Part shown: positions 1 to 64,000 of the stretch, piece after piece
How positions within the stretch are numbered: position 1 is the first letter of the stretch
How the letters are laid out: each line of letters starts with the position of its first letter
The notes under the pieces: model-generated
The model's input: the letters and a program-made list of their open reading frames with translations, nothing else
The model's database searches: none
Told to the model about the DNA's origin: nothing
NCBI GenBank assembly: GCA_022821085.1
Contig: JAJEEG010000006.1
Location: forward strand, 1,137,330 to 1,201,329
DNA length: 64,000 nucleotides
Source: Candidatus Latescibacterota bacterium
GTDB lineage: Bacteria > JAAXHH01
Direction of reading: 5' to 3'
Translations under genes and position numbers: made by a program

Positions 1-3000
1 CGGCGCAACACCTGGTCGAGCAGCGCACCGGCCTCATCGGGCTGGATCGGTCGCAGTCCTTGCCGCCTGAGACGATCGACGGCGCGTTCATCGGCTGCCA
101 TCCCCGTATCTTCCCAGGGTCCCCAGTTGATCGTCGTCACCGGCAGGCCCTCCTGGCGCCGGAGGTCCGCCAGACCGTCGAGAAACGCATTCGCGGCGGC
201 GTAGGACGCCTGGCCCGCGGTGCCGACCAGGGAAGCTGCGGAGGAGAACAGGACGAAGAAGTCCAGCTCGAGGTCTTTGGTCAACTCGTGCAGCATCCAC
301 ACGCCGGTCGTCTTGGGTTCGAGAACCCGGCGGAACCGATCCACGGTCTGGGTGAGCAAAATGCCGTCGTCCAGTACGCCAGCCGCGTGGAACACACCTC
401 TGACCGGGCCACTCCCACTTTCAAGAATCCCCATGAGGCGCTCCATCGCCTTGCGATCTGTCACATCGGCCTGCACATACCGGACTTTGCCGGCAGGATC
501 GTCATCTGGTGCCGCCTCTTCGATGGCTCTTCGACCCGTAACGACCACCAGTCCGGCTCCCCGGTCGAGCAGCCAGCCGGTAAGGAAACGGCCGACTCCG
601 CCCGCGCCGCCCGTAATGAGGTAGGTCCCACCCGGGCGTATAAACGGATCGTCATCGCCCAGGCTCACCGGAATCGGCGCTCCATCATCCACGAGTACCA
701 GTTTGCCCGTGTGCCGGGCCTGTGACATGATCCGGAAGGCCTCCCGCGCTTGTTCCATCGGAAAGGTCTGATAAGGCAGGGGACGTATCCTGCCATCCCC
801 GGCCATGTCGACGATCTTCTGCAGCAGGTCACCTGCCCGGTCCGGCTGTTCCTCAATGAACTGCGCGAGATCGATGGGATGAAAGGACCTGTTGTGATCG
901 AAATGGTTGAGGTTGACGAGTCCGTGGTTGAGCACGTCGGTCTTGCCGATCTCGATGAAACGGCCCTGGGGAGCGAGGACCGACAGCGAAGCCTTCATGG
1001 CCGGCCCGGAGAGGGTGTTGAGCACGATATCCATGCCCTTCCCGGCCGTCATTTCCATGATCTCGTCGGCGAAATCCAGTGATCGGGAATCCATCACATG
1101 GGAAATGCCCATCTCCTTTAGATAAGCGCGTTTTTCTACAGATCCGGCCGTGGCGAACACCTCGGCCTTCGCTTGACAGGCGATTTGAAGGGCGGCCAGC
1201 CCCACGCCGCCGGTCGCGTTGTGGATAAGCACGCGGTCGCCGGCTGAGACTCCACTGCGTACCACGAGTCCCAGGTACGCCGTCAGAAAGGCCACGGGCA
1301 GCGTAACGGCCTCCTCGATGCCCAGATGCTCAGGCTTTCGAACGACCAGCCCGGCCTTCGCGGTGACGTGTCCGGCCATGGCATCAGGAATCATCCCCAT
1401 GACCACGTCGCCGATTTCCACGGAGTCCACCCGGTCGCCACGGGCGACCACCTCACCGACGCATTCCCATCCAAAAGAAGGCGGTCGCCGTGCTGGTCCC
1501 TTCAGCATGCCGAGGGCAGTCAGCACGTCCCGGAAATTCAATGCGGCGGTCAGCACGCGAATGACCATCTCGTCCGGACCGGGGCAGGATTCCGGTTTCG
1601 TTATGAAATGGAGGTCGTCGATTGATCCTGGTGTGGACTGTGATAATACATAACTTGTTTTTGAATAATAGGTTACGGGCACGGTTTTCGTCTTGCACCG
1701 TTCCAGATCGAAGGGAACGAGACGGCGGGTGAAAAAATCAGACCCCCGCAATGCGATTTCACCGGGTGATGCGTCCATGCCCACGATCTCCGCGAGACGC
1801 TCCGCATCGATCCCGCCGGTCACGGCAGGAAGGTCGATCAGCGTACATTTCAACTCGGGATGTTCGCGCATGGCGACCCGCCCGCAGCCCCAGATCGACG
1901 CGAGTGCCGGCGATGCCCGGTCGTCTACCTTTACGGATTGCGCGCCCGTCGTGATCAGCCGCAGGCGGCAAGGAAGATCCGGGTTGTCCAGCACCGTGCG
2001 GACCAGTTCAAAGCACTCCAGGGCGGGTCCGGTATGCCGGCCGGACTGCCGGTTGCCGCTTCCTGTCCAGATCCCTGCCACACCGACGCAGCTTCCGGTT
2101 TCGCATTCCACCGATCCCAGTCTATCGGCCAGCGTGGCGATCTGGTTTACATGGCGCTCGCCGGACGTACCGATGTATTCACTCTTCACACCTGGTCGCG
2201 CAAGGGCGTCGGCGAGTTTTGCTCCAAGTCCATGGTCGTCCGAGAGCACTAACCAGTGGGATACCGGACCATGTTGCGGGTTTTCCTCCCAACTGCTATC
2301 CGCCACCCACTCCTCGCGGTACAGTCCGTGCGGGTTGTTGGTGACACTGCGCCGACTTCCCGTACCACTTGCCCGGGACAGGGCCACACCTTCCAGGGCC
2401 ACCGCGGGATAGCCATTCTCGCCTACGAGGTACACGTCGGCCAGAAAGTCGCCGTCCTTCGACGGCTCTCGCAGCCTGGCATAGGCAAACAGGACTTCAT
2501 GCTGATCTGGAAGTCTCTGCAGCACAACGGTTTCCACGCTAACCGGCAGATGTGGACCAGCATCCGGAACGAGCAGCAGCAGGGCCTGAAGTCCAGCATC
2601 CAGGACACCGGGGTGCAGACGGTAGGGCTCGTGGATTTCATCCCGGGATGCCAGAGACACCAGGGCTTCCCGGTCGGCGTACACGACGTCGTCGACCTGG
2701 CGGAAAGCGGGTCCGTACTGGAACCCCAGTTCGGCGGCGCGTTCGTAGAATCGACGGCGCGTGATCCGCCGGTCACAACGGGATCTGATGGCTTCCAGGT
2801 CGATGTTGTCGGCCATCCCGGCCATACGGGATCTTTCGGTCCGCATGTTCGCCAGCCAGCTCGAACCAGTTTCCCGAGATGCCGCCCTGGAGGACAGGGT
2901 ATGTCGGTTCTGCATGCGTACGACCTGGACGAGGTGGGCGCCGGTTTCGGGCAATAACAGGGGGTGCAAGAGTTCGAGGTCGATGAAGGCGACGGGAATC

Positions 3001-6000
3001 TCCGCGTCGTCGAGCGTCTCGAAGAGCATTTCGATCTGCCCTGCCAGCGGCATGATCGATCGGTCCAGCACCCTGTGGTCCGCCAGGATCGGGTGGGATG
3101 CGAGGCTGATCGCCCGTTCCCATACCCGGGAATCGGGGTCGACGGACGATTCGATGGCCCGGCCTGTTAGCGGCTGGAGGTACCTGCCGTCCGAACCGCC
3201 CGGGCTGTCCAGCTTACTCGGATGTGTTGCCATTCCATCCAGCCAGTACCTTTCCTTCTGCCAGGGGTATGGCGGCAACTGTATGGACGTGCGCGGTGGG
3301 ACCACCAGACGCTCCCAGTTGATATCGTGTCCATGGACGTAGCACTTCGCCATGGATTCGAGCAGGACGTCCCACGCTCCACGATCGCGCCGCAGCGTGG
3401 CTAGCGCGTGGCCCGGCCGGTTGACCTGAGCCAGGTTTTCGTAAATGGCCGTGGAAAGCACCGGATGGGGGCCGATCTGAATGTAGAGCGCCTCTCCATC
3501 ATCTCCATCACCTGGGATCTGTTCAAATATCCGATCGAACAGGACGGGACGCCGGATGTTCCGCCACCAGTGGTCCGCGTCGAGTTCCGTTCCGTCTACT
3601 TGCTCGCCCGTGACCGTCGACAACAGGGGTATGCGGGTTTTCGAGGGGGTCAAACCGTTCAAGGACGCCAGGAAATTATCATGGAATCCGTCCATTTGTC
3701 CGCTGTGGTAGGCGATCTCTGTGTGCAGTTTCTGGCAGAAGAGGTGTCGATCATCGATCGTCGTCTGCAACCGTTCGATTTCCGCCACGTCCCCCGACAC
3801 GGTGACGGATACCGGGCTGTTGACGGCGGCGATGGACAGGCTGTTTTTATAGGGTTCGATGAGCTTGTCTGCCTCATCGGGCGACACGCCCACCGCGAGC
3901 ATCTCGCCCCTGCCCCGCATTTCCTTCTGCAGCCTGCTGCGCTGGTAGATGATGCGAACGCCTTCTTCCAGGGAAAGTGCTCCTGCGACACAGGCCCCGA
4001 CGATCTCTCCGACGCTGTGACCGACGACGAGCTGGGGCTCAACGCCGAGAGACCGCCACAGGGCGGCCAGCGCCCACTGGAGCGCCATGTTGGCGGGCTG
4101 GGCGACCTCGACGTCGGCCATGCGGTCGCCGGTCGTCCCGTTCCGCATCATTTCAAGCAGGGACCTGCCCGATATCGCCGTGAACAGGCGGTCGAACTCG
4201 TCCAGCGCCTCGCGGAACGGGGGCTCCGTGTCGTAGAGCGCCTGGCCCATGCCGTACCACTGGGGGCCCATGCCGGTAAAGACAAACACGACGGGGGTCG
4301 CATGGGTGCCGGTGCGTCCGGTTTCCAATCGATCCGGGATGCCGCCGGCACAGAACTCCTCGAGGTTCCGGACGGCTTCCCCCGGCTCCCCGAATACCAG
4401 TGCCAGGCGGTGATCGAGATGGGATCTGTACAGCGCGAGCGCGGCCTCAAGATCGCCGGGCGGTGCATCGGGGTGACTTCGTAGCAGGGATGCCGTATCC
4501 GATGCCTTTTCCTTCAGCGCGGCGCTGCTGTGCGTGGACAGGACTAGAATCCGCGGGGTACGATGATCGGAAGTACACTCAACGGGTTGGCGCTCATCAG
4601 ACGAACCAAGCCGATCGGACTGGCGCTGGCCAGACGAACCGAGCCGATCGGTCAATCTACATGAACCGTCCTCTTCGACTCCTGCCGGTCCGTTTCCTGG
4701 TCGCGCGACTGTGTCCGGGTCGCTACCAGTTCGCGCACCTGTTGAATACCCGACGGATTCAGGGACCGGCAGCGATCCGAGCACGACGTGCGCGTTGGCG
4801 CCTCCGAATCCGAAGGAATTTACGCCGGCGTAGGCGGGATTCGGCAGGTTCACCGGTTCGGTGACCACTGTCAGGCCGAGTTTTTCAAAGGGAATGTCGG
4901 GATTCGGTTGATCGAAATGCAGAGAGGGCGGCAGGATGCCGTGTTTGAGCGCCAGTGCCGCCTTGATGAGACCGGCGATTCCGGCCGCCGCCTCGGTGTG
5001 GCCGATATTGGTCTTCACCGAACCGATCAGGCAGCCGGTTGAACCCGTGGCGCGTCCGATGGCCAGGGCTTCTACAGGGTCGCCCGTGGGCGTTCCCGTG
5101 CCATGGGCTTCCACGAAGGCAAGCTGTGCCGCGCCTATGCCCCCGGCCCTGGCGGCCGCCTCGATGACGGCTTCCTGCGCGTTTTGCCCCGGGACCGTCA
5201 GGCCGCGGCTGCGCCCGTCCTGGTTTATCGCGGACCCGTGAATGACCACGTAGACCGCATCGCCGTCCTCCACCGCGTCGGACAGGCGTTTCAGCACGAC
5301 GATACCCGCGCCGTCGCTGCGTCCGTACCCGTTCGCCCCCTGGCCGAAGGCCCGGCAGCGTCCATCCGGCGACAGCATCTGCGCCTCTTGAAAGCCGCGC
5401 GTCGTCTGGGGCGTCAGCAGCAGATTGGCGCCTCCCGCGAGCGCCGCGGTGCAGGTTCCGGCCTGTAAATCGCGGCAGGCCAGGTGTATGGCGGTCAAGG
5501 ACGAGGAGCAGGCCGTGTCCACCGCGATGCTCGGGCCCTTCAGGTCCAGGAAGTAGGAGATCCGGTTCGCGGCGATGCTGAGGGTACCGCCCGTGTTGGT
5601 GTGCATGCCGACCTGCGAAGGTGCGGCGTACCGCTGCAGGTCCCAGTATTCGTCGAGAAAGATCCCCATGTATACGCCGACGGGCCGGCCTTCCAGCCTG
5701 ACAGGGGGGATCCGCGCGTCCTCCAGGGCTTCCCAGGCGAGTTCGAGCAGGATGCGCTGCTGGGGGTCGATGTGACGGGCTTCGCGGGGGGAGATGTTGA
5801 AGAACGCCGCGTCGAACCGGTCGATTCCGTCGACGAATCCGCCCCATTCGGAAAAATCCCCGCCGTCCGGCCAAGGTCCCCACAGCGATTTCCGCTCGTC
5901 CGGAACTTTACGAATGGCGTCTCCGCCGTTCAGGACGAATTCCCAGAAGGATCGGGGCGACGAGATCTCCCCGGGAAACCGGCAGGCGATGCCGGTTATG

Positions 6001-6020
6001 GCGATGGGTTCACCGGACAT
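1..6020 (-). CDS. Reducing type I polyketide synthase, C-terminus off window
   Basis: Large multidomain synthase building a reduced polyketide or unusual fatty acyl chain. Reading back from ATG at 6020 gives an open frame of about 2006 codons to the window edge. Order: ketosynthase, residues 1-430, with DTACSSS (Cys171), HGTGT (His306) and NIGHTE (His341); acyltransferase, about 520-830, with GHSVGE (Ser669); dehydratase, about 950-1230, with LADHRVLDRSIMP (His982; the usual Gly is Asp) and LDAGLQ (Asp1141); enoyl reductase, about 1480-1795, with NATGGVGLAA; ketoreductase from about 1800 with GGAGGVG and Tyr1940. The carrier protein and any release domain would lie off the left edge. All reductive domains in one module resemble iterative highly reducing synthases. 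The start overlaps the transferase gene by 11 bases, and the KS-AT linker carries a 33-bp tandem duplication. Confidence 0.93.
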   Translation of the reverse strand, partial: MSGEPIAITGIACRFPGEISSPRSFWEFVLNGGDAIRKVPDERKSLWGPWPDGGDFSEWGGFVDGIDRFDAAFFNISPREARHIDPQQRILLELAWEALEDARIPPVRLEGRPVGVYMGIFLDEYWDLQRYAAPSQVGMHTNTGGTLSIAANRISYFLDLKGPSIAVDTACSSSLTAIHLACRDLQAGTCTAALAGGANLLLTPQTTRGFQEAQMLSPDGRCRAFGQGANGYGRSDGAGIVVLKRLSDAVEDGDAVYVVIHGSAINQDGRSRGLTVPGQNAQEAVIEAAARAGGIGAAQLAFVEAHGTGTPTGDPVEALAIGRATGSTGCLIGSVKTNIGHTEAAAGIAGLIKAALALKHGILPPSLHFDQPNPDIPFEKLGLTVVTEPVNLPNPAYAGVNSFGFGGANAHVVLGSLPVPESVGYSTGARTGSDPDTVARPGNGPAGVEEDGSCRLTDRLGSSGQRQSDRLGSSDERQPVECTSDHRTPRILVLSTHSSAALKEKASDTASLLRSHPDAPPGDLEAALALYRSHLDHRLALVFGEPGEAVRNLEEFCAGGIPDRLETGRTGTHATPVVFVFTGMGPQWYGMGQALYDTEPPFREALDEFDRLFTAISGRSLLEMMRNGTTGDRMADVEVAQPANMALQWALAALWRSLGVEPQLVVGHSVGEIVGACVAGALSLEEGVRIIYQRSRLQKEMRGRGEMLAVGVSPDEADKLIEPYKNSLSIAAVNSPVSVTVSGDVAEIERLQTTIDDRHLFCQKLHTEIAYHSGQMDGFHDNFLASLNGLTPSKTRIPLLSTVTGEQVDGTELDADHWWRNIRRPVLFDRIFEQIPGDGDDGEALYIQIGPHPVLSTAIYENLAQVNRPGHALATLRRDRGAWDVLLESMAKCYVHGHDINWERLVVPPRTSIQLPPYPWQKERYWLDGMATHPSKLDSPGGSDGRYLQPLTGRAIESSVDPDSRVWERAISLASHPILADHRVLDRSIMPLAGQIEMLFETLDDAEIPVAFIDLELLHPLLLPETGAHLVQVVRMQNRHTLSSRAASRETGSSWLANMRTERSRMAGMADNIDLEAIRSRCDRRITRRRFYERAAELGFQYGPAFRQVDDVVYADREALVSLASRDEIHEPYRLHPGVLDAGLQALLLLVPDAGPHLPVSVETVVLQRLPDQHEVLFAYARLREPSKDGDFLADVYLVGENGYPAVALEGVALSRASGTGSRRSVTNNPHGLYREEWVADSSWEENPQHGPVSHWLVLSDDHGLGAKLADALARPGVKSEYIGTSGERHVNQIATLADRLGSVECETGSCVGVAGIWTGSGNRQSGRHTGPALECFELVRTVLDNPDLPCRLRLITTGAQSVKVDDRASPALASIWGCGRVAMREHPELKCTLIDLPAVTGGIDAERLAEIVGMDASPGEIALRGSDFFTRRLVPFDLERCKTKTVPVTYYSKTSYVLSQSTPGSIDDLHFITKPESCPGPDEMVIRVLTAALNFRDVLTALGMLKGPARRPPSFGWECVGEVVARGDRVDSVEIGDVVMGMIPDAMAGHVTAKAGLVVRKPEHLGIEEAVTLPVAFLTAYLGLVVRSGVSAGDRVLIHNATGGVGLAALQIACQAKAEVFATAGSVEKRAYLKEMGISHVMDSRSLDFADEIMEMTAGKGMDIVLNTLSGPAMKASLSVLAPQGRFIEIGKTDVLNHGLVNLNHFDHNRSFHPIDLAQFIEEQPDRAGDLLQKIVDMAGDGRIRPLPYQTFPMEQAREAFRIMSQARHTGKLVLVDDGAPIPVSLGDDDPFIRPGGTYLITGGAGGVGRFLTGWLLDRGAGLVVVTGRRAIEEAAPDDDPAGKVRYVQADVTDRKAMERLMGILESGSGPVRGVFHAAGVLDDGILLTQTVDRFRRVLEPKTTGVWMLHELTKDLELDFFVLFSSAASLVGTAGQASYAAANAFLDGLADLRRQEGLPVTTINWGPWEDTGMAADERAVDRLRRQGLRPIQPDEAGALLDQVLR
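4588..4653. repeat. 33-bp tandem duplication in the PKS linker
   Basis: Two imperfect 33-base copies (4588-4620 and 4621-4653) lie head to tail inside the synthase gene, between ketosynthase and acyltransferase. They add 11 residues in frame, giving the repeated peptide core DRLGSS in a polar linker. The length is a multiple of three, so the reading frame is kept. Confidence 0.85.
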
Positions 6021-6852
6021 GGCTCGCGGTCCTTCGAAAGGTCCAGTCGGCGTTTCCGTAACGGGTAAGGGCCAGCGTCTCGGCAGCTCGCTGCTCCTCC
6101 GCGTCCAGCACGTCCATCCGGCCTTCCACGTTCAGGTATTCGAGCATCGAACGGGACAGGCGGTCGGTCCATTCCTCGAAGGTTGGCGGATCGGGGATCA
6201 ATTCGGCTACAGAGATGGTCCGGTGGTTCAGCAACCGGGCGATGGTTTCCCGGCGTTCCGGTTCGTGAGCGGGCATCAGCAGGGGAAGCCTGCGGTGACC
6301 CGGCCCCAGGAGCAGGGATCCGTGCTGCAGCACAACCCCGCGGGATCGGCGCTGTGCGCTGCCGGCCAGTTTCCGGCCGGCCGCCGTAATCTCGTAACGT
6401 CCTGTGGCCGTGAAGCATACGTCGTCGTTACCTCCCGAACCGCAACGCCCTTCCATTGCCGGTTCAGCCGGTATACCGAAGTGCTTCAGCGTTCCGGCCA
6501 GTGCCTCGCTCACCGCGCGGAGCATCACGCCGGACCGGCCTCCCAGCGCGGAATGGGATTCCGGCGCTACCAGGCTGTACGTCAATTCCTGGTCGTGCAG
6601 CACCGCGCGCCCTCCGGTGATCCGGCGGACCAGCTCGACGCCGTAACGTTCGCACTGGCGGGGATCGACTTCCTTTTCCGCCTCCTGCCCGTATCCGATG
6701 GACACGGCGGGCGGACGCCACGAATAGATGCGAAGCACCATCGTCTCCGCGTCGCGCCGGCACGCGTCGCGCCGGCACGTGTCCAGCAGCACTTCGTCCA
6801 CGGCCATGTTGTGCGCCGCGGAACATTCGGGCGTGGAGAGTACGCGGATCAT
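6010..6852 (-). CDS. Lipoate/octanoate-protein transferase (LplA/LipM family)
   Basis: 280 residues of the biotin/lipoate protein ligase (BPL/LPL) fold. The hallmark RRITGGRAVLHDQELTYS lies near residues 76-93, followed by GNDDVCF and GRKLAGSAQRR with the family Lys. The CF cysteine and the RGVVLQHGSLLL stretch resemble LipM-type octanoyltransferases more than ATP-using LplA; that choice is inference. It would move an octanoyl or lipoyl group onto a carrier such as GcvH or an E2 subunit. The gene overlaps rnc by 4 bases (ATGA) and the polyketide synthase by 11, so the three are probably translationally coupled. A 15-bp tandem duplication near the start codes CRRDA twice. Confidence 0.82.
   Translation of the reverse strand: MIRVLSTPECSAAHNMAVDEVLLDTCRRDACRRDAETMVLRIYSWRPPAVSIGYGQEAEKEVDPRQCERYGVELVRRITGGRAVLHDQELTYSLVAPESHSALGGRSGVMLRAVSEALAGTLKHFGIPAEPAMEGRCGSGGNDDVCFTATGRYEITAAGRKLAGSAQRRSRGVVLQHGSLLLGPGHRRLPLLMPAHEPERRETIARLLNHRTISVAELIPDPPTFEEWTDRLSRSMLEYLNVEGRMDVLDAEEQRAAETLALTRYGNADWTFRRTASHVR
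6749..6778. repeat. 15-bp tandem duplication in the transferase gene
   Basis: Two exact copies of a 15-base unit (6749-6763, 6764-6778) inside the lipoate/octanoate transferase gene add five residues (CRRDA) in frame near residue 30. Confidence 0.85.
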
Positions 6853-7676
6853 GACTGATCGACGTCGCGGTCGGACTGCAGTTGTTCCACGGCCTGCCGC
6901 GCGGCATCCTGTTCCGCGTTCTTCTTACTGGTGCCCGTGCCTTTGCTGACGGGGTTTCCGGCGACGAAGACCTCGATAGTGAAGATCTTCTCGTGGTCGG
7001 GGCCCACGGCGGAATCGACGCGGTATTCAGGCTGGCCGATGCCTTCGCCCTGCGTGTATTCAAGCAGTGCGCTCTTGTAGTTCCGTGAGTGATCGATATG
7101 GGAGGGGCGTTCCGCGCTTAGTTCCTGCAGCAGGGTACGGTGCAGGAAGCGTCTGACCGGCGGAAGCCCGCCGTCCAGGTAGATGGCGCCGATGATGGAT
7201 TCGTAGGCATCGGACAGGATCGAGTGGCGGAAGCGGCCGCCGGATCGGGCTTCACTGGTACTCAGCAGCACATAGCGTCCGAGCTTCATCGCCCGGGCCT
7301 GCCGGGCAAGCGCCTTCCGGTTGACCAGCGTGGACCGGAGTTGGGTCAACTGGCCCTCGCGGCGCCCGGGGTACTTGTGGTAGATAAACTCGCCGACCAC
7401 GAGATCCAGCACCGCGTCGCCCAGGAACTCCAGCCGTTCGTTGGAGTGGACGCCGGATTGCTCCCGGGAATACACGTAGGAACGGTGCTTGAGCGCCGTG
7501 ATCAGGTAGTCGAGGTTCTTGAAACGGTAGTTGATGTATTTCTGGACCTGGCTTGCATTCTCCCGTTCAGCCGCCGTTCGGTTCGCGGCTTGACCGGATG
7601 GTCGGCCTTTCAGGTCCGCCAGCAAGGCACTGGCCGCGCGGCGCAGCTTCTGCAGAGTGGAATGCCGTTTTGGCAC
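6849..7676 (-). CDS. rnc: Ribonuclease III
   Basis: Double-strand-specific endoribonuclease used in rRNA and mRNA processing. 275 residues starting at GTG: an extra basic N-terminal segment of about 40 residues, the RNase III catalytic domain with the signature NERLEFLGDAVL (residues 79-90; Glu83 and Asp87 metal ligands) and DAYES (Asp156, Glu159), then a double-stranded-RNA-binding domain from about residue 200 with the KKNAEQDAARQAVEQL helix. It follows fabF by 40 bases and overlaps the transferase gene by 4. Position after acpP-fabF is the common bacterial order. Confidence 0.96.
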   Translation of the reverse strand: MPKRHSTLQKLRRAASALLADLKGRPSGQAANRTAAERENASQVQKYINYRFKNLDYLITALKHRSYVYSREQSGVHSNERLEFLGDAVLDLVVGEFIYHKYPGRREGQLTQLRSTLVNRKALARQARAMKLGRYVLLSTSEARSGGRFRHSILSDAYESIIGAIYLDGGLPPVRRFLHRTLLQELSAERPSHIDHSRNYKSALLEYTQGEGIGQPEYRVDSAVGPDHEKIFTIEVFVAGNPVSKGTGTSKKNAEQDAARQAVEQLQSDRDVDQS

Positions 7677-7716
7677 GGTAGTCCCCGAAGCACGTCCGAG
7701 GCTTTTCGGAAAGATG

Positions 7717-8958
7717 CTACGCCGTGTATTTCTTAACCACGAGCGTCACGTTATGCCCTCCGAAACCGAACGAATTGGTTAAGGCCGCCCTGACTTCCCG
7801 GTCCCGGCCCGTGTTGGGGACGTAATCCAGGTCGCAATCGGGATCGGGCTCCTGGTAGTTGATCGTGGGATGGACGTAATCGCGGGCGACGGACAGCGTG
7901 GTCGCAATAAACTCGACACCGCCGGACGCCCCCAGGAGATGGCCGACAAGCGACTTTGTGGAGCTGATCGCCAGGCTGTGCGCATGATCCCCGAAGACCT
8001 TTTTGATGGCCAGGGTCTCGATGCGGTCGTTAAACGGCGTGGATGTGCCATGGGCGTTGATGTAATCGATATTGTCCACGGCCAATCCGGCGTTACCAAG
8101 CGCCAGGCTCATGGAACGCGCCGCGCCTTCGCCGGATTCATGGGGTTGGGTGATATGAAAGGCGTCCGCCGTCGCGGCATATCCCGCCAGTTCGGCGTAG
8201 ATCGCCGCACCGCGCCGCTCCGCGTGCGACAGGGTCTCGAGGACGACCATGCCCGAGCCTTCACCAAGCACGAATCCGTCCCGTTGGGCATCGAAAGGCC
8301 TGCTGGCCCGTTCCGGTTCGTCATTTCGCAGGGACAGGGCCCGCATGTTGCTGAACCCGGCCACGGCCATGGGGGATATGCTGGCCTCCGTGCCGCCGGT
8401 GACCATGACGTCCGCGTCCCCGTACTGCAGGATCCTGAACGCGTCACCGATGCCGTGCGCGCCGCTGGAACAGGCCGATACCGTGGTGTAGTTGGGCCCT
8501 TTCAAGCCATGAATCATAGAGATGTGGCCGGGCGCCATGTCCGCGATCATCATGGGGATGAAAAAGGGGCTTACACGTCCCGGACCCTTGTTCACCAGGT
8601 TGGCATGCTGGTTTTCGAAAGTCCAGATCCCGCCGACGCCCGTACCCATCACTACCCCGATGCGGTCCAGGTCCTCGGCTTCCAGATCCAACCCGGAGTC
8701 GTCGATCGCCATCTGCGCCGCGATCACGGCGTATTGGACGTTCTCGTCCATTCGCCGCACTTCTTTCCGGTCGATGTAGTCCGCCGCGTTGAAGTCCTTC
8801 AGTTCGGCGGCTATTTTCGCCGGAAAGGCGCTCACATCGAATTTCGTTATGGGCCCAACGCCGCTCTGGCCGGCGCAAAGGGCCTTCCAGTAGGTATCGA
8901 GCGTGAGACCCACGGGGCTCAGGACGCCCATACCGGTGACGACAACGCGTTCAGCCAA
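7717..8958 (-). CDS. fabF: 3-oxoacyl-[ACP] synthase II
   Basis: Condensing enzyme of type II fatty acid synthesis: extends acyl-ACP with malonyl-ACP. 413 residues, the usual length. Catalytic Cys163 lies in VSACSSG, and the two histidines lie in NAHGTSTPFND and SLVGHLLGASG; the C-terminus has the NSFGFGGHN loop. The start is TTG at 8958, chosen because a strong GGGAGGCG Shine-Dalgarno sequence sits five bases upstream and the protein begins at the normal N-terminus. acpP lies 126 bases upstream, separated by an 18-bp tandem repeat. Confidence 0.97.
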   Translation of the reverse strand: MAERVVVTGMGVLSPVGLTLDTYWKALCAGQSGVGPITKFDVSAFPAKIAAELKDFNAADYIDRKEVRRMDENVQYAVIAAQMAIDDSGLDLEAEDLDRIGVVMGTGVGGIWTFENQHANLVNKGPGRVSPFFIPMMIADMAPGHISMIHGLKGPNYTTVSACSSGAHGIGDAFRILQYGDADVMVTGGTEASISPMAVAGFSNMRALSLRNDEPERASRPFDAQRDGFVLGEGSGMVVLETLSHAERRGAAIYAELAGYAATADAFHITQPHESGEGAARSMSLALGNAGLAVDNIDYINAHGTSTPFNDRIETLAIKKVFGDHAHSLAISSTKSLVGHLLGASGGVEFIATTLSVARDYVHPTINYQEPDPDCDLDYVPNTGRDREVRAALTNSFGFGGHNVTLVVKKYTA

Positions 8959-8991
8959 CCCGACGCCTCCCGAAATCAGCCGGACGAGTCA

Positions 8992-9055
8992 CCCGGCCTG
9001 CCTGGATATCCCGGTTTGCCTGGATTTCCCGGCCTGCCTGGATTTCCCGGCCGGG
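8992..9055. repeat. 18-bp tandem repeat between acpP and fabF
   Basis: Three 18-base units (8992-9009, 9010-9027, 9028-9045) plus a partial fourth fill the gap between acpP and fabF. Read on the plus strand the unit would code a collagen-like GLPGFP pattern, but no gene is supported there. In the minus-strand transcript it lies directly upstream of the fabF ribosome binding site. Confidence 0.85.
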
Positions 9056-9061
9056 CCTTGA

Positions 9062-9098
9062 TATGAATCAGCCGTCTAAATGAATCAGCCGTCTATAT
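9062..9098. repeat. Duplication spanning the acpP stop codon
   Basis: A unit of about 16 bases containing the last acpP codons (Asp-Gly), its TGA stop and the following ATTCAT is repeated immediately downstream. The second copy is outside the reading frame of acpP. Confidence 0.75.
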
Positions 9099-9315
9099 TG
9101 GACTGGAGATACTTGATCGCGTCGCCGACCGTGACGATCTTCTCGGCATCCTCGTCAGGGATCTCAAGGTCGAATTCTTCTTCGAGGGCCATGACGAGTT
9201 CGACCGTATCGAGCGAATCGGCGCCCAGGTCGTCGGTGAACGAGGCATTGTCGGTGACCTGGTCACCGTCCACACCAAGTTGTTCGGCGATGATCTCCTT
9301 CACGCGGTCTTCCAT
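9085..9315 (-). CDS. acpP: Acyl carrier protein
   Basis: 76-residue acidic carrier protein of fatty acid synthesis. The phosphopantetheine attachment site is Ser34 in [10 protein letters not shown]; length and helix pattern are typical. The start is set by a near-perfect AGGAGGG six bases before the ATG. It sits between fabG and fabF in the standard order. It could also serve other acyl pathways, but the polyketide synthase next door should carry its own carrier domain. Confidence 0.97.
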
Positions 9316-9362
9316 CTTCTACCCTCCTGTACAGATAAATTGTTTAAAACCCGCTGCTTTTC

Positions 9363-10106
9363 TCACATGCCCATGCCGCCGTCGACGCGCATCACCTGGC
9401 CGGTTACGAAAGCGGCGTCGTCGGACGCCAGAAAAGCCGCGATGCCGGCGACGTCGTCGGGTTGTCCGGCCCGCGAGAGCGGTGTGGCTTCCAGAAACGC
9501 GGAACGCACCGTCTCGGGGAGCGCCTCCGTCATGGCCGTTTCGATATATCCCGGGGCGATGGCGTTGACCGTGATGCCCCTGCTGCCCACCTCTTTCGCC
9601 ACCGATTTGGTGAAACCGATGATTCCGGCCTTGGAAGCGGCGTAGTTGGCCTGTCCGGGGTTGCCCGTCAGCCCCACGATCGAGGTCATGTTGATGATCC
9701 TGCCGCTTCGCTGCCGCATCATCTGCCGGATTACGGCCTGCGTACAGGCAAACACGCCGCCCAGGTTTACGTGGATGACCTCGTCCCAGTCATCCTGTTT
9801 CATGCGCATCAGGAGCGTATCCCTGACCGTTCCCGCGTTGTTGATCAGGACGTCGATGGACCCATACGTCTCGACCACGGTGTCGATCAGGTTCTTCACG
9901 CTGTCCCGGTCATCGATGCTCAGGGAAACGCCCCGGGCATCGCCGCCCTTGCGGTTCAGCGCGTCGGCGGCTTCCTGCGCCTTCACCCCGTCTCGGCTGG
10001 TCAGGACGATCCTGGCGCCTTCCGCGGCGAAGCGTTCGGCGACGGCGGAACCGATGCCCTGCGCTCCGCCCGTTACGATGGTGACCTTGTCTTTTAAACC
10101 TCGCAA
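9363..10106 (-). CDS. fabG: 3-oxoacyl-[ACP] reductase
   Basis: NADPH-dependent short-chain dehydrogenase reducing 3-oxoacyl-ACP. 247 residues. The Rossmann motif GGAQGIGSAV begins at residue 13; NNAG, a catalytic Ser in NMTSIVG and YAASKAG (Tyr/Lys) follow, and the C-terminus ends GGMGM as in FabG. The start codon appears to be TTG at 10106, preceded by GGAG at a spacing of about nine bases. Lies 92 bases after fabD and 47 before acpP. Confidence 0.95.
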   Translation of the reverse strand: MRGLKDKVTIVTGGAQGIGSAVAERFAAEGARIVLTSRDGVKAQEAADALNRKGGDARGVSLSIDDRDSVKNLIDTVVETYGSIDVLINNAGTVRDTLLMRMKQDDWDEVIHVNLGGVFACTQAVIRQMMRQRSGRIINMTSIVGLTGNPGQANYAASKAGIIGFTKSVAKEVGSRGITVNAIAPGYIETAMTEALPETVRSAFLEATPLSRAGQPDDVAGIAAFLASDDAAFVTGQVMRVDGGMGM

Positions 10107-10171
10107 ACCTGAAGAACTCCGCGAATGCGTGATCTACCCTGGAACGTTACCGGTCTACCCCGGTTCCAACC

Positions 10172-10223
10172 GTTCTGCCACGGGTCGGCCGTTTCGGTTC
10201 AATGTTCTGCCACGGGCCGGCCG
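10172..10223. repeat. 20-bp direct repeat spanning the fabD stop codon
   Basis: A 20-base sequence at 10204-10223, which codes the last fabD residues, is repeated with one mismatch at 10172-10191 downstream of the fabD stop (period 32 bases). It looks like a copied gene end. Confidence 0.8.
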
Positions 10224-11158
10224 ATCGTTTCCGTCACGGCAGTGACGTCATCGAGCCGGTCCGCGTTCAGGATGCCGATACCGCGGTGCATCCTCTTCAT
10301 CAGCCCCGTGAGTACGTTGCCCGGTCCTGATTCCACCACGGTGTCCACGCCGTGATCGGCCAGTGTCTGCATTGATTCCGCCCAGCGTACGGGGCGGGTC
10401 AGCTGTTCGATCAGCAGGCGGCGGATTTCATCGGGCTCCGTCACGGCCCGGGCGGTCACGTTGGCAACCACCGGCGTCTCCGCGCGGGCGAAGGGGGCCT
10501 TTTCGATCGCCTCGGCGAGGCCTTGCCGCGCGTATTCCATGAGTTCGGAATGGAAGGCGCCGCTGACCTTGAGCGGAACGACCCGCTTCGCGCCCGCCGA
10601 CCGGGCGCTGTCCATCGCACGTTGCACAGCCGGCACCGCGCCCGCGATGACGGTCTGCACCGGTGCGTTGTAGTTCGCCGGCTGAACGGGCTCGTCTTCC
10701 GCGCTGGCGGCCCGGCAGACTTCGTCGATCTCCCGAGGAGACAGGCCGATCACGGCCGCCATGGTTCCCTGCCGCCGCTGCCCGGCCTCGTGCATCAGCG
10801 CACTGCGCAGGCGGACCAGGCGCAACGACTCCTCGAAATCGAGAACGCCGGCCGTAACCAGCGCCGAATATTCACCCAGGCTGTGGCCGGCGACGAAATC
10901 CGGTTCGATCCCATGCACTCTCAGCAAGGAAGCGACCGCCACACTGTGTACCAGGATGGCCAGTTGCGTGTAGTTCGTCTGCTGAAGGGTTTCAGGGGGA
11001 CCGTCGAAGGAGACACCGGCGATATCGGCGCCGGTGATCTCCTGGGCCTGCTGGTAGAGCGATCGGACCTGCGGATACCGGTCGTGCAGGTCCCGGCCCA
11101 TGCCGACGTATTGCGAGGCCTGGCCCGGAAACAAGAAAGCGATCCTGGCTTGGGTCAT
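10199..11158 (-). CDS. fabD: Malonyl-CoA:ACP transacylase
   Basis: Loads malonyl groups from CoA onto acyl carrier protein. 319 residues from ATG at 11158: FLFPGQASQYVGMG at the N-terminus, nucleophile motif GHSLGEYSAL, and GAFHSELME with the catalytic His. A longer frame runs upstream to 11491, but the added residues are low-complexity and overlap rpmF, so the start at FabD's normal N-terminus is preferred. It follows rpmF by 17 bases; plsX and fabH, often found in this gap, are absent. Confidence 0.95.
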   Translation of the reverse strand: MTQARIAFLFPGQASQYVGMGRDLHDRYPQVRSLYQQAQEITGADIAGVSFDGPPETLQQTNYTQLAILVHSVAVASLLRVHGIEPDFVAGHSLGEYSALVTAGVLDFEESLRLVRLRSALMHEAGQRRQGTMAAVIGLSPREIDEVCRAASAEDEPVQPANYNAPVQTVIAGAVPAVQRAMDSARSAGAKRVVPLKVSGAFHSELMEYARQGLAEAIEKAPFARAETPVVANVTARAVTEPDEIRRLLIEQLTRPVRWAESMQTLADHGVDTVVESGPGNVLTGLMKRMHRGIGILNADRLDDVTAVTETIGRPVAEH

Positions 11159-11175
11159 GGGTATCGGCGCCGAAC

Positions 11176-11358
11176 CTAAATCGCTTCGACTTCCTGGACT
11201 TCCCTTCCCTGATAGTATCCGCAGTGGGGGCAAACGCGGTGCGCCCGTTTCTTCTCTCCACAGTGGGAGCATTCCACCAGCGTCGGCATCGACAGCACCC
11301 AGTGCGTACGGCGCTTGCGACTCCGTGCCCGAGATTGGCGTCGCTTGGGCAGAGCCAT
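11176..11358 (-). CDS. rpmF: 50S ribosomal protein L32
   Basis: 60-residue large-subunit ribosomal protein. Begins [20 protein letters not shown], typical of L32, and has a four-cysteine zinc-binding pair (CSHCG and CPHCG). A strong AAGGAGG ribosome binding site precedes the ATG. Its position three bases after the DUF177 gene and just before fab genes is conserved in many bacteria. Confidence 0.97.
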
Positions 11359-11361
11359 GTT

Positions 11362-11883
11362 CTAATCCTCCTTCAACAACGATTTCAAGGTGTGCCAGCG
11401 TGGGTCCATCTGCCGCGTACCGCAACTGCAGGCGCCCTCGTTGAGGTTCCTGCCGCAGTCGGGACAGAGGCCCTTGCATGCTTCGCTGCACAGGGGTTTC
11501 ATGGGGATATTCAGGTTGACGAGCTCGGCGATGCGCCGACTGAGGTCGATTGTCTTCGCGCTGTAGTCCAGGATCTCCACGTCGTCCGACTCGGTCAACT
11601 CCTCGCCATCGGGTATGGCCCGGTCGGTCTTCTCGTAGAAAGTCGCGATTTCACCGCTGATGATTTCCTCGACCTCATCAAGGCACCGGCCGCAGGAGAA
11701 AGTCATGGAGACCGCGATGTCGGCCTGCAGCACGAGCGAATTCTCGGAGACGGTCAGCGTACCGTCCACCTTGACGGGAGAAGCGAAACGGCAGTCCTCG
11801 CCCGGAATGAAATCGGCGGCGGGCATGTCTTCCAGGTGGATGGGATGCAGACCTTCGGCCAGATGCTCGATCGCTATTTGCAT
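11362..11883 (-). CDS. DUF177 (YceD-like) protein
   Basis: 173-residue YceD/DUF177 family protein, linked in other bacteria to 23S rRNA accumulation and nearly always encoded before rpmF. Visible features are the family's CGRCLDE near residue 70 and a C-terminal cysteine cluster (CSEACKGLCPDCG, then CSCG) that may bind zinc. It is the first gene after the promoter at 11985-12014 and so heads the fatty-acid operon. Its ribosome binding site is weak. Confidence 0.88.
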   Translation of the reverse strand: MQIAIEHLAEGLHPIHLEDMPAADFIPGEDCRFASPVKVDGTLTVSENSLVLQADIAVSMTFSCGRCLDEVEEIISGEIATFYEKTDRAIPDGEELTESDDVEILDYSAKTIDLSRRIAELVNLNIPMKPLCSEACKGLCPDCGRNLNEGACSCGTRQMDPRWHTLKSLLKED

Positions 11884-11984
11884 ATTGACGGCTTGCTCAC
11901 GGGACTACGACCACGTTCCACACGCAATTCACACACCACATTCCGGATGCGCCGGGCTTTGCTCCAATCGGCCGGAAGCCACTA

Positions 11985-12014
11985 ATAATAGGGAGGTTAC
12001 CCCTGTCATGTCAA
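11985..12014 (-). promoter_or_regulatory. Sigma-70 type promoter for the DUF177-rpmF-fab operon
   Basis: On the minus strand a perfect TTGACA (12014-12009) is followed after 18 bases by TATTAT (11990-11985, five of six matches to consensus). It lies about 100 bases upstream of the DUF177 start and is the only strong promoter seen for the run down to the polyketide synthase. Confidence 0.7.
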
Positions 12015-12030
12015 GAGTAAAATCCCCGGA

Positions 12031-12900
12031 TCAGGCGAGTGCGGAACGGATCAAATCCACCACGTCGGCCGACCGGTCGGCCACCGGTATGCCCGCTTCG
12101 TTCAGCGCGCTCACTTTCTCCTCGGCACCGCCCGTCCCTCCCGATATGATCGCGCCGGCGTGCCCCATGCGCTTGCCGGGGGGCGCCGTGCGGCCCGCGA
12201 TGAACCCGACCACCGGTTTCTTCATGTGCTGTTGCACGAACTCGGCCGCCCGTTCCTCGTCGGAGCCGCCGATCTCGCCGATCATCACCACGGCGTGGGT
12301 ATCCGGGTCCGCTTCGAAGGCTTCGAGGGCGTCGATGAAACCCGTGCCGATGATCGGATCGCCGCCGATGCCCAGGCAGGTCGACTGGCCAATGCCCGCA
12401 GAGGTCAACTGGTGGACGATCTCGTAGGTCAGCGTCCCGCTGCGGGAGACCACGCCCACGTTTCCGGGCCGGTGAATGTGACCAGGCATGATGCCCACCT
12501 TGGTGACCCCGGGCGTGATGGCGCCGGGGCAGTTCGGTCCGAGGAGCCGTACGCCGGAGCGCTGCAGGACGGCGTATACCCGGGCCATGTCCAGCGTCGG
12601 GATGCCTTCCGTGATGCAGATCACCAGGTCCATTTCGGCGTCGATGGCCTCGTGGATCGCGTCGGCCGCGAAGGCGGGCCGGACGTAGATGATGGACGTG
12701 TTGGCGCCGGTCGCCGAGGCTGCTTGCTCGAGGGTATCGTAGACCGGGATGCCGTCCAGGTCCTGGCCGCCCTTTCCCGGTGTGACCCCGGACACGACGT
12801 TCGTGCCGTAGGCCGCCATCTGGCGCGTGTGGAAGGAACCGTCCCTTCCGGTGATCCCCTGCACGACGACGCGGGTGTTTGCGTCAACCAGGATGCTCAT
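12031..12900 (-). CDS. sucD: Succinyl-CoA ligase, alpha subunit
   Basis: TCA-cycle enzyme interconverting succinyl-CoA and succinate with ATP or GTP formation. 289 residues: CoA-binding Rossmann domain with [14 protein letters not shown] near the N-terminus, and the phosphohistidine loop [17 protein letters not shown] near residues 242-258. It overlaps sucC by four bases (ATGA), the normal beta-alpha order. Confidence 0.97.
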
Positions 12901-14054
12901 TTCGCCCCCTTCCCGAGTGCTACGGCCTTCTGAACGGCTTCCGCCATGGTATCGACGGCGACGAGCCCCACGGATTCGAGTATTTTCCGGCCCTCCGCCT
13001 CATTGGTCCCGGTGAGGCGGATGACAATGGGCAGCGTGAGCGGTCCGCCGGGACCGGCGGCGATGCGGTCCAGGGCGGTCACGATGCCGTTGGCCACGTC
13101 GTCGCAGCGCGTGATCCCGCCGAAGATGTTGAAAAGCACGGCCTTGACGCGGTCGTCGGACGTGATGATGTTCATGGCGGTAACGACCTTGTCCGGGTTC
13201 GAACTCCCTCCGATATCGAGGAAGTTGGCGGGCATGCCGCCATAGAACTTCACCATGTCCATGGTCGCCATGGCCAGGCCGGCGCCGTTGACGATGCAGC
13301 CGATGTCGCCATTGAGCTTGACGAAGCTGAGATCCGCATCCCGGGCCTCGGCCTCGGTGGGCTCTTCGGATTCGGGGTCGCGCATGTCCTCGATTTCTTC
13401 ATGCCTGAACAGGGCGTTTTCATCGATGTTCATCTTGCCGTCGAGCGCCCACAACTTGCCTTCCGGCGTGGTCACGAGGGGGTTGATCTCCGCCAGGGAC
13501 GCGTCGCTTTCGATGAATGCGTCGTAGAGCCGGGTGAGCATGCCGGCGGCCTGTCTGACCTGCGCGGGATCGGAATAGAGTTTGTAAGCCAGGGACCGGG
13601 CCTGGTACGGGAGCAGCCCGAGCAGGGGATCGACGGCCAGTTTGTGGATCTTCTCCGGCGAATCCCGGGCGACTTCCTCGATATCGACGCCGCCCGCCGC
13701 GCTGACCATGAACACCGGCCGCCGGGTCTGCCGGTCGAGGATGATCCCGACGTAGGCTTCGTGGTCGATCTCCACGGCTTCAGCCACGAGGACCTGCCGG
13801 ACGGTCAACCCCTTGATATCCATGCCCAGGATCCGGCCCGCAACTTCGAAGGCCTCATCGGGCGTCGAGGCCAGTTTCACGCCGCCCGCCTTGCCCCGCC
13901 CGCCGACGTGCACCTGGGCCTTGACCACCACCTTCGAGCCCAGTTCCTCCGTGATCCGCCGGGCTTCTTCGGGCGTCCGGGCCACCTTTTCCTTTGGGAT
14001 CGCCATCCCGTGCCGGGCGAAGATGCCCTTCGCCTGGAATTCGTGTATGTTCAA
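12897..14054 (-). CDS. sucC: Succinyl-CoA ligase, beta subunit
   Basis: Partner of SucD; binds the nucleotide through an ATP-grasp domain. 385 residues, beginning [17 protein letters not shown] and carrying [19 protein letters not shown] and the C-terminal [16 protein letters not shown]. The start is TTG at 14054, supported by AAAGGAG just upstream and by the normal N-terminus. It overlaps the stop of the upstream kinase by four bases (TTGA). Confidence 0.96.
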
Positions 14055-15598
14055 TTCCTGCTCCTTTGTTTTTCCACCATGCCGCCCAGGGCGTCAAAGC
14101 CCGGCTTGAGGGCCGGATACATGGACTTGAAAATCCCGTAACACTCCTCGTAGCTTTTCGAAGTCTCCGGGTCCGGCTCCGTCGTGGACACGACGTCGAC
14201 CAGGTCGTCCGCGGCTTCCTCGACCGTGTCGTAAACGCCGGTGCCTACCGCGGCCAGGATGGCGGCGCCGAAGGCGGGCCCTTCCTCGGCGTTCACGGTA
14301 ACGACTTCCGCCCCGTAGACATCCGCCTGGATCTGCCGCCAGAGGCTGCTCCGCGCACCGCCGCCCGTGCAGCGGACCTGCGCGACGGACAGTCCGAGCT
14401 CCCGCATGATTTCTATGGAATCCCTCAGGGCGAAGGTCACGCCTTCCATCACGGAGCGGATCATATGGGGCCGTCCGTGCCGTCCCGTGAGGCCGATGAA
14501 CGCGCCCCGCGCGTTGGCGTCCTTGTGGGGGGTGCGCTCGCCCATCAGGTAGGGGAGAAACACCAGGCCCTCGCTGCCCGCCGGCGCGCGGGCTGCCTGG
14601 GCCGTCAGCAGCTCGTAGGGGTCGGTGTCCAGCATCCGGGCCGCGCTGACCTCGATTTCACCCAGCGTATTGCGCAACCACTGGAAGGCGCCGCCCGCGA
14701 AGAGGGTTACTCCCATGAGGTACCACTTGTCGGGGACGCTGTGGCAGAAGGTATGGACGCGCAGTTCCGGGTCCACGCGGACGTCGTCGGTGTGGGCGAA
14801 GACCACGCCCGACGTACCCAGGCTGGCCAGGATCCGGCCGGACCGGACGATCCCGGCGCCCACCGCGCCGCAGGTGTTGTCGGCCCCCCCGCCGACGACA
14901 GGAGTGCCGGGCTTCAGTCCCATGTCCGAGGCCACTTCCTCCGTCACGCGGCCGCAGACGTCGATGGATTCGAAGGTGGGCGGCAGGAACTCCGCGGGCA
15001 GGCCGATGGCGTCCAGCATGGCGCCGGACCACCTCCGCTCGCGTACGTCGAACAGCAGGGTGCCCGCGGCGTCGGAAACCTCCATGGCGTATTCACCGGT
15101 CATGCGGTACCGGATGTAGTCCTTCGGCAGCATGACCTTCCGGATACGGTCATAGATTTCCGTTTCATGGTCGCGGACCCAGATCAGCTTGGGCGCGGTG
15201 AACCCTTCAAGGGCCGGATTGGACACCCAGTCCACCAGATTTTGCTCGCCCGCCTGCTCCGTGATCCATCGGCACTGCTCCGAGGTCCGCGTATCGCACC
15301 AAAGGATGGAAGGCCGGAGCACTTCGTCCTGTTCATCCAGCAGGACCGAACTGTGCATCTGTCCCGACAGGCCGATCCCGGCGATGGATTCGGCCGGTAC
15401 GCCGGCGGCGCCCATGGCCTCGCGAACCGTATTCGACGCCGCACGCCACCAGTCCGCCGGATCCTGCTCGGCCCAGTTGGGACGGGGCGTGTGCAGGGGG
15501 ATCTCCTTGAAGGCGCGGGCCGCCAGTCCGCCCCGTTCGTCAATGAGGATCGTCTTGATGCCGGAGGTGCCGATATCGATGCCGATCAGGTATCTCAT
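14051..15598 (-). CDS. xylB: Xylulokinase-type FGGY carbohydrate kinase
   Basis: Phosphorylates D-xylulose or a related sugar with ATP. 515 residues from ATG at 15598: IGIDIGTSGIKT at the N-terminus, GLSGQMHSSV, PSILWCDTRT, GGGADNTCGAVG and the C-terminal CTGGGARSSLW, in FGGY order and closest in pattern to xylulokinases. A frame extending to 15640 adds residues before the conserved start and runs into a terminator, so it is not used. Coupling to sucC by a four-base overlap is unusual company for a sugar kinase; no isomerase lies nearby. Exact substrate is uncertain. Confidence 0.87.
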   Translation of the reverse strand: MRYLIGIDIGTSGIKTILIDERGGLAARAFKEIPLHTPRPNWAEQDPADWWRAASNTVREAMGAAGVPAESIAGIGLSGQMHSSVLLDEQDEVLRPSILWCDTRTSEQCRWITEQAGEQNLVDWVSNPALEGFTAPKLIWVRDHETEIYDRIRKVMLPKDYIRYRMTGEYAMEVSDAAGTLLFDVRERRWSGAMLDAIGLPAEFLPPTFESIDVCGRVTEEVASDMGLKPGTPVVGGGADNTCGAVGAGIVRSGRILASLGTSGVVFAHTDDVRVDPELRVHTFCHSVPDKWYLMGVTLFAGGAFQWLRNTLGEIEVSAARMLDTDPYELLTAQAARAPAGSEGLVFLPYLMGERTPHKDANARGAFIGLTGRHGRPHMIRSVMEGVTFALRDSIEIMRELGLSVAQVRCTGGGARSSLWRQIQADVYGAEVVTVNAEEGPAFGAAILAAVGTGVYDTVEEAADDLVDVVSTTEPDPETSKSYEECYGIFKSMYPALKPGFDALGGMVEKQRSRN

Positions 15599-15638
15599 GG
15601 GTGGGTCGGTGCCTGTCTGAACCGTGCCATTCCGGCAC

Positions 15639-15663
15639 AAAAAAACCTGCGCAAATCCGCAGG
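15639..15663 (-). terminator. Intrinsic terminator after the sigma factor gene
   Basis: On the minus strand CCTGCG-GATTTG-CGCAGG forms a perfect six-base-pair stem and is followed directly by seven T residues. It lies 30 bases past the sigma-gene stop and before the kinase start. Confidence 0.85.
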
Positions 15664-15692
15664 AACGAGATGGTTGAAGCTGGGAGCCGGAT

Positions 15693-16577
15693 TCAACTCA
15701 TGTAAGCGTGCAGCCGGACACTTCGGGAAGTATGGCGCAATCGCCGGATCGCCCGTTCCTTGATCTGGCGCACTCTTTCGCGGGTCAAGCCGAACTGCTT
15801 GCCGATCTCGTCCAGGGTCATCGGCTTCTCCCGGTTGATCCCGAAATAGTAACGGATCACGGCGGCTTCGCGGTCCGTGAGCGTGTTGAGCGCCCAGACC
15901 ACTTCCTCCTTCAGCGATTTCTCCATGACCGGCGTTTCCGGCGACTCGATGGTCGAGTCTTCGATCACGTCGAGCAGGCGCCCCTCCTCGCCCGGTGAAA
16001 AAGGTGCATCGAGCGAAAGGTGGGGGCTGAAGGTCCGCATGATGTCGACCACGTCGCGGTGGTCCAGCGACAACTTGCCCGCGATTTCGTGGGTCGTGGG
16101 CTCCCGGCCCAGTTCCTGCTTCAGGCCCCGTACGACCTTGTTGATCCGCCGCAACTCCTCGGCCCGGTTCAATGGAAGGCGGAAGATCCGGGACTGTTCG
16201 GCCAGGGCCTGCATGATCGCCTGCCGCACCCACCAGACCGCGTAGGAGATGAACTTGAAACCTTTGTGCTCGTCGTAGCGCTGCGCAGCCTTGATCAGGC
16301 CGATATTGCCCTCGTTGATCAGGTCGGACAGCGGCAGGCCCTGGTTCTGGTACTGCCTGGCCACCACGACGACGAACCGCAGGTTGGCCTGGATCAGCTT
16401 GTTGATGGCGCCGTTCACCCCATTGCGCGCGTCGCGCGCCAGCGCCATTTCCTCTTGCAGGTTCAATACCGGTATGGTCCTGATTTCTCTCAGGTAGGTA
16501 TCGAGCGAACGGTCATCACCGGAATTCCGTGATCCAACCCGGGAAACGTTGACTTCCGACTGGGTGGACTTGGGCAT
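15693..16577 (-). CDS. Sigma-70 family RNA polymerase sigma factor (short primary type)
   Basis: 294-residue sigma factor with regions 1.2 to 4.2. Region 2 has RFVVVVARQYQNQGLPLSDL and the -10 recognition helix YAVWWVRQAIMQ; region 4 has GLTRERVRQIKERAIRRLR. Region 1.1 is missing, as in the short primary sigma factors of Bacteroidetes and Chlorobi. Whether it is the housekeeping factor or an RpoS-like one cannot be settled from one window, though the primary-type region 2 favours the former. It has its own promoter and terminator. Confidence 0.92.
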   Translation of the reverse strand: MPKSTQSEVNVSRVGSRNSGDDRSLDTYLREIRTIPVLNLQEEMALARDARNGVNGAINKLIQANLRFVVVVARQYQNQGLPLSDLINEGNIGLIKAAQRYDEHKGFKFISYAVWWVRQAIMQALAEQSRIFRLPLNRAEELRRINKVVRGLKQELGREPTTHEIAGKLSLDHRDVVDIMRTFSPHLSLDAPFSPGEEGRLLDVIEDSTIESPETPVMEKSLKEEVVWALNTLTDREAAVIRYYFGINREKPMTLDEIGKQFGLTRERVRQIKERAIRRLRHTSRSVRLHAYMS

Positions 16578-16703
16578 GTACTTGCTCCGGGACCGATTGC
16601 AGAACGGTTTGAGACAGCCGGATGCCGTCCCGCCGAACTGTTTGTGGCAGCGGTAGTTGCGGATTCAGGTCGGTTTATGGCGAATTCTCTAGAAACTTAC
16701 AAA

Positions 16704-16733
16704 ACTATAATAATGGCCCGGTCGGGGCGTCAA
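16704..16733 (-). promoter_or_regulatory. Sigma-70 type promoter for the sigma factor gene
   Basis: Minus-strand TTGACG (16733-16728), an 18-base spacer, then TATAGT (16709-16704); five of six matches in each hexamer. It lies about 127 bases upstream of the sigma-factor start. Confidence 0.6.
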
Positions 16734-16772
16734 GTTATTTTAAGGCAAATTCCGCAGTAAGGCAACCCCGTC

Positions 16773-18485
16773 TTAAAACACCCGTTTCTCGACGTTGTTG
16801 CCGATATAGATGTCCATCATCGTGGTCCGGTTGCCCCAGAAGTGATCCTGTCCCCACGAATTGGGCTCAAGGCCTTTGAACCAGGGCTTGCGCAGGTCCA
16901 GCACGTGCGTGTGATAAATGAAAACGCCCCCCGCGTCTTCCACCAGGATGCGTTCCGCCCGCCCGTAGTATGCCATGCGCTGCGCTTCGTCCATCGTCGT
17001 TCCTCCGGCCTGCAGCAGCCGGTCGAAGGCGTCGTTTTTCCAGTCGTGCCGGCCGTGGCCGACCGGCTGGGAATGCCAGACCTGGGACAGCATGTTGTCG
17101 GGATCGGGGTAGTCGTACTGGTAGGGAATCAATCCGAAGGGTATGGAATACTGGTACATGTTGTCCATATAGAGACCGATTTCCTGGTTCCGGATCTCGA
17201 CGCGCATGCCCAGGGTTTCCAGCAGCATGCCCTGGATCGCCTGGGCGATGCCCATCTGGGTCGGGTCCGCCTGGCGCAGCCAGAACTCGATCTCGGGCAG
17301 GCCTCTGCCATCCGGATAACCGGCCTCCGCGAGCAGGCGGCGCGCCTCGGGCGGGTCGTAACGCTGGACATCCTTCAGCAGATCGCCCGTGTATCCGGGA
17401 AAGTTGGGCGGCAGCATCGTGTAGGCGGGCGTGCCGTGACCCTGCAGAATGACCCGGCAGATCGTCTCGCGGTCGATGGCGTGGCCGACCGCCCGCCGGA
17501 CCCGCGCGTCGTCGAAGGGCGGGATCGCCGTCCGGAAGAAGAGGTACCAGGTCTGGAAATGGGCGTTGGAGGTCAGATCCCGGGTCAGATCGGGACTGTT
17601 CTCGATCTCTCCCAGGAACTGGGCGAAGACCCCCTGGCGGTCAACCTCGTTGTTCTCGTACGGCGCGATGCCGGGATGGGTGCCGGCGATGATGAACTTC
17701 AGCAGGATATTCTCCAGGTAGCCCGGGTAAGGCCCGTTGTAGTAAGGGTTCAGGTCGTAAGAGATGTACCTGTCGGTGATCCATTCATCCAGCCGGTAAC
17801 TGTAGTTGCTGACCATGTTGCCCGGCTCGGTCCAGCGGCGGCCGTGTTTCTGCACCTGCCAGGGCGGCACGGGCGCCGCGGAATTGTAGGCCATGATGTG
17901 GGGGAGAAAGGGGCAGGGGGCCTCGGCCTCTATTTCCAGGGTCAGGTCGTCGATGGCGCGCACGCCCACCGAGTCGGGATCGTTGATCTTGCCGTGGTTG
18001 AAGTCCCGCGCGTTCTTGATATTGTAGAAGAGAAAGGCGAAGACGTTGCCCTCGTCCGGGTCCAGGAAACGCTTGAAGGTGTATTCGAAATCGTGGGCGG
18101 TCACGTCCCGGCCGTCGCTCCAGCGCGCGCCCTCCCGGAGGTGGAAGGTCCAGGTGCGCCCGTCCTCGGACGGTTCCCAGCGGTCGGCGGCCCCCGGAAT
18201 GAGGATATCGTCGGGGTCGAACATGGTAAGTCGTTCGAACAGATAGGGATCCGCGCCTTTGACGCCGTAGTTGTCCATGCTCACGTCCAGCGTCTTGGGC
18301 TCTTCGATGAAGTACATCAGGACCTGTTCGTGGAGCGGTGCGGCGTCGGGCGGCAACTGCTTCCCCAGGCTGTTGATCACGGGGCCTTCGGTGGTCTGGA
18401 CCGGGGTGGTATCGTCGCCGCCGCAGGCCGCTGCGCAGAAGAAAACGAGGAGGAGGGCACGGACCGCGAAGGCGTGGGAGGACAT
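16773..18485 (-). CDS. ABC transporter substrate-binding lipoprotein, family 5
   Basis: 570-residue extracellular binding protein of the oligopeptide/dipeptide (OppA/DppA) class. The start is ATG at 18485, where a signal peptide MSSHAFAVRALLLVFFCAAAC ends in a lipobox Cys at residue 21; a frame extending to 18659 adds residues with no signal sequence. Visible family features are ERLTMFDPDD, the W(S)DG motif in GARWSDGRDVTAHDFEYTF and the DDARVRRAVGHAIDRE segment. No permease or ATPase genes adjoin it, so it must use partners encoded elsewhere. Substrate unknown; peptides are the usual guess. Confidence 0.88.
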   Translation of the reverse strand: MSSHAFAVRALLLVFFCAAACGGDDTTPVQTTEGPVINSLGKQLPPDAAPLHEQVLMYFIEEPKTLDVSMDNYGVKGADPYLFERLTMFDPDDILIPGAADRWEPSEDGRTWTFHLREGARWSDGRDVTAHDFEYTFKRFLDPDEGNVFAFLFYNIKNARDFNHGKINDPDSVGVRAIDDLTLEIEAEAPCPFLPHIMAYNSAAPVPPWQVQKHGRRWTEPGNMVSNYSYRLDEWITDRYISYDLNPYYNGPYPGYLENILLKFIIAGTHPGIAPYENNEVDRQGVFAQFLGEIENSPDLTRDLTSNAHFQTWYLFFRTAIPPFDDARVRRAVGHAIDRETICRVILQGHGTPAYTMLPPNFPGYTGDLLKDVQRYDPPEARRLLAEAGYPDGRGLPEIEFWLRQADPTQMGIAQAIQGMLLETLGMRVEIRNQEIGLYMDNMYQYSIPFGLIPYQYDYPDPDNMLSQVWHSQPVGHGRHDWKNDAFDRLLQAGGTTMDEAQRMAYYGRAERILVEDAGGVFIYHTHVLDLRKPWFKGLEPNSWGQDHFWGNRTTMMDIYIGNNVEKRVF

Positions 18486-18799
18486 AGTACGTGCTTCCTT
18501 TGTTTGAATCCGGACCGGACATCGAACACCTGGCGCCGCGATGGGGTAAATGACGCAGCGGCAGGGTAAAGGGGCGACCAAATGGTCGGCCGCGCGGCAG
18601 AAAACGTGCTCGATATGTGCCGGATATGCGGTTTTGCGTGTTTCCATTAAAATGACCACCCACCCTTACCCGGGTCAATAGAAAAGCGCAGGGCGATCAG
18701 ACAGGGTCTCTTGACACCGGGGATGCCGGAAGATAGGTTGGTGGCGACCCGTCCCACTCACCCCCGACGGCTTTTGAATCACGACAGAAAGTCCCGGCC
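18486..18799. other. Divergent intergenic region
   Basis: 314 bases between the binding-protein gene (minus) and the permease gene (plus). It holds a likely plus-strand promoter at 18711-18739 and a short palindrome CGACCA-AA-TGGTCG at 18575-18588 that could be an operator. No gene is supported here; no convincing minus-strand promoter was found. Confidence 0.6.
18711..18739 (+). promoter_or_regulatory. Candidate promoter for the APC permease
   Basis: Perfect TTGACA (18711-18716), 17-base spacer and TAGGTT (18734-18739). The -10 hexamer is poor but identical to that of the candidate AGCS symporter promoter at 44234-44263. Confidence 0.45.
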
Positions 18800-20152
18800 A
18801 TGCCCGAACCTCACGGCAAACCTTCCCGCCCCACGCTGCGCAAGTCTCTCGGGCTCTTCGACGGCATCACCATCCTCGTCGGCATTACCATCGGGGCCGG
18901 TATTTTCTCGGCGCCCCAGATCATCGCGGGCTTCACCGAATCCTTCACCTCGATCCTCTGGCTCTGGATCGCGGGCGGCGCTTTCATTTTCATCGGCGGG
19001 CTCGTCTACGCGGAACTGGGCAGCCGGATGCCGGACACGGGCGGCGAGTACATGTACATCAGCCGTGCTTTCGGTCCCTTTGCCGGGTTCATGTTCGGCT
19101 GGTCCCAACTGTTCATTATCCGTACGAGTCCGCTCGCCGGCCTGGCCATCGTCACGGTCAATTACTTCACCTATTTCGTCGAACATACGCATACCGAACG
19201 GATTGCCGTCGCCCTGTTCATCATTCTGATTCTTGCCATCCTGAACTACGTCGGCGTACACCGGGCCGGGTTCTACCAGCGTCTGACCACGGTGCTCAAG
19301 GTCGCCGGCCTGATGCTCCTCGTAGTGCTTGGATTCACCCTGGATTACGGGGGAGACAACCTGCTGGGAACCTCCGCGGCGCCGACCGGAACGCTTGGAC
19401 CGATTGGCAATGTCATCGCCGCCGCCTTCATGGTGGTCTTCGCCTATATGGGATTCGAACGGGTGGGCTATGCGGCGGGCGAGATGAGGGACCCCCGGCG
19501 CACCATACCGCTGACCATGTTCGTGGGGATCACCGCCATCGTCCTGATCTATGTCCTCGCGAATCTCCTTTATCACCAGACGCTCGGCATGGAAGGCGTC
19601 CGGACGAGCCGCATCGTGGCCTCGGACACGGCCGTCCTGCTGCTGGGTCCCCTCGGCGCGGGTTTCATCGCGATCACCGTAATGATCTCCACGACCGGCA
19701 GCATGAACGGCACTTTCATGACCGCCACCCGCGTCTATTATGCCATGGCGCGGGATGGACTCTTCTTCAAGTGGCTGGACTACATCCATCCCGTGTACCG
19801 CACGCCTTCGCGGGCCATCATCGCCCACGCCGTGTGGGGAACGGTCATTCTGCTGTTCCGGGGGACTTTCGAGACCATCATGGCGGGGATGGTGTTTGCG
19901 GTACTCATCTTCTTCGGGGCCAACACGCTGGCCCTTTTCAGGCTTCGCCGGATGGGCGTCGGCGCCGACGGCGGATACCGGGTGCCGCTCTATCCCTGGA
20001 CGCCGGCCCTCTTCCTTGCGGGCATCGTCGTCCTCGTGGTTCTGCGGGCCACCTTCGAATGGTACAACTCGCTCATCGATCTCGCCTTTATCGTCACGGG
20101 CCTGCCGTTCTGGTTGATCTGGCGGAAGACGAAGGGCAAGAGGAGTGGTTAG
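18800..20152 (+). CDS. APC superfamily amino acid permease
   Basis: 450-residue integral inner-membrane transporter, about 12 hydrophobic segments. The N-terminal GITIGAGIFSAPQIIAG matches the substrate-binding loop of TM1 in the amino acid-polyamine-organocation superfamily, and the C-terminal layout fits the APA/LAT group. It stands alone between divergent and distant neighbours. Substrate is not evident; amino acid uptake or exchange is the likely role. Its stop codon lies within the first unit of a 13-bp tandem repeat. Confidence 0.88.
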   Translation: MPEPHGKPSRPTLRKSLGLFDGITILVGITIGAGIFSAPQIIAGFTESFTSILWLWIAGGAFIFIGGLVYAELGSRMPDTGGEYMYISRAFGPFAGFMFGWSQLFIIRTSPLAGLAIVTVNYFTYFVEHTHTERIAVALFIILILAILNYVGVHRAGFYQRLTTVLKVAGLMLLVVLGFTLDYGGDNLLGTSAAPTGTLGPIGNVIAAAFMVVFAYMGFERVGYAAGEMRDPRRTIPLTMFVGITAIVLIYVLANLLYHQTLGMEGVRTSRIVASDTAVLLLGPLGAGFIAITVMISTTGSMNGTFMTATRVYYAMARDGLFFKWLDYIHPVYRTPSRAIIAHAVWGTVILLFRGTFETIMAGMVFAVLIFFGANTLALFRLRRMGVGADGGYRVPLYPWTPALFLAGIVVLVVLRATFEWYNSLIDLAFIVTGLPFWLIWRKTKGKRSG

Positions 20153-20211
20153 GTCCGGCGGTCAGGTCCGGTGGTCAGGTCCGGCGGTCAGGTCCGGCGG
20201 TCAGGTCCGGC
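20147..20211. repeat. 13-bp tandem repeat, five copies, over the permease stop codon
   Basis: Five near-identical 13-base units (consensus ggtcaggtccggc) run from 20147 to 20211. The first unit contains the permease TAG stop. No hairpin with a T-tract is formed. Confidence 0.9.
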
Positions 20212-20314
20212 GGCCGAATTGCCCATTGAAGTCCGTACCTCCCATAGCATGTTTCATCGTGTGTTATTCGTCCAAAATCGTCGCAAACGCGGCCGGTCAG
20301 TGGTCAGTTTTCCC

Positions 20315-20343
20315 TTTACGGAATCGCTTGTGCAGTGTATATT
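20315..20343 (+). promoter_or_regulatory. Candidate promoter for moaA
   Basis: TTTACG (20315-20320), 17-base spacer and TATATT (20338-20343) lie about 70 bases upstream of the moaA start; four and five of six consensus matches. A palindrome follows at the expected start site. Confidence 0.4.
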
Positions 20344-20353
20344 TAACCGTTCC

Positions 20354-20368
20354 ATATCAGACTGATAT
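20354..20368 (+). promoter_or_regulatory. Palindrome at the moaA transcription start region
   Basis: ATATCAG-A-CTGATAT is a perfect inverted repeat (seven-base arms, one-base centre) 42 bases before moaA and about 10 bases after the candidate -10 box. Placement suits a repressor operator; the binding protein is unknown. Confidence 0.45.
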
Positions 20369-20410
20369 TCGAGTGAAAACAAGCCGGGCCTGCCAGGCCG
20401 GAGATCCTTC

Positions 20411-21403
20411 ATGAGCTACCAATTGACAGACAGTTTCGGCCGAACGATCAACAACCTGCGGGTCTCCGTAACGGATCAGTGCAATTTCCGCTGTATCTAT
20501 TGCATGCCGGAAGAGGGGATGATCTTCCAGCCGCGGGAAGAGATTCTGACCTTCGAGGAAATCGCCCGTTTCGTCGGGATCGTCACCGGACTGGGCATCT
20601 CCAAGCTGCGGTTGACCGGCGGAGAGCCGACCGTCCGGAAGGACCTGCCGGTCCTGGTGCGCATGCTCGCCGATATACCCGGCGTCCGGGACATGGCCAT
20701 GACGACCAACGGCTTCCTGCTCAAGAAGATGTCCCGCGACCTGTACGAGGCGGGATTGCCCCGGATCAACGTCAGCCTGGATACGCTGGACCAGGAGAAG
20801 TTCAAGGAGATGACCCGCCGCGACGTCCTCCACAAGGTGCTCGACGGGCTGGAAGAAGCGACCCGGCATTTCCAGCTGCCGATCAAGATCAACGTGGTCG
20901 CCATGAAGGGATATACCGAGGATGAACTGCTGGATTTCGCGAAACTGGCGCGGACGGGTCCCTACCAGGTGCGCTTCATCGAGTTCATGCCCCTGGACGC
21001 GGACCGTTCCTGGACCCGGGACCAGGTGCTGGACGGCGCCGAGATCATCGAACGGATCGGTGAGCAGTGGCCCCTGGACGCCGTGAAGCGGCCCAACCAG
21101 CGGGAACCGGCCGACCTGTTCCGGTTCCGGGACGGCCAGGGCGAGATCGGCCTGATCGCGTCCGTCAGCGAACCCTTCTGCGGCAGCTGCAACCGGATCC
21201 GCATCACGGCGGACGGCAAGCTCAGGACCTGCCTGTTCTCCATCAATGAAACCGATATCAAGGCACTGCTGCGGGGCGGCGCCTCGGACGCGGAGATCGC
21301 CGAGACGGTCATCGAGGCCGTGCGGCACAAGGAACCGGGGCATCATATCAACGAACCGGATTTCGTCCAGCCGGAACGGACCATGTCCTCCATCGGCGGA
21401 TAG
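20411..21403 (+). CDS. moaA: GTP 3',8-cyclase (molybdopterin biosynthesis)
   Basis: Radical SAM enzyme for the first step of molybdenum cofactor synthesis, with MoaC as partner. 330 residues: the SAM cluster motif CNFRCIYC at residues 26-33 (CxxxCxxC), LRLTGGEPTVRKDL, and the second [4Fe-4S] site CGSCNRIRITADGKLRTC. The protein ends in Gly-Gly, as MoaA does. It is followed 12 bases later by a MoeB-type gene, so the pair forms a molybdopterin unit; moaC, moaD and moaE are not in the window. Confidence 0.96.
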   Translation: MSYQLTDSFGRTINNLRVSVTDQCNFRCIYCMPEEGMIFQPREEILTFEEIARFVGIVTGLGISKLRLTGGEPTVRKDLPVLVRMLADIPGVRDMAMTTNGFLLKKMSRDLYEAGLPRINVSLDTLDQEKFKEMTRRDVLHKVLDGLEEATRHFQLPIKINVVAMKGYTEDELLDFAKLARTGPYQVRFIEFMPLDADRSWTRDQVLDGAEIIERIGEQWPLDAVKRPNQREPADLFRFRDGQGEIGLIASVSEPFCGSCNRIRITADGKLRTCLFSINETDIKALLRGGASDAEIAETVIEAVRHKEPGHHINEPDFVQPERTMSSIGG

Positions 21404-21415
21404 CGGGAGATCATC

Positions 21416-22597
21416 ATGAGTCAGCGGTTGTCATCTCAGGAGCTTCTCGCCCAGGTCAAGGGCGAAGTCAAAGAGATGTCCATGGAAGAACTCAAGGATA
21501 AGCTGGACCGGAATGACGACCTGGTGCTGATCGACGTGCGCGAGCAGGACGAGGTGGACCAGGGGATCATCGTCGGGGCGACCCATATTCCGAGGGGCTT
21601 TCTGGAACTCAGGATCGAGAACGCCGAAAGCGACCGGGACCGGGAGATCGTGCTCTACTGCGCGGGCGGCAACCGCTCGGCGCTGGCGGCCCAATCCCTG
21701 GAGGCGATGGGATATACCAACGTCATCTCCATGCGGGAAGGATATACGGGATGGAGCGCCGCCGGCTTTCCTACGGTTCAGGAGCGCGCCTTGAGCAAGG
21801 AAGAGCGTCTCCGGTATTCCCGGCACCTGATCGTGCCCGAGATCGGGGAAAAGGGCCAGGTAAAGATCCTCGAATCGAAGGTGCTGCTGGTGGGCACGGG
21901 CGGATTGGGATCCCCGTCGGCCTACTACCTGGCGGCCGCCGGCGTCGGCACCATCGGGCTCATCGACTTCGACGTGGTGGACGTGACGAACCTGCAGCGG
22001 CAGATCATCCACGGCACGTCCGACATCGGCCGTCCCAAGGTGGTTTCCGCCCAGGAAACGATCAACGACCTGAACCCCGATTGCAACGTGATCGTCCATG
22101 AAACCCGCCTCATGGCCGACAACATCATGGACATCATCAAGGACTACGACATCATCGTCGACGGCTGCGACAATTTCCCGACGCGGTACCTGGTGAATGA
22201 CGCCTGCGTGCTGGCCGGCAAGCCGAACGTCCACGGAAGCATCTACCAGTTCGACGGCTACGCCACGGTGTTTCATCCGGACAAGGGACCCTGTTACCGC
22301 TGCCTCTATCCCGAACCGCCGCCGCCAGGCGCCGTACCCAGCTGCGACGAAGCGGGCGTACTCGGCGTCCTTCCCGGGACGGTGGGGCTCATCCAGGCCA
22401 CCGAGGCCCTCAAGCTCATACTAGACGAGGGCGATTCGCTCATCGGCCGGATCCTGATGTACGACGCGCTGGACATGACCTTCCAGACCTTCAACGTCCA
22501 GAAGGATCCTTCCTGTCCGCTGTGCGGCGAAAATCCCACGGTAACCGAGTTAATCGACTACGAAGCCTTCTGCGGCTTCGCGCCGGCCGCCGGTTGA
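21416..22597 (+). CDS. moeB: Rhodanese-MoeB/ThiF fusion (sulfur-carrier adenylyltransferase)
   Basis: 393-residue fusion that adenylates the C-terminus of a ubiquitin-like sulfur carrier (MoaD or ThiS) and could also supply sulfur. Residues about 20-120 are a rhodanese domain with the active loop CAGGNRS (Cys82). From about 130 comes the E1-like domain with VGTGGLGSPSAYYLA and two zinc-binding Cys pairs (CYRC, CPLC). In eukaryotic MOCS3 and mycobacterial MoeZ the rhodanese domain is C-terminal, so the order here is reversed. It lies 12 bases after moaA. Whether it serves molybdopterin, thiamine or both is inference. Confidence 0.9.
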   Translation: MSQRLSSQELLAQVKGEVKEMSMEELKDKLDRNDDLVLIDVREQDEVDQGIIVGATHIPRGFLELRIENAESDRDREIVLYCAGGNRSALAAQSLEAMGYTNVISMREGYTGWSAAGFPTVQERALSKEERLRYSRHLIVPEIGEKGQVKILESKVLLVGTGGLGSPSAYYLAAAGVGTIGLIDFDVVDVTNLQRQIIHGTSDIGRPKVVSAQETINDLNPDCNVIVHETRLMADNIMDIIKDYDIIVDGCDNFPTRYLVNDACVLAGKPNVHGSIYQFDGYATVFHPDKGPCYRCLYPEPPPPGAVPSCDEAGVLGVLPGTVGLIQATEALKLILDEGDSLIGRILMYDALDMTFQTFNVQKDPSCPLCGENPTVTELIDYEAFCGFAPAAG

Positions 22598-22753
22598 CGG
22601 CAGTCCCGGGCGTTGCCTCCCCGCCGTACGAAGACCGGGTCCCGCATTGGGGGAATACTCCCGGACGATCGCGCGGCCACGGGATATTCATGTTCATTCG
22701 TGTTTGCTGGTTTTCCATTCCGTATAGCCGTTAACCCATAAGGAATCCTCACC

Positions 22754-23644
22754 ATGGCGGAAAGAATCGGTTTCATCGGCCTCGGCATCATGGGCGAGCC
22801 GATGTGTCGCAATCTCATGAAGGCGGGATATGCCTGCACCGTGAACACCCGGACGAAATCGCGGGCCGGACAGCTCCTTTCGGAAGGCGCGGCATGGAGC
22901 GACAGCCCGAAGGATACGGCCGGCAAGTCGGACGTAATCATTACCATCGTGACCGACACGCCGGATGTCGAGAAGGTTATCCTCGGCGACGACGGGATCA
23001 TCGAAGGCATAAATTCCGGCTCAGTGGTCATCGACATGAGCACCATATCCCCCTCGGCCACGCGCGACATGGCCGCGGCCCTCAAGGAGAAGGGCGCCGA
23101 CATGCTGGACGCGCCCGTCAGCGGGGGCGATACGGGGGCGATTGCCGGGACCCTGTCCATCATGGTGGGGGGCAAGCAGGAGGTCTTCGACCGGTGCCTG
23201 CCGGTCTTCGAGGCCATGGGCAAGAGCATCAACCTGATCGGCGACCACGGAGCCGGGCAGATGACCAAGCTGTGCAACCAGGTGGCGGTGAGCGTGGCCA
23301 ACCTGGCCATGGCCGAAGCGCTCCTCCTGGCCGCGAAGGCCGGCCTGGACATGGAAAAGATGCTCGCCGCGATCAGCGGGGGCGCCGCGGGATCCTGGCA
23401 ACTGTCCAACCTGGCGCCGCGCATCATCAAGCGGGATTTCGATCCGGGATTCATGGTGAAACTGCAGCAGAAGGACCTGCGCCTCGTGCTGGGCGCCGCC
23501 TCGGAACTGGGACTTGGATTGCCGGGCGCGAGCCTGGCGCATCAGTTGTTCAATGCCGTCGAGGCCGCGGGCGAGGGCGACGAGGGCACGCAGGCCCTGG
23601 TCAAATCGCTGGAACGCATGTCCGGGGTGGAAGTACGCGGATAG
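22754..23644 (+). CDS. NAD(P)-dependent beta-hydroxyacid dehydrogenase (GarR/3-HIBADH family)
   Basis: 296 residues of the 6-phosphogluconate dehydrogenase-like family. Shown by the N-terminal IGFIGLGIMGEPMCRNLMKAG, the substrate motif DAPVSGGDTGAIAGTL, and GAGQMTKLCNQ with the catalytic Lys. Likely substrates are tartronate semialdehyde (2-hydroxy-3-oxopropionate) or 3-hydroxyisobutyrate; the sequence alone does not decide. Lies 156 bases after moeB and 22 before a cytochrome c gene. Confidence 0.9.
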   Translation: MAERIGFIGLGIMGEPMCRNLMKAGYACTVNTRTKSRAGQLLSEGAAWSDSPKDTAGKSDVIITIVTDTPDVEKVILGDDGIIEGINSGSVVIDMSTISPSATRDMAAALKEKGADMLDAPVSGGDTGAIAGTLSIMVGGKQEVFDRCLPVFEAMGKSINLIGDHGAGQMTKLCNQVAVSVANLAMAEALLLAAKAGLDMEKMLAAISGGAAGSWQLSNLAPRIIKRDFDPGFMVKLQQKDLRLVLGAASELGLGLPGASLAHQLFNAVEAAGEGDEGTQALVKSLERMSGVEVRG

Positions 23645-23666
23645 TATTGTCCCCTGAAGGAGTTCG

Positions 23667-24140
23667 ATGCGTTTCAGCTTACTGGTGACCCTCTTCGGCG
23701 TCGGCGCGGTCCTGATGGCGGTCGCCGTGGTGTTCATGTACGGGACGGACGGATCAGGCGAACCAAGAACGCCGGTTGAGCACGGAAGGAGGCTCTTCCG
23801 CCTGCAGGGCTGCGCAACGTGCCATGCCATCGGCGGAGGCATCTCCCGGGGCCCCGACCTCGCCGGTCTGATTCCCCGGCTTTCCGCCCGCCTGACCGAC
23901 ACGGCATATCGGAATCATCTGGATTCGCTGCAGGTGGCCAGGCCGGATGTGTACGATTTCTTTGCGGCACGGTACGAACATGTGCTGGGCGTGCAGGGTG
24001 AGGAGCGGATCAAGGCCTGGTTCGCAGAGCATCTGCGGAATCCCCGGTTCGACCATTTCACGGGACTGATGCCTGACTACGATCATTTGACCGAGCAACA
24101 GGTGGATCGGTTGACGGCCTTCATACTCACCTTGCGGTAA
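23667..24140 (+). CDS. Small membrane-anchored or periplasmic c-type cytochrome
   Basis: 157 residues. An N-terminal hydrophobic segment (about residues 1-24) is a signal peptide or anchor, followed by one haem c site CATCH in RLFRLQGCATCHAIGGG (about residues 45-61). The distal Met is probably that in FTGLMPDYDHLTEQQ near the C-terminus, a typical class I pattern. The segment between is longer than in minimal cytochromes. It lies between a dehydrogenase and ilvD with short gaps, so it may be co-transcribed with them, but the redox partner is not evident. Confidence 0.88.
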   Translation: MRFSLLVTLFGVGAVLMAVAVVFMYGTDGSGEPRTPVEHGRRLFRLQGCATCHAIGGGISRGPDLAGLIPRLSARLTDTAYRNHLDSLQVARPDVYDFFAARYEHVLGVQGEERIKAWFAEHLRNPRFDHFTGLMPDYDHLTEQQVDRLTAFILTLR

Positions 24141-24169
24141 CACCATCCTCGCAGAACGGAGACCGAAAC

Positions 24170-25846
24170 ATGGCAGACGATGGGAAAAGACACAGCAGGA
24201 CGATCACCGACGGACCCTCGCGAGCGCCGGCGCGGGCCATGCTCAAGGCATCCGGGTTCACCGATTCGGACCTGGCCCGGCCGATCATCGGGATCGCCAA
24301 CACCTGGATCGAGATCGGTCCCTGCACCTACCACCTCCGCGACCTGGCCGAATACGTGAAGGAAGGCGTCCGGGAGGCCGGCGGCACGCCCATGGAGTTC
24401 AACACCGTCTCCATTTCCGACGGGATTACCATGGGCAGCCAGGGCATGAAGGCCTCGCTGGTCAGCCGCGAAGTGATCGCCGATTCCATCGAGCTGGTCA
24501 CGATCGGGAACATGTTCGACGGCCTGATCGCCCTGTCCGGCTGCGACAAGACGATCCCGGGTACGGTCATGGCCCTGGGCCGGGTGAACGTCCCGTCGCT
24601 CATGCTCTACGGCGGCTCGATCATGCCCGGCAGCTTCCAGCAGCACGACGTCACCATCCAGGACGTGTTCGAGGCGGTGGGTGCCCACGCCTCGGGCAGG
24701 ATGTCCGACCTGGAACTCAAGGACATGGAAGACCATGCCTGTCCCGGCGCGGGGGCCTGCGGCGGCCAGTTTACGGCCAACACCATGGCCATCGCCTTCG
24801 AAATGCTGGGGATTTCGCCCATCGGCAGCGCGAGTGTTCCCGCCACCCACCCGGACAAGCCGGAAGTGGGCCGCGAATGCGGACGGCAGGTCATGGAACT
24901 GGTGCGCAAGAACCTCTGCCCGCGGGACATCATGACCCGGGAGGCCTTTGAGAACGCCATCGCCGCCGTGCTCACCACCGGGGGATCCACCAACAGCGTG
25001 CTGCACCTGCTGGCCGTCGCCCAGGAATCGGGCGTGGACCTGCAGATCGAGGATTTCGACCGGATCAGCGAGAAGACGCCGCTGCTCGCCGACCTGAAGC
25101 CGGGCGGGCAGTTCGTCGCCAACGACCTGTTCGCCGCGGGCGGCAACCGGCTCGTGGCCAAGCGCATGCTGGAGGGCGGCATGTTGCACGAGGACGCGAT
25201 CACCGTTTCGGGCCGGACCATCGCCGAGGAAGCCGCGGAGGCGTCCGAGACGCCGGGCCAGGTGGTCGTCCGGGATCTCGAGGATCCACTCAAGCCCACC
25301 GGCGGCTACGTGATCCTGAAAGGCAACCTGGCCCCCGAAGGCTGCGTCCTGAAGGTCGCGGGCCACGAGAAGACCCACCATCGGGGTCCCGCGCGGGTAT
25401 TCGACTGCGAGGAAGACGCCATGGCGGAAGTGATGAACGGGGGGATACGGCCCAATGACGTGGTGGTCATCCGTTACGAGGGGCCGAAGGGCGGCCCGGG
25501 CATGCGGGAAATGTTGGCCGTCACCGGCGCCCTTGTCGGCCGGGGCCTCGGAGAGTCGGTGGCCCTGATGACCGACGGCCGCTTTTCCGGCGCGACTCAC
25601 GGATTCATGGTCGGGCACGTGGCGCCCGAGGCCGCGGTGCGCGGTCCAATCGCCGCGTTGCGCGACGGCGATACCGTGGTCTTCGACGTGGCGTCCCGCC
25701 GGCTGGATGTGGAGCTGACCGACGAGGCCATTGCCGAACGCCTTTCCGACTGGACCGAGCGGTCATCCCGTTTCGGCGACGGCGTCATGACCAAGTACGC
25801 CCGGCTCGTCTCCTCGGCGGCCCGGGGGGCGGTCACGCGGGCCTGA
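24170..25846 (+). CDS. ilvD: Dihydroxy-acid dehydratase
   Basis: Iron-sulfur enzyme of valine, leucine and isoleucine synthesis that converts 2,3-dihydroxy acids to 2-oxo acids. 558 residues, the usual length. Cluster cysteines are in SGCDKTIPG and GAGACGGQFTANTM; the C-terminus has TDGRFSGATHGFMVGHVAPEA (split here only by the motif limit) with the conserved catalytic Ser region. A CGGAG ribosome binding site precedes the ATG. No other ilv gene is in the window. Confidence 0.96.
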   Translation: MADDGKRHSRTITDGPSRAPARAMLKASGFTDSDLARPIIGIANTWIEIGPCTYHLRDLAEYVKEGVREAGGTPMEFNTVSISDGITMGSQGMKASLVSREVIADSIELVTIGNMFDGLIALSGCDKTIPGTVMALGRVNVPSLMLYGGSIMPGSFQQHDVTIQDVFEAVGAHASGRMSDLELKDMEDHACPGAGACGGQFTANTMAIAFEMLGISPIGSASVPATHPDKPEVGRECGRQVMELVRKNLCPRDIMTREAFENAIAAVLTTGGSTNSVLHLLAVAQESGVDLQIEDFDRISEKTPLLADLKPGGQFVANDLFAAGGNRLVAKRMLEGGMLHEDAITVSGRTIAEEAAEASETPGQVVVRDLEDPLKPTGGYVILKGNLAPEGCVLKVAGHEKTHHRGPARVFDCEEDAMAEVMNGGIRPNDVVVIRYEGPKGGPGMREMLAVTGALVGRGLGESVALMTDGRFSGATHGFMVGHVAPEAAVRGPIAALRDGDTVVFDVASRRLDVELTDEAIAERLSDWTERSSRFGDGVMTKYARLVSSAARGAVTRA

Positions 25847-25854
25847 CCGAATCA

Positions 25855-25881
25855 AGCGGACTAAGCGGACTAAGCTGACTA
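25855..25881. repeat. 9-bp tandem repeat over the arginase stop codon
   Basis: Three 9-base units (agcggacta, agcggacta, agctgacta) fill the gap between the convergent ilvD and arginase genes; the last one contains the arginase stop codon on the minus strand. Confidence 0.8.
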
Positions 25882-26787
25882 CAGGATCCCGCGGCCGAGC
25901 GCCGACAGCAGGAGTTCCACGCCCAGTTCGGCCGTGGCGTTTCCCATGTCCAGGATGGGATTCAGTTCGACCAGGTCCAGGGCGCGCAGCAGGCCGCTGT
26001 CGGCCACCGTTTCCATGAGCAGGTGGGCCTCCCGGTAGCTCAGTCCGCCCTTGACCGGCGTACCCACGCCCGGCGCGATGCCCGGATCGCACACGTCCAG
26101 GTCGAAGGACACGTGCACGCCCGCCGTGCCGTCCCCCGCAAGCTCCAGCGCTTTCCGGGCAACCCTTGCCATCCCAAGCTGGTCCACGTCTTTCATCGTG
26201 TAGACATGGATGCCGGACTCGAGCACCAGGTTGCGCTCGGCGGGATCGAGATTGCGCACGCCGACGAGCACGGTATTCTCCGCTTCGACGGCCGGTCCGG
26301 CGGGGCCAAAACCCGATAGTTCGGCAGGTTCGCCGCCCAGCAGCGCGGAAAGCGCCATCCCGTGGACGTTACCGCTCGCGCTGATGCCGGGCGTATTCAT
26401 GTCCCCGTGGGCGTCCACCCAAAGCAAGCCGATACGTTCGCCGTCGTCCCGGGCGCGCGTGGCCGTGGCCACCACCGAACCGGCGGCCAGACTGTGATCG
26501 CCGCCCAGGACGATGGGCACCGCGCCGCCTCTGTGCACGGCAAGCGCCGTATCGTACAGACCGCGGCAAACCTCCGCGATGTCTTCGATGTACTTCCTGG
26601 AGGAGTCGCCCGGACTGCAAAGTTCCCGGATGGGCGCGGAAAGATCGCCCCGGTCCGTCACCGTTCTCCCCAGGGCGGAAACGCGTTCGCCCACGCCGGC
26701 GATGCGCATGGCGGACGGCCCCATGTCGACGCCGCGGCGTCCCGCACCGAGGTCGAGGGGAACGCCGATGATGTGGATCGGATGCAT
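25879..26787 (-). CDS. rocF: Arginase
   Basis: Mn-dependent ureohydrolase that splits arginine into ornithine and urea. 302 residues, arginase length. Metal-ligand motifs in order: GGDHSLAAG (about residue 97), WVDAHGDMNTP (about 122-132) and SFDLDVCDPGIAPG (about 225-238). The N-terminus IGVPLDLGAGRRGVDMGPSA also matches arginases rather than agmatinases. It follows the cupin gene by three bases, so the two are co-transcribed. Confidence 0.93.
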   Translation of the reverse strand: MHPIHIIGVPLDLGAGRRGVDMGPSAMRIAGVGERVSALGRTVTDRGDLSAPIRELCSPGDSSRKYIEDIAEVCRGLYDTALAVHRGGAVPIVLGGDHSLAAGSVVATATRARDDGERIGLLWVDAHGDMNTPGISASGNVHGMALSALLGGEPAELSGFGPAGPAVEAENTVLVGVRNLDPAERNLVLESGIHVYTMKDVDQLGMARVARKALELAGDGTAGVHVSFDLDVCDPGIAPGVGTPVKGGLSYREAHLLMETVADSGLLRALDLVELNPILDMGNATAELGVELLLSALGRGIL

Positions 26788-26790
26788 TGG

Positions 26791-27219
26791 TTATTCCCGC
26801 ACGGGCAGTTCGCCCGGCGGCGCGATGCGGCAGCCGGGCAAGGTGCGGAGAAAGGCTTCGGGACCGGGCGGACAGTAGATGGCGATGATGCGCATGGGTT
26901 CCCATCCCGTATTGATCGTTTCGTGGTACATGTCGGCGGGGATGTGGCACATCATGCCGGGACCGACCTTGCGGCGTATCTCCTTCCCGTCTTCCTCCAC
27001 CATCTGTTCGCCTTCTCCTGAAATGTAGTAGAGGATCTCTTCCACGCCGGGATGGTTGTGCCGCTCGTGCCCCTTGCCCGGCTCGAGCACGACCAGCCCC
27101 ATGCTGAAGCGTTCGGTTTCGGTCACGCGGGGCTCGCTGAACCACTTGATGTTGCCCCAGTCGAACATCATGGTTTCCACGTCGTCCGGTTCTACGAATC
27201 GAAGGCCCGGTTCTGGCAT
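26791..27219 (-). CDS. Single-domain cupin protein
   Basis: 142-residue beta-barrel cupin. The metal site is visible as GKGHERHNHPGVEEILYYISG (His, His and Glu ligands) and, further on, MCHIPADMYHETIN with the last His. Strong GGGAGGCG site before ATG. Encoded between a PEP-hydrolase-family gene and arginase; the adjacency to arginase is three bases. The substrate is unknown; such cupins are often sugar or amino-acid isomerases, dioxygenases or sensors. Confidence 0.85.
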   Translation of the reverse strand: MPEPGLRFVEPDDVETMMFDWGNIKWFSEPRVTETERFSMGLVVLEPGKGHERHNHPGVEEILYYISGEGEQMVEEDGKEIRRKVGPGMMCHIPADMYHETINTGWEPMRIIAIYCPPGPEAFLRTLPGCRIAPPGELPVRE

Positions 27220-27283
27220 GGTCGCCTCCCTGAGTTAGCGCCCGGCGTGGTGCCGAAGTCAGCGCGTTCAAACCTGTATAAAC

Positions 27284-28111
27284 CTAAATAGCCAGTCCCT
27301 TGAAATGCCGTACCTGTTCCGTCAGTGCCCTTTCCGCGGGAAGGCGCTCGATACTCGACGCCCCGAAGAAGCCGACGACCCCGGAGGTGTTGTTCAGCAC
27401 ATATTCGGCGTCATCGGGTTCGGCGATCGGCCCGCCGTGGCACAACACGAGGATATCTTCCCGCACCCCGACGGCCGCGTCCCGGATGGCCTGGACTCGC
27501 GCTGCGGCCTCCTCTAGCGTCATGGCCGTCTGGGCGCCGATCGTACCGCTGGTGGTCAGGCCCATGTGGGGCACGAGCACGTCCGCGCCGGCCTCGGCCA
27601 TCTTCACCGCTTCCTCCTCGTCGAAGACGTAGGGACAGGTGAGCAGGCCGGCCTGGTGCGCCTCTGCGATCATCTCGACCTCCAGGTCGTATCCCATGTT
27701 CGTCTCTTCCAGGTTCTGGCGGAACAGGCCGTCGATCAGTCCTACAGTGGGAAAGTTCTGTACGCCGGAGAAACCCTGGTCCTTGAGCTGTCGAACGAAG
27801 ACGCTCATGATCCGGAAGGGATCCGTGCCGCAGACGCCCGCGAGCACGGGCGTATCCTCCACGATGGTCAGGACTTCCTGTCCCATTTCCACCACCACCT
27901 GGTTGGCGTCGCCGTAGGGCATCATGCCGGAGAGCGAACCGCGGCCGCCCATGCGGTACCTACCGGAGTTGTAGATGATGATGATGTCGGCGCCACCGGC
28001 CTCCGCGCATTTCGCGGAAAGCCCCGTACCGGCGCCCGTGCCGATGATCGGCTTGCCTTCGGATACCTGCGCCCGCAACCGCCGCAGGCATTCGTCATAG
28101 GGGATAGCCAT
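27284..28111 (-). CDS. PEP hydrolase family TIM-barrel protein
   Basis: 275 residues resembling the phosphoenolpyruvate hydrolase-like / TIM-barrel signal transduction family (also fused in plant Tm-1-type proteins). Begins with [20 protein letters not shown] and has [35 protein letters not shown] and [11 protein letters not shown], a pattern characteristic of that group. The catalytic reaction in bacteria is poorly established. A CGGAG ribosome binding site precedes the ATG; the cupin and arginase genes follow. Confidence 0.8.
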
Positions 28112-28465
28112 GGTCTGCTCCGAGAAGGTACTGGGTTATGGATCGTACTGGGTCGTGGGTGATGAGTTATGCGCGATGTATGACGCGTGACGTGATTCGC
28201 TCAAAGCGTGTTTCAGCGATTTTCGATCTGCCGGCTGCCTACCCGGCGGTATGATTCGAGTATAGGATTCCGACGAACCAGCGTCAACGAAATTGGGGCG
28301 CGACAATGGTCTGCCGAAAGCCAGGGATCGCCAATCTGATTGAATCGGCCCCGGCCGCACTTTATTTTCTCGAATAGGAGCGATTTCAACCTGACCCCCC
28401 GGCCTTTCGGCATTACCCTTCAGGTGAGAACCGGAGCATTCCTGGTTTCTTGAGGTAGCCAGCCC
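28112..28465. other. Divergent intergenic region
   Basis: 354 bases between the TIM-barrel gene (minus) and the 797-residue gene (plus). It holds a weak plus-strand promoter candidate at 28340-28368 and imperfect repeats of a gtactgggt element at 28128-28153. Slightly richer in A+T than its surroundings. No gene is supported. Confidence 0.5.
28340..28368 (+). promoter_or_regulatory. Weak candidate promoter for the 797-residue gene
   Basis: TTGAAT (28340-28345), 17-base spacer, TATTTT (28363-28368); four of six matches in each hexamer, about 98 bases before the ATG. Confidence 0.3.
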
Positions 28466-30859
28466 ATGATCTGTACCGAACACCTGCGCATTGCGCCGAT
28501 GCGGCACGGGGACGCCCCCATCCTTCGTTTCGAGGTCCGGGATCCCGACCGTGGTTGGCGCACCGTGCTGTCCCATCAGGCCGAAAACAAGCAACGTCCC
28601 TGGGAAAAGGATGTGGGGTCGTCGATTGAAGACCTGGAGATCGCCCCGTCGAATGGCGGCCTTGCCTCGATCTTCACGGAAGTCTCCACCGGGGACGGGA
28701 ACATGCTCATCCGCCGCGGCAGGATCGCCGAGCACCGGATCGAAGAACGGATAAGCGTCGAATCCAACAACCGGCTCCGCGTCGAGGTTCGCGATCGCCT
28801 GATCCGTTCCGGTGTACCCGTCGCTCGCCTGATGAACCACTACTATTTCGTGCCCGACGGCCGGGCAATGGGATACGCCCTTCCTCTGGACTTTGCGTGG
28901 CTTCCCGGGCTGCACGACAACGAGGAACACGTGGCCGGCGAGTGGTTCTTCCGGTCGCCCTGCGCCATCGTTTTGGCCCACGGTGTTTATGCCGCCATCG
29001 TGCCGGACCTGGACCGCATGCAGGAGCAGCCGGACCTGCCCCACGCTCTCGATCTGCGCGCCTGGCATCATCCCGGCAGCGGAGAGACCTACGGCCTCCC
29101 GCGCCTCTCCTATGGAATCTGCCAATGGAAACCGGGTGGCCACGTGCTGACGGCCCGTGATGAAGCCGCTCCGGTCAGCGGGACGGAGATCACCTACGGC
29201 TTTGATCTTTTGATCGGTACCGCCGAGGGTCCCGAATCGATCGTGTCCAAGGTCACGGAATTGCTGTGGGACAAATACGGGACGCGGTATTTGAAGGACG
29301 TTCGGCCCCAGGTCATGCCCTTCGAGGAATACGGAAGATGGTACACCTACAAGCATGAACTTAAACTATGGACAAAGCCCGTATCCTGCGGTAGTCGAAC
29401 GGGTTATGGCATCGATAACACCTGGCGCAGGGGCGTCAACTACCACGCCTGGGAGAATGACTTCCAATCGGGTTTCGGCCTGCTGCATTACGGAAGGAAA
29501 TGGACCGATGACGACCTGGTCGATATCGCCGAGGGGATGATCAACCTGCGGCTTTCCTCGCCCCGGCGAGACGGCGCTTTCCCTTGTATATACAATGTCG
29601 ATACAGCGTCCTGGGAAGGGGCCATGTACTGGACTTCCTGGCCCGCGCATCCTATGGACGGATACGACCTCCAGTCCATGGGCGTAACGGCCTGGTGGAT
29701 GCTCTACTGGTATGAACAGTACCCTGATCTCGAACGCGGGTCCGAGATGCTGAACTGGATCATCGAATTCTGCCGGTTCCTGGTCGACGCCCAGCTCCCG
29801 TCCGGCGCCATTCCCACCTATTTCGATCGTCAGCTCAACCCGACGCCGCAACTGAAGGAAGATGCCCCCACGGCCATCGGCGGCGCAGTGCTGGCGAAGA
29901 CCGCCCGCATCGTTGGAGATCCCGAAATGGAGCGTGCCGCCATGAAGGCCGGCGCGTTTATGAGCCGGGAAATCGTTCCGCAGATGAAGTTCCAGGATTT
30001 CGAACTCTTCTATTCCTGCGCGCCGAGACCTTTGTACTGGGTCGATCCGCTCAATGGAATCCCGCCGGTCAACACACTTGCCGTTCAATGGGCCGCCGAC
30101 CACTTCCTGGCCCTGTACCGGTTGACGGAAGACGGGCGGTGGCTGCGGCAGGGCGAGTACTGCCTGGGCCTGTTGTCCCTGTTCCAGCAGGTGTGGGCGC
30201 CGAACCGGTTCGGCAAGGCCTGCCTTTTCGGCGGATTCGGCGTGATGAATTGCGACGGGGAATGGAACGACGGCCGGCAGTCCCGATTGGTGCCCTCTTA
30301 CGCGGATTTTTACCTCGCCACGGGCAGGATCGAATACCTCGAGCGGGCCGTGGCCGCTTCTCGCGCCGCTTTCGCCGCCATGGACATGGAGGAGAACCAC
30401 GCCAACGGCATCAACGACTACCGCGTCACCATGGCGGAACAGGTAAAGGTGGAGCAGGGGATCGGGTTGTCGCCCGAGAGTCTCATGCACGGCGATCCCC
30501 GGGTACATACCGGGGAAGGCGGCGGATGGACGGGCTTCAACTGGGGGCCCGGCGGCGGCCTCAGCGCCACCGCATACCTTGAAAGGCATTTCGGAAGTAT
30601 CTGGGTGGATGTCGCCGCACAAACGGCGGTTGGCATCGACGGAGTCACGGACGAAGCGACAGAATGGACCAACGGACACATCAATTTGTCCATTGCCAAT
30701 GCACTGCAACAACTGACATCACCGTATACCGCGCGTCGCAAGATCGTGGTCAAATTCGGTCGCATGGACGAGGACTTATACAGGATCAGGTTGAATGATC
30801 AGGACCGGGGAGCATTGACGAAGGAAACGCTGGCGCAGGGTCTGGAGATCGAGATCTGA
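28466..30859 (+). CDS. Unrecognised 797-residue protein, probable alpha/alpha-toroid enzyme
   Basis: I do not recognise the family. No signal peptide is visible, so it is probably cytoplasmic. The first 300 residues are beta-rich; from about 310 to 700 there are repeated helical segments rich in Trp, Tyr and Gly (for example AWWMLYWYEQYPDLERG, VQWAADHFLALYRLTEDGRW, RLVPSYADFYLATG), as in (alpha/alpha)6-barrel sugar-processing enzymes. Candidate acidic and aromatic site residues lie in CIYNVDTASWEGAMYW and TGEGGGWTGFNWGPGGG. The start is set by TTGAGGT upstream. It precedes a PhyH oxygenase gene by 31 bases. A glycosidase, lyase or epimerase role is inference only. Confidence 0.8.
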   Translation: MICTEHLRIAPMRHGDAPILRFEVRDPDRGWRTVLSHQAENKQRPWEKDVGSSIEDLEIAPSNGGLASIFTEVSTGDGNMLIRRGRIAEHRIEERISVESNNRLRVEVRDRLIRSGVPVARLMNHYYFVPDGRAMGYALPLDFAWLPGLHDNEEHVAGEWFFRSPCAIVLAHGVYAAIVPDLDRMQEQPDLPHALDLRAWHHPGSGETYGLPRLSYGICQWKPGGHVLTARDEAAPVSGTEITYGFDLLIGTAEGPESIVSKVTELLWDKYGTRYLKDVRPQVMPFEEYGRWYTYKHELKLWTKPVSCGSRTGYGIDNTWRRGVNYHAWENDFQSGFGLLHYGRKWTDDDLVDIAEGMINLRLSSPRRDGAFPCIYNVDTASWEGAMYWTSWPAHPMDGYDLQSMGVTAWWMLYWYEQYPDLERGSEMLNWIIEFCRFLVDAQLPSGAIPTYFDRQLNPTPQLKEDAPTAIGGAVLAKTARIVGDPEMERAAMKAGAFMSREIVPQMKFQDFELFYSCAPRPLYWVDPLNGIPPVNTLAVQWAADHFLALYRLTEDGRWLRQGEYCLGLLSLFQQVWAPNRFGKACLFGGFGVMNCDGEWNDGRQSRLVPSYADFYLATGRIEYLERAVAASRAAFAAMDMEENHANGINDYRVTMAEQVKVEQGIGLSPESLMHGDPRVHTGEGGGWTGFNWGPGGGLSATAYLERHFGSIWVDVAAQTAVGIDGVTDEATEWTNGHINLSIANALQQLTSPYTARRKIVVKFGRMDEDLYRIRLNDQDRGALTKETLAQGLEIEI

Positions 30860-30890
30860 TGTTAGATCAGAAGCAGGAGGGCAACAACCG

Positions 30891-31733
30891 GTGAAACTAT
30901 CTTCGTCTCAGCTCGAAGCGTATCAACGGGACGGGTATGTCATTGTCGACTGCCCCTTTCCGCAGATCCTCACCATGAACTGCCTTAAAGCCGTGGATAA
31001 AGTTGCCGTCGATCCTGCGTTGATTTCCACGGACACCCGGCGGAATCATTATCGGCTGGAGCCACAGATTCCAGGCTCCTACTGGTGCGCGCTCGACCAT
31101 TCCCTGCCTTTCCTGCAGATCATGCTCCATCCGGAAATCCATGAAATGGCGCGGCAACTGGCCGGCGACGACGATGTCTACCTCCGCAACGGCGGTATCA
31201 ATGAACTGGCGCCCGACCACTCGTTCTGGTGGCATCGCGACAGTGAAATGGTCTACACCGAGTTCATGCACTACTTCTCCGGCGCTTCGGCCGCACAGGG
31301 CTGCCTCCGGGTCATTCCCGGCAGCCATATCGGGTCCTCCGAACCGTTCAAGGAAGAAGCGGAACGCAGGCGGAAGGACCAGGGATATCCCGACGAATAC
31401 TGGGTCGACGGCCTCGCGGACGTGGCATTGCCTGGAGAGGTCACGCTCGAGGTCAGGCCGGATCAGTTTATCGTCCGTGACTCCAGGATCTACCACGCGA
31501 CCGGGCTCAATACATCCAGGGACGGCAGGTTGATGAGTCACTGGCTGTTTCGCCACGGCGCCTGCGACGACCACAGGTTCCACTTCGAGGATGTGCTTAC
31601 AGAGGAACTGATCGAGGCGCTAACACGTGAGCAGCGGGATGCGCTTTGGCTGGGGAGAGATTTCGAGATTGCCGAGGCATACCGGGAAGAACGGGAACGA
31701 GAGAAGGGGAAGGTGATGTGGGGAGTGGTGTGA
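30891..31733 (+). CDS. Phytanoyl-CoA dioxygenase (PhyH) family oxygenase
   Basis: 280-residue Fe(II)/2-oxoglutarate-dependent oxygenase. Typical start of the family, LEAYQRDGYVIVDCPFP; iron ligands are His and Asp of WWHRDSEM (about residues 117-124) and the His of RIYHATGLNTS (about 199-209), followed by an Arg that would bind 2-oxoglutarate. Begins with GTG at 30891 after AGGAGGG. Probably co-transcribed with the upstream 797-residue gene; together they may modify one small molecule, but the substrate cannot be inferred. Confidence 0.88.
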   Translation: MKLSSSQLEAYQRDGYVIVDCPFPQILTMNCLKAVDKVAVDPALISTDTRRNHYRLEPQIPGSYWCALDHSLPFLQIMLHPEIHEMARQLAGDDDVYLRNGGINELAPDHSFWWHRDSEMVYTEFMHYFSGASAAQGCLRVIPGSHIGSSEPFKEEAERRRKDQGYPDEYWVDGLADVALPGEVTLEVRPDQFIVRDSRIYHATGLNTSRDGRLMSHWLFRHGACDDHRFHFEDVLTEELIEALTREQRDALWLGRDFEIAEAYREEREREKGKVMWGVV

Positions 31734-31769
31734 GCAGGTTCCCTGAGTCCGGTTTAGAAGTTGTCTTGA

Positions 31770-31795
31770 CTCGACCCGTGTGAACGGTCGTCGAG
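31770..31795. terminator. Hairpin between convergent genes, possible terminator
   Basis: CTCGAC-CCG and CGG-tc-GTCGAG pair around a TGTGAA loop (31770-31795), with a two-base bulge, in the 63-base gap between the PhyH gene and the beta-barrel gene. There is no T-tract on either side, so intrinsic termination is doubtful. Confidence 0.25.
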
Positions 31796-31796
31796 A

Positions 31797-32669
31797 TCAG
31801 AACGCATACCGCAACGACGCCCTGAATCCGTGCCTTCTGAGCATCGCCCAGGTTTCGGCGAGGTCTAACTCCAGCGGTTCACGGCTGCCGTCCTTCCAGA
31901 CGACCTGACCGGTGGCTCTTCCGGTCTCCACGATTCCCCAATCCACGTATCGCCATGCAAGATCGAGCGTGATCTTGTCAGAAAGCGATGTAGCCACGCC
32001 TGCCGTCAGCATCACGGTGAAATCAACGTTCCGGCCGTCCGGCACAGTCGTCTCCGTCCTCGGAAATTCCATATGTATATCGTGGATATCGGCATAGTGC
32101 AGGCCAGCGCCGCTTCCCGCGAACACGCGGATGGGACCGTGCGCTATGAAATCCATGTACGCGGCGACCATGCCGGATGCGGATCGCAGATCCGCCGATA
32201 CGGACTGGAGCGCATCGGTCTGGAGAAAGTTGGCGGTCCCTTCGAAGGCGAAACTCGGGCGGTAGGATATGGACGTTTCCAGGCGTAGACCCGGCGTCGC
32301 GATGTAGCCGAGGCCGACCTCGAAACCGCCCGCCATGCCGAAATCACCCCGCGTACCTCTAGCGATGCCATCGCCCCCCGTTCCACACCCGTAGAGCGCC
32401 GCAGGAGTCGTACTCAGACAATTCCTGTCCCCAAACCTGGTTTTCGCGGGCAGATCGAGGTTCGCACCGGCCCGAAGGTAGAAAGTGTTTCGGTGTTCGG
32501 TGAGGCCGGTTGCTTCAGTGGCGGTATCGGCTCCGAGCGAATGGACTTCACCTGAACCAGAGACCGAGGTCGCCTGGGCGCCTGCAGGATTGATGTCCAT
32601 GACTGCCAGAGTCGTAGCCAGAGATATGACTGTTCTGATCCCTAAGGCTATCCAGCGGTCGTTGGCCAT
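31797..32669 (-). CDS. Probable outer-membrane beta-barrel protein
   Basis: 290 residues. A signal peptide (TVISLATTLAVMDINPAGAQA, cleaved about residue 32) is followed by alternating strands such as LRLETSISYRPSFAFEG, KITLDLAWRYVDWG and a C-terminal strand FRASLRYAF ending in Phe, the beta-barrel insertion signal. Size fits an eight-stranded barrel. A Cys pair (NCLS, YGCG) is present in an early loop. Its ATG follows GGAGGAAC. It lies 24 bases after the endo/exonuclease/phosphatase gene and may share its transcript. Role unknown. Confidence 0.75.
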   Translation of the reverse strand: MANDRWIALGIRTVISLATTLAVMDINPAGAQATSVSGSGEVHSLGADTATEATGLTEHRNTFYLRAGANLDLPAKTRFGDRNCLSTTPAALYGCGTGGDGIARGTRGDFGMAGGFEVGLGYIATPGLRLETSISYRPSFAFEGTANFLQTDALQSVSADLRSASGMVAAYMDFIAHGPIRVFAGSGAGLHYADIHDIHMEFPRTETTVPDGRNVDFTVMLTAGVATSLSDKITLDLAWRYVDWGIVETGRATGQVVWKDGSREPLELDLAETWAMLRRHGFRASLRYAF

Positions 32670-32693
32670 GTTCCTCCAAACATCAAAGTGAGT

Positions 32694-33554
32694 TCAATCG
32701 ATTTCAATCAGGATCCGACAGTGGTCGCTTGATCCCCACTCGTCGGGATTGTTCAACGCCCTGGTTCGTACGCTGTGGTGGAACCCCCTTGACGCAAACA
32801 CGTAGTCTAGTTGATGTACGGCGTTTTCGGGTGTTTTAACGCGTAAGGAGTAGTAGGTAGGGACATTCTTTGTCTCTGGAGGCAATCCAGGTGGAACGGG
32901 ATCGGTTTTTCTTCCGTCCGGATAGCGCGGACCGACGTATTCAAGTCCCAATGCGTCCATACGATCAAAAACCGTTCGGTCGCGTTCAGGAAGTACCAGG
33001 TTTGTGTCTGTAGACTGGAAAACCGTATTCAGGTCCCCCGCAGCCAGAATCCGATGAGTGCCTGGATCAATGTCTCCGATAAATGTCGAGAGATCCGAGA
33101 TGATGCGATGTGTCGAAGCGTCCGAGTATCCAGCCCACCATTTCGTGTCCACCGAAACGTGAGGTCTCATCCAGCGCGCGTACATCGATACTACGATAAA
33201 AGGTTCATGATCGCGTGGAATCACACGAGCGGCCGCAATGGTACCGACGTCGCTAACGACCATTTCATCGAAATCAGTTGAGCTGTAAAGAGGGAGAACT
33301 CGCTTGAACCACTCAACCTCGACTCGGTCCGAAAGCTTGACGACCAACGGCCAGCGTTCGTAATCACTCAGGCTGTCCCACTGGTCGCCACTGGTAGTAA
33401 TTGATCCGGTGTCGATACTGGAAGGTAGATCGGGCGGGACTTTGCCGGTCTCTTGTAACAGCGCGACATCCGCATCCATCTCGAGTAGCTCGTCCCAGGG
33501 TGCTTTTCTTTTTCCTATATTCCAGCAAACTACGGTTGTCACGAAATCCCTCAC
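32694..33554 (-). CDS. Endonuclease/exonuclease/phosphatase family protein
   Basis: 286 residues of the Mg-dependent EEP fold (DNase I, exonuclease III, phosphoesterases). Motifs in order: VVCWNIGK at the N-terminus, ALLQETG with the metal Glu, ILAAGDLNTVF with Asp and Asn, and the terminal GSSDHCRILIEI with Asp-His. No signal peptide. It begins with GTG overlapping the DUF4432 stop by four bases. The coding sequence is clearly less G+C-rich than its neighbours, which hints at separate acquisition. Substrate (nucleic acid, lipid or sugar phosphate) unknown. Confidence 0.85.
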   Translation of the reverse strand: MRDFVTTVVCWNIGKRKAPWDELLEMDADVALLQETGKVPPDLPSSIDTGSITTSGDQWDSLSDYERWPLVVKLSDRVEVEWFKRVLPLYSSTDFDEMVVSDVGTIAAARVIPRDHEPFIVVSMYARWMRPHVSVDTKWWAGYSDASTHRIISDLSTFIGDIDPGTHRILAAGDLNTVFQSTDTNLVLPERDRTVFDRMDALGLEYVGPRYPDGRKTDPVPPGLPPETKNVPTYYSLRVKTPENAVHQLDYVFASRGFHHSVRTRALNNPDEWGSSDHCRILIEID

Positions 33555-34627
33555 CCACCAACCTTCGCCTCGAACGCCGCAATTTCTTCCGCACCTTCCA
33601 GCACGCCGATCTCCAGGTGAAAGTCGCGTACTTCGTCGGGCTCGATGTGCTGCAGGTAGCCGTTCTTGCGGTTCCAGGCCCGGCCGAGCATGCTGACGTT
33701 GCCTGGTTCGATGCCGGTGACGTAAGTTCCCTTGTGGAAGTGCTGCCAGTGGCTGACGATGGGGATCTCCGCCTTGGGGAAGGACCAGTACAGGCCCAGG
33801 CCGAGCCGGTCATTGATCAGGCCGACGCGGCACAGACCGCTGGCATCGGCCCTGGGACGGAGGACGTAGACGTCGTCGTGGGCTTCGTCTGCAGGTGCAG
33901 AAACCGTAGAAAACGTCGCTGGATCGACCTCCCGGTCTTCGAGCCACTCCGTCGACTTTTCGCTGTCGATGACGACGCGCGTGCCCTCGTCGAGAATGGG
34001 GAAACCGGGATTGCAGTGGTAGACGAACATGAGCGGTGAGCGATCGACCGACTGGTTGTGTATACGGTCGTGGATGTGCAGCGATTTCTCGCCCAGGACG
34101 GTCGAAATCTCCCGGGTGAGTTCCAGGTTGGTGCCGAAGACGACGGCTTCCCTGATCTTTCCGCGCACCTTGATGATGTAGTCGTCGCCGTCCCACTGGC
34201 CATCGGTATGGACCTGGCGGGCCGGAAGAAAGGACAGGCGCCCGTGGAGACCGAGTTCTTCGTTTTCTTCTTCTGGATCGGTCTCCGGGTGCCCCGTGAA
34301 GGTCATCCCGCAGCTCAGGACCAGCCCGCCGTAGAACCCGCGCATCCAGCCGTATCCCTGAGGTTCGTAGAACGACGGTCCCACGTCGCCCGTGTTGCCT
34401 CGGAAGCAGAGCGACATGCCCTTGTAGTGGGCCGAGGCCACGTCCAACGCCCGTCCGGGCAGCAGGGAGAAGCACAGGCCCGAGGCGTTGAATACCTCGA
34501 TGAGATCGGCGCCCCGGTCGCTGCCTTCGCGCAGTTCGCCGTACCGGGCGTGGGCCACCTGGCTCATGTCGCCGACAAGATCAAGCAGTTCCCTGCGTGT
34601 AAACTCTTTTCCGAATAGACGTGCCAT
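33551..34627 (-). CDS. DUF4432 / aldose-1-epimerase-like protein
   Basis: 358 residues of the DUF4432 family within the galactose mutarotase-like fold. Evidence: the N-terminal ARLFGKEFTRRELLDLVGD, LPGRALDVASAHYKGM, LVLSCGMTFTGHP, GLHGRLSFLPA and the late GIEPGNVSMLGRAWNR, a set typical of this group. ATG at 34627 is chosen because GGAAGG lies five bases before it; a GTG two codons earlier is possible. Probably acts on a sugar or sugar derivative; activity for DUF4432 members is not well established. Confidence 0.8.
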   Translation of the reverse strand: MARLFGKEFTRRELLDLVGDMSQVAHARYGELREGSDRGADLIEVFNASGLCFSLLPGRALDVASAHYKGMSLCFRGNTGDVGPSFYEPQGYGWMRGFYGGLVLSCGMTFTGHPETDPEEENEELGLHGRLSFLPARQVHTDGQWDGDDYIIKVRGKIREAVVFGTNLELTREISTVLGEKSLHIHDRIHNQSVDRSPLMFVYHCNPGFPILDEGTRVVIDSEKSTEWLEDREVDPATFSTVSAPADEAHDDVYVLRPRADASGLCRVGLINDRLGLGLYWSFPKAEIPIVSHWQHFHKGTYVTGIEPGNVSMLGRAWNRKNGYLQHIEPDEVRDFHLEIGVLEGAEEIAAFEAKVGG

Positions 34628-34676
34628 GGTCACCTTCCTGGATGGAATCGTTTCAGCTAGTTACGTAGACACTTAT

Positions 34677-36416
34677 CTACTTCTGCTGGATCTTCGCCCA
34701 GGTATCGCGCAGGGTGATCGTCCGGTTGAACACGGGTCCGGTTTGGGCGGACTCTGGCATGGCTTGATCAGACTCTGGCATGGCCCGTTCGGTCGCCGGC
34801 CCGTCGGATTTCGAGTCGACAGTATCGACGCAGAAGTAGCCCAGCCGCTCGAACTGGTAGTTCACGCCGGGTTCGGCCTCCGCCAGTCCGGGTTCGACCT
34901 TGCAGTCCGTGACGATCTTGAGCGAATCTGGATTCAACAAGGAACGGTCATCGTCGACTTCACCCGGACGGGGATCCGGGTCGCTGAACAGCCGGTCGTA
35001 AAGGCGTACGGTAGCGTTCAGGGCATGGGCGGCCGATACCCAGTGGATGGTGCCGCGTACCTTTCGGCCGTCCGGCGTAGTCCCGCCCCGGGATTCCGGA
35101 TCGTAGGTGCAGTGCAGTTCGACTACGCGCCCGGCATCGTCCTTGATCACGTCGGTGCAGGTGATGTAGTAGCCGTAACGCAGGCGGACTTCCCGGCCCG
35201 GCGCGAGCCGGAAGAACTTCCGCGGCGGATCTTCCATGAAGTCGTTCCGCTCGATGTAGATTTCCCGGGAGAAGGGCACCTGCCGCGTCCCCATGCCCTC
35301 GTCCTCGGGATTGTTCACGGCTTCCATCTGCTCTGTCTGGTCGGCCGGATAATTGGTGATAACGACCTTGAGCGGATCCAGCACGCCCATGACCCGGGGT
35401 GCCCGCTTGTTCAGGTCCTCCCGGATGATGAAATCCGCCAGGGCCATGTCGATGAGATTGTGGTTCTTGGCCACGCCGACGCGGTCGCAGAGGGTCCGGA
35501 CGGCCTCGGGGGTGTATCCCCGGCGCCGCAGGCCGGACAGCGTGGGCATGCGGGGGTCGTCCCACCCGGAAAGCACGCTTTCTTCGATGAGGGGCCGGTA
35601 GAAGCGCTTCGAAAGCACGGTGTGGGCCAGCGCCAGCGGAGCGAATTCAATCTGCTGGGGATGGTAGACGTCCAGCCGGTCCAGGATCCAGTCGTAGAGC
35701 GGCCGGTTGTTTTCGAACTCCAGGGTGCAGAGCGAATGGGTGATGCCTTCGATGGAATCTGATAGACAGTGGGTAAAGTCGTACATGGGATACACCCGCC
35801 ACTTGTCCCCGGTGCGGTAATGATGGGCGTGCCGGATCCGGTAGAGCACGGGGTCGCGCATCGTCAGGTTGGGATGGGCCATGTCAATCCGGGCCCGCAG
35901 GACGTGCGTGCCGTCCGGAAACTCCCCGGCCTGCATGCGTTCGAACAGGTTCAGGTTCTCATCGGCCGCCCGGTCGCGGTACGGACTGTTGCGGCCAGGT
36001 TCCGTGGGCGTGCCCCGATGATCCCGCATTTCTTCCCAGGTCAGGCTGTCTACGTAGGCGTCGCCCTGGTCCACGAGCTTCAGTGCGTAGGCGTACAGCT
36101 GATCGAAGTAATCAGAGGCGAAGTACAGCCGGTCCTCCCAGTCAAAACCCAGCCACCGGATGTCCCGCTTGATCCCCTCCACGAAGTCCACGTTCTCGGT
36201 CTCCGGATTCGAGTCGTCGAACCGGAGGTTGCACACGCCCCCATACTCTTCTGCCACGCCGAAATTCAGGCAGATCGACTTGGCGTGACCGATATGGAGA
36301 TAGCCGTTCGGCTCCGGGGGGAAACGTGTATGCACCTTTCCCCCGAACTTGCCGCTCTCCATGTCCGCGTCGATGATTTCGCGTATGAAATCCCTGTACG
36401 GTTTTTCCGTGCTCAT
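34677..36416 (-). CDS. glnS: Glutaminyl-tRNA synthetase
   Basis: Class I synthetase charging tRNA-Gln. 579 residues: [15 protein letters not shown] with the HIGH motif near residue 35, the GlnRS-type [14 protein letters not shown] as the KMSKS equivalent, and a C-terminal anticodon-binding beta-barrel ending [17 protein letters not shown] like E. coli GlnRS. Just before that end the sequence is lengthened by a 21-bp tandem duplication coding AMPES twice. Presence of GlnRS means Gln-tRNA need not depend on transamidation. Candidate promoter at 36461-36489. Confidence 0.96.
34750..34790. repeat. 21-bp tandem duplication in glnS
   Basis: The 11-base core gactctggcat occurs at 34750-34760 and again at 34771-34781, with partly matching flanks; period 21 bases. 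It duplicates seven residues ([14 protein letters not shown]) in a surface linker near the GlnRS C-terminus. Confidence 0.75.
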
Positions 36417-36460
36417 AACTTCCTGTTCCGGTTATCGTTGGAACGGATTCAAGACCGTGT

Positions 36461-36489
36461 AATATAGGGTGTTAGGCGGGAAGTAGCAA
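36461..36489 (-). promoter_or_regulatory. Candidate promoter for glnS
   Basis: Minus-strand TTGCTA (36489-36484), 17-base spacer and TATATT (36466-36461), four and five of six matches, about 45 bases before the glnS ATG. Confidence 0.5.
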
Positions 36490-36526
36490 GGTGAAGATGG
36501 GGTGGTTAGAATGGATTAACCAACCT

Positions 36527-36859
36527 TCATACATGTGCGGCTTTCGCTGATCGGTTAAGGTCTCTGACACTTCTGCGCACTCGGGAACGAATAGCCTTAC
36601 CATTCATTACCAGTTCCCTGGATAACTCATAGACCTTCTGAGCGTTCATCCAGAACTCTGGAGTCTGGTCAAAGAATTCACCCAATGCGATAGCGGTCTC
36701 AGCCGTCACACCACGCCTTTCGTGTACGATTTCATGAAGTCTCGTGGCCGGAAGGTCTAAATCACGTGCCAGTCCGTTGACGGTCAATCCCATGTCTTGA
36801 ATTTGTTCGAGCAAAAGTGCTCCGGGGTGTGTTGCTATTCTATTAGTAGGTACATTCAT
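36527..36859 (-). CDS. HigA-family helix-turn-helix antitoxin-like regulator
   Basis: 110 residues from ATG at 36859 (GAGGAA ribosome binding site eight bases upstream). The XRE-type helix-turn-helix begins after the family signature ATHPGALLLEQIQDMGLTVNGLA and continues ETAIALGEFFDQTPEFWMNAQ, as in HigA/VapI proteins. HigB-type toxin genes normally precede higA, but only about 117 bases separate this gene from the methyltransferase gene, too little for a toxin. It is thus an orphan, perhaps a stand-alone repressor. The leader is A+T-rich with an inverted repeat. Confidence 0.85.
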   Translation of the reverse strand: MNVPTNRIATHPGALLLEQIQDMGLTVNGLARDLDLPATRLHEIVHERRGVTAETAIALGEFFDQTPEFWMNAQKVYELSRELVMNGKAIRSRVRRSVRDLNRSAKAAHV

Positions 36860-36900
36860 AATGAAATTCCTCATTCGTAATGGTTGTTCAATTCCACAGT

Positions 36901-36963
36901 AATACGTCAAGCGTAATACGAACAATTGTGAAAATCGAAAGCGGCGCTATTGATTTTCACAAT
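36901..36963. promoter_or_regulatory. Inverted and direct repeats upstream of the HigA-like gene
   Basis: Twelve-base arms ATTGTGAAAATC (36925-36936) and GATTTTCACAAT (36952-36963) form a perfect inverted repeat with a 15-base centre, and the direct repeat GTAATACG lies next to it (about 36899-36919). The sequence is A+T-rich with no T-tract, so an operator is more likely than a terminator. Confidence 0.5.
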
Positions 36964-36976
36964 GTCCGGTGATTTC

Positions 36977-37810
36977 CTACCTTGTTCTCGTCCACGCACC
37001 GATATGCGGCGGGATGACCACGGGACGCTTCGACGCGACGATTTCGTCCCGGACGCGCCGGGGTATGGTCTCCACGTCCACTTCTTCCGCGGTGGCGATC
37101 CCGTAATGCTCCAGCAGGGGAAGCACGCTTTGGAAGGAATTCGCTACATAGGAGTATCCCGGCCAGTCGGCGGATCCGCCGATCAACAGGCCGGCATCGA
37201 AGGTCGGTTCTGGCAGCCCCGCCTCGACGAACACCCGGTAGAGTTCCAGGCCCATGTTGCCGTTGGCCCCGGACCGCTCGAAAACCTCGACGACCCAGTC
37301 GCCGAGTTGCCCCATGAGCGGGGTATCGGGGTGCTTGTACGCCTCGGTGATCGTGAAATCGATCTCCTGGAACATGACGATGCCGCCGGAGCGCAGACGG
37401 GGGATCAACTGCTTCAGGACCGCGACCGGATCGGGCAGATACATGAGCACCAGCCGGCCGACCAGGGCGTCGAAATCGCCCCCGACGTCAAGCGTCTGTA
37501 TATCGCCGGCATGAAACGTCACGTTTTCGTGCCCCGCCTTCTCGACCCGTTCCCGTGCCGTTTCGAGGATTTCGGGATTCATGTCCACGCCCACGACTTC
37601 CCCGGCCGGCCCCACGAATTCCGCGACGGCAAGCGCCACGTCACCGGCACCGCTTCCGATATCGAGTACCCGCATCCCGCTGCGGATACCGGCCGATTTC
37701 AGAAACCGGCGCGTGATCGGTTCGAAGAGCCGGGACTGTTCGATCAAGCGCTCCGTCTCTTCATCGCTGCGTCCCGGGGTATATCGTCGTTCGCTGTGCT
37801 GGTCCGTCAT
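36977..37810 (-). CDS. Class I SAM-dependent methyltransferase
   Basis: 277 residues. Motif I is VLDIGSGAGDVALAVAEF (about residues 48-65), then VVGVDMNPEILETARER, ENVTFHAGDIQTL and the post-motif YLPDPVAVLKQLIPRLRSGG. The UbiE/arsenite methyltransferase-like layout suggests a small-molecule substrate. An AGGAG site lies before the ATG. Nothing around it indicates the substrate. Confidence 0.85.
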   Translation of the reverse strand: MTDQHSERRYTPGRSDEETERLIEQSRLFEPITRRFLKSAGIRSGMRVLDIGSGAGDVALAVAEFVGPAGEVVGVDMNPEILETARERVEKAGHENVTFHAGDIQTLDVGGDFDALVGRLVLMYLPDPVAVLKQLIPRLRSGGIVMFQEIDFTITEAYKHPDTPLMGQLGDWVVEVFERSGANGNMGLELYRVFVEAGLPEPTFDAGLLIGGSADWPGYSYVANSFQSVLPLLEHYGIATAEEVDVETIPRRVRDEIVASKRPVVIPPHIGAWTRTR

Positions 37811-38027
37811 GTTCGGGCTGGCTCCTTTCAGGACAATCTGTTGCTGTGTTCGCGATTTAATCTGTGCAGACAGGATTCAGAATGGCACAAAGTGGGCAGC
37901 CGGATTGCCCGCGTCAATCTCTTTTGGACACGCCGGCAACCTTCATCAGAGCACGAATCCGCTCCCCCCGCCTTATTCCTTCATCGCCCCCATCGCCACA
38001 GCGTGATTCACTGCACGACGCCCCGCC

Positions 38028-38852
38028 TCACTCCTTCACCGCCCCCAGCGTGATCCCCTGCACGAACTCCCGCTGCATCGCGAGGAACAGGGCCAAGATG
38101 GGGAGGATGGACAGCAGCGTACCGGCCATGAGCATGCCGTATTCCTGGCGATAGACGCCCACCAGGCTGGCCAGGCCGAGGGGCAGGGTGTACTTGGCGG
38201 CGTCCCGCAGGACGATCATGGGCCATAGGAACTCGTTCCAGGCCCCCAGGAACCCGAAGATGCTCAGGGCGCCCATGGCCGGCTTCACGGCCGGGATGAT
38301 GACGCGCCAGTAGATACCGAATTCGGAGGTGCCGTCGATCCGCGCCGCATCGAGCAGGTCCGAGGGCACGCCGAGGATGAACTGTCGCATGAGGAAAACG
38401 CCGAATCCGCTCGATGCCAGGTAGGGCAGGATGACGCCCTGGTAGGTATCCAGCCAGCCGAACTGGTACAACAGGGTAAACAGGGGCACCAGCACCAGGT
38501 GAAAGGGGATCATCATGGAGGCGAGGACGATGGCGAAGAGGACGCCGCGGCCCCGGAACGAGTACTTGGCGAAGGCGAACCCGCCCATGGTGGCGATAGC
38601 GAGGAGCAGCAGGGTGTGCGAAGTGGCCAGGAAGGTGCTGTTGACGACGTACTGGACGATCGGCATTTCCTGGAACAGCCGGGTGAAGTTCTCGAGCGTG
38701 GGATCCTGGGGAAGAAAGGTGGGCGGATAGGAGAAGATCTCGCCCGACGGCTTGAAGGAAGCGGATACCACCCAGAACAGCGGCGTCAGGACCAGGACGG
38801 TCAGCAGTATCAGGAGCACATAGGTAATGGTGGTGCGAACAGGGTTTCTCAT
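38028..38852 (-). CDS. Carbohydrate ABC transporter permease (MalG type)
   Basis: 274-residue inner-membrane subunit with about six hydrophobic segments. The EAA loop that contacts the ATPase reads DAARIDGTSEFGIYWRVIIP. The start at ATG 38852 begins directly before the first membrane helix, four bases after the other permease gene; a start at 38879 would overlap it. With the neighbouring MalF-type permease and binding protein it forms a sugar-class (CUT1) importer that lacks its ATPase here. Confidence 0.9.
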   Translation of the reverse strand: MRNPVRTTITYVLLILLTVLVLTPLFWVVSASFKPSGEIFSYPPTFLPQDPTLENFTRLFQEMPIVQYVVNSTFLATSHTLLLLAIATMGGFAFAKYSFRGRGVLFAIVLASMMIPFHLVLVPLFTLLYQFGWLDTYQGVILPYLASSGFGVFLMRQFILGVPSDLLDAARIDGTSEFGIYWRVIIPAVKPAMGALSIFGFLGAWNEFLWPMIVLRDAAKYTLPLGLASLVGVYRQEYGMLMAGTLLSILPILALFLAMQREFVQGITLGAVKE

Positions 38853-38856
38853 GAGG

Positions 38857-39708
38857 TCAGTTTTCCCTGAATACGCCAAATAACCGGACCTGGATGATGG
38901 AAATCACCCCGATGATCACGGCCAGGGCCCATCCGATGGTCGCCGCGTAGCCGAGGTTGATGAACTCGAATCCGTGCTTGTACAGGTACATCACCATGGT
39001 CATGCTCGCGTTGCCGGGGCCGCCCTCCGTGAGCACGTAGGGCAGGTCGAAGAGCTGGAACGAACCGATCATGGAGGTGATGACCACGAAGGCGATCACG
39101 GGCTTGAGGGCGGGGATCGTCACGTGCACGAAGCTCTGCCAGGGCCCCGCGCCGTCCACCGCCGCCGCCTCGTAGAGCTCTTGCCGGATACTCTGAAGCC
39201 CCGCGAGGAAGTAGACCATGTTGAATCCCGCCCATCGCCATACGCCGGCCAGCACGAGGGCGGGCATGACCAGGTCGGGGTCCTGGAGCCACTGGATTTC
39301 GGAACCGAGGACCCGGTTCACCAGGCCGTACCGCCGGTCGTACAGCAGGTAGAAGATCACGGCGATGAAGACGCCGGAGATCAGCACTGGCGAGAAGAAG
39401 GAAAGGCGGAACAGGTTCCGACCCTTCAGGCGGGCATTGCTGAGGAGCAGTGCGAGGGCCAGGGCCACGGGCAGTTGCAGAAGCAGGCTGCCTGCGGCGA
39501 AATAGGCCGTGTTCCAGAGGGCGGTCCAGAAGAGCGGGTCCGCGATCAGCCGTTCGATGTTCTCGAGGCCCACGAAGGTCTGGTTCTGCATGCCCCGGAC
39601 ACTGTACGTGCTAAGACGGATCGAATCGAACAGGGGGTAGACCATGAAGACAGTGAAGAGCGTGAAGAAAGGCGCGAGGAAGAAGTAGGGGGCGTACCGG
39701 GGTTTCAT
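38857..39708 (-). CDS. Carbohydrate ABC transporter permease (MalF type)
   Basis: 283 residues with about six membrane segments and the EAA loop EAAAVDGAGPWQSFVHVTIP. Its N-terminus (APYFFLAPFFTLFTVFMVYP) is the usual first helix of MalF/UgpA-type subunits. ATG overlaps the binding-protein stop by four bases. Partner of the MalG-type permease. Confidence 0.92.
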   Translation of the reverse strand: MKPRYAPYFFLAPFFTLFTVFMVYPLFDSIRLSTYSVRGMQNQTFVGLENIERLIADPLFWTALWNTAYFAAGSLLLQLPVALALALLLSNARLKGRNLFRLSFFSPVLISGVFIAVIFYLLYDRRYGLVNRVLGSEIQWLQDPDLVMPALVLAGVWRWAGFNMVYFLAGLQSIRQELYEAAAVDGAGPWQSFVHVTIPALKPVIAFVVITSMIGSFQLFDLPYVLTEGGPGNASMTMVMYLYKHGFEFINLGYAATIGWALAVIIGVISIIQVRLFGVFREN

Positions 39709-41027
39709 TCGGTCTCAGCTGTGTTATTCCGCAGCGCGCGGACCTGCTCTGCCAGGTGGGAAAGCGCATCGGCGGGTGTCCGAATCCCATTGGCCGCCTC
39801 GTACACGGCCTGCCGCAGCAGATCGTTGGCCTCGGCCCAGTAGGGATTCAGGTGGAATCCGGGGATGTCGGGCGCGAGTTCCGTAAGGCTTCTGCCCAGG
39901 ACCTGCCCGTCCAGGTACGCCTCGGGCTCGGTATACACCGGGTTGGACCACGCCGAACGGATCGGCGGTATGATAAAGGTCTTGCGGTAACGGTTCGCGA
40001 GGGCCTCATCGTCCATGTAGGCGAACTTGGCGAATTCCCAGGCGAGGTCCGGGTTCTCGGCCTGTCTGGTGACCGCGATCATGGTGCCGCCCCAGGTCGA
40101 GGTGCGGCGCTCGCCTTCCTGCCAGGCCGGCAGGGGCATGGCCCGCCATTTCCCTTCCAGTTCCGGGACGAACCTCCGTGCGAAGCTAATGTACCAGTCC
40201 GGTGCCAGCACGCCCAGAATAATGCCTTCCTTCATGGCGGCGTAGCTGGCCGGGTCCTGGGAGAATTCGGGGATGGCCAGCTGCTCTTCGTTGAGCAGGC
40301 TGCAGTAGAATTCCAGGGTGGAAACGGCAATGTCGTTGTCGATGATGACCCCGCCGTCCTCATCGAACATGCCGCCACCGTTCTGCAGGAGCATCAGCCA
40401 GAAATGACCGGGCTTATGAGCGCTCAGCATGATCGGGTATTGGTCGGGCTGCCCGTCGCCGTCGTCGTCGCGGGCGAGGGGTCTTGTCTCGCGGACGAAA
40501 TCATCCCAGGTCTCGATGGATGCCGGATCGATCCCCGCTTTTTCGTAGACGTCGTGACGGTACAGGAGCATGACGGGATGGACATCGCGGGGCAGACCGT
40601 AGATACGGCCGCCCAAGGACCAGGGTGCGAGGCGGGCCTGGACGAACTCATCGGTGATCCCTTCGCGCTCGATGCGGTCGGTCAGGTCCACGAAGCCTAT
40701 TTCCTCCTTCGTGCCCTTGAAGAACCTGCCGACCGATGAAATCTCGACTTCGGACAGATCGGGGCCGCCGATGCCGGAAAGGAAGGCGGCCAGGAGCTTG
40801 TCGTGCAATTTCGAGATCAGCCGAAGTTCGACTTTGACGCCGGGATGCGCCGCTTCGAACGCCGGAATCCTCGCGCTGAACTCATCGTAGTGCGTCTGCG
40901 CGAAGATCCAGAACTCCAGTGTGTCCGAGCGGTCATCGCCGCGGAACACGATGACGGGAAAGGCCAGGAGGAAGAGCAGTCCGAAGATCAGGGGCGCCTT
41001 GCCGAGGTGATTCATACGCTCAACCAT
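39705..41027 (-). CDS. ABC transporter substrate-binding protein, family 1
   Basis: 440-residue extracellular binding protein of the sugar (MalE/UgpB-like) class. An N-terminal hydrophobic segment (IFGLLFLLAFPVIVF) acts as signal or anchor; no lipobox Cys follows. Typical sequence: FWIFAQTHYDEF, AFEAAHPGVKVEL, GLPRDVHPVMLLYRHDVYE and AWEFAKFAYMDDE. A start four codons later is equally possible. It overlaps the symporter gene by eight bases and the permease gene by four, so all belong to one transcript. A carbohydrate ligand is likely but not proven. Confidence 0.88.
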   Translation of the reverse strand: MVERMNHLGKAPLIFGLLFLLAFPVIVFRGDDRSDTLEFWIFAQTHYDEFSARIPAFEAAHPGVKVELRLISKLHDKLLAAFLSGIGGPDLSEVEISSVGRFFKGTKEEIGFVDLTDRIEREGITDEFVQARLAPWSLGGRIYGLPRDVHPVMLLYRHDVYEKAGIDPASIETWDDFVRETRPLARDDDGDGQPDQYPIMLSAHKPGHFWLMLLQNGGGMFDEDGGVIIDNDIAVSTLEFYCSLLNEEQLAIPEFSQDPASYAAMKEGIILGVLAPDWYISFARRFVPELEGKWRAMPLPAWQEGERRTSTWGGTMIAVTRQAENPDLAWEFAKFAYMDDEALANRYRKTFIIPPIRSAWSNPVYTEPEAYLDGQVLGRSLTELAPDIPGFHLNPYWAEANDLLRQAVYEAANGIRTPADALSHLAEQVRALRNNTAETE

Positions 41028-42489
41028 CCCCCATGGCCCGCCGGATGGGTCCCATCACGGGTTCGGTCACTTCGTCGGGCGGCGGGGAAGTGAAAAGCGA
41101 CACCACGACGCCCACGACGGATGCGGCCATGAAGCTCCAGGCGACGGGTATGAGGCCCGGATTGGGAAGCCGCTCGTAGAACATGGCCACGAGCACGGCG
41201 TTCCCGGCGATGATGGCCGTGATGGCCGCCGGCGCGGTAAAACGCTTCCAGTGCAGGCCGAGCAGCCAGATGGGCGTCAGCGTGACGAAACCGGAAAAGG
41301 ACAGCTGGGCCAGGGCGAATATGGACGCCGGCCTGAGGATCACGATGTAGTAGGCGATCCCGCCGAGTATGACGAGGAACAACCGGCCGAGCACCACCTG
41401 CCTGCGCTGGGACAGGCCGTACCACACGTCGCGCGTGAGCATGGACGACAGGGTGAGCATCTGGGCGTCCAGGGTGGACATGACCGCCGCCAGGATGCCG
41501 GCCAATGCGAGCCCCTGGATCATGGGGCCGAAGTGGCTGCGGATCACCATGGGAAAGACCATGTCGGAATCCCGGCCGACGAAATCGGGAAACTCGATGC
41601 GTCCCCACACGCCGTAGAGCGTGGCTACCAACATCAGCCCGATCATGATGACGGGATAGTACCGGATGGAGTTCTTCAGCGATTTCACGTCTTTCGCGGC
41701 GAATACGCGCACCAGCAGGTGGGGAAAGGCGAGCACGACCAGTCCCATGGCCATGCCCCAGACGAACCAGTTGCCCGTCGTGAAGGGCGCGGTGTCCTTC
41801 GTGGCCGTCAGTTCCGGAAACCGGCGGGCGACTTCCTGCATGACGCCCGAGATGCCGCCGAAATCGGCCGCGACGACGAAGATCGATACGTAGAGGAACA
41901 CGCCGAAGACGAGGCCCTGGAACACGTTGGTCCACATGGTCGCCCGCATGCCGCCCGTGGTGGTGTAGATCAGCGTGATGATCAGGATGCCGGCCGCCGC
42001 GACTTCGAAGGAGATCGCCTGCTGGGTAAAGACGTCGACGGCCAGACCCACGCCGGCAACCCCGGTGGACAGGTAGGGCAGCATGTAGATGAAATACACC
42101 AGGAAGAGCAGGCGGCCGAGGTTTGGGCTGTCCAGCCTGCGGGCGAGTAGTTCCGCCGGCGTCACGGCGTTGAGTTTCCGGGAGGCGATCCAGGCCGGGT
42201 ACCCGATGACGTAGTAGGCCACGGGGATGATCAGGGCGGCCATGGCCGCGGTGTAGCCGAAGACTCCGTAGCCGTGATGGTAGGCCAGGCCCGATATGCC
42301 CATGATCAGGAAGGGCGTGATATTCGTGCCGAACAGGGCCATGAACATGACGAGCGACCGGGCGAGGCGTCCCCCGAGGAAATAGTCCTCGGCCGTGGGC
42401 TTCGACCGGCGGAACGCGGCGAGGCCGATGCCCAGCACCACGGCGAAGTACACCACCACGACGACGAATATGGTCGCTTCAGGACCCAT
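41020..42489 (-). CDS. Sodium:solute symporter (SSS family)
   Basis: 489-residue Na+-coupled transporter, about 13 membrane helices. Family features include DYFLGGRLARSLVMFMALFGTN near residue 35, the TGGMRATMWTNVFQG segment and AGILAAVMSTLDAQML, which contains sodium-site residues. Preceded, with an 11-base overlap, by a small two-helix protein of the type often paired with pantothenate/solute symporters. Substrate uncertain. Confidence 0.9.
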   Translation of the reverse strand: MGPEATIFVVVVVYFAVVLGIGLAAFRRSKPTAEDYFLGGRLARSLVMFMALFGTNITPFLIMGISGLAYHHGYGVFGYTAAMAALIIPVAYYVIGYPAWIASRKLNAVTPAELLARRLDSPNLGRLLFLVYFIYMLPYLSTGVAGVGLAVDVFTQQAISFEVAAAGILIITLIYTTTGGMRATMWTNVFQGLVFGVFLYVSIFVVAADFGGISGVMQEVARRFPELTATKDTAPFTTGNWFVWGMAMGLVVLAFPHLLVRVFAAKDVKSLKNSIRYYPVIMIGLMLVATLYGVWGRIEFPDFVGRDSDMVFPMVIRSHFGPMIQGLALAGILAAVMSTLDAQMLTLSSMLTRDVWYGLSQRRQVVLGRLFLVILGGIAYYIVILRPASIFALAQLSFSGFVTLTPIWLLGLHWKRFTAPAAITAIIAGNAVLVAMFYERLPNPGLIPVAWSFMAASVVGVVVSLFTSPPPDEVTEPVMGPIRRAMGDG

Positions 42490-42700
42490 CGTAGTCCCGC
42501 CAGACGTACCGGGTGAAATAGAGGACGAGCGCGGCGGCGGCTATGACCCAGACCATGTGGTAGGCCAGGTCCACGGGGAGCCAGCCGAATATCGGCGGAG
42601 GGGAGGTGCCGTGATTGAAGAAATCGACGTGGAGCGCGGCCAGCACGACCACGAGCACCCAGAAGATCCGTCTATGCTGTCTTCGCGTCATGTCTGGCAT
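42479..42700 (-). CDS. Small two-helix membrane protein, DUF3311-like symporter partner
   Basis: 73 residues with two hydrophobic segments (IFWVLVVVLAALHVDFF and AYHMVWVIAAAALVLYFTRYVW). Size, the PVDLAYHMVW stretch and position just before an SSS symporter gene match DUF3311-type small proteins that accompany such carriers. It probably forms part of the symporter complex; that role is inference. Confidence 0.75.
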   Translation of the reverse strand: MPDMTRRQHRRIFWVLVVVLAALHVDFFNHGTSPPPIFGWLPVDLAYHMVWVIAAAALVLYFTRYVWRDYDGS

Positions 42701-42742
42701 GTCCAGGCTGTGCGGGCCGGCCAGTCAATTGCGACGGTTACG

Positions 42743-42784
42743 CGCGATGGTCGTGCGCACCTTCGCGATGGTCGTGCGCACCTT
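42743..42784. repeat. 21-bp tandem duplication downstream of the AGCS gene
   Basis: Two exact 21-base copies (42743-42763, 42764-42784) lie between the AGCS symporter gene and the small membrane-protein gene, about 40 bases past the AGCS stop. Non-coding as far as can be seen. Confidence 0.85.
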
Positions 42785-42823
42785 GAGGAGGCGGCCGTAA
42801 TGCTCCGCGCGAGGATGCGTCGA

Positions 42824-44203
42824 TCATGGTCCGTTCGATGCCGTACCGCCGCGCAGCTTGCCGGCGTACCGGCGGGTTTCCGCGGCGACGATGGGAGAAA
42901 GGAAGAGCAGGCCGACCAGGTTGGGGAAGGCCATGAGACCGTTCATGATGTCGGAGACTCCCCAGACCAGTTCCAGTTCCGATACGGCGCCGACGCCCAC
43001 GAAGAGGCAGAACAGCGTGCGGTAAGGCAGTGCGGAGCGTTCCCCGAGCAGGTATACGACCGATTTCTCGCCGTAGTAGCTCCAGCCCAGGATCGTCGAG
43101 TAAGCGAACAGTACCAGGCCCACGGCGACCAGGTAGCCGCCGAATCCCCCAGGCAATCCGGCGGTGAAGGCCGCCGCGGTGAGTGGCGCGCCCGTGTCGC
43201 CCGACAGCCAGACCCCCGTACCGATGATGGTGAATCCGGTGATTGTGCACACCACCAGGGTGTCGATGAAAGTCTGGGTCATGGACACCAGGGCCTGCGT
43301 GACCGGGTCCTTCGTCTGGGCGGCCGCGGCGGCGATGCCCGCGCTGCCCAGGCCGGACTCGTTGGAGAAGATGCCTCTGGCCACGCCGAACTGGACCGCC
43401 TGCCGGACCATCGCGCCCGCGAAGCCCCCGGCGGCCGCGGCGGGCGTGAAGGCGTGGGTGACCACGAGTTCGAAGATGCCCGGGATCGCCGAGGCGTTCA
43501 TCAGGATCGCGGTCAGTCCGCCGAGAATGTAAAGCACGATCATCGTGGGGACGATCAGGCTGGCCGCCCGGCCGATGCTCCTGATCCCTCCGATCAGGAC
43601 CAGTCCCGTGCCGATCATCAATACGATGCCCGTGACCCAGGGGTCCACGCCGAAGCTGCTCTGGAGCACGTCGGCCATGGAATTCGACTGGGTCATGTTG
43701 CCGATGCCGAAGGCCGCGAGCGCCGCGAACAGCGCGTAGGCGCCCCCCATCCACTTCCAGCCCATGGCGTTGGAGATATAGTACATGGGGCCGCCCTGCA
43801 TATGCCCCTTCGAATCCGTCTCGCGGTACTTGACCGACAGGACCGCTTCCGAGTATTTCGTGGCCATGCCCACCAGGCCCGTCATCCACATCCAGAAGAG
43901 CGCGCCGGGTCCCCCGGCCGCGATGGCCGTGGCCACGCCCGCTATATTGCCCGTACCGACGGTCGCCGCCAGCGCGGTCATCAGGGCCTGGAAGTGGCTG
44001 ATATCGCCTTCGGCGCTGGCTTCCCGGCGCCTGACAAAAGCAAGATAGAGCGCGTGCCACAAGGAGCGGAACTGAACGCCTTTGAGCAGTATGGTAAGGT
44101 AGAGTCCCGTGCCGCCCAGCAGTACCAGCAAGGGCACTCCCCACACCAGGGCCTGCACGTTGCCGACGTATTCAAGCAGCGGGTTTTCCATGAGGTCTTC
44201 CAT
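42824..44203 (-). CDS. Sodium:alanine/glycine symporter (AGCS family)
   Basis: 459-residue Na+-coupled amino acid carrier. Family motifs: [59 protein letters not shown] and the SNESGLGSA loop. About ten membrane segments. An alternative start four codons downstream at 44191 has a better ribosome binding site (GGAAG, five bases). A candidate promoter is at 44234-44263. Confidence 0.94.
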
Positions 44204-44233
44204 GTAAGGGTGATAGGGTAGACAACGATGGCC

Positions 44234-44263
44234 AACCTAAGAGGCCGGCGGAACGCGTGTCAA
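44234..44263 (-). promoter_or_regulatory. Candidate promoter for the AGCS symporter
   Basis: Minus-strand perfect TTGACA (44263-44258), 18-base spacer and TAGGTT (44239-44234), about 31 bases before the ATG. The unusual -10 is the same as for the APC permease. Confidence 0.45.
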
Positions 44264-44282
44264 GCACTTTCCATTTTGCTAC

Positions 44283-44311
44283 TTGATCTTTAAACGCCTC
44301 GTTTTTATAGT
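44283..44311 (+). promoter_or_regulatory. Candidate promoter for the Gfo/Idh-mmsA cluster
   Basis: TTGATC (44283-44288), 17-base spacer and TATAGT (44306-44311), four and five of six matches, about 93 bases before the Gfo/Idh ATG. Diverges from the AGCS promoter 20 bases away. Confidence 0.5.
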
Positions 44312-44403
44312 GAACCATCGTCGGTGGCGGTCGGCTGAGACCGGGTCCGGCAGTCCATCTCATTATTCCAGGAATAACCATACTACCTTGAGGACTGCGC
44401 AAC

Positions 44404-45393
44404 ATGGAAACACTCCGTATCGGCATTGCGGGCTCCGGCGGCATGGGCGGCCACCACGCCCGGTTGCTGTCCGCCCGTGAAGACGTCCGGGTCGTGTCTC
44501 TGTTCGATACCGATCCGGTCGCGATGAACCGGCTGGAAAAGACACTCGGGCCGTCCGTACAGGGATTGAACCACTACGCGTCGCTCGAGTCGATGATCGA
44601 CTCGGAGGAACTGGACGGGATCGTCATCGCCACGCCCCACACGCGCCACGCGGACCAGGTCCGCGCCAGCCTGGAAGCGGGTCTGCACGTCCTCGTGGAA
44701 AAACCCATGGCGACGACGACCCGCGACGCCCGTGATTTCATCGAATACTCCGAACGGGCAGGCAAGGTGCTCGCGGTCGCTTACCAGCGCCACGGGGAGG
44801 GCAAATTCATCAAGGCACGCGAGATGATCGCGGACGGCGCCATCGGAGACGTGCGCCTTGTGCACGTCATCATCGCCCAGGACTGTCTGGGGATATTCAG
44901 TCCCGGCGCATCCTGGCGCGCCGATCCCGATTTGTCCGGCGGCGGGCACTTCATGGACACGGGCAGCCACATCAACGACATCCTGCTGTGGACGACGGGC
45001 CTGGAACCGAAGTCCGTCCACGCGTTCATCAACCCGGAAGGCACGCTGGTCGACGTGAATACGGCCATCTCGGTGGAATTCACGAACGGCGCCGTCGGCA
45101 ACCTGTCCTACACCTCCATGTCGCCCGAATGGCGGGAGGAATTCACCTTCTACGGTACCAAGGGCGTGATGCGTTTCGGCGCTTCCGAGCCCCTCTTCGT
45201 CCATCGAAAGGGTGAAGACATCCGGCTGCCGCAGACCCCGGGCCGGGGGAAGCCGCCAGCGGAGAACTTCATCGAGGCCATCCTGGGCGAAGCGGAAGTG
45301 CAGGCCCCGCCGATCTGCGGCCTGCGCGTCGTGCAGTTGACCGAGGCGGCCTACAAGTCGGCCGAAAGCGGAAAGCCCGAGGCGGTGGGCTGA
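44404..45393 (+). CDS. Gfo/Idh/MocA family oxidoreductase
   Basis: 329-residue NAD(P)-dependent dehydrogenase, typically acting on sugars or cyclitols. The Rossmann motif GIAGSGGMGGHHARLL is at residues 7-22, the catalytic Lys lies in VEKPMATT, and the C-terminal domain has GGGHFMDTGSHINDILLW with the usual His. GAGGA lies before ATG. First gene of a plus-strand series ending at 51571; the next gene, mmsA, suggests use of the product in carbon catabolism. Confidence 0.92.
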   Translation: METLRIGIAGSGGMGGHHARLLSAREDVRVVSLFDTDPVAMNRLEKTLGPSVQGLNHYASLESMIDSEELDGIVIATPHTRHADQVRASLEAGLHVLVEKPMATTTRDARDFIEYSERAGKVLAVAYQRHGEGKFIKAREMIADGAIGDVRLVHVIIAQDCLGIFSPGASWRADPDLSGGGHFMDTGSHINDILLWTTGLEPKSVHAFINPEGTLVDVNTAISVEFTNGAVGNLSYTSMSPEWREEFTFYGTKGVMRFGASEPLFVHRKGEDIRLPQTPGRGKPPAENFIEAILGEAEVQAPPICGLRVVQLTEAAYKSAESGKPEAVG

Positions 45394-45451
45394 TCGAGAC
45401 CGGGTTCAAGAATCCATTTCAGCGGAAGGCACCCATTCTTTGAGGAATACA

Positions 45452-46918
45452 ATGACCGAAAACGGAGTCAACACCTGTCCCCTGTTCATCGATGGAAACT
45501 GGACCGCGGCGCCCGATGGAGCGACGGAGCCGGTTTTCAACCCGTCGGACGGCAGTGTCATAGCGAACACGCCGATGTGTGGCGCCGCCGAAGTCGACTC
45601 CGCGGTCCGGGCCGCCCGGGCCGCCTTGCCTGACTGGTCCGACACACCGGTTGTCGACCGCGCGCGGGTTCTGTTTCGGTACGTGCATCTTCTCGAAGAA
45701 AACTTCGAAGCGTTGTCGCGTCTGGTGACGCGTGAACACGGGAAGACCCTGGAAGAAGCCCGGGGATCCGTTCGGCGGGGCATCGAAGTCGTGGAGTTTG
45801 CCTGCGGCGCGCCAACCCTGCTCATGGGAGACTCCCTCGAGCAGATCGCCGGCGGGATCGACTGCGACACCATACGCCAGCCCGTGGGGGTCTGCGCGGG
45901 GATCACGCCCTTCAACTTCCCCGCCATGGTACCCATGTGGATGTATCCCATCGCCATCGTCTGCGGGAACACCTTCGTACTCAAGCCTTCCGAGAAAGTG
46001 CCCCTGACCGCCATACGGCTCGTGGAACTGCTCCAGGAAGCCGGCCTGCCGCCCGGAGTGATGAATCTGGTCCACGGCGGCGTGGACGTGGTGAACGCGT
46101 TATGCACGCACCCGGATATCGACGCAGTCTCCTTCGTGGGATCGTCCCCGGTGGCAAGGCACGTCTACCAGACCGCAACCGCCCATGGAAAGCGCGTCCA
46201 GTCGGCCGGAGGCGCCAAGAACTACATGATCATCCTGCCTGATGCGGATCCGGCGTTCACGGTGGATGCCCTGATAGGCTCGGTATATGGTTGCGCCGGG
46301 GAGCGATGCATGGCCGGCAGCGTGGCCGTGGCCGTTGAGGAGGCCGCCGGGCGCGTGCTGCCGCCGCTGCGGGAAGCGCTGGACGGAATGAAGGTGGGGC
46401 CGACGGACCGGGACCCCGACGCGGACATGGGACCGGTCGTTACCCGGCAACACCTCGAAAAAGTGCACGGATACATCGCCTCGGGCCTGTCGGACGGCGC
46501 CTCGCTCTACCGGGACGGCCGGGGGGTCGAAGTGCCGGAGACGCCGGACGGATTCTACCTGGGGCCCACGATTTTCGACGGTGCGGCCACGGACATGAAG
46601 ATCGTACGTGAAGAGATCTTCGGTCCGGTCCTCTCCGTGATCCGTACCGACAGCCTGGACCAGGGCATCGAAGCCTGCAACCAGAGTGGTTTCGGCAATG
46701 CAGCGGTATTGTTCACCGGCGACGGCAAGGCGGCCAGGACGTTCAGGAACCGGGTAAGCGCCGGCATGGTGGGTATCAACGTGGGCGTGCCGGCCCCCAT
46801 GGCGTTCTTCCCGTTTTCGGGCTGGAACGGTTCGTTCTTCGGCGACCTGCACATCCAGGGCAAGGAAGGGTTCGCCTTCTATACGCGGCAGAAAGTAACC
46901 ATGAGCCGGTGGGCGTGA
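45452..46918 (+). CDS. mmsA: CoA-acylating methylmalonate-semialdehyde dehydrogenase
   Basis: 488 residues of the aldehyde dehydrogenase family. Converts (methyl)malonate semialdehyde plus CoA and NAD+ to acyl-CoA and CO2, as in valine and inositol breakdown. Evidence: GVCAGITPFNFPAMVPMW, SFVGSSPVARHVYQTA, GGAKNYMIILPDAD and the active-site YGCAGERCMAGS, with the GERCMA form typical of MmsA. ATG 45452 follows AGGAA; an in-frame TTG four codons earlier overlaps that site. Valine, inositol or uronate-like routes are all possible given the Gfo/Idh neighbour. Confidence 0.93.
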   Translation: MTENGVNTCPLFIDGNWTAAPDGATEPVFNPSDGSVIANTPMCGAAEVDSAVRAARAALPDWSDTPVVDRARVLFRYVHLLEENFEALSRLVTREHGKTLEEARGSVRRGIEVVEFACGAPTLLMGDSLEQIAGGIDCDTIRQPVGVCAGITPFNFPAMVPMWMYPIAIVCGNTFVLKPSEKVPLTAIRLVELLQEAGLPPGVMNLVHGGVDVVNALCTHPDIDAVSFVGSSPVARHVYQTATAHGKRVQSAGGAKNYMIILPDADPAFTVDALIGSVYGCAGERCMAGSVAVAVEEAAGRVLPPLREALDGMKVGPTDRDPDADMGPVVTRQHLEKVHGYIASGLSDGASLYRDGRGVEVPETPDGFYLGPTIFDGAATDMKIVREEIFGPVLSVIRTDSLDQGIEACNQSGFGNAAVLFTGDGKAARTFRNRVSAGMVGINVGVPAPMAFFPFSGWNGSFFGDLHIQGKEGFAFYTRQKVTMSRWA

Positions 46919-47014
46919 CCGCGGCGGCCTACATGGAGAGATCACGGCGGCCCATTGAGGACGACGTTAGCGGCCGGCTGGAGTCAAAATGAGTGGCCCG
47001 AGGGGGACGAGATA

Positions 47015-48097
47015 ATGTCCAAACCCGATGTGTATATCCTGAAAAACCACCTGGACGGTGAAGAAGCGCTTGACGATGCGGCCTTTGCCGGACCGGCCCG
47101 CGAGATCATGCGCGCGCTGGACGTCGATCCCGGAAACCGCGCCGTGATGATGAAGCCCAACGTCACGGCCGGGGCGCCGCGCAACAGCGGTATTGTCACC
47201 CATCCGGCCTTCGTGGCCGGCCTCGTCGACTACTTCGTCGAAGACGCGGGCGTTCCGGTCGGCGAAGTATACGTCGGTGAAGCGACCAGCAGGCTGACTT
47301 CGCAGGCCCAGCGCGACCTGGGCTGGGCCCGGAGCGGGTACACGGAGATGGCGCGGGAGAAACGCGTGCGGCTGCTCGAGCTGGCGGATTACGGAAACGT
47401 GCGCGTCACCCCGGGAAACACGGTACAGCTACACAACATCGGGATCTCCCGCTGGGCGGCCGCGGAGAATGTTTTCTACGTCAATGTACCCAAGCTGAAA
47501 ACCCACAACCTGGGCGTGGTCACCCTGTGCGGCAAGAACCAGCAGGGCGTCATGATACCGGTCACGGAACGGCACCTCTGTTCGGACGCGTGGCGCGCCA
47601 CGTTCGGACGCGACGACAGACGGAAGCAGGGAAGGGAATGGATGCGCGTCGAGGACCACGAGGCCTGGCAGCGGACCATCGCCCACATGCACTGGGACGT
47701 CTTCCTGGCCTGCCGGCCCGATTTCAATGTCGTGGAGGGCATCGTGGGACGGGACGGCAACGCTTTTTACCAGGGCCGGAACTTTCCCACCGGCCTCGTC
47801 GTCGCCGGCGCGTCCATGGCCGCGGTGGACCTCGTGGCGGCCCATCTCATGGGCTTCAAGCCCGAGAACCTGGTGTATCTGCAGGTCGGGATCGAACGGG
47901 GACTGTGCCCGCCCTCGATCGGTGACGTAAACGTGCATCTGGTCCGGGACGGCGAGGTGGCCGGTGTGGCCGATCCGGATCGATACAGGGCCGACCCGCC
48001 CTTTGAAGTGTACCGCGACATCCCCGCGGACTACGCCAAAAAAGACCTTTTCGACGAATACGATCCGAACGCCGAGGATTTCCAGATCACCGCCTGA
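47015..48097 (+). CDS. DUF362 domain protein
   Basis: 360 residues of the DUF362 family. Typical elements: MMKPNVTAGAPRNSGIVTHP near residue 45, the later VPKLKTHNLGVVTLCGKNQQG and VVEGIVGRDGNAFYQG. The ferredoxin-type cysteine clusters seen in some members are absent, so it is an iron-sulfur-free form. ATG 47015 follows AGGGGGA; a longer frame from 46955 adds a low-confidence N-terminus. Function of the family is largely unknown; it is encoded 60 bases before the indoleamine 2,3-dioxygenase gene. Confidence 0.85.
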   Translation: MSKPDVYILKNHLDGEEALDDAAFAGPAREIMRALDVDPGNRAVMMKPNVTAGAPRNSGIVTHPAFVAGLVDYFVEDAGVPVGEVYVGEATSRLTSQAQRDLGWARSGYTEMAREKRVRLLELADYGNVRVTPGNTVQLHNIGISRWAAAENVFYVNVPKLKTHNLGVVTLCGKNQQGVMIPVTERHLCSDAWRATFGRDDRRKQGREWMRVEDHEAWQRTIAHMHWDVFLACRPDFNVVEGIVGRDGNAFYQGRNFPTGLVVAGASMAAVDLVAAHLMGFKPENLVYLQVGIERGLCPPSIGDVNVHLVRDGEVAGVADPDRYRADPPFEVYRDIPADYAKKDLFDEYDPNAEDFQITA

Positions 48098-48112
48098 AGC
48101 AGGGCCTGATTT

Positions 48113-48142
48113 CCCGGCGGGGCGCATCCCGGCGGGGCGCAT
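48113..48142. repeat. 15-bp tandem duplication before the IDO gene
   Basis: Two exact 15-base copies (48113-48127, 48128-48142) end seven bases before the ribosome binding site region of the next gene, just after the DUF362 stop. Confidence 0.85.
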
Positions 48143-48157
48143 TCCGGAGGGTCTACC

Positions 48158-49342
48158 ATGACCCAGGTGAAAGCGGATCCCCTGTACGCCGCTTTAATGT
48201 CGCCCGCGACGCGTGACTTCACCCACGGTTTTCTTCCGCACGAAGACCCGCTTCCGCGCCTGCCCGAACCTTTCGGAGAATGGGAACAGACCGGCGGCGT
48301 GTTGCCCAAGCTGGCCCTGACGCGGCATATCCGCCCCACGATCGAAGATCTTCCGCCCTTTCCCGGGCACAGGCTGAGAACCCTGGCCGAGCATGAACGG
48401 GCCATGAGCCTGCTTTCCTTCCTGGCCAACATGTACGTTTTCGCCCCTGATCACCCGGTGGCGACGGCCATCCCCCGGAATCTGGCCGCTGCCTGGCACG
48501 GCGTGGCCTGCCGCCTTGGACGCCCTCCCATGCTGACCTACGCCTCGCAGGTCATGTACAACTGGCGCAGGTTCGACCGCCAGGGTCCCGTCGAAGTCGG
48601 AAACCTCCACATGATGCTGAATTTCCTCGGCGGGATGGACGAAGAATGGTTCGTCACGATTCACGTGCATATCGAGGCGGTCGCGGGGCGGGCGCTCTCC
48701 GTGCTGGTGCCCGGCCAGGAAGCGGTGAAGCGGAGAGACGCCGTGACCGTCGCGCGTTCCCTGGACGCCGTGACCGGAACGCTTCATGAAATGCGGGAGG
48801 TCCTGGAGCGCATGACGGAACGGTGCGATCCCAACACCTACTATCACCGGGTCAGGCCGTACATGTTCGGCTGGAAGAACAATCCCGAGCTGCCCGAAGG
48901 CATGGTGTATTCGGGCGTGGAGGACTATGGCGGTAAACCCCGGCAGTTCCGCGGCGAAACCGGGGCGCAGAGCGCGGTCATTTACGCCGTGGACGGTTTT
49001 CTCGGGATCGAGCACGGCTACGATGAGATGCGGGCCTACCTGATGGAAATGCGCGACTACATGCCCGTGCAGGACCGCCATTTCATCGAAACAGTGGAAG
49101 CAGGGCCGTCCGTCCGGGCGTTCGTCCGGGAGATGGAGAACGACCAGCCCGGCTTGCGAGACGCCTACAACGCCGCGGTGGAAGCGCTGTACGCATTCCG
49201 CCGTCTGCATATCGAGTACGCCGCCATGTACGTGCTCAAGCCCGGTCAGCAGGAAAACAAGGGCCACGTGGGCACCGGCGGCACGCCCTTTACCGTCTAC
49301 CTGAAAAAGCACATCGACGAAACCCTCGCGCACAGAATCTAG
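48158..49342 (+). CDS. Indoleamine 2,3-dioxygenase family haem protein
   Basis: 394 residues. Opens the indole ring of tryptophan or a related indole to give N-formylkynurenine, using haem and O2. The match is long: MLTYASQVMYNWRRF, RPYMFGWKNNPELPEGMVYS, ETGAQSAVIYAVDGFLGIEH, and the C-terminal LHIEYAAMYVLKPGQQ with proximal haem ligand His351 followed by the GTGGTPF loop. A GGAGGG site precedes ATG. No kynurenine formamidase or kynureninase gene lies nearby, so the true substrate and fate of the product are open. Confidence 0.88.
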   Translation: MTQVKADPLYAALMSPATRDFTHGFLPHEDPLPRLPEPFGEWEQTGGVLPKLALTRHIRPTIEDLPPFPGHRLRTLAEHERAMSLLSFLANMYVFAPDHPVATAIPRNLAAAWHGVACRLGRPPMLTYASQVMYNWRRFDRQGPVEVGNLHMMLNFLGGMDEEWFVTIHVHIEAVAGRALSVLVPGQEAVKRRDAVTVARSLDAVTGTLHEMREVLERMTERCDPNTYYHRVRPYMFGWKNNPELPEGMVYSGVEDYGGKPRQFRGETGAQSAVIYAVDGFLGIEHGYDEMRAYLMEMRDYMPVQDRHFIETVEAGPSVRAFVREMENDQPGLRDAYNAAVEALYAFRRLHIEYAAMYVLKPGQQENKGHVGTGGTPFTVYLKKHIDETLAHRI

Positions 49343-49430
49343 CCGGAAAGGAGCCGAAAACCGTTGCCCTCCCGGGCTTTCCAGGTTAAATTGATATACC
49401 GGTAAAGGCTATATCCACAAGGGCTTAGCA

Positions 49431-50687
49431 ATGGCGCGACAGTTCGACATTCCCAGTTACTACAAGAGTGAGATCACCTCCCGGATCAAGCAGGGGCGGC
49501 GGCTGGTCGATCCCAAGAAGAAGGACTTGTCGCCGTCCATTCTGGATTTCGGCGGTGTCCGGTTCATTTTCGCCCGGCATTTCGGGTTCTGCTACGGCGT
49601 GGAGAACGCGATCGAGATCGTGTACAAGACGCTGGAGGAAAACCCGGACAAGCGGATCTTCCTGCTCAGCGAGATGATCCACAATCCGAACGTCAATACC
49701 GACCTGCAGTCCAGGGGCATCCAGTTCATCCATACCACGCTCGGCGAACAGCTCATTCCCTGGGACGAACTGACCCGGGACGACCTGGTCGTCGTTCCCG
49801 CCTTCGGCACGACGGTGGAGATCAAGGAAATGCTGACCCGCCGCGGGATCGACTTCTGCACCTACGATACGACCTGCCCCTTCGTCGAAAAGGTCTGGAC
49901 CCGGGGCGGCCAGATCGGCCAGCAGGGGTTCACGGTCGTCATTCACGGCAAACCCCGGCACGAAGAGACGCGGGCGACGTTTTCCCACAGCGTCCAGCAG
50001 GCCCCGACCGTCGTGGTGCGGAATCGGGAGGAGACCCTCATCCTCGCCGATGTTATCACGGGGAAGGTCGACAGGGACCGGTTTTTCGAGGTGTTCGGCG
50101 AAAATTGCTCGGAGGGGTTCGATCCGGAACTCCATCTGAACCGGGTCGGCGTGATCAATCAGACCACCATGCTCGCCAGCGAGACCCACGAGATCGCGCG
50201 GCTGATCAGGGAAGCACTGGAGGAACGGTACGGCCCGGGGCGCATCGACGATCATTTTGCCGATACCTCCGATACCCTGTGCTACGCGAGTAACGAGAAC
50301 CAGAACGCCACCTACGCCATGATCGAGAAGGGGGCGGACGTCGCTCTCGTCGTCGGCGGCTATAACTCGTCCAATACCTCCCACCTGGTGGAGCTCTGCG
50401 AGGAAACGATCAGTACCTACTTCATCAACAGCAGCAAGGACATTCTGTCGGACCGGCAGATCCGCCACTTCGACCTGGCGTCCAAGTCGATCGTCGCGAC
50501 CATCGACTGGCTGCCGGCCACCCGGCCCGTAGACATCATCCTGACCTGCGGCGCGTCCTGTCCCGATATCATGCTGGACAACGTATTGCTGCGCATCCTT
50601 TCTTTCTTCCCCGAATCGCCGCCGGTAACGGAAGTCCTCGCCGATTACGAGCATTCGGTCCGCCAGCCGGTCGTTTCCGCCTCGTGA
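49431..50687 (+). CDS. ispH: 4-hydroxy-3-methylbut-2-enyl diphosphate reductase, long type
   Basis: Last enzyme of the MEP isoprenoid pathway, giving IPP and DMAPP with a [4Fe-4S] cluster. 418 residues, about 100 longer than the E. coli form: an N-terminal extension (MARQFDIPSYYKSEITSRIK) and internal insertions are shared with cyanobacterial and plant IspH. Cluster cysteines are Cys54 (FGFCYGVENA), Cys149 (DTTCPFV) and Cys377 (CGASCPD). It is the only isoprenoid gene in the window. Confidence 0.93.
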   Translation: MARQFDIPSYYKSEITSRIKQGRRLVDPKKKDLSPSILDFGGVRFIFARHFGFCYGVENAIEIVYKTLEENPDKRIFLLSEMIHNPNVNTDLQSRGIQFIHTTLGEQLIPWDELTRDDLVVVPAFGTTVEIKEMLTRRGIDFCTYDTTCPFVEKVWTRGGQIGQQGFTVVIHGKPRHEETRATFSHSVQQAPTVVVRNREETLILADVITGKVDRDRFFEVFGENCSEGFDPELHLNRVGVINQTTMLASETHEIARLIREALEERYGPGRIDDHFADTSDTLCYASNENQNATYAMIEKGADVALVVGGYNSSNTSHLVELCEETISTYFINSSKDILSDRQIRHFDLASKSIVATIDWLPATRPVDIILTCGASCPDIMLDNVLLRILSFFPESPPVTEVLADYEHSVRQPVVSAS

Positions 50688-50704
50688 GCCAACCAGGGAG
50701 TGCC

Positions 50705-51571
50705 ATGCAGTTCGGGGTCAGTTCATACAGTTACAGCCGCTTGATCCGAAACGGCGAGATGACGGAATTCGACGCCATCCGCAAAACGGCGGAACTCGGA
50801 TATGACGTGATCGAGTTCTCCTCGCTGCACCCGCCCGGAAGCGAGCCGTTCGAGCAGTACGCCCCCGAAGTGCGCGCGGCCTGCGATGAGGCGGGGCTTC
50901 CCATCGCCAACTATACGGTCGGAGCGGATTTCATCAACGGTAGCGGGGGAGACGCTAAACTCGAGGTAGAGCGGGTGAAGGACGAGGTGCGCATCGCCCA
51001 TCTGCTAGGCGCGCCCGGCATGCGCCACGACGCCACGCGGGGGTTCCCCGACGGCCGTCCCGGCGGTCGCTCATTCGATGATGCCCTGTCCGTCCTCGTC
51101 CCGGCGATCCGGGCGGTGACGGAGTTCGCGGCGGACCTGGGCGTCCGGACCATGGTGGAGAACCACGGGATGTTCTGCCAGGACAGTGAGCGCGTGGAGA
51201 GACTGGTCAACGCCGTTAATCACGAGAATTTCGGCGTACTCATCGACATCGGCAATTTCCTGTGCGTGGACGAACCACCGGACGCTGCCGTGGGACGTTT
51301 GATCCCCTACGCCTTTCACGTCCACGCCAAGGACTTCCACACCCGCGCCGGCACGGCCCCCGACCCCGGTGAGGGATGGTTCCGCACGCGGGGCGGCAAC
51401 TATCTGAGGGGCGCTATCGTCGGCCACGGGGAAGTCCCCCTGGCCTCCTGCCTGCACGTCCTCTCACGCCACGGATACGATGGCGTGCTTTCCATCGAAT
51501 TCGAAGGACTCGAGCATCCCGTCGACGGCGTTCGCATCGGACTCGACAACCTCAGGCGCTACCTGGGTTGA
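50705..51571 (+). CDS. Sugar phosphate isomerase/epimerase-like TIM barrel
   Basis: 288 residues of the xylose isomerase-like AP endonuclease 2 family. Candidate metal ligands in order: Glu in TMVENHGMF, Asp in GVLIDIGNFL, His in FHVHAKDFH and Glu in LSIEFEGLEHP. ATG 50705 is preferred to an upstream GTG because AGGGAG lies just before it; the gene starts 17 bases after ispH. Such enzymes commonly work with Gfo/Idh dehydrogenases, one of which is encoded convergently next door. Confidence 0.88.
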   Translation: MQFGVSSYSYSRLIRNGEMTEFDAIRKTAELGYDVIEFSSLHPPGSEPFEQYAPEVRAACDEAGLPIANYTVGADFINGSGGDAKLEVERVKDEVRIAHLLGAPGMRHDATRGFPDGRPGGRSFDDALSVLVPAIRAVTEFAADLGVRTMVENHGMFCQDSERVERLVNAVNHENFGVLIDIGNFLCVDEPPDAAVGRLIPYAFHVHAKDFHTRAGTAPDPGEGWFRTRGGNYLRGAIVGHGEVPLASCLHVLSRHGYDGVLSIEFEGLEHPVDGVRIGLDNLRRYLG

Positions 51572-51580
51572 CCAGGCAAT

Positions 51581-52546
51581 CTACGCGAGGTGTACGACCT
51601 CGCCCGATTCCATGGATTCATTCGCCGCGAGGGTGACGGCGAGACTGTTGACGACGTCGCCGTAGGCCGACCGGATAAGGGACGGATTCTCCTCTTCGAT
51701 GGCCTGCAGGAAGAGTTCGTTTTCGAGCCGGTAAGGGTTGTTCCGGCCAGGATACCGCACCGTTTCTTCTTCGCGTACGACCTCCAGGTTCCCTCCTGCG
51801 ACTTTCACCGTGAGTCCCCGGGCAATGACCTCCAGAGCGGTTCCATATCCCTGTTCGGCGACACAGGACGAGAGTATGGTGGCCACGGCGCCGTTTTCGA
51901 ACACGAGCGAAACCGTGCTGGCGTCTTCCACGTCGTAATCCGGCAGATCCAGCATCCGCCCCTTCGTTCCCGCCGCGTACACGCTCACCACGTCCCCCAT
52001 GAGGTACCGCGCGCAGTCGTACACGTGCGTGGTCTGTTCCACGATCTGTCCGCCCGACTTCGATTTCACACGCCACCAGGGGGATCCGGGCGTGTTCCCG
52101 ATCCAGTAACCGATCGCGAGGGCCGGACGCACGCCGGACAACAGGTCCTGGGCCTTTTCCGTCGCGTCCAGGTACCGCCAGTTGTACCCCACGCAGGAGA
52201 GTACGCCGCGTTCTTCGACCTTCGCCGCGATGTCCCACGCGGTATCCACATCCAGCGCCTGGGGTTTCTCGACGAACAGGTGGAGGTTGCGTTCCAGCAC
52301 GGCCAGTTCAGGATCGCCGTGGGCGAAAGGCGGGAGGCATACGTACACCGCGTCCAGTTCTTCCCTGTCCAGCATCTCGCGGTAGTCGCCGTACGCGCGG
52401 CCTCCACACCGGTCGGCCGCCGCCTGCGCACGCTCGACCTGGATATCCGCGTAAGCCACGAGTTCGGCCCGCTCGATGTCCGGCAGGAGCCCCAGGTGCA
52501 TGCCCGCAATGCCGCCGGTTCCGATAAAACCTATACGAACGCCCAT
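51581..52546 (-). CDS. Gfo/Idh/MocA family oxidoreductase
   Basis: 321 residues from ATG 52546, where GGAGGACT precedes the start; a frame to 52612 adds residues of no known domain. N-terminal Rossmann motif RIGFIGTGGIAGMHLG, catalytic Lys in FVEKPQALD and a C-terminal domain with GGQIVEQTTHVYDCARYLMG. Converges with the sugar-phosphate isomerase gene, nine bases apart. Sugar or cyclitol dehydrogenase by family. Confidence 0.9.
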   Translation of the reverse strand: MGVRIGFIGTGGIAGMHLGLLPDIERAELVAYADIQVERAQAAADRCGGRAYGDYREMLDREELDAVYVCLPPFAHGDPELAVLERNLHLFVEKPQALDVDTAWDIAAKVEERGVLSCVGYNWRYLDATEKAQDLLSGVRPALAIGYWIGNTPGSPWWRVKSKSGGQIVEQTTHVYDCARYLMGDVVSVYAAGTKGRMLDLPDYDVEDASTVSLVFENGAVATILSSCVAEQGYGTALEVIARGLTVKVAGGNLEVVREEETVRYPGRNNPYRLENELFLQAIEEENPSLIRSAYGDVVNSLAVTLAANESMESGEVVHLA

Positions 52547-52621
52547 GCGAAGTCCTCCACTGTTCCCTGCGCGTGAATCCCACGTTGACCGGTCATGCCT
52601 GCTCCGGCGCACCCCTTGAAA

Positions 52622-54376
52622 TCATGATTCCTTCTTTACGACGATCATTGTCGTGTCGTCGTCCTGGCCGCCTCCGCCCACGAAGGCGCGCCACACTTCG
52701 ATCACGTGGTCCCGGATCTCCTCGACCGGGCAGTCATGACAGTCCTTGATCGCCTGTTCCAGCCGTTCGATGCCGAATATCTCGTCCTCCTTGTTGGACT
52801 TCTCGATGAGGCCGTCCGAATACAGGACCACGACGTCTCCATCGTCCAGGTACACGCGACCGTCCTCGAAACTCGCGTCCTCGAACGAACCCACGATCAG
52901 GCCCCCGGCGTGGAGATTGACCGTTTCGCCGGATTTCCGGCACAGCAGGGGCGGTGGATGGCCGGCGTTGCAGTAGACGAAGGTGTTTTCCTGCAGGTTC
53001 GCGATACCGTAGAACAGGGTGGCGAACCGGTCCGCGGACGTGACCTCGTACAGGACCTCGTTGACATGGCCGATGACATAACTCGGAAGGTAAACATAGT
53101 AATTGGCGAATTCGTGGAACGACGTATAGAGCGAAGCCATGGTCAGCGCGGCGGGAATGCCCTTGCCGACCACGTCGCCCACGGCCACGCCCAGCTGCTT
53201 GTCCGAAAAGGGGATAAAATCGTAGAAGTCGCCCCCGACCTCCCGGCTGGGCTCGCTGAATGCGGCCAGGGAAAGGCCGCGCACTTCCGGCACGGCGCGC
53301 GGCAGCAAGGCGCGCTGGATCTCGCCGGCGACCTCCAGTTCCCGGTCGAGCAGCCGGCTCCGCCGCGCGTCATCGAACAGGCGCGCGTTCTGGATGGCGA
53401 TACTCGCCTGGGATGCGAAGGCCTCCAGCAGGGACTGGGCCTCCTCGTCGTAGGCATTCGCCCGGTCGTTTTCGATGTTGAAGACCCCGATGACCTGGTC
53501 CCCGGAAAGCATGGGGACGGCCATTTCCGATTTCGTGCCCGGCCGGTGCTGCACGTACCGGTCGTCCAGGGACACGTCCGGCACGATGATCGCCCTGCCG
53601 GTCTCGGCCGCGGACCCGCTGATGCCTTCGCCCATCTTCAGGTTGATCGCGTCCCGGTCCGGCGAATATCCCCGGATGGTCCGTTCGACCACCGCGTTCT
53701 GGTCCTCGTCGAGCAGAACGATGGCCGCCGCATCGTAGGGCACCACGGTCTGCAGCTCATCGATGATCAGGTTCAACACTTCGCTCAGGTCCAGCGAACT
53801 GCTGATCCGCTTGCCCACCTCGTACAGGGCGGTCCGGTGGATCATCTCCCGCCGGGCCAGCTTGAAATGCATCAGCCGCGTGACCGCGTAGCCGGCGTGG
53901 CGCGCCAGGGCGATGGTCACCTCGAGGCGTTCGGGGTCGAAACCGGTATCGCCGGTTGCCATGACCGCGAGCAGGACGCCGTGAAACCGGTCGTCGATCT
54001 GGTGATGAAAAAGTACGGCCTGCCCGGACAGTACATCACGGCCGGACTCGGCCCGCAGGGGCCAGTCCAGCTGCCGGACGTCCTCGACCAGCCGGGTACT
54101 TGGCTGTGACCGCAGCCAGGACAGCAGCGCCTCGACGTCCCGCTCCACACCGGGAAGGACGAAATCACGGCCGGAGGTTTCGAAGACGATCCGGTTCGAG
54201 TCGCAGTCCACCATGAAGAAACGGCAGACTTCCGCGCCGGAGAGCTCCAGCGAGATCTCCTCGATGTCGGCGGACAGGTCGGCTTCTCCCGTTGCGGCCG
54301 TCATGCGGGTCAGTCCCTCGACCACGCGGTGCCACAGGATATCCGAACGAGCTTCGAGGATGGTCGAATCGAGCAT
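52622..54376 (-). CDS. GAF-GAF-SpoIIE/RsbU-type serine phosphatase
   Basis: 584-residue signalling protein without membrane segments. First GAF-like domain about residues 15-165, second GAF about 190-335, a short coiled linker with ELEVAGEIQRALLPRAVP, then a PP2C/SpoIIE phosphatase domain about 370-582 with GGDFYDFIPF, GDVVGKGIPAALTMA, YCNAGHPPPLL, VVLYSDGLIE and a final DDDTTMIVV carrying the metal-binding Asp residues. By analogy with RsbU it would dephosphorylate an anti-sigma-factor antagonist in response to a ligand or stress. No such partner is encoded nearby. Confidence 0.93.
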   Translation of the reverse strand: MLDSTILEARSDILWHRVVEGLTRMTAATGEADLSADIEEISLELSGAEVCRFFMVDCDSNRIVFETSGRDFVLPGVERDVEALLSWLRSQPSTRLVEDVRQLDWPLRAESGRDVLSGQAVLFHHQIDDRFHGVLLAVMATGDTGFDPERLEVTIALARHAGYAVTRLMHFKLARREMIHRTALYEVGKRISSSLDLSEVLNLIIDELQTVVPYDAAAIVLLDEDQNAVVERTIRGYSPDRDAINLKMGEGISGSAAETGRAIIVPDVSLDDRYVQHRPGTKSEMAVPMLSGDQVIGVFNIENDRANAYDEEAQSLLEAFASQASIAIQNARLFDDARRSRLLDRELEVAGEIQRALLPRAVPEVRGLSLAAFSEPSREVGGDFYDFIPFSDKQLGVAVGDVVGKGIPAALTMASLYTSFHEFANYYVYLPSYVIGHVNEVLYEVTSADRFATLFYGIANLQENTFVYCNAGHPPPLLCRKSGETVNLHAGGLIVGSFEDASFEDGRVYLDDGDVVVLYSDGLIEKSNKEDEIFGIERLEQAIKDCHDCPVEEIRDHVIEVWRAFVGGGGQDDDTTMIVVKKES

Positions 54377-54451
54377 GGCGATACCGGGAAAGTACGCTTC
54401 GTTACTGCGAGTGGTTTCACGACCCCTGTCGTTACGATCGGAGCCGGTTGT

Positions 54452-55450
54452 TCACGTATTGTCGGACAGTAAAGCGACAGCCTGTCTCATGTCGTCGGGC
54501 AGGGCCGCCGTGAAGGAATGGGTCCGGCCCGAGTAGGGATGGATAAACTCCAGTTCGGATGCATGCAGCGCCTGTCGCCGAAGGTCATCCAGCATCTTTC
54601 TCAATATCGGACGGCGCCGGGGCGCCGTGCCGGCCAGCCGCTTGAGTCTTCCCCCGTAGACCGGATCACCGATGACGGGATGGCCCAGGTGGGCCAGGTG
54701 GACCCTGATCTGGTGGGTGCGCCCGGTTTCCAGCGTCAGGGCCAGCAACGTCCCGTCCTCCATGGATTCGCTTACGCGGTAATGGGTGACGGCCCGGCGA
54801 CCGCGGCTTTCTTCCACCACGGCCATCCGCTGCCTGAACCTGGGATTGCGTCCGACCGGCGCGTCGATCGTCCCCGAAGGTTCTGCGAAACGGCCCCATG
54901 CCAGGCCGGTGTAACCGCGCTTGATGCGGCGCTCGGCCAGCTGGCGGGAGAGAAACGCATGGGCGTCTTCGCGTTTCGCCACGATCATCAGGCCGGACGT
55001 ATCCTTGTCCAGCCGATGCACGATACCCGGCCGGACCGGATCGTCGAACTGCTCCAGGCTGCCGCAGTGGTGCAAAAGGGCGTTTACAAGCGTCGAACGC
55101 GCATGTCCGGCGGCCGGATGCACGACCATGCCCGCCGCCTTGTTCACCACAAGGAGCGCTTCGTCTTCGTGGACGATGTCCAGTGGGATGGGCTCCGGCT
55201 CCGCGGTCGCGGGAGGGGTTTCGGGTACGATCACGGCGACGACGTCGCCTTCGGAAACCCCGTGGCCGCACTTTTCCACGACGACCGAGTTGACCGAAAC
55301 CGCACCGGCCCGGATCCAGCGTTGTATTTTAGACCTGGTTACCGGCAGGTCCGTTTGCGACAGGTACCGGTCCAGCCGCCACTGGGACTGCGTGGCGGGC
55401 ACCACGGTCTCGACGAAGGATCCCTCCCAGTCATCCGGAAGGCGCTTCAT
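54452..55450 (-). CDS. rluD: 23S rRNA pseudouridine synthase, RluD family
   Basis: 332 residues: S4 RNA-binding domain (about 25-85, with [19 protein letters not shown]) and the synthase domain with the catalytic Asp in [15 protein letters not shown] and [19 protein letters not shown]. RluA/RluC/RluD group; RluD is the usual neighbour of lspA. It overlaps lspA by 20 bases and is the last gene of the operon. Confidence 0.93.
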
Positions 55451-55925
55451 CGTTCAGTATCCGGTTGATGGCAGGCAGACGGGTGAACAGGAGTACGATC
55501 CCGATGGTAATGGCGGAGTCCGCCACGTTGAATACGGGCCATCGGAACGCTTCGACTCCGATATCGATGAAATCCGTAACCGCGCCGTAGACCGCGCGAT
55601 CGATCAGGTTGCCGATCGCGCCTCCCAGTATGCTCATCATGGCATACCGCCCCCACCGTTCGACGGGGGGAAGCCTGAGCAGGTAATACACCATGACCGC
55701 GATGGCGACGACCGACAGGACAAGGTAGAGCCAGCGGCCGCCAAGGGTAATGCCGAACGCGGCTCCGGGATTCCGAATGTACGTTAACTGGACCACTTCC
55801 CCCAGGAGGGGATAGGACTGGTGCAGCGCCATCCCCTGCTGAACGGCGATCTTGGTAATCTGGTCCAGGATCAGGATGCCGGCGCAGACGGCGGCCGGCT
55901 TTGCCAGTGCTTTCAGTCCGGAGAT
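55431..55925 (-). CDS. lspA: Lipoprotein signal peptidase (non-standard start codon)
   Basis: Inner-membrane aspartic protease that removes lipoprotein signal peptides. The catalytic Asp residues are in [10 protein letters not shown] and [11 protein letters not shown]. The first ATG (55832) would give only 133 residues and lose the first helix, yet the frame stays open upstream and codes [13 protein letters not shown], the conserved first helix with DQxTK. Between that helix and the in-frame TGA at 55934-55932 there is no ATG, GTG or TTG. ATC at 55925, with GAGG 11 bases ahead and one base after the TraR stop, gives 164 residues; CTG at 55916 would give 161. A sequencing error is the other explanation. 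Confidence 0.85.
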
Positions 55926-55926
55926 G

Positions 55927-56301
55927 TTAGATCAGACCTCGTTCTTCCTTGGATTTACACTCAATGCACATCCGGGCGTGGGGTACGGCCTCGAGCCGGG
56001 CCTTGCCGATTTCTCCATTACATACATAGCAAAGTCCGTAGGCGCCGTTCTTGATGCGCTCCAGGGCTTCGTCGATATGAAACAGGAACCGTCCCTCGCG
56101 GGAAGCGAGGTCATAGGCCTGTTCCTGCTCCATCGATTCGGTACCCTGGTCCGCCGGGTGTTCCGAAAAGGGATAGCTGCCCGCGACATCCCGCGCCGCG
56201 GAGTTTATCGTCTTGTTTCCGAAATAGCCCAGCTCATGCAACAGCGTTTCGCGTTTTTCGAGCAGGAGCTTTTCGAACCGTTTCAGATCTTCACCCGTCA
56301 T
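55927..56301 (-). CDS. TraR/DksA-family zinc finger protein
   Basis: 124 residues. N-terminal helical part ([19 protein letters not shown]) and a C-terminal four-cysteine zinc finger, CYVC and CIEC, as in DksA/TraR proteins that bind RNA polymerase's secondary channel. ATG 56301 is chosen for its GGAGG site; the longer frame from 56364 lies inside the phosphorylase gene. In this position, before lspA, it is common in several phyla. Overlaps the phosphorylase gene by 11 bases. A role in growth-rate or stringent control is inference from the family. Confidence 0.88.
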
Positions 56302-57049
56302 CCAGACCTCCACGACAAAGTAGACATTGATTGATGATAGCAGCCAGCCTTCCGTATTCCTCACTTCGCGCGGGTATCGACGAACATAAGACTTTTCCGT
56401 CGACCGTCAAACTCTTTTCAACGACCCCCACCGCGGCGATCGGCAGACCACAGTGCACGGCCGTGATCACTTCATCCACCAAACCTTCTCCGACCACATC
56501 GATTCCCGCCTGGACCCATGCGGCGCGTTCATCACCGGCCCAGGACCTCGCGACCCGACCATACACGACGCTCCGCAACTCAAGTCCCAGGATAGCCGCG
56601 CCCCTTTTCAGGTCGTTCGACCAGTGCGCATCGTACGGTGCGCCCATATCGGGATACCTGGGACCCAGCCGTTCGTCGTTTGGTCCCCGAAGCGGATTGT
56701 CGCCGGCGCAATTCACATGATCGTCCACGATCACGAATGAACCTGCTTCGCATCCGCGACTCAGCGCGGAACATCCGAATGCGATCAACAGACCCTCGGC
56801 CCGGAGCATCCGCAGGACCCGCACCGCATCGATGCGGCGTTCCGCGTCCATGCCGCTTCCAAGGCACGGGAGCATCACCGGCCCGGCGCGGTACACGGTC
56901 TCAAAGGGCGCCCAGGATCCGGGCGCACTCACCGTGCTCCAGGGACTGACCTCCGGAGGTACTTCCGGGAGCGACAGGCCGACGATCCTGTATCCACGCA
57001 GGTAATCGCCCATCCTGCCGGCCAGCCGCGAGATTCGCTCATAGGTCAT
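56291..57049 (-). CDS. Divergent purine nucleoside phosphorylase-like protein
   Basis: 252 residues. The segment FVIVDDHVNCAGDNPLRGPNDERLGPRYPDMG closely follows the phosphate/nucleoside-binding region of trimeric purine nucleoside phosphorylases (residues about 105-136), and LLIAFGCSALSRGCEAGSF matches the preceding strand. The usual GVYxxxxGPxxET purine-site motif is not recognisable: SVVYGRVARSWAGDERA stands in its place. It may be a phosphorylase of altered specificity or an inactive relative. Encoded between divIVA and the TraR gene. Confidence 0.75.
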   Translation of the reverse strand: MTYERISRLAGRMGDYLRGYRIVGLSLPEVPPEVSPWSTVSAPGSWAPFETVYRAGPVMLPCLGSGMDAERRIDAVRVLRMLRAEGLLIAFGCSALSRGCEAGSFVIVDDHVNCAGDNPLRGPNDERLGPRYPDMGAPYDAHWSNDLKRGAAILGLELRSVVYGRVARSWAGDERAAWVQAGIDVVGEGLVDEVITAVHCGLPIAAVGVVEKSLTVDGKVLCSSIPARSEEYGRLAAIINQCLLCRGGLDDG

Positions 57050-57095
57050 TCGTTAGCGTGTGTCTGCCTTGTATAGATCGCGCGAATCCGTGATC

Positions 57096-57142
57096 CAGCC
57101 TGGCCGGGGTTTCAACTCGGTCCACGTTCAGCCTGGCCGGGG
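57096..57142. repeat. 14-bp direct repeat spanning the divIVA stop codon
   Basis: cagcctggccgggg occurs at 57129-57142, covering the last divIVA codons and stop, and again at 57096-57109 downstream (period 33 bases). Confidence 0.8.
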
Positions 57143-57637
57143 CGGCCGCGCGGGACCCGGCACAGGATGCTCGCCGCCTTCCCGGTCCGTGCTCCGCATG
57201 GCGTCGAGTTGCTCCTGATGGGATTCGAGCAGAATCCTGAATTTGACCTCGTAGTCCTTCCTCAACGTGGTGAGCGCGCCCAGTTCCCGCTTGATTTCGG
57301 CGACCTGGTTGTTCGCGTCGGAGATCCACCGGTCCGCCTTGTTCTCCGCTTCCTTCAACACGTTTTCGGCTTCTTTTGCGGCATTGGCCTTCATGTCGTG
57401 AATGACCCGCTGTGCGGACACGAGCGCGTCCTCGAGCAGTTTCCTCCGCCGGCCCAGATCGGACAGTTCGCCGTCCATCTCCGCCATCGTGGCCCGCAGC
57501 GATTCGTTTTCCTTCGCGAGGTTTTCGAATGCGCCGGCGGTGCTGTTCAGAAACGCTTCCACTTCATCCATATCGTAGCCGCTGACCCAGCGCGTCTTGA
57601 ACTTCCGTTCCCGAATTTCCTCCGGACTGACGTCCAT
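57128..57637 (-). CDS. divIVA: DivIVA-domain cell-division/polarity protein
   Basis: 169 residues from ATG 57637 (AGAGGTGA before it). N-terminal DivIVA motif: SPEEIRERKFKTRWVSGYDMDEVEAFL (shown here from its key core RGYD-like SGYDMDEVEAFL), then a long coiled coil to about residue 150 and a Pro-rich tail. A much longer frame upstream is a shadow of yggT. Its location after yggS and yggT is the usual one. Likely recruits partners to the septum or curved membrane. Confidence 0.88.
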   Translation of the reverse strand: MDVSPEEIRERKFKTRWVSGYDMDEVEAFLNSTAGAFENLAKENESLRATMAEMDGELSDLGRRRKLLEDALVSAQRVIHDMKANAAKEAENVLKEAENKADRWISDANNQVAEIKRELGALTTLRKDYEVKFRILLESHQEQLDAMRSTDREGGEHPVPGPARPPRPG

Positions 57638-57669
57638 GCGTTCACCTCTGTTTCTTGGTCGTGCTCCCG

Positions 57670-58497
57670 TCAGATCCGCAGCAACAGGGGCAGGAGACTC
57701 ACCTGGATAAACCTCAGTATCAGTATGGCGATCAGCGGCGAAAAATCGATGCCGTACGTCGACGGCAGGATCCTGCGGATCGGCGCCAGAATAGGGTCGC
57801 TGAAAAGAATGAGTATCTGGAAGAGTGCGTTGCCCGTGTCCGGGTTGAAAAACGAAAGCACCGCGCGTACGAGTATCACGATGAAGAGCACGTCGAAAAT
57901 GAAGTCGATCACGTAGACGATGCTCTCGAGGATCATTTCCGCCGGAGCGCCGGCGGCCTGTGCCGCCACCAGCGGCCCGGCCTGGTAAAGTACGAGACCG
58001 TGCAAAACGCCCAGCAGGACGATACCCAGCAGTGCGGATACGTCCGGCCGCCCGATCCGGTAGCCGGTGAAGCGGCGGATCGGGGCCAGGAAGAAATGGG
58101 CGATGTTGTGCATCATATGCCCGGACTGGCTGAACGCAAATGGGGACTCGATGGATATGAAGAAAGCGCCGAGGAACAGGATGGCGAGTACCCGCACCAC
58201 GAAATCGAATACGTCCAGCAATCCGGAAGCCAGGGAAGCGGAAAGGGGTACGCCCATGACGGTCGTCACCAGGAATCCGCGCACGATCACGAGGGCAATA
58301 ACGGCAAAGACGGGCGACCAGTCGAAACGCGGTTCGCCGCGCATGATCACCTGGCGTATAGGCCGAAGCACCGGTTCGGTTGCCGTGTACAGCCCGCGCT
58401 GGATCGGGTTCTCGCTGAAGGGGCTCGCGGCGGGCATGAACAGGCGTAGCCCGAAAGCCAGCATGTAGATGTTGATGATGAATTCGATCAGTCCCAT
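57670..58497 (-). CDS. yggT: YggT family membrane protein, two tandem domains
   Basis: 275 residues with two YGGT units: one near residues 1-100 (SPFSENPIQRGLYTATEPVLRPIRQVI) and one near 180-270 (LIILFSDPILAPIRRILPSTYGIDFSPL), each with two membrane helices. The double arrangement is as in E. coli YggT. Encoded 40 bases after yggS. Function is not firmly known; linked to envelope or osmotic homeostasis. Confidence 0.88.
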   Translation of the reverse strand: MGLIEFIINIYMLAFGLRLFMPAASPFSENPIQRGLYTATEPVLRPIRQVIMRGEPRFDWSPVFAVIALVIVRGFLVTTVMGVPLSASLASGLLDVFDFVVRVLAILFLGAFFISIESPFAFSQSGHMMHNIAHFFLAPIRRFTGYRIGRPDVSALLGIVLLGVLHGLVLYQAGPLVAAQAAGAPAEMILESIVYVIDFIFDVLFIVILVRAVLSFFNPDTGNALFQILILFSDPILAPIRRILPSTYGIDFSPLIAILILRFIQVSLLPLLLRI

Positions 58498-58537
58498 GTA
58501 GGGTCCCGTTCACTGCCGGATCAACGGCGTTTCATGA

Positions 58538-59221
58538 CTACCGTGCACCGAAAACGGCCGTACCGACCCGGACCATGTCCGCGCCTTCCTCTATGGCTAC
58601 CTCGAAGTCATGGGACATGCCCATGGAGAGTACGTTCATACCTACGCCTTCGATCCCGGCGGAAGCGATGCGGTCTCTCGTTTCACGAAGCAAACGGAAA
58701 GCGGGCCGGGCATCTTCGGGATCGGGTGTGAACGCGGGAATCGTCATCAGTCCCCGGACGGACAGCCCGGGCAGGCCGGACAACTGCTCCGCGAGTTCCA
58801 GGGCGCGGTCCGGCTCCACGCCGGCCTTCGTTTCCTCAGACGACGTATTGACCTGGATCAATACGGGCAGGGTCCTTCCCTCGGCCTGAAGCCGCCGGTC
58901 GAGTTCCTGTCCGAGGGAGAGGCGGTCGACGGAATGAATCATGTCGAAAATCCGCACGGCGAACCTGGCCTTGTTACGCTGCAGCGGACCGATCAGGTGC
59001 CAGTTTGCGCCGTCGTCCTGCCTGATCTTCTCGAGCGCTTCCTGAACCCTGTTTTCACCGAAATCCGTGACACCGGCCCGTCTGGCCTCTTCGATCATCG
59101 AAAGAGGCTTGGTCTTCGATACGGCGATGAGCTGAATGGACGAGGCCTCGCGGCCGGCTCGCTCGGCGGCCCTGGATATACGGTCGTATACCCGGACCAG
59201 ATTGTCTTTGATCGTGGACAA
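58538..59221 (-). CDS. yggS: YggS family PLP-binding homeostasis protein
   Basis: 227 residues. PLP-binding Lys in LIAVSKTKP near residue 36, ENRVQEALEKI, WHLIGPLQRNK, IHSVDRL and the terminal LSMGMSHDFEVAIEEGA. TTG 59221 is taken as the start: GAGG lies seven bases before it and the N-terminus then matches E. coli YggS. The ATG at 59281 would lie within the promoter. First gene of the yggS-rluD operon. Confidence 0.9.
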   Translation of the reverse strand: MSTIKDNLVRVYDRISRAAERAGREASSIQLIAVSKTKPLSMIEEARRAGVTDFGENRVQEALEKIRQDDGANWHLIGPLQRNKARFAVRIFDMIHSVDRLSLGQELDRRLQAEGRTLPVLIQVNTSSEETKAGVEPDRALELAEQLSGLPGLSVRGLMTIPAFTPDPEDARPAFRLLRETRDRIASAGIEGVGMNVLSMGMSHDFEVAIEEGADMVRVGTAVFGAR

Positions 59222-59252
59222 AAGATCAACCTCATCGAAAATCGAGTCTGAT

Positions 59253-59281
59253 AATATATGCGAACCGGGACTTAGTCGCAA
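59253..59281 (-). promoter_or_regulatory. Candidate promoter for the yggS-yggT-divIVA-rluD operon
   Basis: Minus-strand TTGCGA (59281-59276), 17-base spacer and TATATT (59258-59253; five of six). It places the transcript start about 25 bases before the TTG start of yggS. Confidence 0.55.
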
Positions 59282-59360
59282 TAGAAATCAGTAAACTTCG
59301 AGGTTGCGAAAGTAAACGAGATTCCGCCCTGTAAGGCCGACTGGTATGACTGTGCTGATG

Positions 59361-59432
59361 CCGATTGAATCCATCCCGGATTGGTCGGAATGCGATCCGA
59401 TTGAATCCATCCCGGATTGGTCGGAATGCGAT
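59361..59432. repeat. 36-bp tandem duplication upstream of comM
   Basis: Two identical 36-base copies (59361-59396, 59397-59432) lie between the yggS promoter and comM. If the upstream ATG at 59346 were used they would be translated as PIESIPDWSECD twice, but the comM start lies further on. Confidence 0.9.
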
Positions 59433-59465
59433 CCGATACGGTGCCATTCATCGAAGGAGGACAGC

Positions 59466-61007
59466 TTGCTATCACGCGTTTCGAGCGGCGCTGTGCAGGG
59501 GATCGAAGCGATTCCCGTGGTGGTGGAAACACACATCACCAATGGCCTTCCCCATTTCTCGACCGTCGGACTGCCGGACAGTGCCGTGCGGGAGAGCAAG
59601 GACCGTGTCGTGGCCGCCATCAAGCAGACCGGTTTTACCTATCCGTACCGGCGGATCACCGTCAACCTGGCCCCCGCGGACGTGCGCAAGGCGGGAACAT
59701 CCTTCGACCTGCCCATTGCCGTGGGCATTCTCGCCGCGTCGGCACAGTTGCCGGTCCAGTCGCTCGAAGGCACGGTCCTGCTGGGCGAATTGTCGCTGGA
59801 CGGCGCGCTCCGGCCGATCCGGGGCGCGCTGCCCGTCGCGCTCGCCGCGCAGCGCCTCGGCGCCCGCAGGTTAATCGTTCCCAGCGAGAATGCGGAGGAG
59901 GCGGCAATGGCCGACGGCATCGACGTTTACGGCGTGCCGTCCCTGGAATCCGCGGTCCACTTGCTCCAGGGTAGAAGTCGATTTGAACGGTCCCGGCACG
60001 TTGCCGGGCCGATGCGCTCTTCCGGTGCCGATCATCCCGTGGATTTCTCCATCGTCAATGGACAGGATCATGCCAAGCGCGCTATCGAAGTGGCCGTCGC
60101 GGGATCACACAATCTGTTGCTCATCGGCCCACCGGGTTCGGGCAAGACACTGCTGGCCCGCTGCGTGCCGTCCATACTGCCCGATTTCACCCTGGAGGAA
60201 GCGCTGGAAACGACCCAGATTCACAGTGTAGCGGGCAAAATCCCGCCCTTTACCCCCCTGGTCACCACCCGGCCCTTCCGTGCGCCTCACCACACCATTA
60301 CGGAAGCGGGCCTGATCGGCGGCGGGAGCATTCCGAGACCCGGAGAGGTGTCCCTCGCCCACAACGGCGTGCTCTTCCTGGACGAGCTGCCCGAATTCCG
60401 GAAGCATGTGCTCGAAATGCTCAGGCAGCCCCTTGAAGACGGCAAGGTCAACCTGTCCCGCGTCTCCAGATCCCTGTCCTATCCCGCGCGGTTTACACTG
60501 GTCGCCGCCATGAATCCGTGTCCATGCGGATATCTCGGCGATCCGGGCCGAGAATGCACCTGTCCGCCTGCCCGGATACACCAGTACATGTCCCGGATTT
60601 CGGGTCCGCTGCTCGACCGGATCGATTTGCACGTCGAGGTGCCGCCGGTATCGTACGGGGACCTCGGCGGCCGTTCCGGCGGCGAACCCTCCCGCCACGC
60701 CAGAGACCGGATCAACCGGGCGAGGGAACGACAGTTGCCGCGTTTTGCCAACCATCCCGGCGCTTTTGGAAACGCGCACATGACCCCCCGCGAATTGCGC
60801 CGGTACTGTGGATTGGACAGCAGGGCCCACGACCTGTTGAGGAACGCCATTGCCCGCCTGGGTCTTTCCGCAAGGGCCTATGATCGCGTCCTTAAAGTCG
60901 CCCGAACCATCAGCGACCTGGCCGGCAGGGAAACGATAAGCGTCGAGCATGTGGCCGAAGCCATACAGTATCGGTCGCTGGACCGCGGCAAATGGATGGA
61001 TCGCTAA
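59466..61007 (+). CDS. comM: ComM/YifB Mg-chelatase-like AAA+ ATPase
   Basis: 513 residues. Hexameric helicase family used in branch migration during transformation in other bacteria. N-terminal Lon-protease-like domain (residues 1-165), then AAA+ domain with Walker A GPPGSGKT, Walker B VLFLDELPEF and MNPCPCGYLGD, and a C-terminal four-Cys element. TTG 59466 is chosen because AAGGAGG lies five bases before it and the protein then begins like other ComM proteins. Its presence is consistent with DNA uptake ability but does not prove it. Confidence 0.93.
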   Translation: MLSRVSSGAVQGIEAIPVVVETHITNGLPHFSTVGLPDSAVRESKDRVVAAIKQTGFTYPYRRITVNLAPADVRKAGTSFDLPIAVGILAASAQLPVQSLEGTVLLGELSLDGALRPIRGALPVALAAQRLGARRLIVPSENAEEAAMADGIDVYGVPSLESAVHLLQGRSRFERSRHVAGPMRSSGADHPVDFSIVNGQDHAKRAIEVAVAGSHNLLLIGPPGSGKTLLARCVPSILPDFTLEEALETTQIHSVAGKIPPFTPLVTTRPFRAPHHTITEAGLIGGGSIPRPGEVSLAHNGVLFLDELPEFRKHVLEMLRQPLEDGKVNLSRVSRSLSYPARFTLVAAMNPCPCGYLGDPGRECTCPPARIHQYMSRISGPLLDRIDLHVEVPPVSYGDLGGRSGGEPSRHARDRINRARERQLPRFANHPGAFGNAHMTPRELRRYCGLDSRAHDLLRNAIARLGLSARAYDRVLKVARTISDLAGRETISVEHVAEAIQYRSLDRGKWMDR

Positions 61008-61126
61008 GCGGGTTGCCGTGCCCATAAACAGCTTTGAATCCACCGTGGCCTGTGCTATAGTAACTAAGATTGGCGAGACCTGAACAACCCACCGACGATC
61101 CACCGAAAAAACCGGGGCGGGAATCC

Positions 61127-62257
61127 ATGTCCAGAACGGCAACAGGGTTGGCCGGCCTTTCCGTCATGCTCCTTTTGATCGCGGGATGCGGCGGTACCGG
61201 GCAGGCGGATCCTGCTGTTTCCTTTTCTCCGGAACGCTATGCGGCCCTTGTGGATACCCTTTCGGAGCCTGGTGGATTCTTCGACAGTGACAACCTGGTC
61301 TCCAACGAAGCCGGCTATCTCCACGTCAAGCATGCGCTGAAGCGGCTCGGCGTCGAGGGCGGCGTTTATATCGGCGTGGGACCGGACCAGAATTTCACCT
61401 ACATCGCACAGGTTCGGCCACGGTACGCCTTTATTCTCGATATCCGACGGGACAACCTCATCGAGCACCTGCTGTACAAGGCCGTGCTCGCCCTGGCGGA
61501 AACTCGGGCGGAATTCCTTTCCGTGCTCTTCAGCAAACCCCTATCGCGTGCCGGATTCAACGACGACCATCCCACGATCGAAGCACTGGTGACTTATTTC
61601 GATCGAACGGACGGTGACGAAGATCTGTTCCGCCGCAACCTGGAGCGCATTCGGGCCCAGATCAGCACTTACAAGGTCCTGACGGGTGACCGCGAGTTCC
61701 AGCGCGTGTCCGCACTTTACCGTTCCTTTTTCGAGCGGCATCTCGACCTGAGGTGGGAGTACCGGTCGGACGGGGACCGGGGCATATCTTTTATTACTTA
61801 CAGGACGTTCCTGCTGGGACGGGACCTCGAAGGTGCGTACGGCAATTTCCTGGATTCGGAGGAAGACTACCGGTTCATCCGAGAAATGCAGGCCCGAAAC
61901 GCCATCATTCCCGTCACGGGGGACTTCGCGGGCGGCCATGCCCTCAGGGCCATCGGGGATTTCATTCGGGGAAGAGGGGACCGCATCTCCGTGTTCTACC
62001 TTTCGAACGTAGAGTATTACCTCCATCCCGAAGGCCGCCTCGACGAATTCGCGGCAAACGTACGGTATCTGCCGACGGACAGTCGGAGCGTTTTGATTCG
62101 CGCCTTCGTCAACCTTAGCCAGCGCGCCCATCCGTTGCGGGTGGATCGGGACCTGATGACCACGGTACTCCAGTACACGCGCTCATTCAGCCAGCTTTTC
62201 GCCGACGGAGCCTACGGGTCCTACCTGGACCTGGGCGTGAAGAACTACATGCAGTAG
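61127..62257 (+). CDS. Lipoprotein of unrecognised function with SAM-fold-like segment
   Basis: 376 residues from ATG 61127. Signal peptide with lipobox LLLIAGCGG, Cys about residue 21. The mature part begins SFSPERYAALVDTLSEPGG and has GGVYIGVGPDQNFTYIAQVRP and YAFILDIRRDN, which resemble motif I and the acidic strand of class I methyltransferases. I do not recognise a named family with certainty; similar lipoproteins occur in Leptospira and other environmental bacteria. A catalytic role outside the cytoplasm would be unusual. Follows comM by 119 bases. Confidence 0.72.
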   Translation: MSRTATGLAGLSVMLLLIAGCGGTGQADPAVSFSPERYAALVDTLSEPGGFFDSDNLVSNEAGYLHVKHALKRLGVEGGVYIGVGPDQNFTYIAQVRPRYAFILDIRRDNLIEHLLYKAVLALAETRAEFLSVLFSKPLSRAGFNDDHPTIEALVTYFDRTDGDEDLFRRNLERIRAQISTYKVLTGDREFQRVSALYRSFFERHLDLRWEYRSDGDRGISFITYRTFLLGRDLEGAYGNFLDSEEDYRFIREMQARNAIIPVTGDFAGGHALRAIGDFIRGRGDRISVFYLSNVEYYLHPEGRLDEFAANVRYLPTDSRSVLIRAFVNLSQRAHPLRVDRDLMTTVLQYTRSFSQLFADGAYGSYLDLGVKNYMQ

Positions 62258-62275
62258 CGTCAGAGCGGCCCAGGG

Positions 62276-63568
62276 TCAGAGCGTCCGCTCTACCGCTTCC
62301 ACGGCTTCGCCGAGCACCGTGGCGATCCGGACCACCTCGTCTTCGTTGACGGTGTAGGGCGGGCTGATCGCGACGTGATCGCCATAGACGCCGTCTACGG
62401 GTCCCGGTGCGCCCGGCATGATCAGTACACCGCGGTCGAACGCTTCCCGCACCACCCGGCCCGTCACGCCCAGCGAAGGATCGAAAGGCGCGTCCCCCGC
62501 CTTGTCCGCGGTAAACTCCACGCCGCAGAGCAGGCCCTTTCCGCGCACCGTGCTCACCATGGGCAGTTCGGTCAGCGCCTGCAGTCGTTCCAGCAACGCC
62601 TCACCCATTTCGGCGCAACGCGCTACGAGATCATGACGCTGGACATAATCCTGCACGGCCAGCGCGGTGGCGCAGGAAAGGGGATTCCCGCCGTAGGTAT
62701 GGCCATGCACGAAGGCCGGCGCGGTTTCAAAGATGGTCTCGTAAATCTCGTCCTTCGCTATCGTCGCGGCGATGGGCGTGTATCCGCTGCTCAGCCCCTT
62801 CCCGGTAGCCATCAGGTCCGGGACGACGCCCCAGTGGTCGATCCCGAAGTCTACACCGGTCCTGCCGTACCCGGTGACGACTTCATCGATGATCAGCAGA
62901 ATCCGGTAGTGATCGCAGAGTTCCCTGACCGTGCTGAAGTAATCGTCCGGCGGCGCCATTCCGGCGGCGGAGGTTCCCAGGACGGGCTCAATGATAAAGG
63001 CGGAAATGTACTCTGCGCCGACCTGGCGGATCACGCGTTCCAGTTCGTCGGTGCTGTGTTGCGATATGTGAGGGAAATCCAGCAGGTACGGCGTGTAGTC
63101 TTTCCGCCAGGCCGACCGGCCCGACATGGACAGCGCGCCGATGGTATTGCCGTGCCAGCTCTGCCAGCATGAGATGACCTGGTACTTGGTCGGGTTGCCG
63201 GATTCCAGGTGGTATTTCCGTGCAATCTTCAGCGCCGCTTCCGTGGCCTCCGACCCGCCGGACACGAAAAACACCCGGTCCATACCCTCCGGGGCCATAT
63301 CGGTGATCTTCCGGGCCAGGTCGATCTGCGGCTGACTGATGAACTGGCCGTAGGCGAAGGCGACCTTCCTGGCCTGATCGGCCATGGCCTCCGCGATTTC
63401 CTCCACGCCGTGGCCGATGCTGACCACGTGCACGCCGGCACAGGCGTCCAGGTAGGCCCTGCCGTCGGTATCATACAGGTAGCAACCGCTGCCGTGTGAG
63501 ATCCGCGGCCATTGGTCCTTCCGCGCACGGTGGAAGATTCGTTCCGTCGGTTCGCTTCGACCGGCCAT
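62276..63568 (-). CDS. Class III (omega) aminotransferase
   Basis: 430-residue PLP enzyme of the acetylornithine/beta-alanine:pyruvate transaminase group. Evidence: GRAYLDACAGVHVVSIGHGV, VFFVSGGSEATEAALKIAR, ISCWQSWHGNTIGALS, LLIIDEVVTGYGRTG with the PLP Asp, and ATGKGLSSGYTPIAA with the Schiff-base Lys. ATG 63568 follows TGGAGAA; an upstream frame to 63886 is a shadow. Substrate not determined; context gives no clear pathway. Confidence 0.92.
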   Translation of the reverse strand: MAGRSEPTERIFHRARKDQWPRISHGSGCYLYDTDGRAYLDACAGVHVVSIGHGVEEIAEAMADQARKVAFAYGQFISQPQIDLARKITDMAPEGMDRVFFVSGGSEATEAALKIARKYHLESGNPTKYQVISCWQSWHGNTIGALSMSGRSAWRKDYTPYLLDFPHISQHSTDELERVIRQVGAEYISAFIIEPVLGTSAAGMAPPDDYFSTVRELCDHYRILLIIDEVVTGYGRTGVDFGIDHWGVVPDLMATGKGLSSGYTPIAATIAKDEIYETIFETAPAFVHGHTYGGNPLSCATALAVQDYVQRHDLVARCAEMGEALLERLQALTELPMVSTVRGKGLLCGVEFTADKAGDAPFDPSLGVTGRVVREAFDRGVLIMPGAPGPVDGVYGDHVAISPPYTVNEDEVVRIATVLGEAVEAVERTL

Positions 63569-63578
63569 GTATTCTCCA

Positions 63579-63616
63579 GGAATCTCGGGTGCTGCCAGGA
63601 GTCGCGGGTGCTGCCC
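63579..63616. repeat. 19-bp tandem duplication before the aminotransferase gene
   Basis: Two 19-base units (63579-63597, 63598-63616) with two or three differences lie between the right-edge gene and the aminotransferase start. Confidence 0.75.
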
Positions 63617-63642
63617 GGAAGCGGGGTGGCCGGGCCGCCCGC

Positions 63643-64000
63643 CTACCTCAGGATGCGCTGGTCGCTCAGGTCCTTGTCCCCGACGGTCTCCACGACACTC
63701 GCGCCCACGAAGGCCATTTGCTCCAGGCTTGCAAAGGCGTTCACGATATGGTACTGCGTGGGCAGGTCCCGCCATTCCGCCCGGTGGAACCGCACCTTGC
63801 CCTTGCCGGAGTACTGCGCCGTCACCCTGCGGTTCGGGGAGGCGGACGGGGTCAGTACGGCGTATTCCGCATCGGCCTCGTCCCATGCTCCGGTCCGTGG
63901 AATGTACTTGTAGTGCAGGGTTCCGGTAAGCTCGGCGTCATCCGCCTCCGCGGATTCTTCGGCTTCTGCAGCGGATTCTTCGGCCGGCGCCGCGGATTCT
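63643..64000 (-). CDS. C-terminal part of a gene off the right edge; possibly acetoacetate decarboxylase-like
   Basis: Partial coding sequence of 118 codons to TAG at 63645-63643. Visible part begins with an acidic Ala/Glu/Ser linker made by a 21-bp repeat (EESAAEAEESAEADD), then LTGTLHYKYIPRTGAWDEAD, RVTAQYSGKGKVRFHRAEW and a QYHIVNAFASLEQMAF segment, a pattern reminiscent of acetoacetate decarboxylase-like beta barrels. That assignment is tentative because the N-terminal part with any catalytic Lys is missing. Confidence 0.5.
   Translation of the reverse strand, partial: ESAAPAEESAAEAEESAEADDAELTGTLHYKYIPRTGAWDEADAEYAVLTPSASPNRRVTAQYSGKGKVRFHRAEWRDLPTQYHIVNAFASLEQMAFVGASVVETVGDKDLSDQRILR
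63950..64000. repeat. 21-bp repeat coding an acidic linker
   Basis: The core gcggattct recurs at 63950, 63971 and 63992 (period 21) within the right-edge gene and continues off the window. It codes repeated Glu-Glu-Ser-Ala and keeps the frame. Confidence 0.8.

Follow-up and report, generated by a model that had tools for sequence, protein, structure and literature searches.

A reducing type I polyketide synthase at the end of a fatty-acid operon in most genomes of a candidate bacterial phylum

Megasynthases are usually encoded in separate, mobile gene clusters. Several described enzymes resemble the single-module type I polyketide synthase (PKS) reported here. Mycocerosic acid synthase (MAS) and the Pks2-type enzymes share with it the domain order KS-AT-DH-ER-KR-ACP, a length of about 2100 amino acids and the lack of a thioesterase, and animal fatty-acid synthase (FAS) carries the same reducing domains in the same order. 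SwfA, from sponge-associated bacteria, is likewise mono-modular with KS-AT-DH-ER-KR-ACP (PMC3908369), and swf-like clusters have been reported from Latescibacterota among others (PMC9426513). SupA is a small FAS-like PKS that is common in sponges and has been proposed to make branched fatty acids (PMC4245539). In a limited search of open papers we found no description of a PKS inside the fatty-acid operon treated here. The gene described here has this location, in a 64,000-nucleotide stretch of DNA (the window; G000:C1:1137330-1201329, G000 being the window's own genome) from a bacterium of JAAXHH01. This lineage is the GTDB phylum Candidatus Ifutiota, whose listed sources are freshwater, hypoxic seawater, sponge tissue and marine metagenomes (PMC11382960).

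The operon runs on the minus strand in the order yceD-rpmF-fabD-fabG-acpP-fabF-rnc-lipM-PKS, with the PKS as its last gene:

11985..12014, minus strand: promoter-like site before yceD, TTGACA-18-TATTAT, 11 of 12 positions, a consensus match only
11362..11883, minus strand: yceD-like gene (DUF177 protein) with which the run begins; identification by position and sequence
11176..11358, minus strand: rpmF, ribosomal protein L32, named by sequence and position
10199..11158, minus strand: fabD, malonyl transferase, with a start deduced from the conserved region; the program-made open reading frame extends to 11491, over rpmF
9363..10106, minus strand: fabG, ketoacyl-ACP reductase (open reading frame and Pfam)
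9085..9315, minus strand: acpP, acyl carrier protein (open reading frame and Pfam)
7717..8958, minus strand: fabF, ketoacyl-ACP synthase II (open reading frame and family-model match)
6849..7676, minus strand: rnc, ribonuclease III, overlapping lipM by 4 bases
6010..6852, minus strand: lipM, LipM-type octanoyltransferase of 280 amino acids, overlapping the PKS by 11 bases; Cys146 and Lys161 invariant
6010..6020, minus strand: the 11-base lipM/PKS overlap, identical in 14 genomes
1..6020, minus strand: type I PKS, part inside the window, continuing left to G000:C1:1136945

The initial annotation had placed rnc after acpP-fabF, with overlaps of 4 bases between rnc and the transferase gene and of 11 bases between the transferase gene and the PKS, and the minus-strand open reading frames agree with this order and reproduce both overlaps exactly. 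In E. coli, plsX and fabH come after rpmF; both are missing from this place in the window's operon. By consensus match only, the strongest promoter-like site of the operon is the one before yceD, and immediately ahead of lipM or the PKS the consensus scan gave no promoter-like match on the minus strand. An AGGA motif stands about 10 nucleotides before the PKS start, inside lipM, and is seen in most copies. We infer that the PKS would be transcribed together with the fatty-acid genes. Its translation is probably coupled from lipM, in line with the translational coupling to core lipid genes that had been proposed.

Reading the gene past the left window edge gave a protein of 2134 amino acids with KS-AT-DH-ER-KR-ACP; the first five domains, given by Pfam, stand in one module in the order recognized initially, and the C-terminal ACP (LGVDSLMAVELRNRI) lies outside the window. 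The Pfam domains inside the window are:

~6011-4761, minus strand: KS
4289-3330, minus strand: AT
3173-2358, minus strand: DH
1580-693, minus strand: ER
629-108, minus strand: KR

The 2134 amino acids contain no thioesterase or other release domain and no methyltransferase. The catalytic residues of KS, AT, DH, KR and ACP and the nucleotide motif of ER are kept in the 15 copies, as far as contigs reach. The AT carries the motifs GHSVGE and IAYH (GHSTGE and VAFH in G012), which, by the general motif rule that assigns ATs to malonyl or methylmalonyl substrates, point to malonyl-CoA as its substrate. Because KR, DH and ER are intact and no methyltransferase is present, the simplest expected product would be a straight saturated chain, and because the protein has no release domain, release would have to occur in trans. 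The stop codon of the PKS is 1 base from a convergent tRNA-Thr gene, to the left of which follow genes for an amidohydrolase, tRNA-Arg, an alcohol dehydrogenase and a short-chain dehydrogenase, none of them an obvious partner of the PKS. On neither side, relatives' loci included, did we find a tailoring, transport or release gene near the PKS, and the genes downstream of it vary between families. Extension to the left thus completed the PKS and supplied its carrier domain, with no release domain or accessory cluster; reading of the left flank together with the relatives' loci ruled out a concealed cluster there. Neither a promoter of its own nor a product-specific cluster to the left was seen.

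Over its whole length the best solved-structure match of the PKS is MAS. In contrast to MAS and Pks2, the operon PKS has IAYH/GHSVGE and not the methylmalonyl-type AT motif, lacks acyl-loading or transfer partner genes and is encoded in the FAS operon, and its score against the Pks2 family model (1084 bits) stays below the cut-off of 2400. Identity with SwfA is ruled out by the published signatures, which are DPQ[I/V]R and HATGT in the KS and GHSSGE and IAFH in the AT (PMC3908369), whereas the operon PKS has DPQQR and HGTGT, and GHSVGE and IAYH. It also has neither swfB nor swfC on either side and occurs in non-sponge members as well. Unlike SupA, which we compared by description only, it has no methyltransferase domain. 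The model of the PUFA synthase PfaA (TIGR02813) gives 278 bits against a cut-off of 1010, and the operon PKS has one terminal ACP, not a tandem. A solved animal FAS was found by sequence, but the operon PKS has no thioesterase and its KS is closer to CurL (423 bits) than to FAS (289 bits).

The phylum comparison comprised 16 species, of which 12 belong to the window's genus, 2 to other genera of its family (f1) and 2 to further families; G014 and G015 are 83% and 85% complete. Those relatives that have names are metagenome-assembled genomes filed under Gemmatimonadetes or Candidatus Latescibacterota; one member of the window's genus is the source of contig JAAXHH010000141. Judging by isolate names, several apparently stem from sponge projects, and the sources of the outer relatives are Tara Oceans, Saanich Inlet and lake samples. 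The PKS follows lipM in 15/16 genomes, with G014 as the exception, and is common to sponge, open-ocean, fjord and lake members of the phylum. The order fabD-fabG-acpP-fabF-rnc-lipM-PKS is shared, as far as contigs extend, by all 12 genus members, G012 and G013; G015 has lipM-PKS on a contig that begins at lipM. Moreover, the 11-base overlap is exact in 14 genomes (the genus members and both other genera of the family). Across these, identity to the window's proteins falls to 44% for LipM and 63% for KS, and its persistence despite such divergence of LipM indicates more than chance. An assembly artefact is ruled out by the agreement of many independent assemblies. Integration of the PKS into the core fatty-acid operon, as first described from the window alone, is therefore long-standing and conserved in relatives.

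In G014 no PKS start was found in the ~250 bases remaining after lipM; we rejected this genome as a further carrier, its PKS being on a separate contig behind a Nudix-type gene. Outside the phylum, CP070758 (G073, L062) has fabD-fabG-acpP-fabF-rnc-lipM in the same order without the PKS. For the neighbour survey the best 80 LipM loci were kept and 204 weaker loci left out; among these 80, none of the 70 loci outside the phylum had a PKS behind lipM, and one (L182), a weak 29% match, resembles a stand-alone enzyme. Because rnc-lipM occurs without the PKS in both G014 and CP070758, rnc-lipM is the older unit, to which the PKS was added later. In the LipM tree G014 splits off before the PKS carriers (support 90/77), and a single PKS insertion after this split fits the data, with modest support.

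The transferase belongs to the LplA/LipM fold family, with a match to PF21948, and its invariant Cys146 and Lys161 are also kept in Bacillales relatives. Outside the phylum its closest relatives are CP070758 and, for the most part, proteins of Bacillales, the home of characterised LipM. By sequence we classify it as a LipM-type octanoyltransferase: it resembles the Bacillus-type enzyme over the full length, with catalytic Cys and Lys kept, but differs from it in lying between rnc and a PKS and in coexisting with LipB in family f1. Elsewhere in G000 lies a gene for LipB (L273, G000:C1:1522203-1522694, minus strand), whose Lys and Cys motifs are intact. Both LipB and LipM are present in 13 genomes of the family, and their co-occurrence is reported to be very rare (PMC10332631). 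With an intact LipB alongside, LipM could be free for another task, and this coexistence could leave room for a special LipM-PKS role. The functional link between transferase and PKS that had been suggested initially is nevertheless weakened by the genomes in which lipM follows rnc without the PKS. Within lipM, a 15-base tandem repeat (window 6748-6783) encodes a run of RRDA-like units whose length varies among genus members.

We estimated dN/dS at ~0.25 for the PKS, 0.06-0.13 for fabF and fabG and 0.20-0.30 for lipM, by which the PKS is under purifying selection. In the KS and ER-KR trees the operon copies fall together and branch according to taxonomy, and the LipM tree also follows descent. 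Within the genus, AT-DH (window ~2346-4298) forms two allele classes that cut across two LipM/KS subclades; the AU test rejects keeping the subclades together for AT-DH, with p-values that are optimistic because the groups were chosen after seeing the domain identities. KS and its coupling to lipM are thus passed on vertically, while AT-DH has recombined between lineages, which suggests some selection for product variety and argues against a strict housekeeping function. The DH and linker regions have only 22-28% identity between genera and families. In the KS tree, built without reference sequences of SupA, HglE and WcbR/RkpA, the operon KS falls beside PKSs from a Planktothrix plasmid and from other genomes, and a Deinococcus plasmid PKS lies near the G014 copy.

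With E. coli FabH, PlsX, FabI, FabZ, LipA and LipB as probes against the phylum genomes, we found FabZ and LipA present, LipB in 13 genomes and PlsX in none of the 16. We found FabH in G014, the sole non-carrier, and in none of the 15 genomes with the operon PKS. Weak FabH-family matches in G012 and G014 (C322) were rejected as FabH because they are type III PKS-like by sequence, and one in G013 because it has the same kind of neighbour gene as these loci. The association of missing FabH with the operon PKS, which rests on the one contrast with G014, is suggestive. The type III PKS-like genes (L102, G012:C74; L103, G014:C322) lie near nucleotidyltransferase genes, and an isoprenylcysteine-methyltransferase-like gene near the one in G012 has a similar counterpart in L101 (G013:C366). 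In G000 the FabI probe hit nothing but ordinary short-chain dehydrogenases of the Yx3K type, and no protein reached the cut-off for FabK. FabV is present in 14/16 phylum genomes, so that the type II cycle is complete after initiation, and the PKS as supplier of a missing enoyl reductase is ruled out. YiiD_C, a malonyl-ACP decarboxylase that serves as a proteobacterial FabH bypass (PMC8666670), is absent. G000 also encodes AccA-D, LpxA and a PlsC-like protein. In the seven genomes tested, G000 included, probing with PlsY and PlsB of E. coli gave no hit.

Because most of the phylum has kept the PKS as the last gene of the fatty-acid operon, the enzyme probably belongs to core lipid chemistry and not to an optional natural-product cluster. 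The account we favour, by a little more than an even balance, is a core malonyl-using, fully reducing FAS-like synthase that is co-expressed with the type II FAS. The PKS would have been appended behind rnc-lipM in the ancestor of most of the phylum and then fixed in the fatty-acid operon; its AT would load malonyl-CoA, the enzyme would iterate to a straight saturated acyl chain on its own ACP, and a trans-acting enzyme (its own AT, transferring to CoA, or an acyltransferase) would unload the chain into lipid metabolism beside the type II FAS. The constitutive lipid role proposed initially, with an unusual membrane or storage lipid as product, is plausible but unproven. G014 lives without the PKS at lipM, the dN/dS of the PKS is above that of fabF and fabG, and recombination of AT-DH across subclades, which is uncommon in housekeeping enzymes, moderates the view of the PKS as purely housekeeping. 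This recombination, together with the fast evolution of DH and linker, would also suit a lineage-specific specialised metabolite, a bioactive or signalling acyl product whose gene uses the FAS operon merely for steady expression and carrier or malonyl supply. The nearest KS relatives are indeed ordinary PKSs, one of them on the Planktothrix plasmid, and antiSMASH surveys of sponge Latescibacterota class type I PKS as secondary metabolism (PMC12993501). The constant place of the gene in 15/16 genomes from various habitats, the purifying selection and the absence of adjoining tailoring, transport or release genes argue the other way, and we regard this explanation as rather unlikely, if the most serious competitor to the core synthase.

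A more specific role would be replacement of FabH, in which the PKS makes a short saturated chain from CoA thioesters and hands it to AcpP for elongation by FabF, rendering FabH dispensable. The distribution of FabH, the lack of plsX-fabH at their customary site after rpmF and the absence of the YiiD_C bypass fit this idea, but the contrast is a single one among genomes that include two of 83% and 85% completeness, condensing enzymes can accept acetyl-ACP, which another decarboxylase could supply, and transfer of a chain from the ACP of the PKS to AcpP is undocumented. Since G014 lacks PlsX too, losses in the operon are not tied to the PKS. We consider such a replacement doubtful, and equally doubtful the broader proposition that a type I FAS-like PKS joined the primary fatty-acid machinery and took over initiation after FabH loss, giving a type I/II hybrid in one phylum. 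Octanoyl supply, with the PKS making a C8 chain that LipM passes to GcvH for lipoate, or with LipM unloading or priming the PKS, seems very unlikely to us. The lipM/PKS overlap kept in 14 genomes, the rare pairing of LipB with LipM, which could permit a special LipM task, and a GcvH encoded in G000 are in its favour; however, lipM stands behind rnc without the PKS in G014 and CP070758, octanoyl-AcpP should already come from the type II FAS, and insertion alone explains the adjacency with no need for a functional link.

In most of this phylum, then, a megasynthase has a fixed place in the core fatty-acid operon, alongside the loss of FabH and PlsX. Should the PKS contribute to primary lipid synthesis, it would represent a bacterial type I synthase that cooperates with, or partly replaces, the type II FAS, and it could be tested as a source of unusual lipids both in sponges and in water columns; genome-mining tools may class such PKS genes as secondary metabolism. 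G000 also encodes a second PKS of 3496 amino acids with KS-AT-DH-MT-ER-KR-ACP-KS-AT (L243:7894-18384; G000:C2:73893-84383), which is present in most of the genus and, at a similar size, also in G086, G227 and G356, three genomes of 1.7 Mb from an unrelated lineage. Elsewhere in the window, positions 59361-59437 form a perfect 36-base tandem repeat of 2.1 copies.
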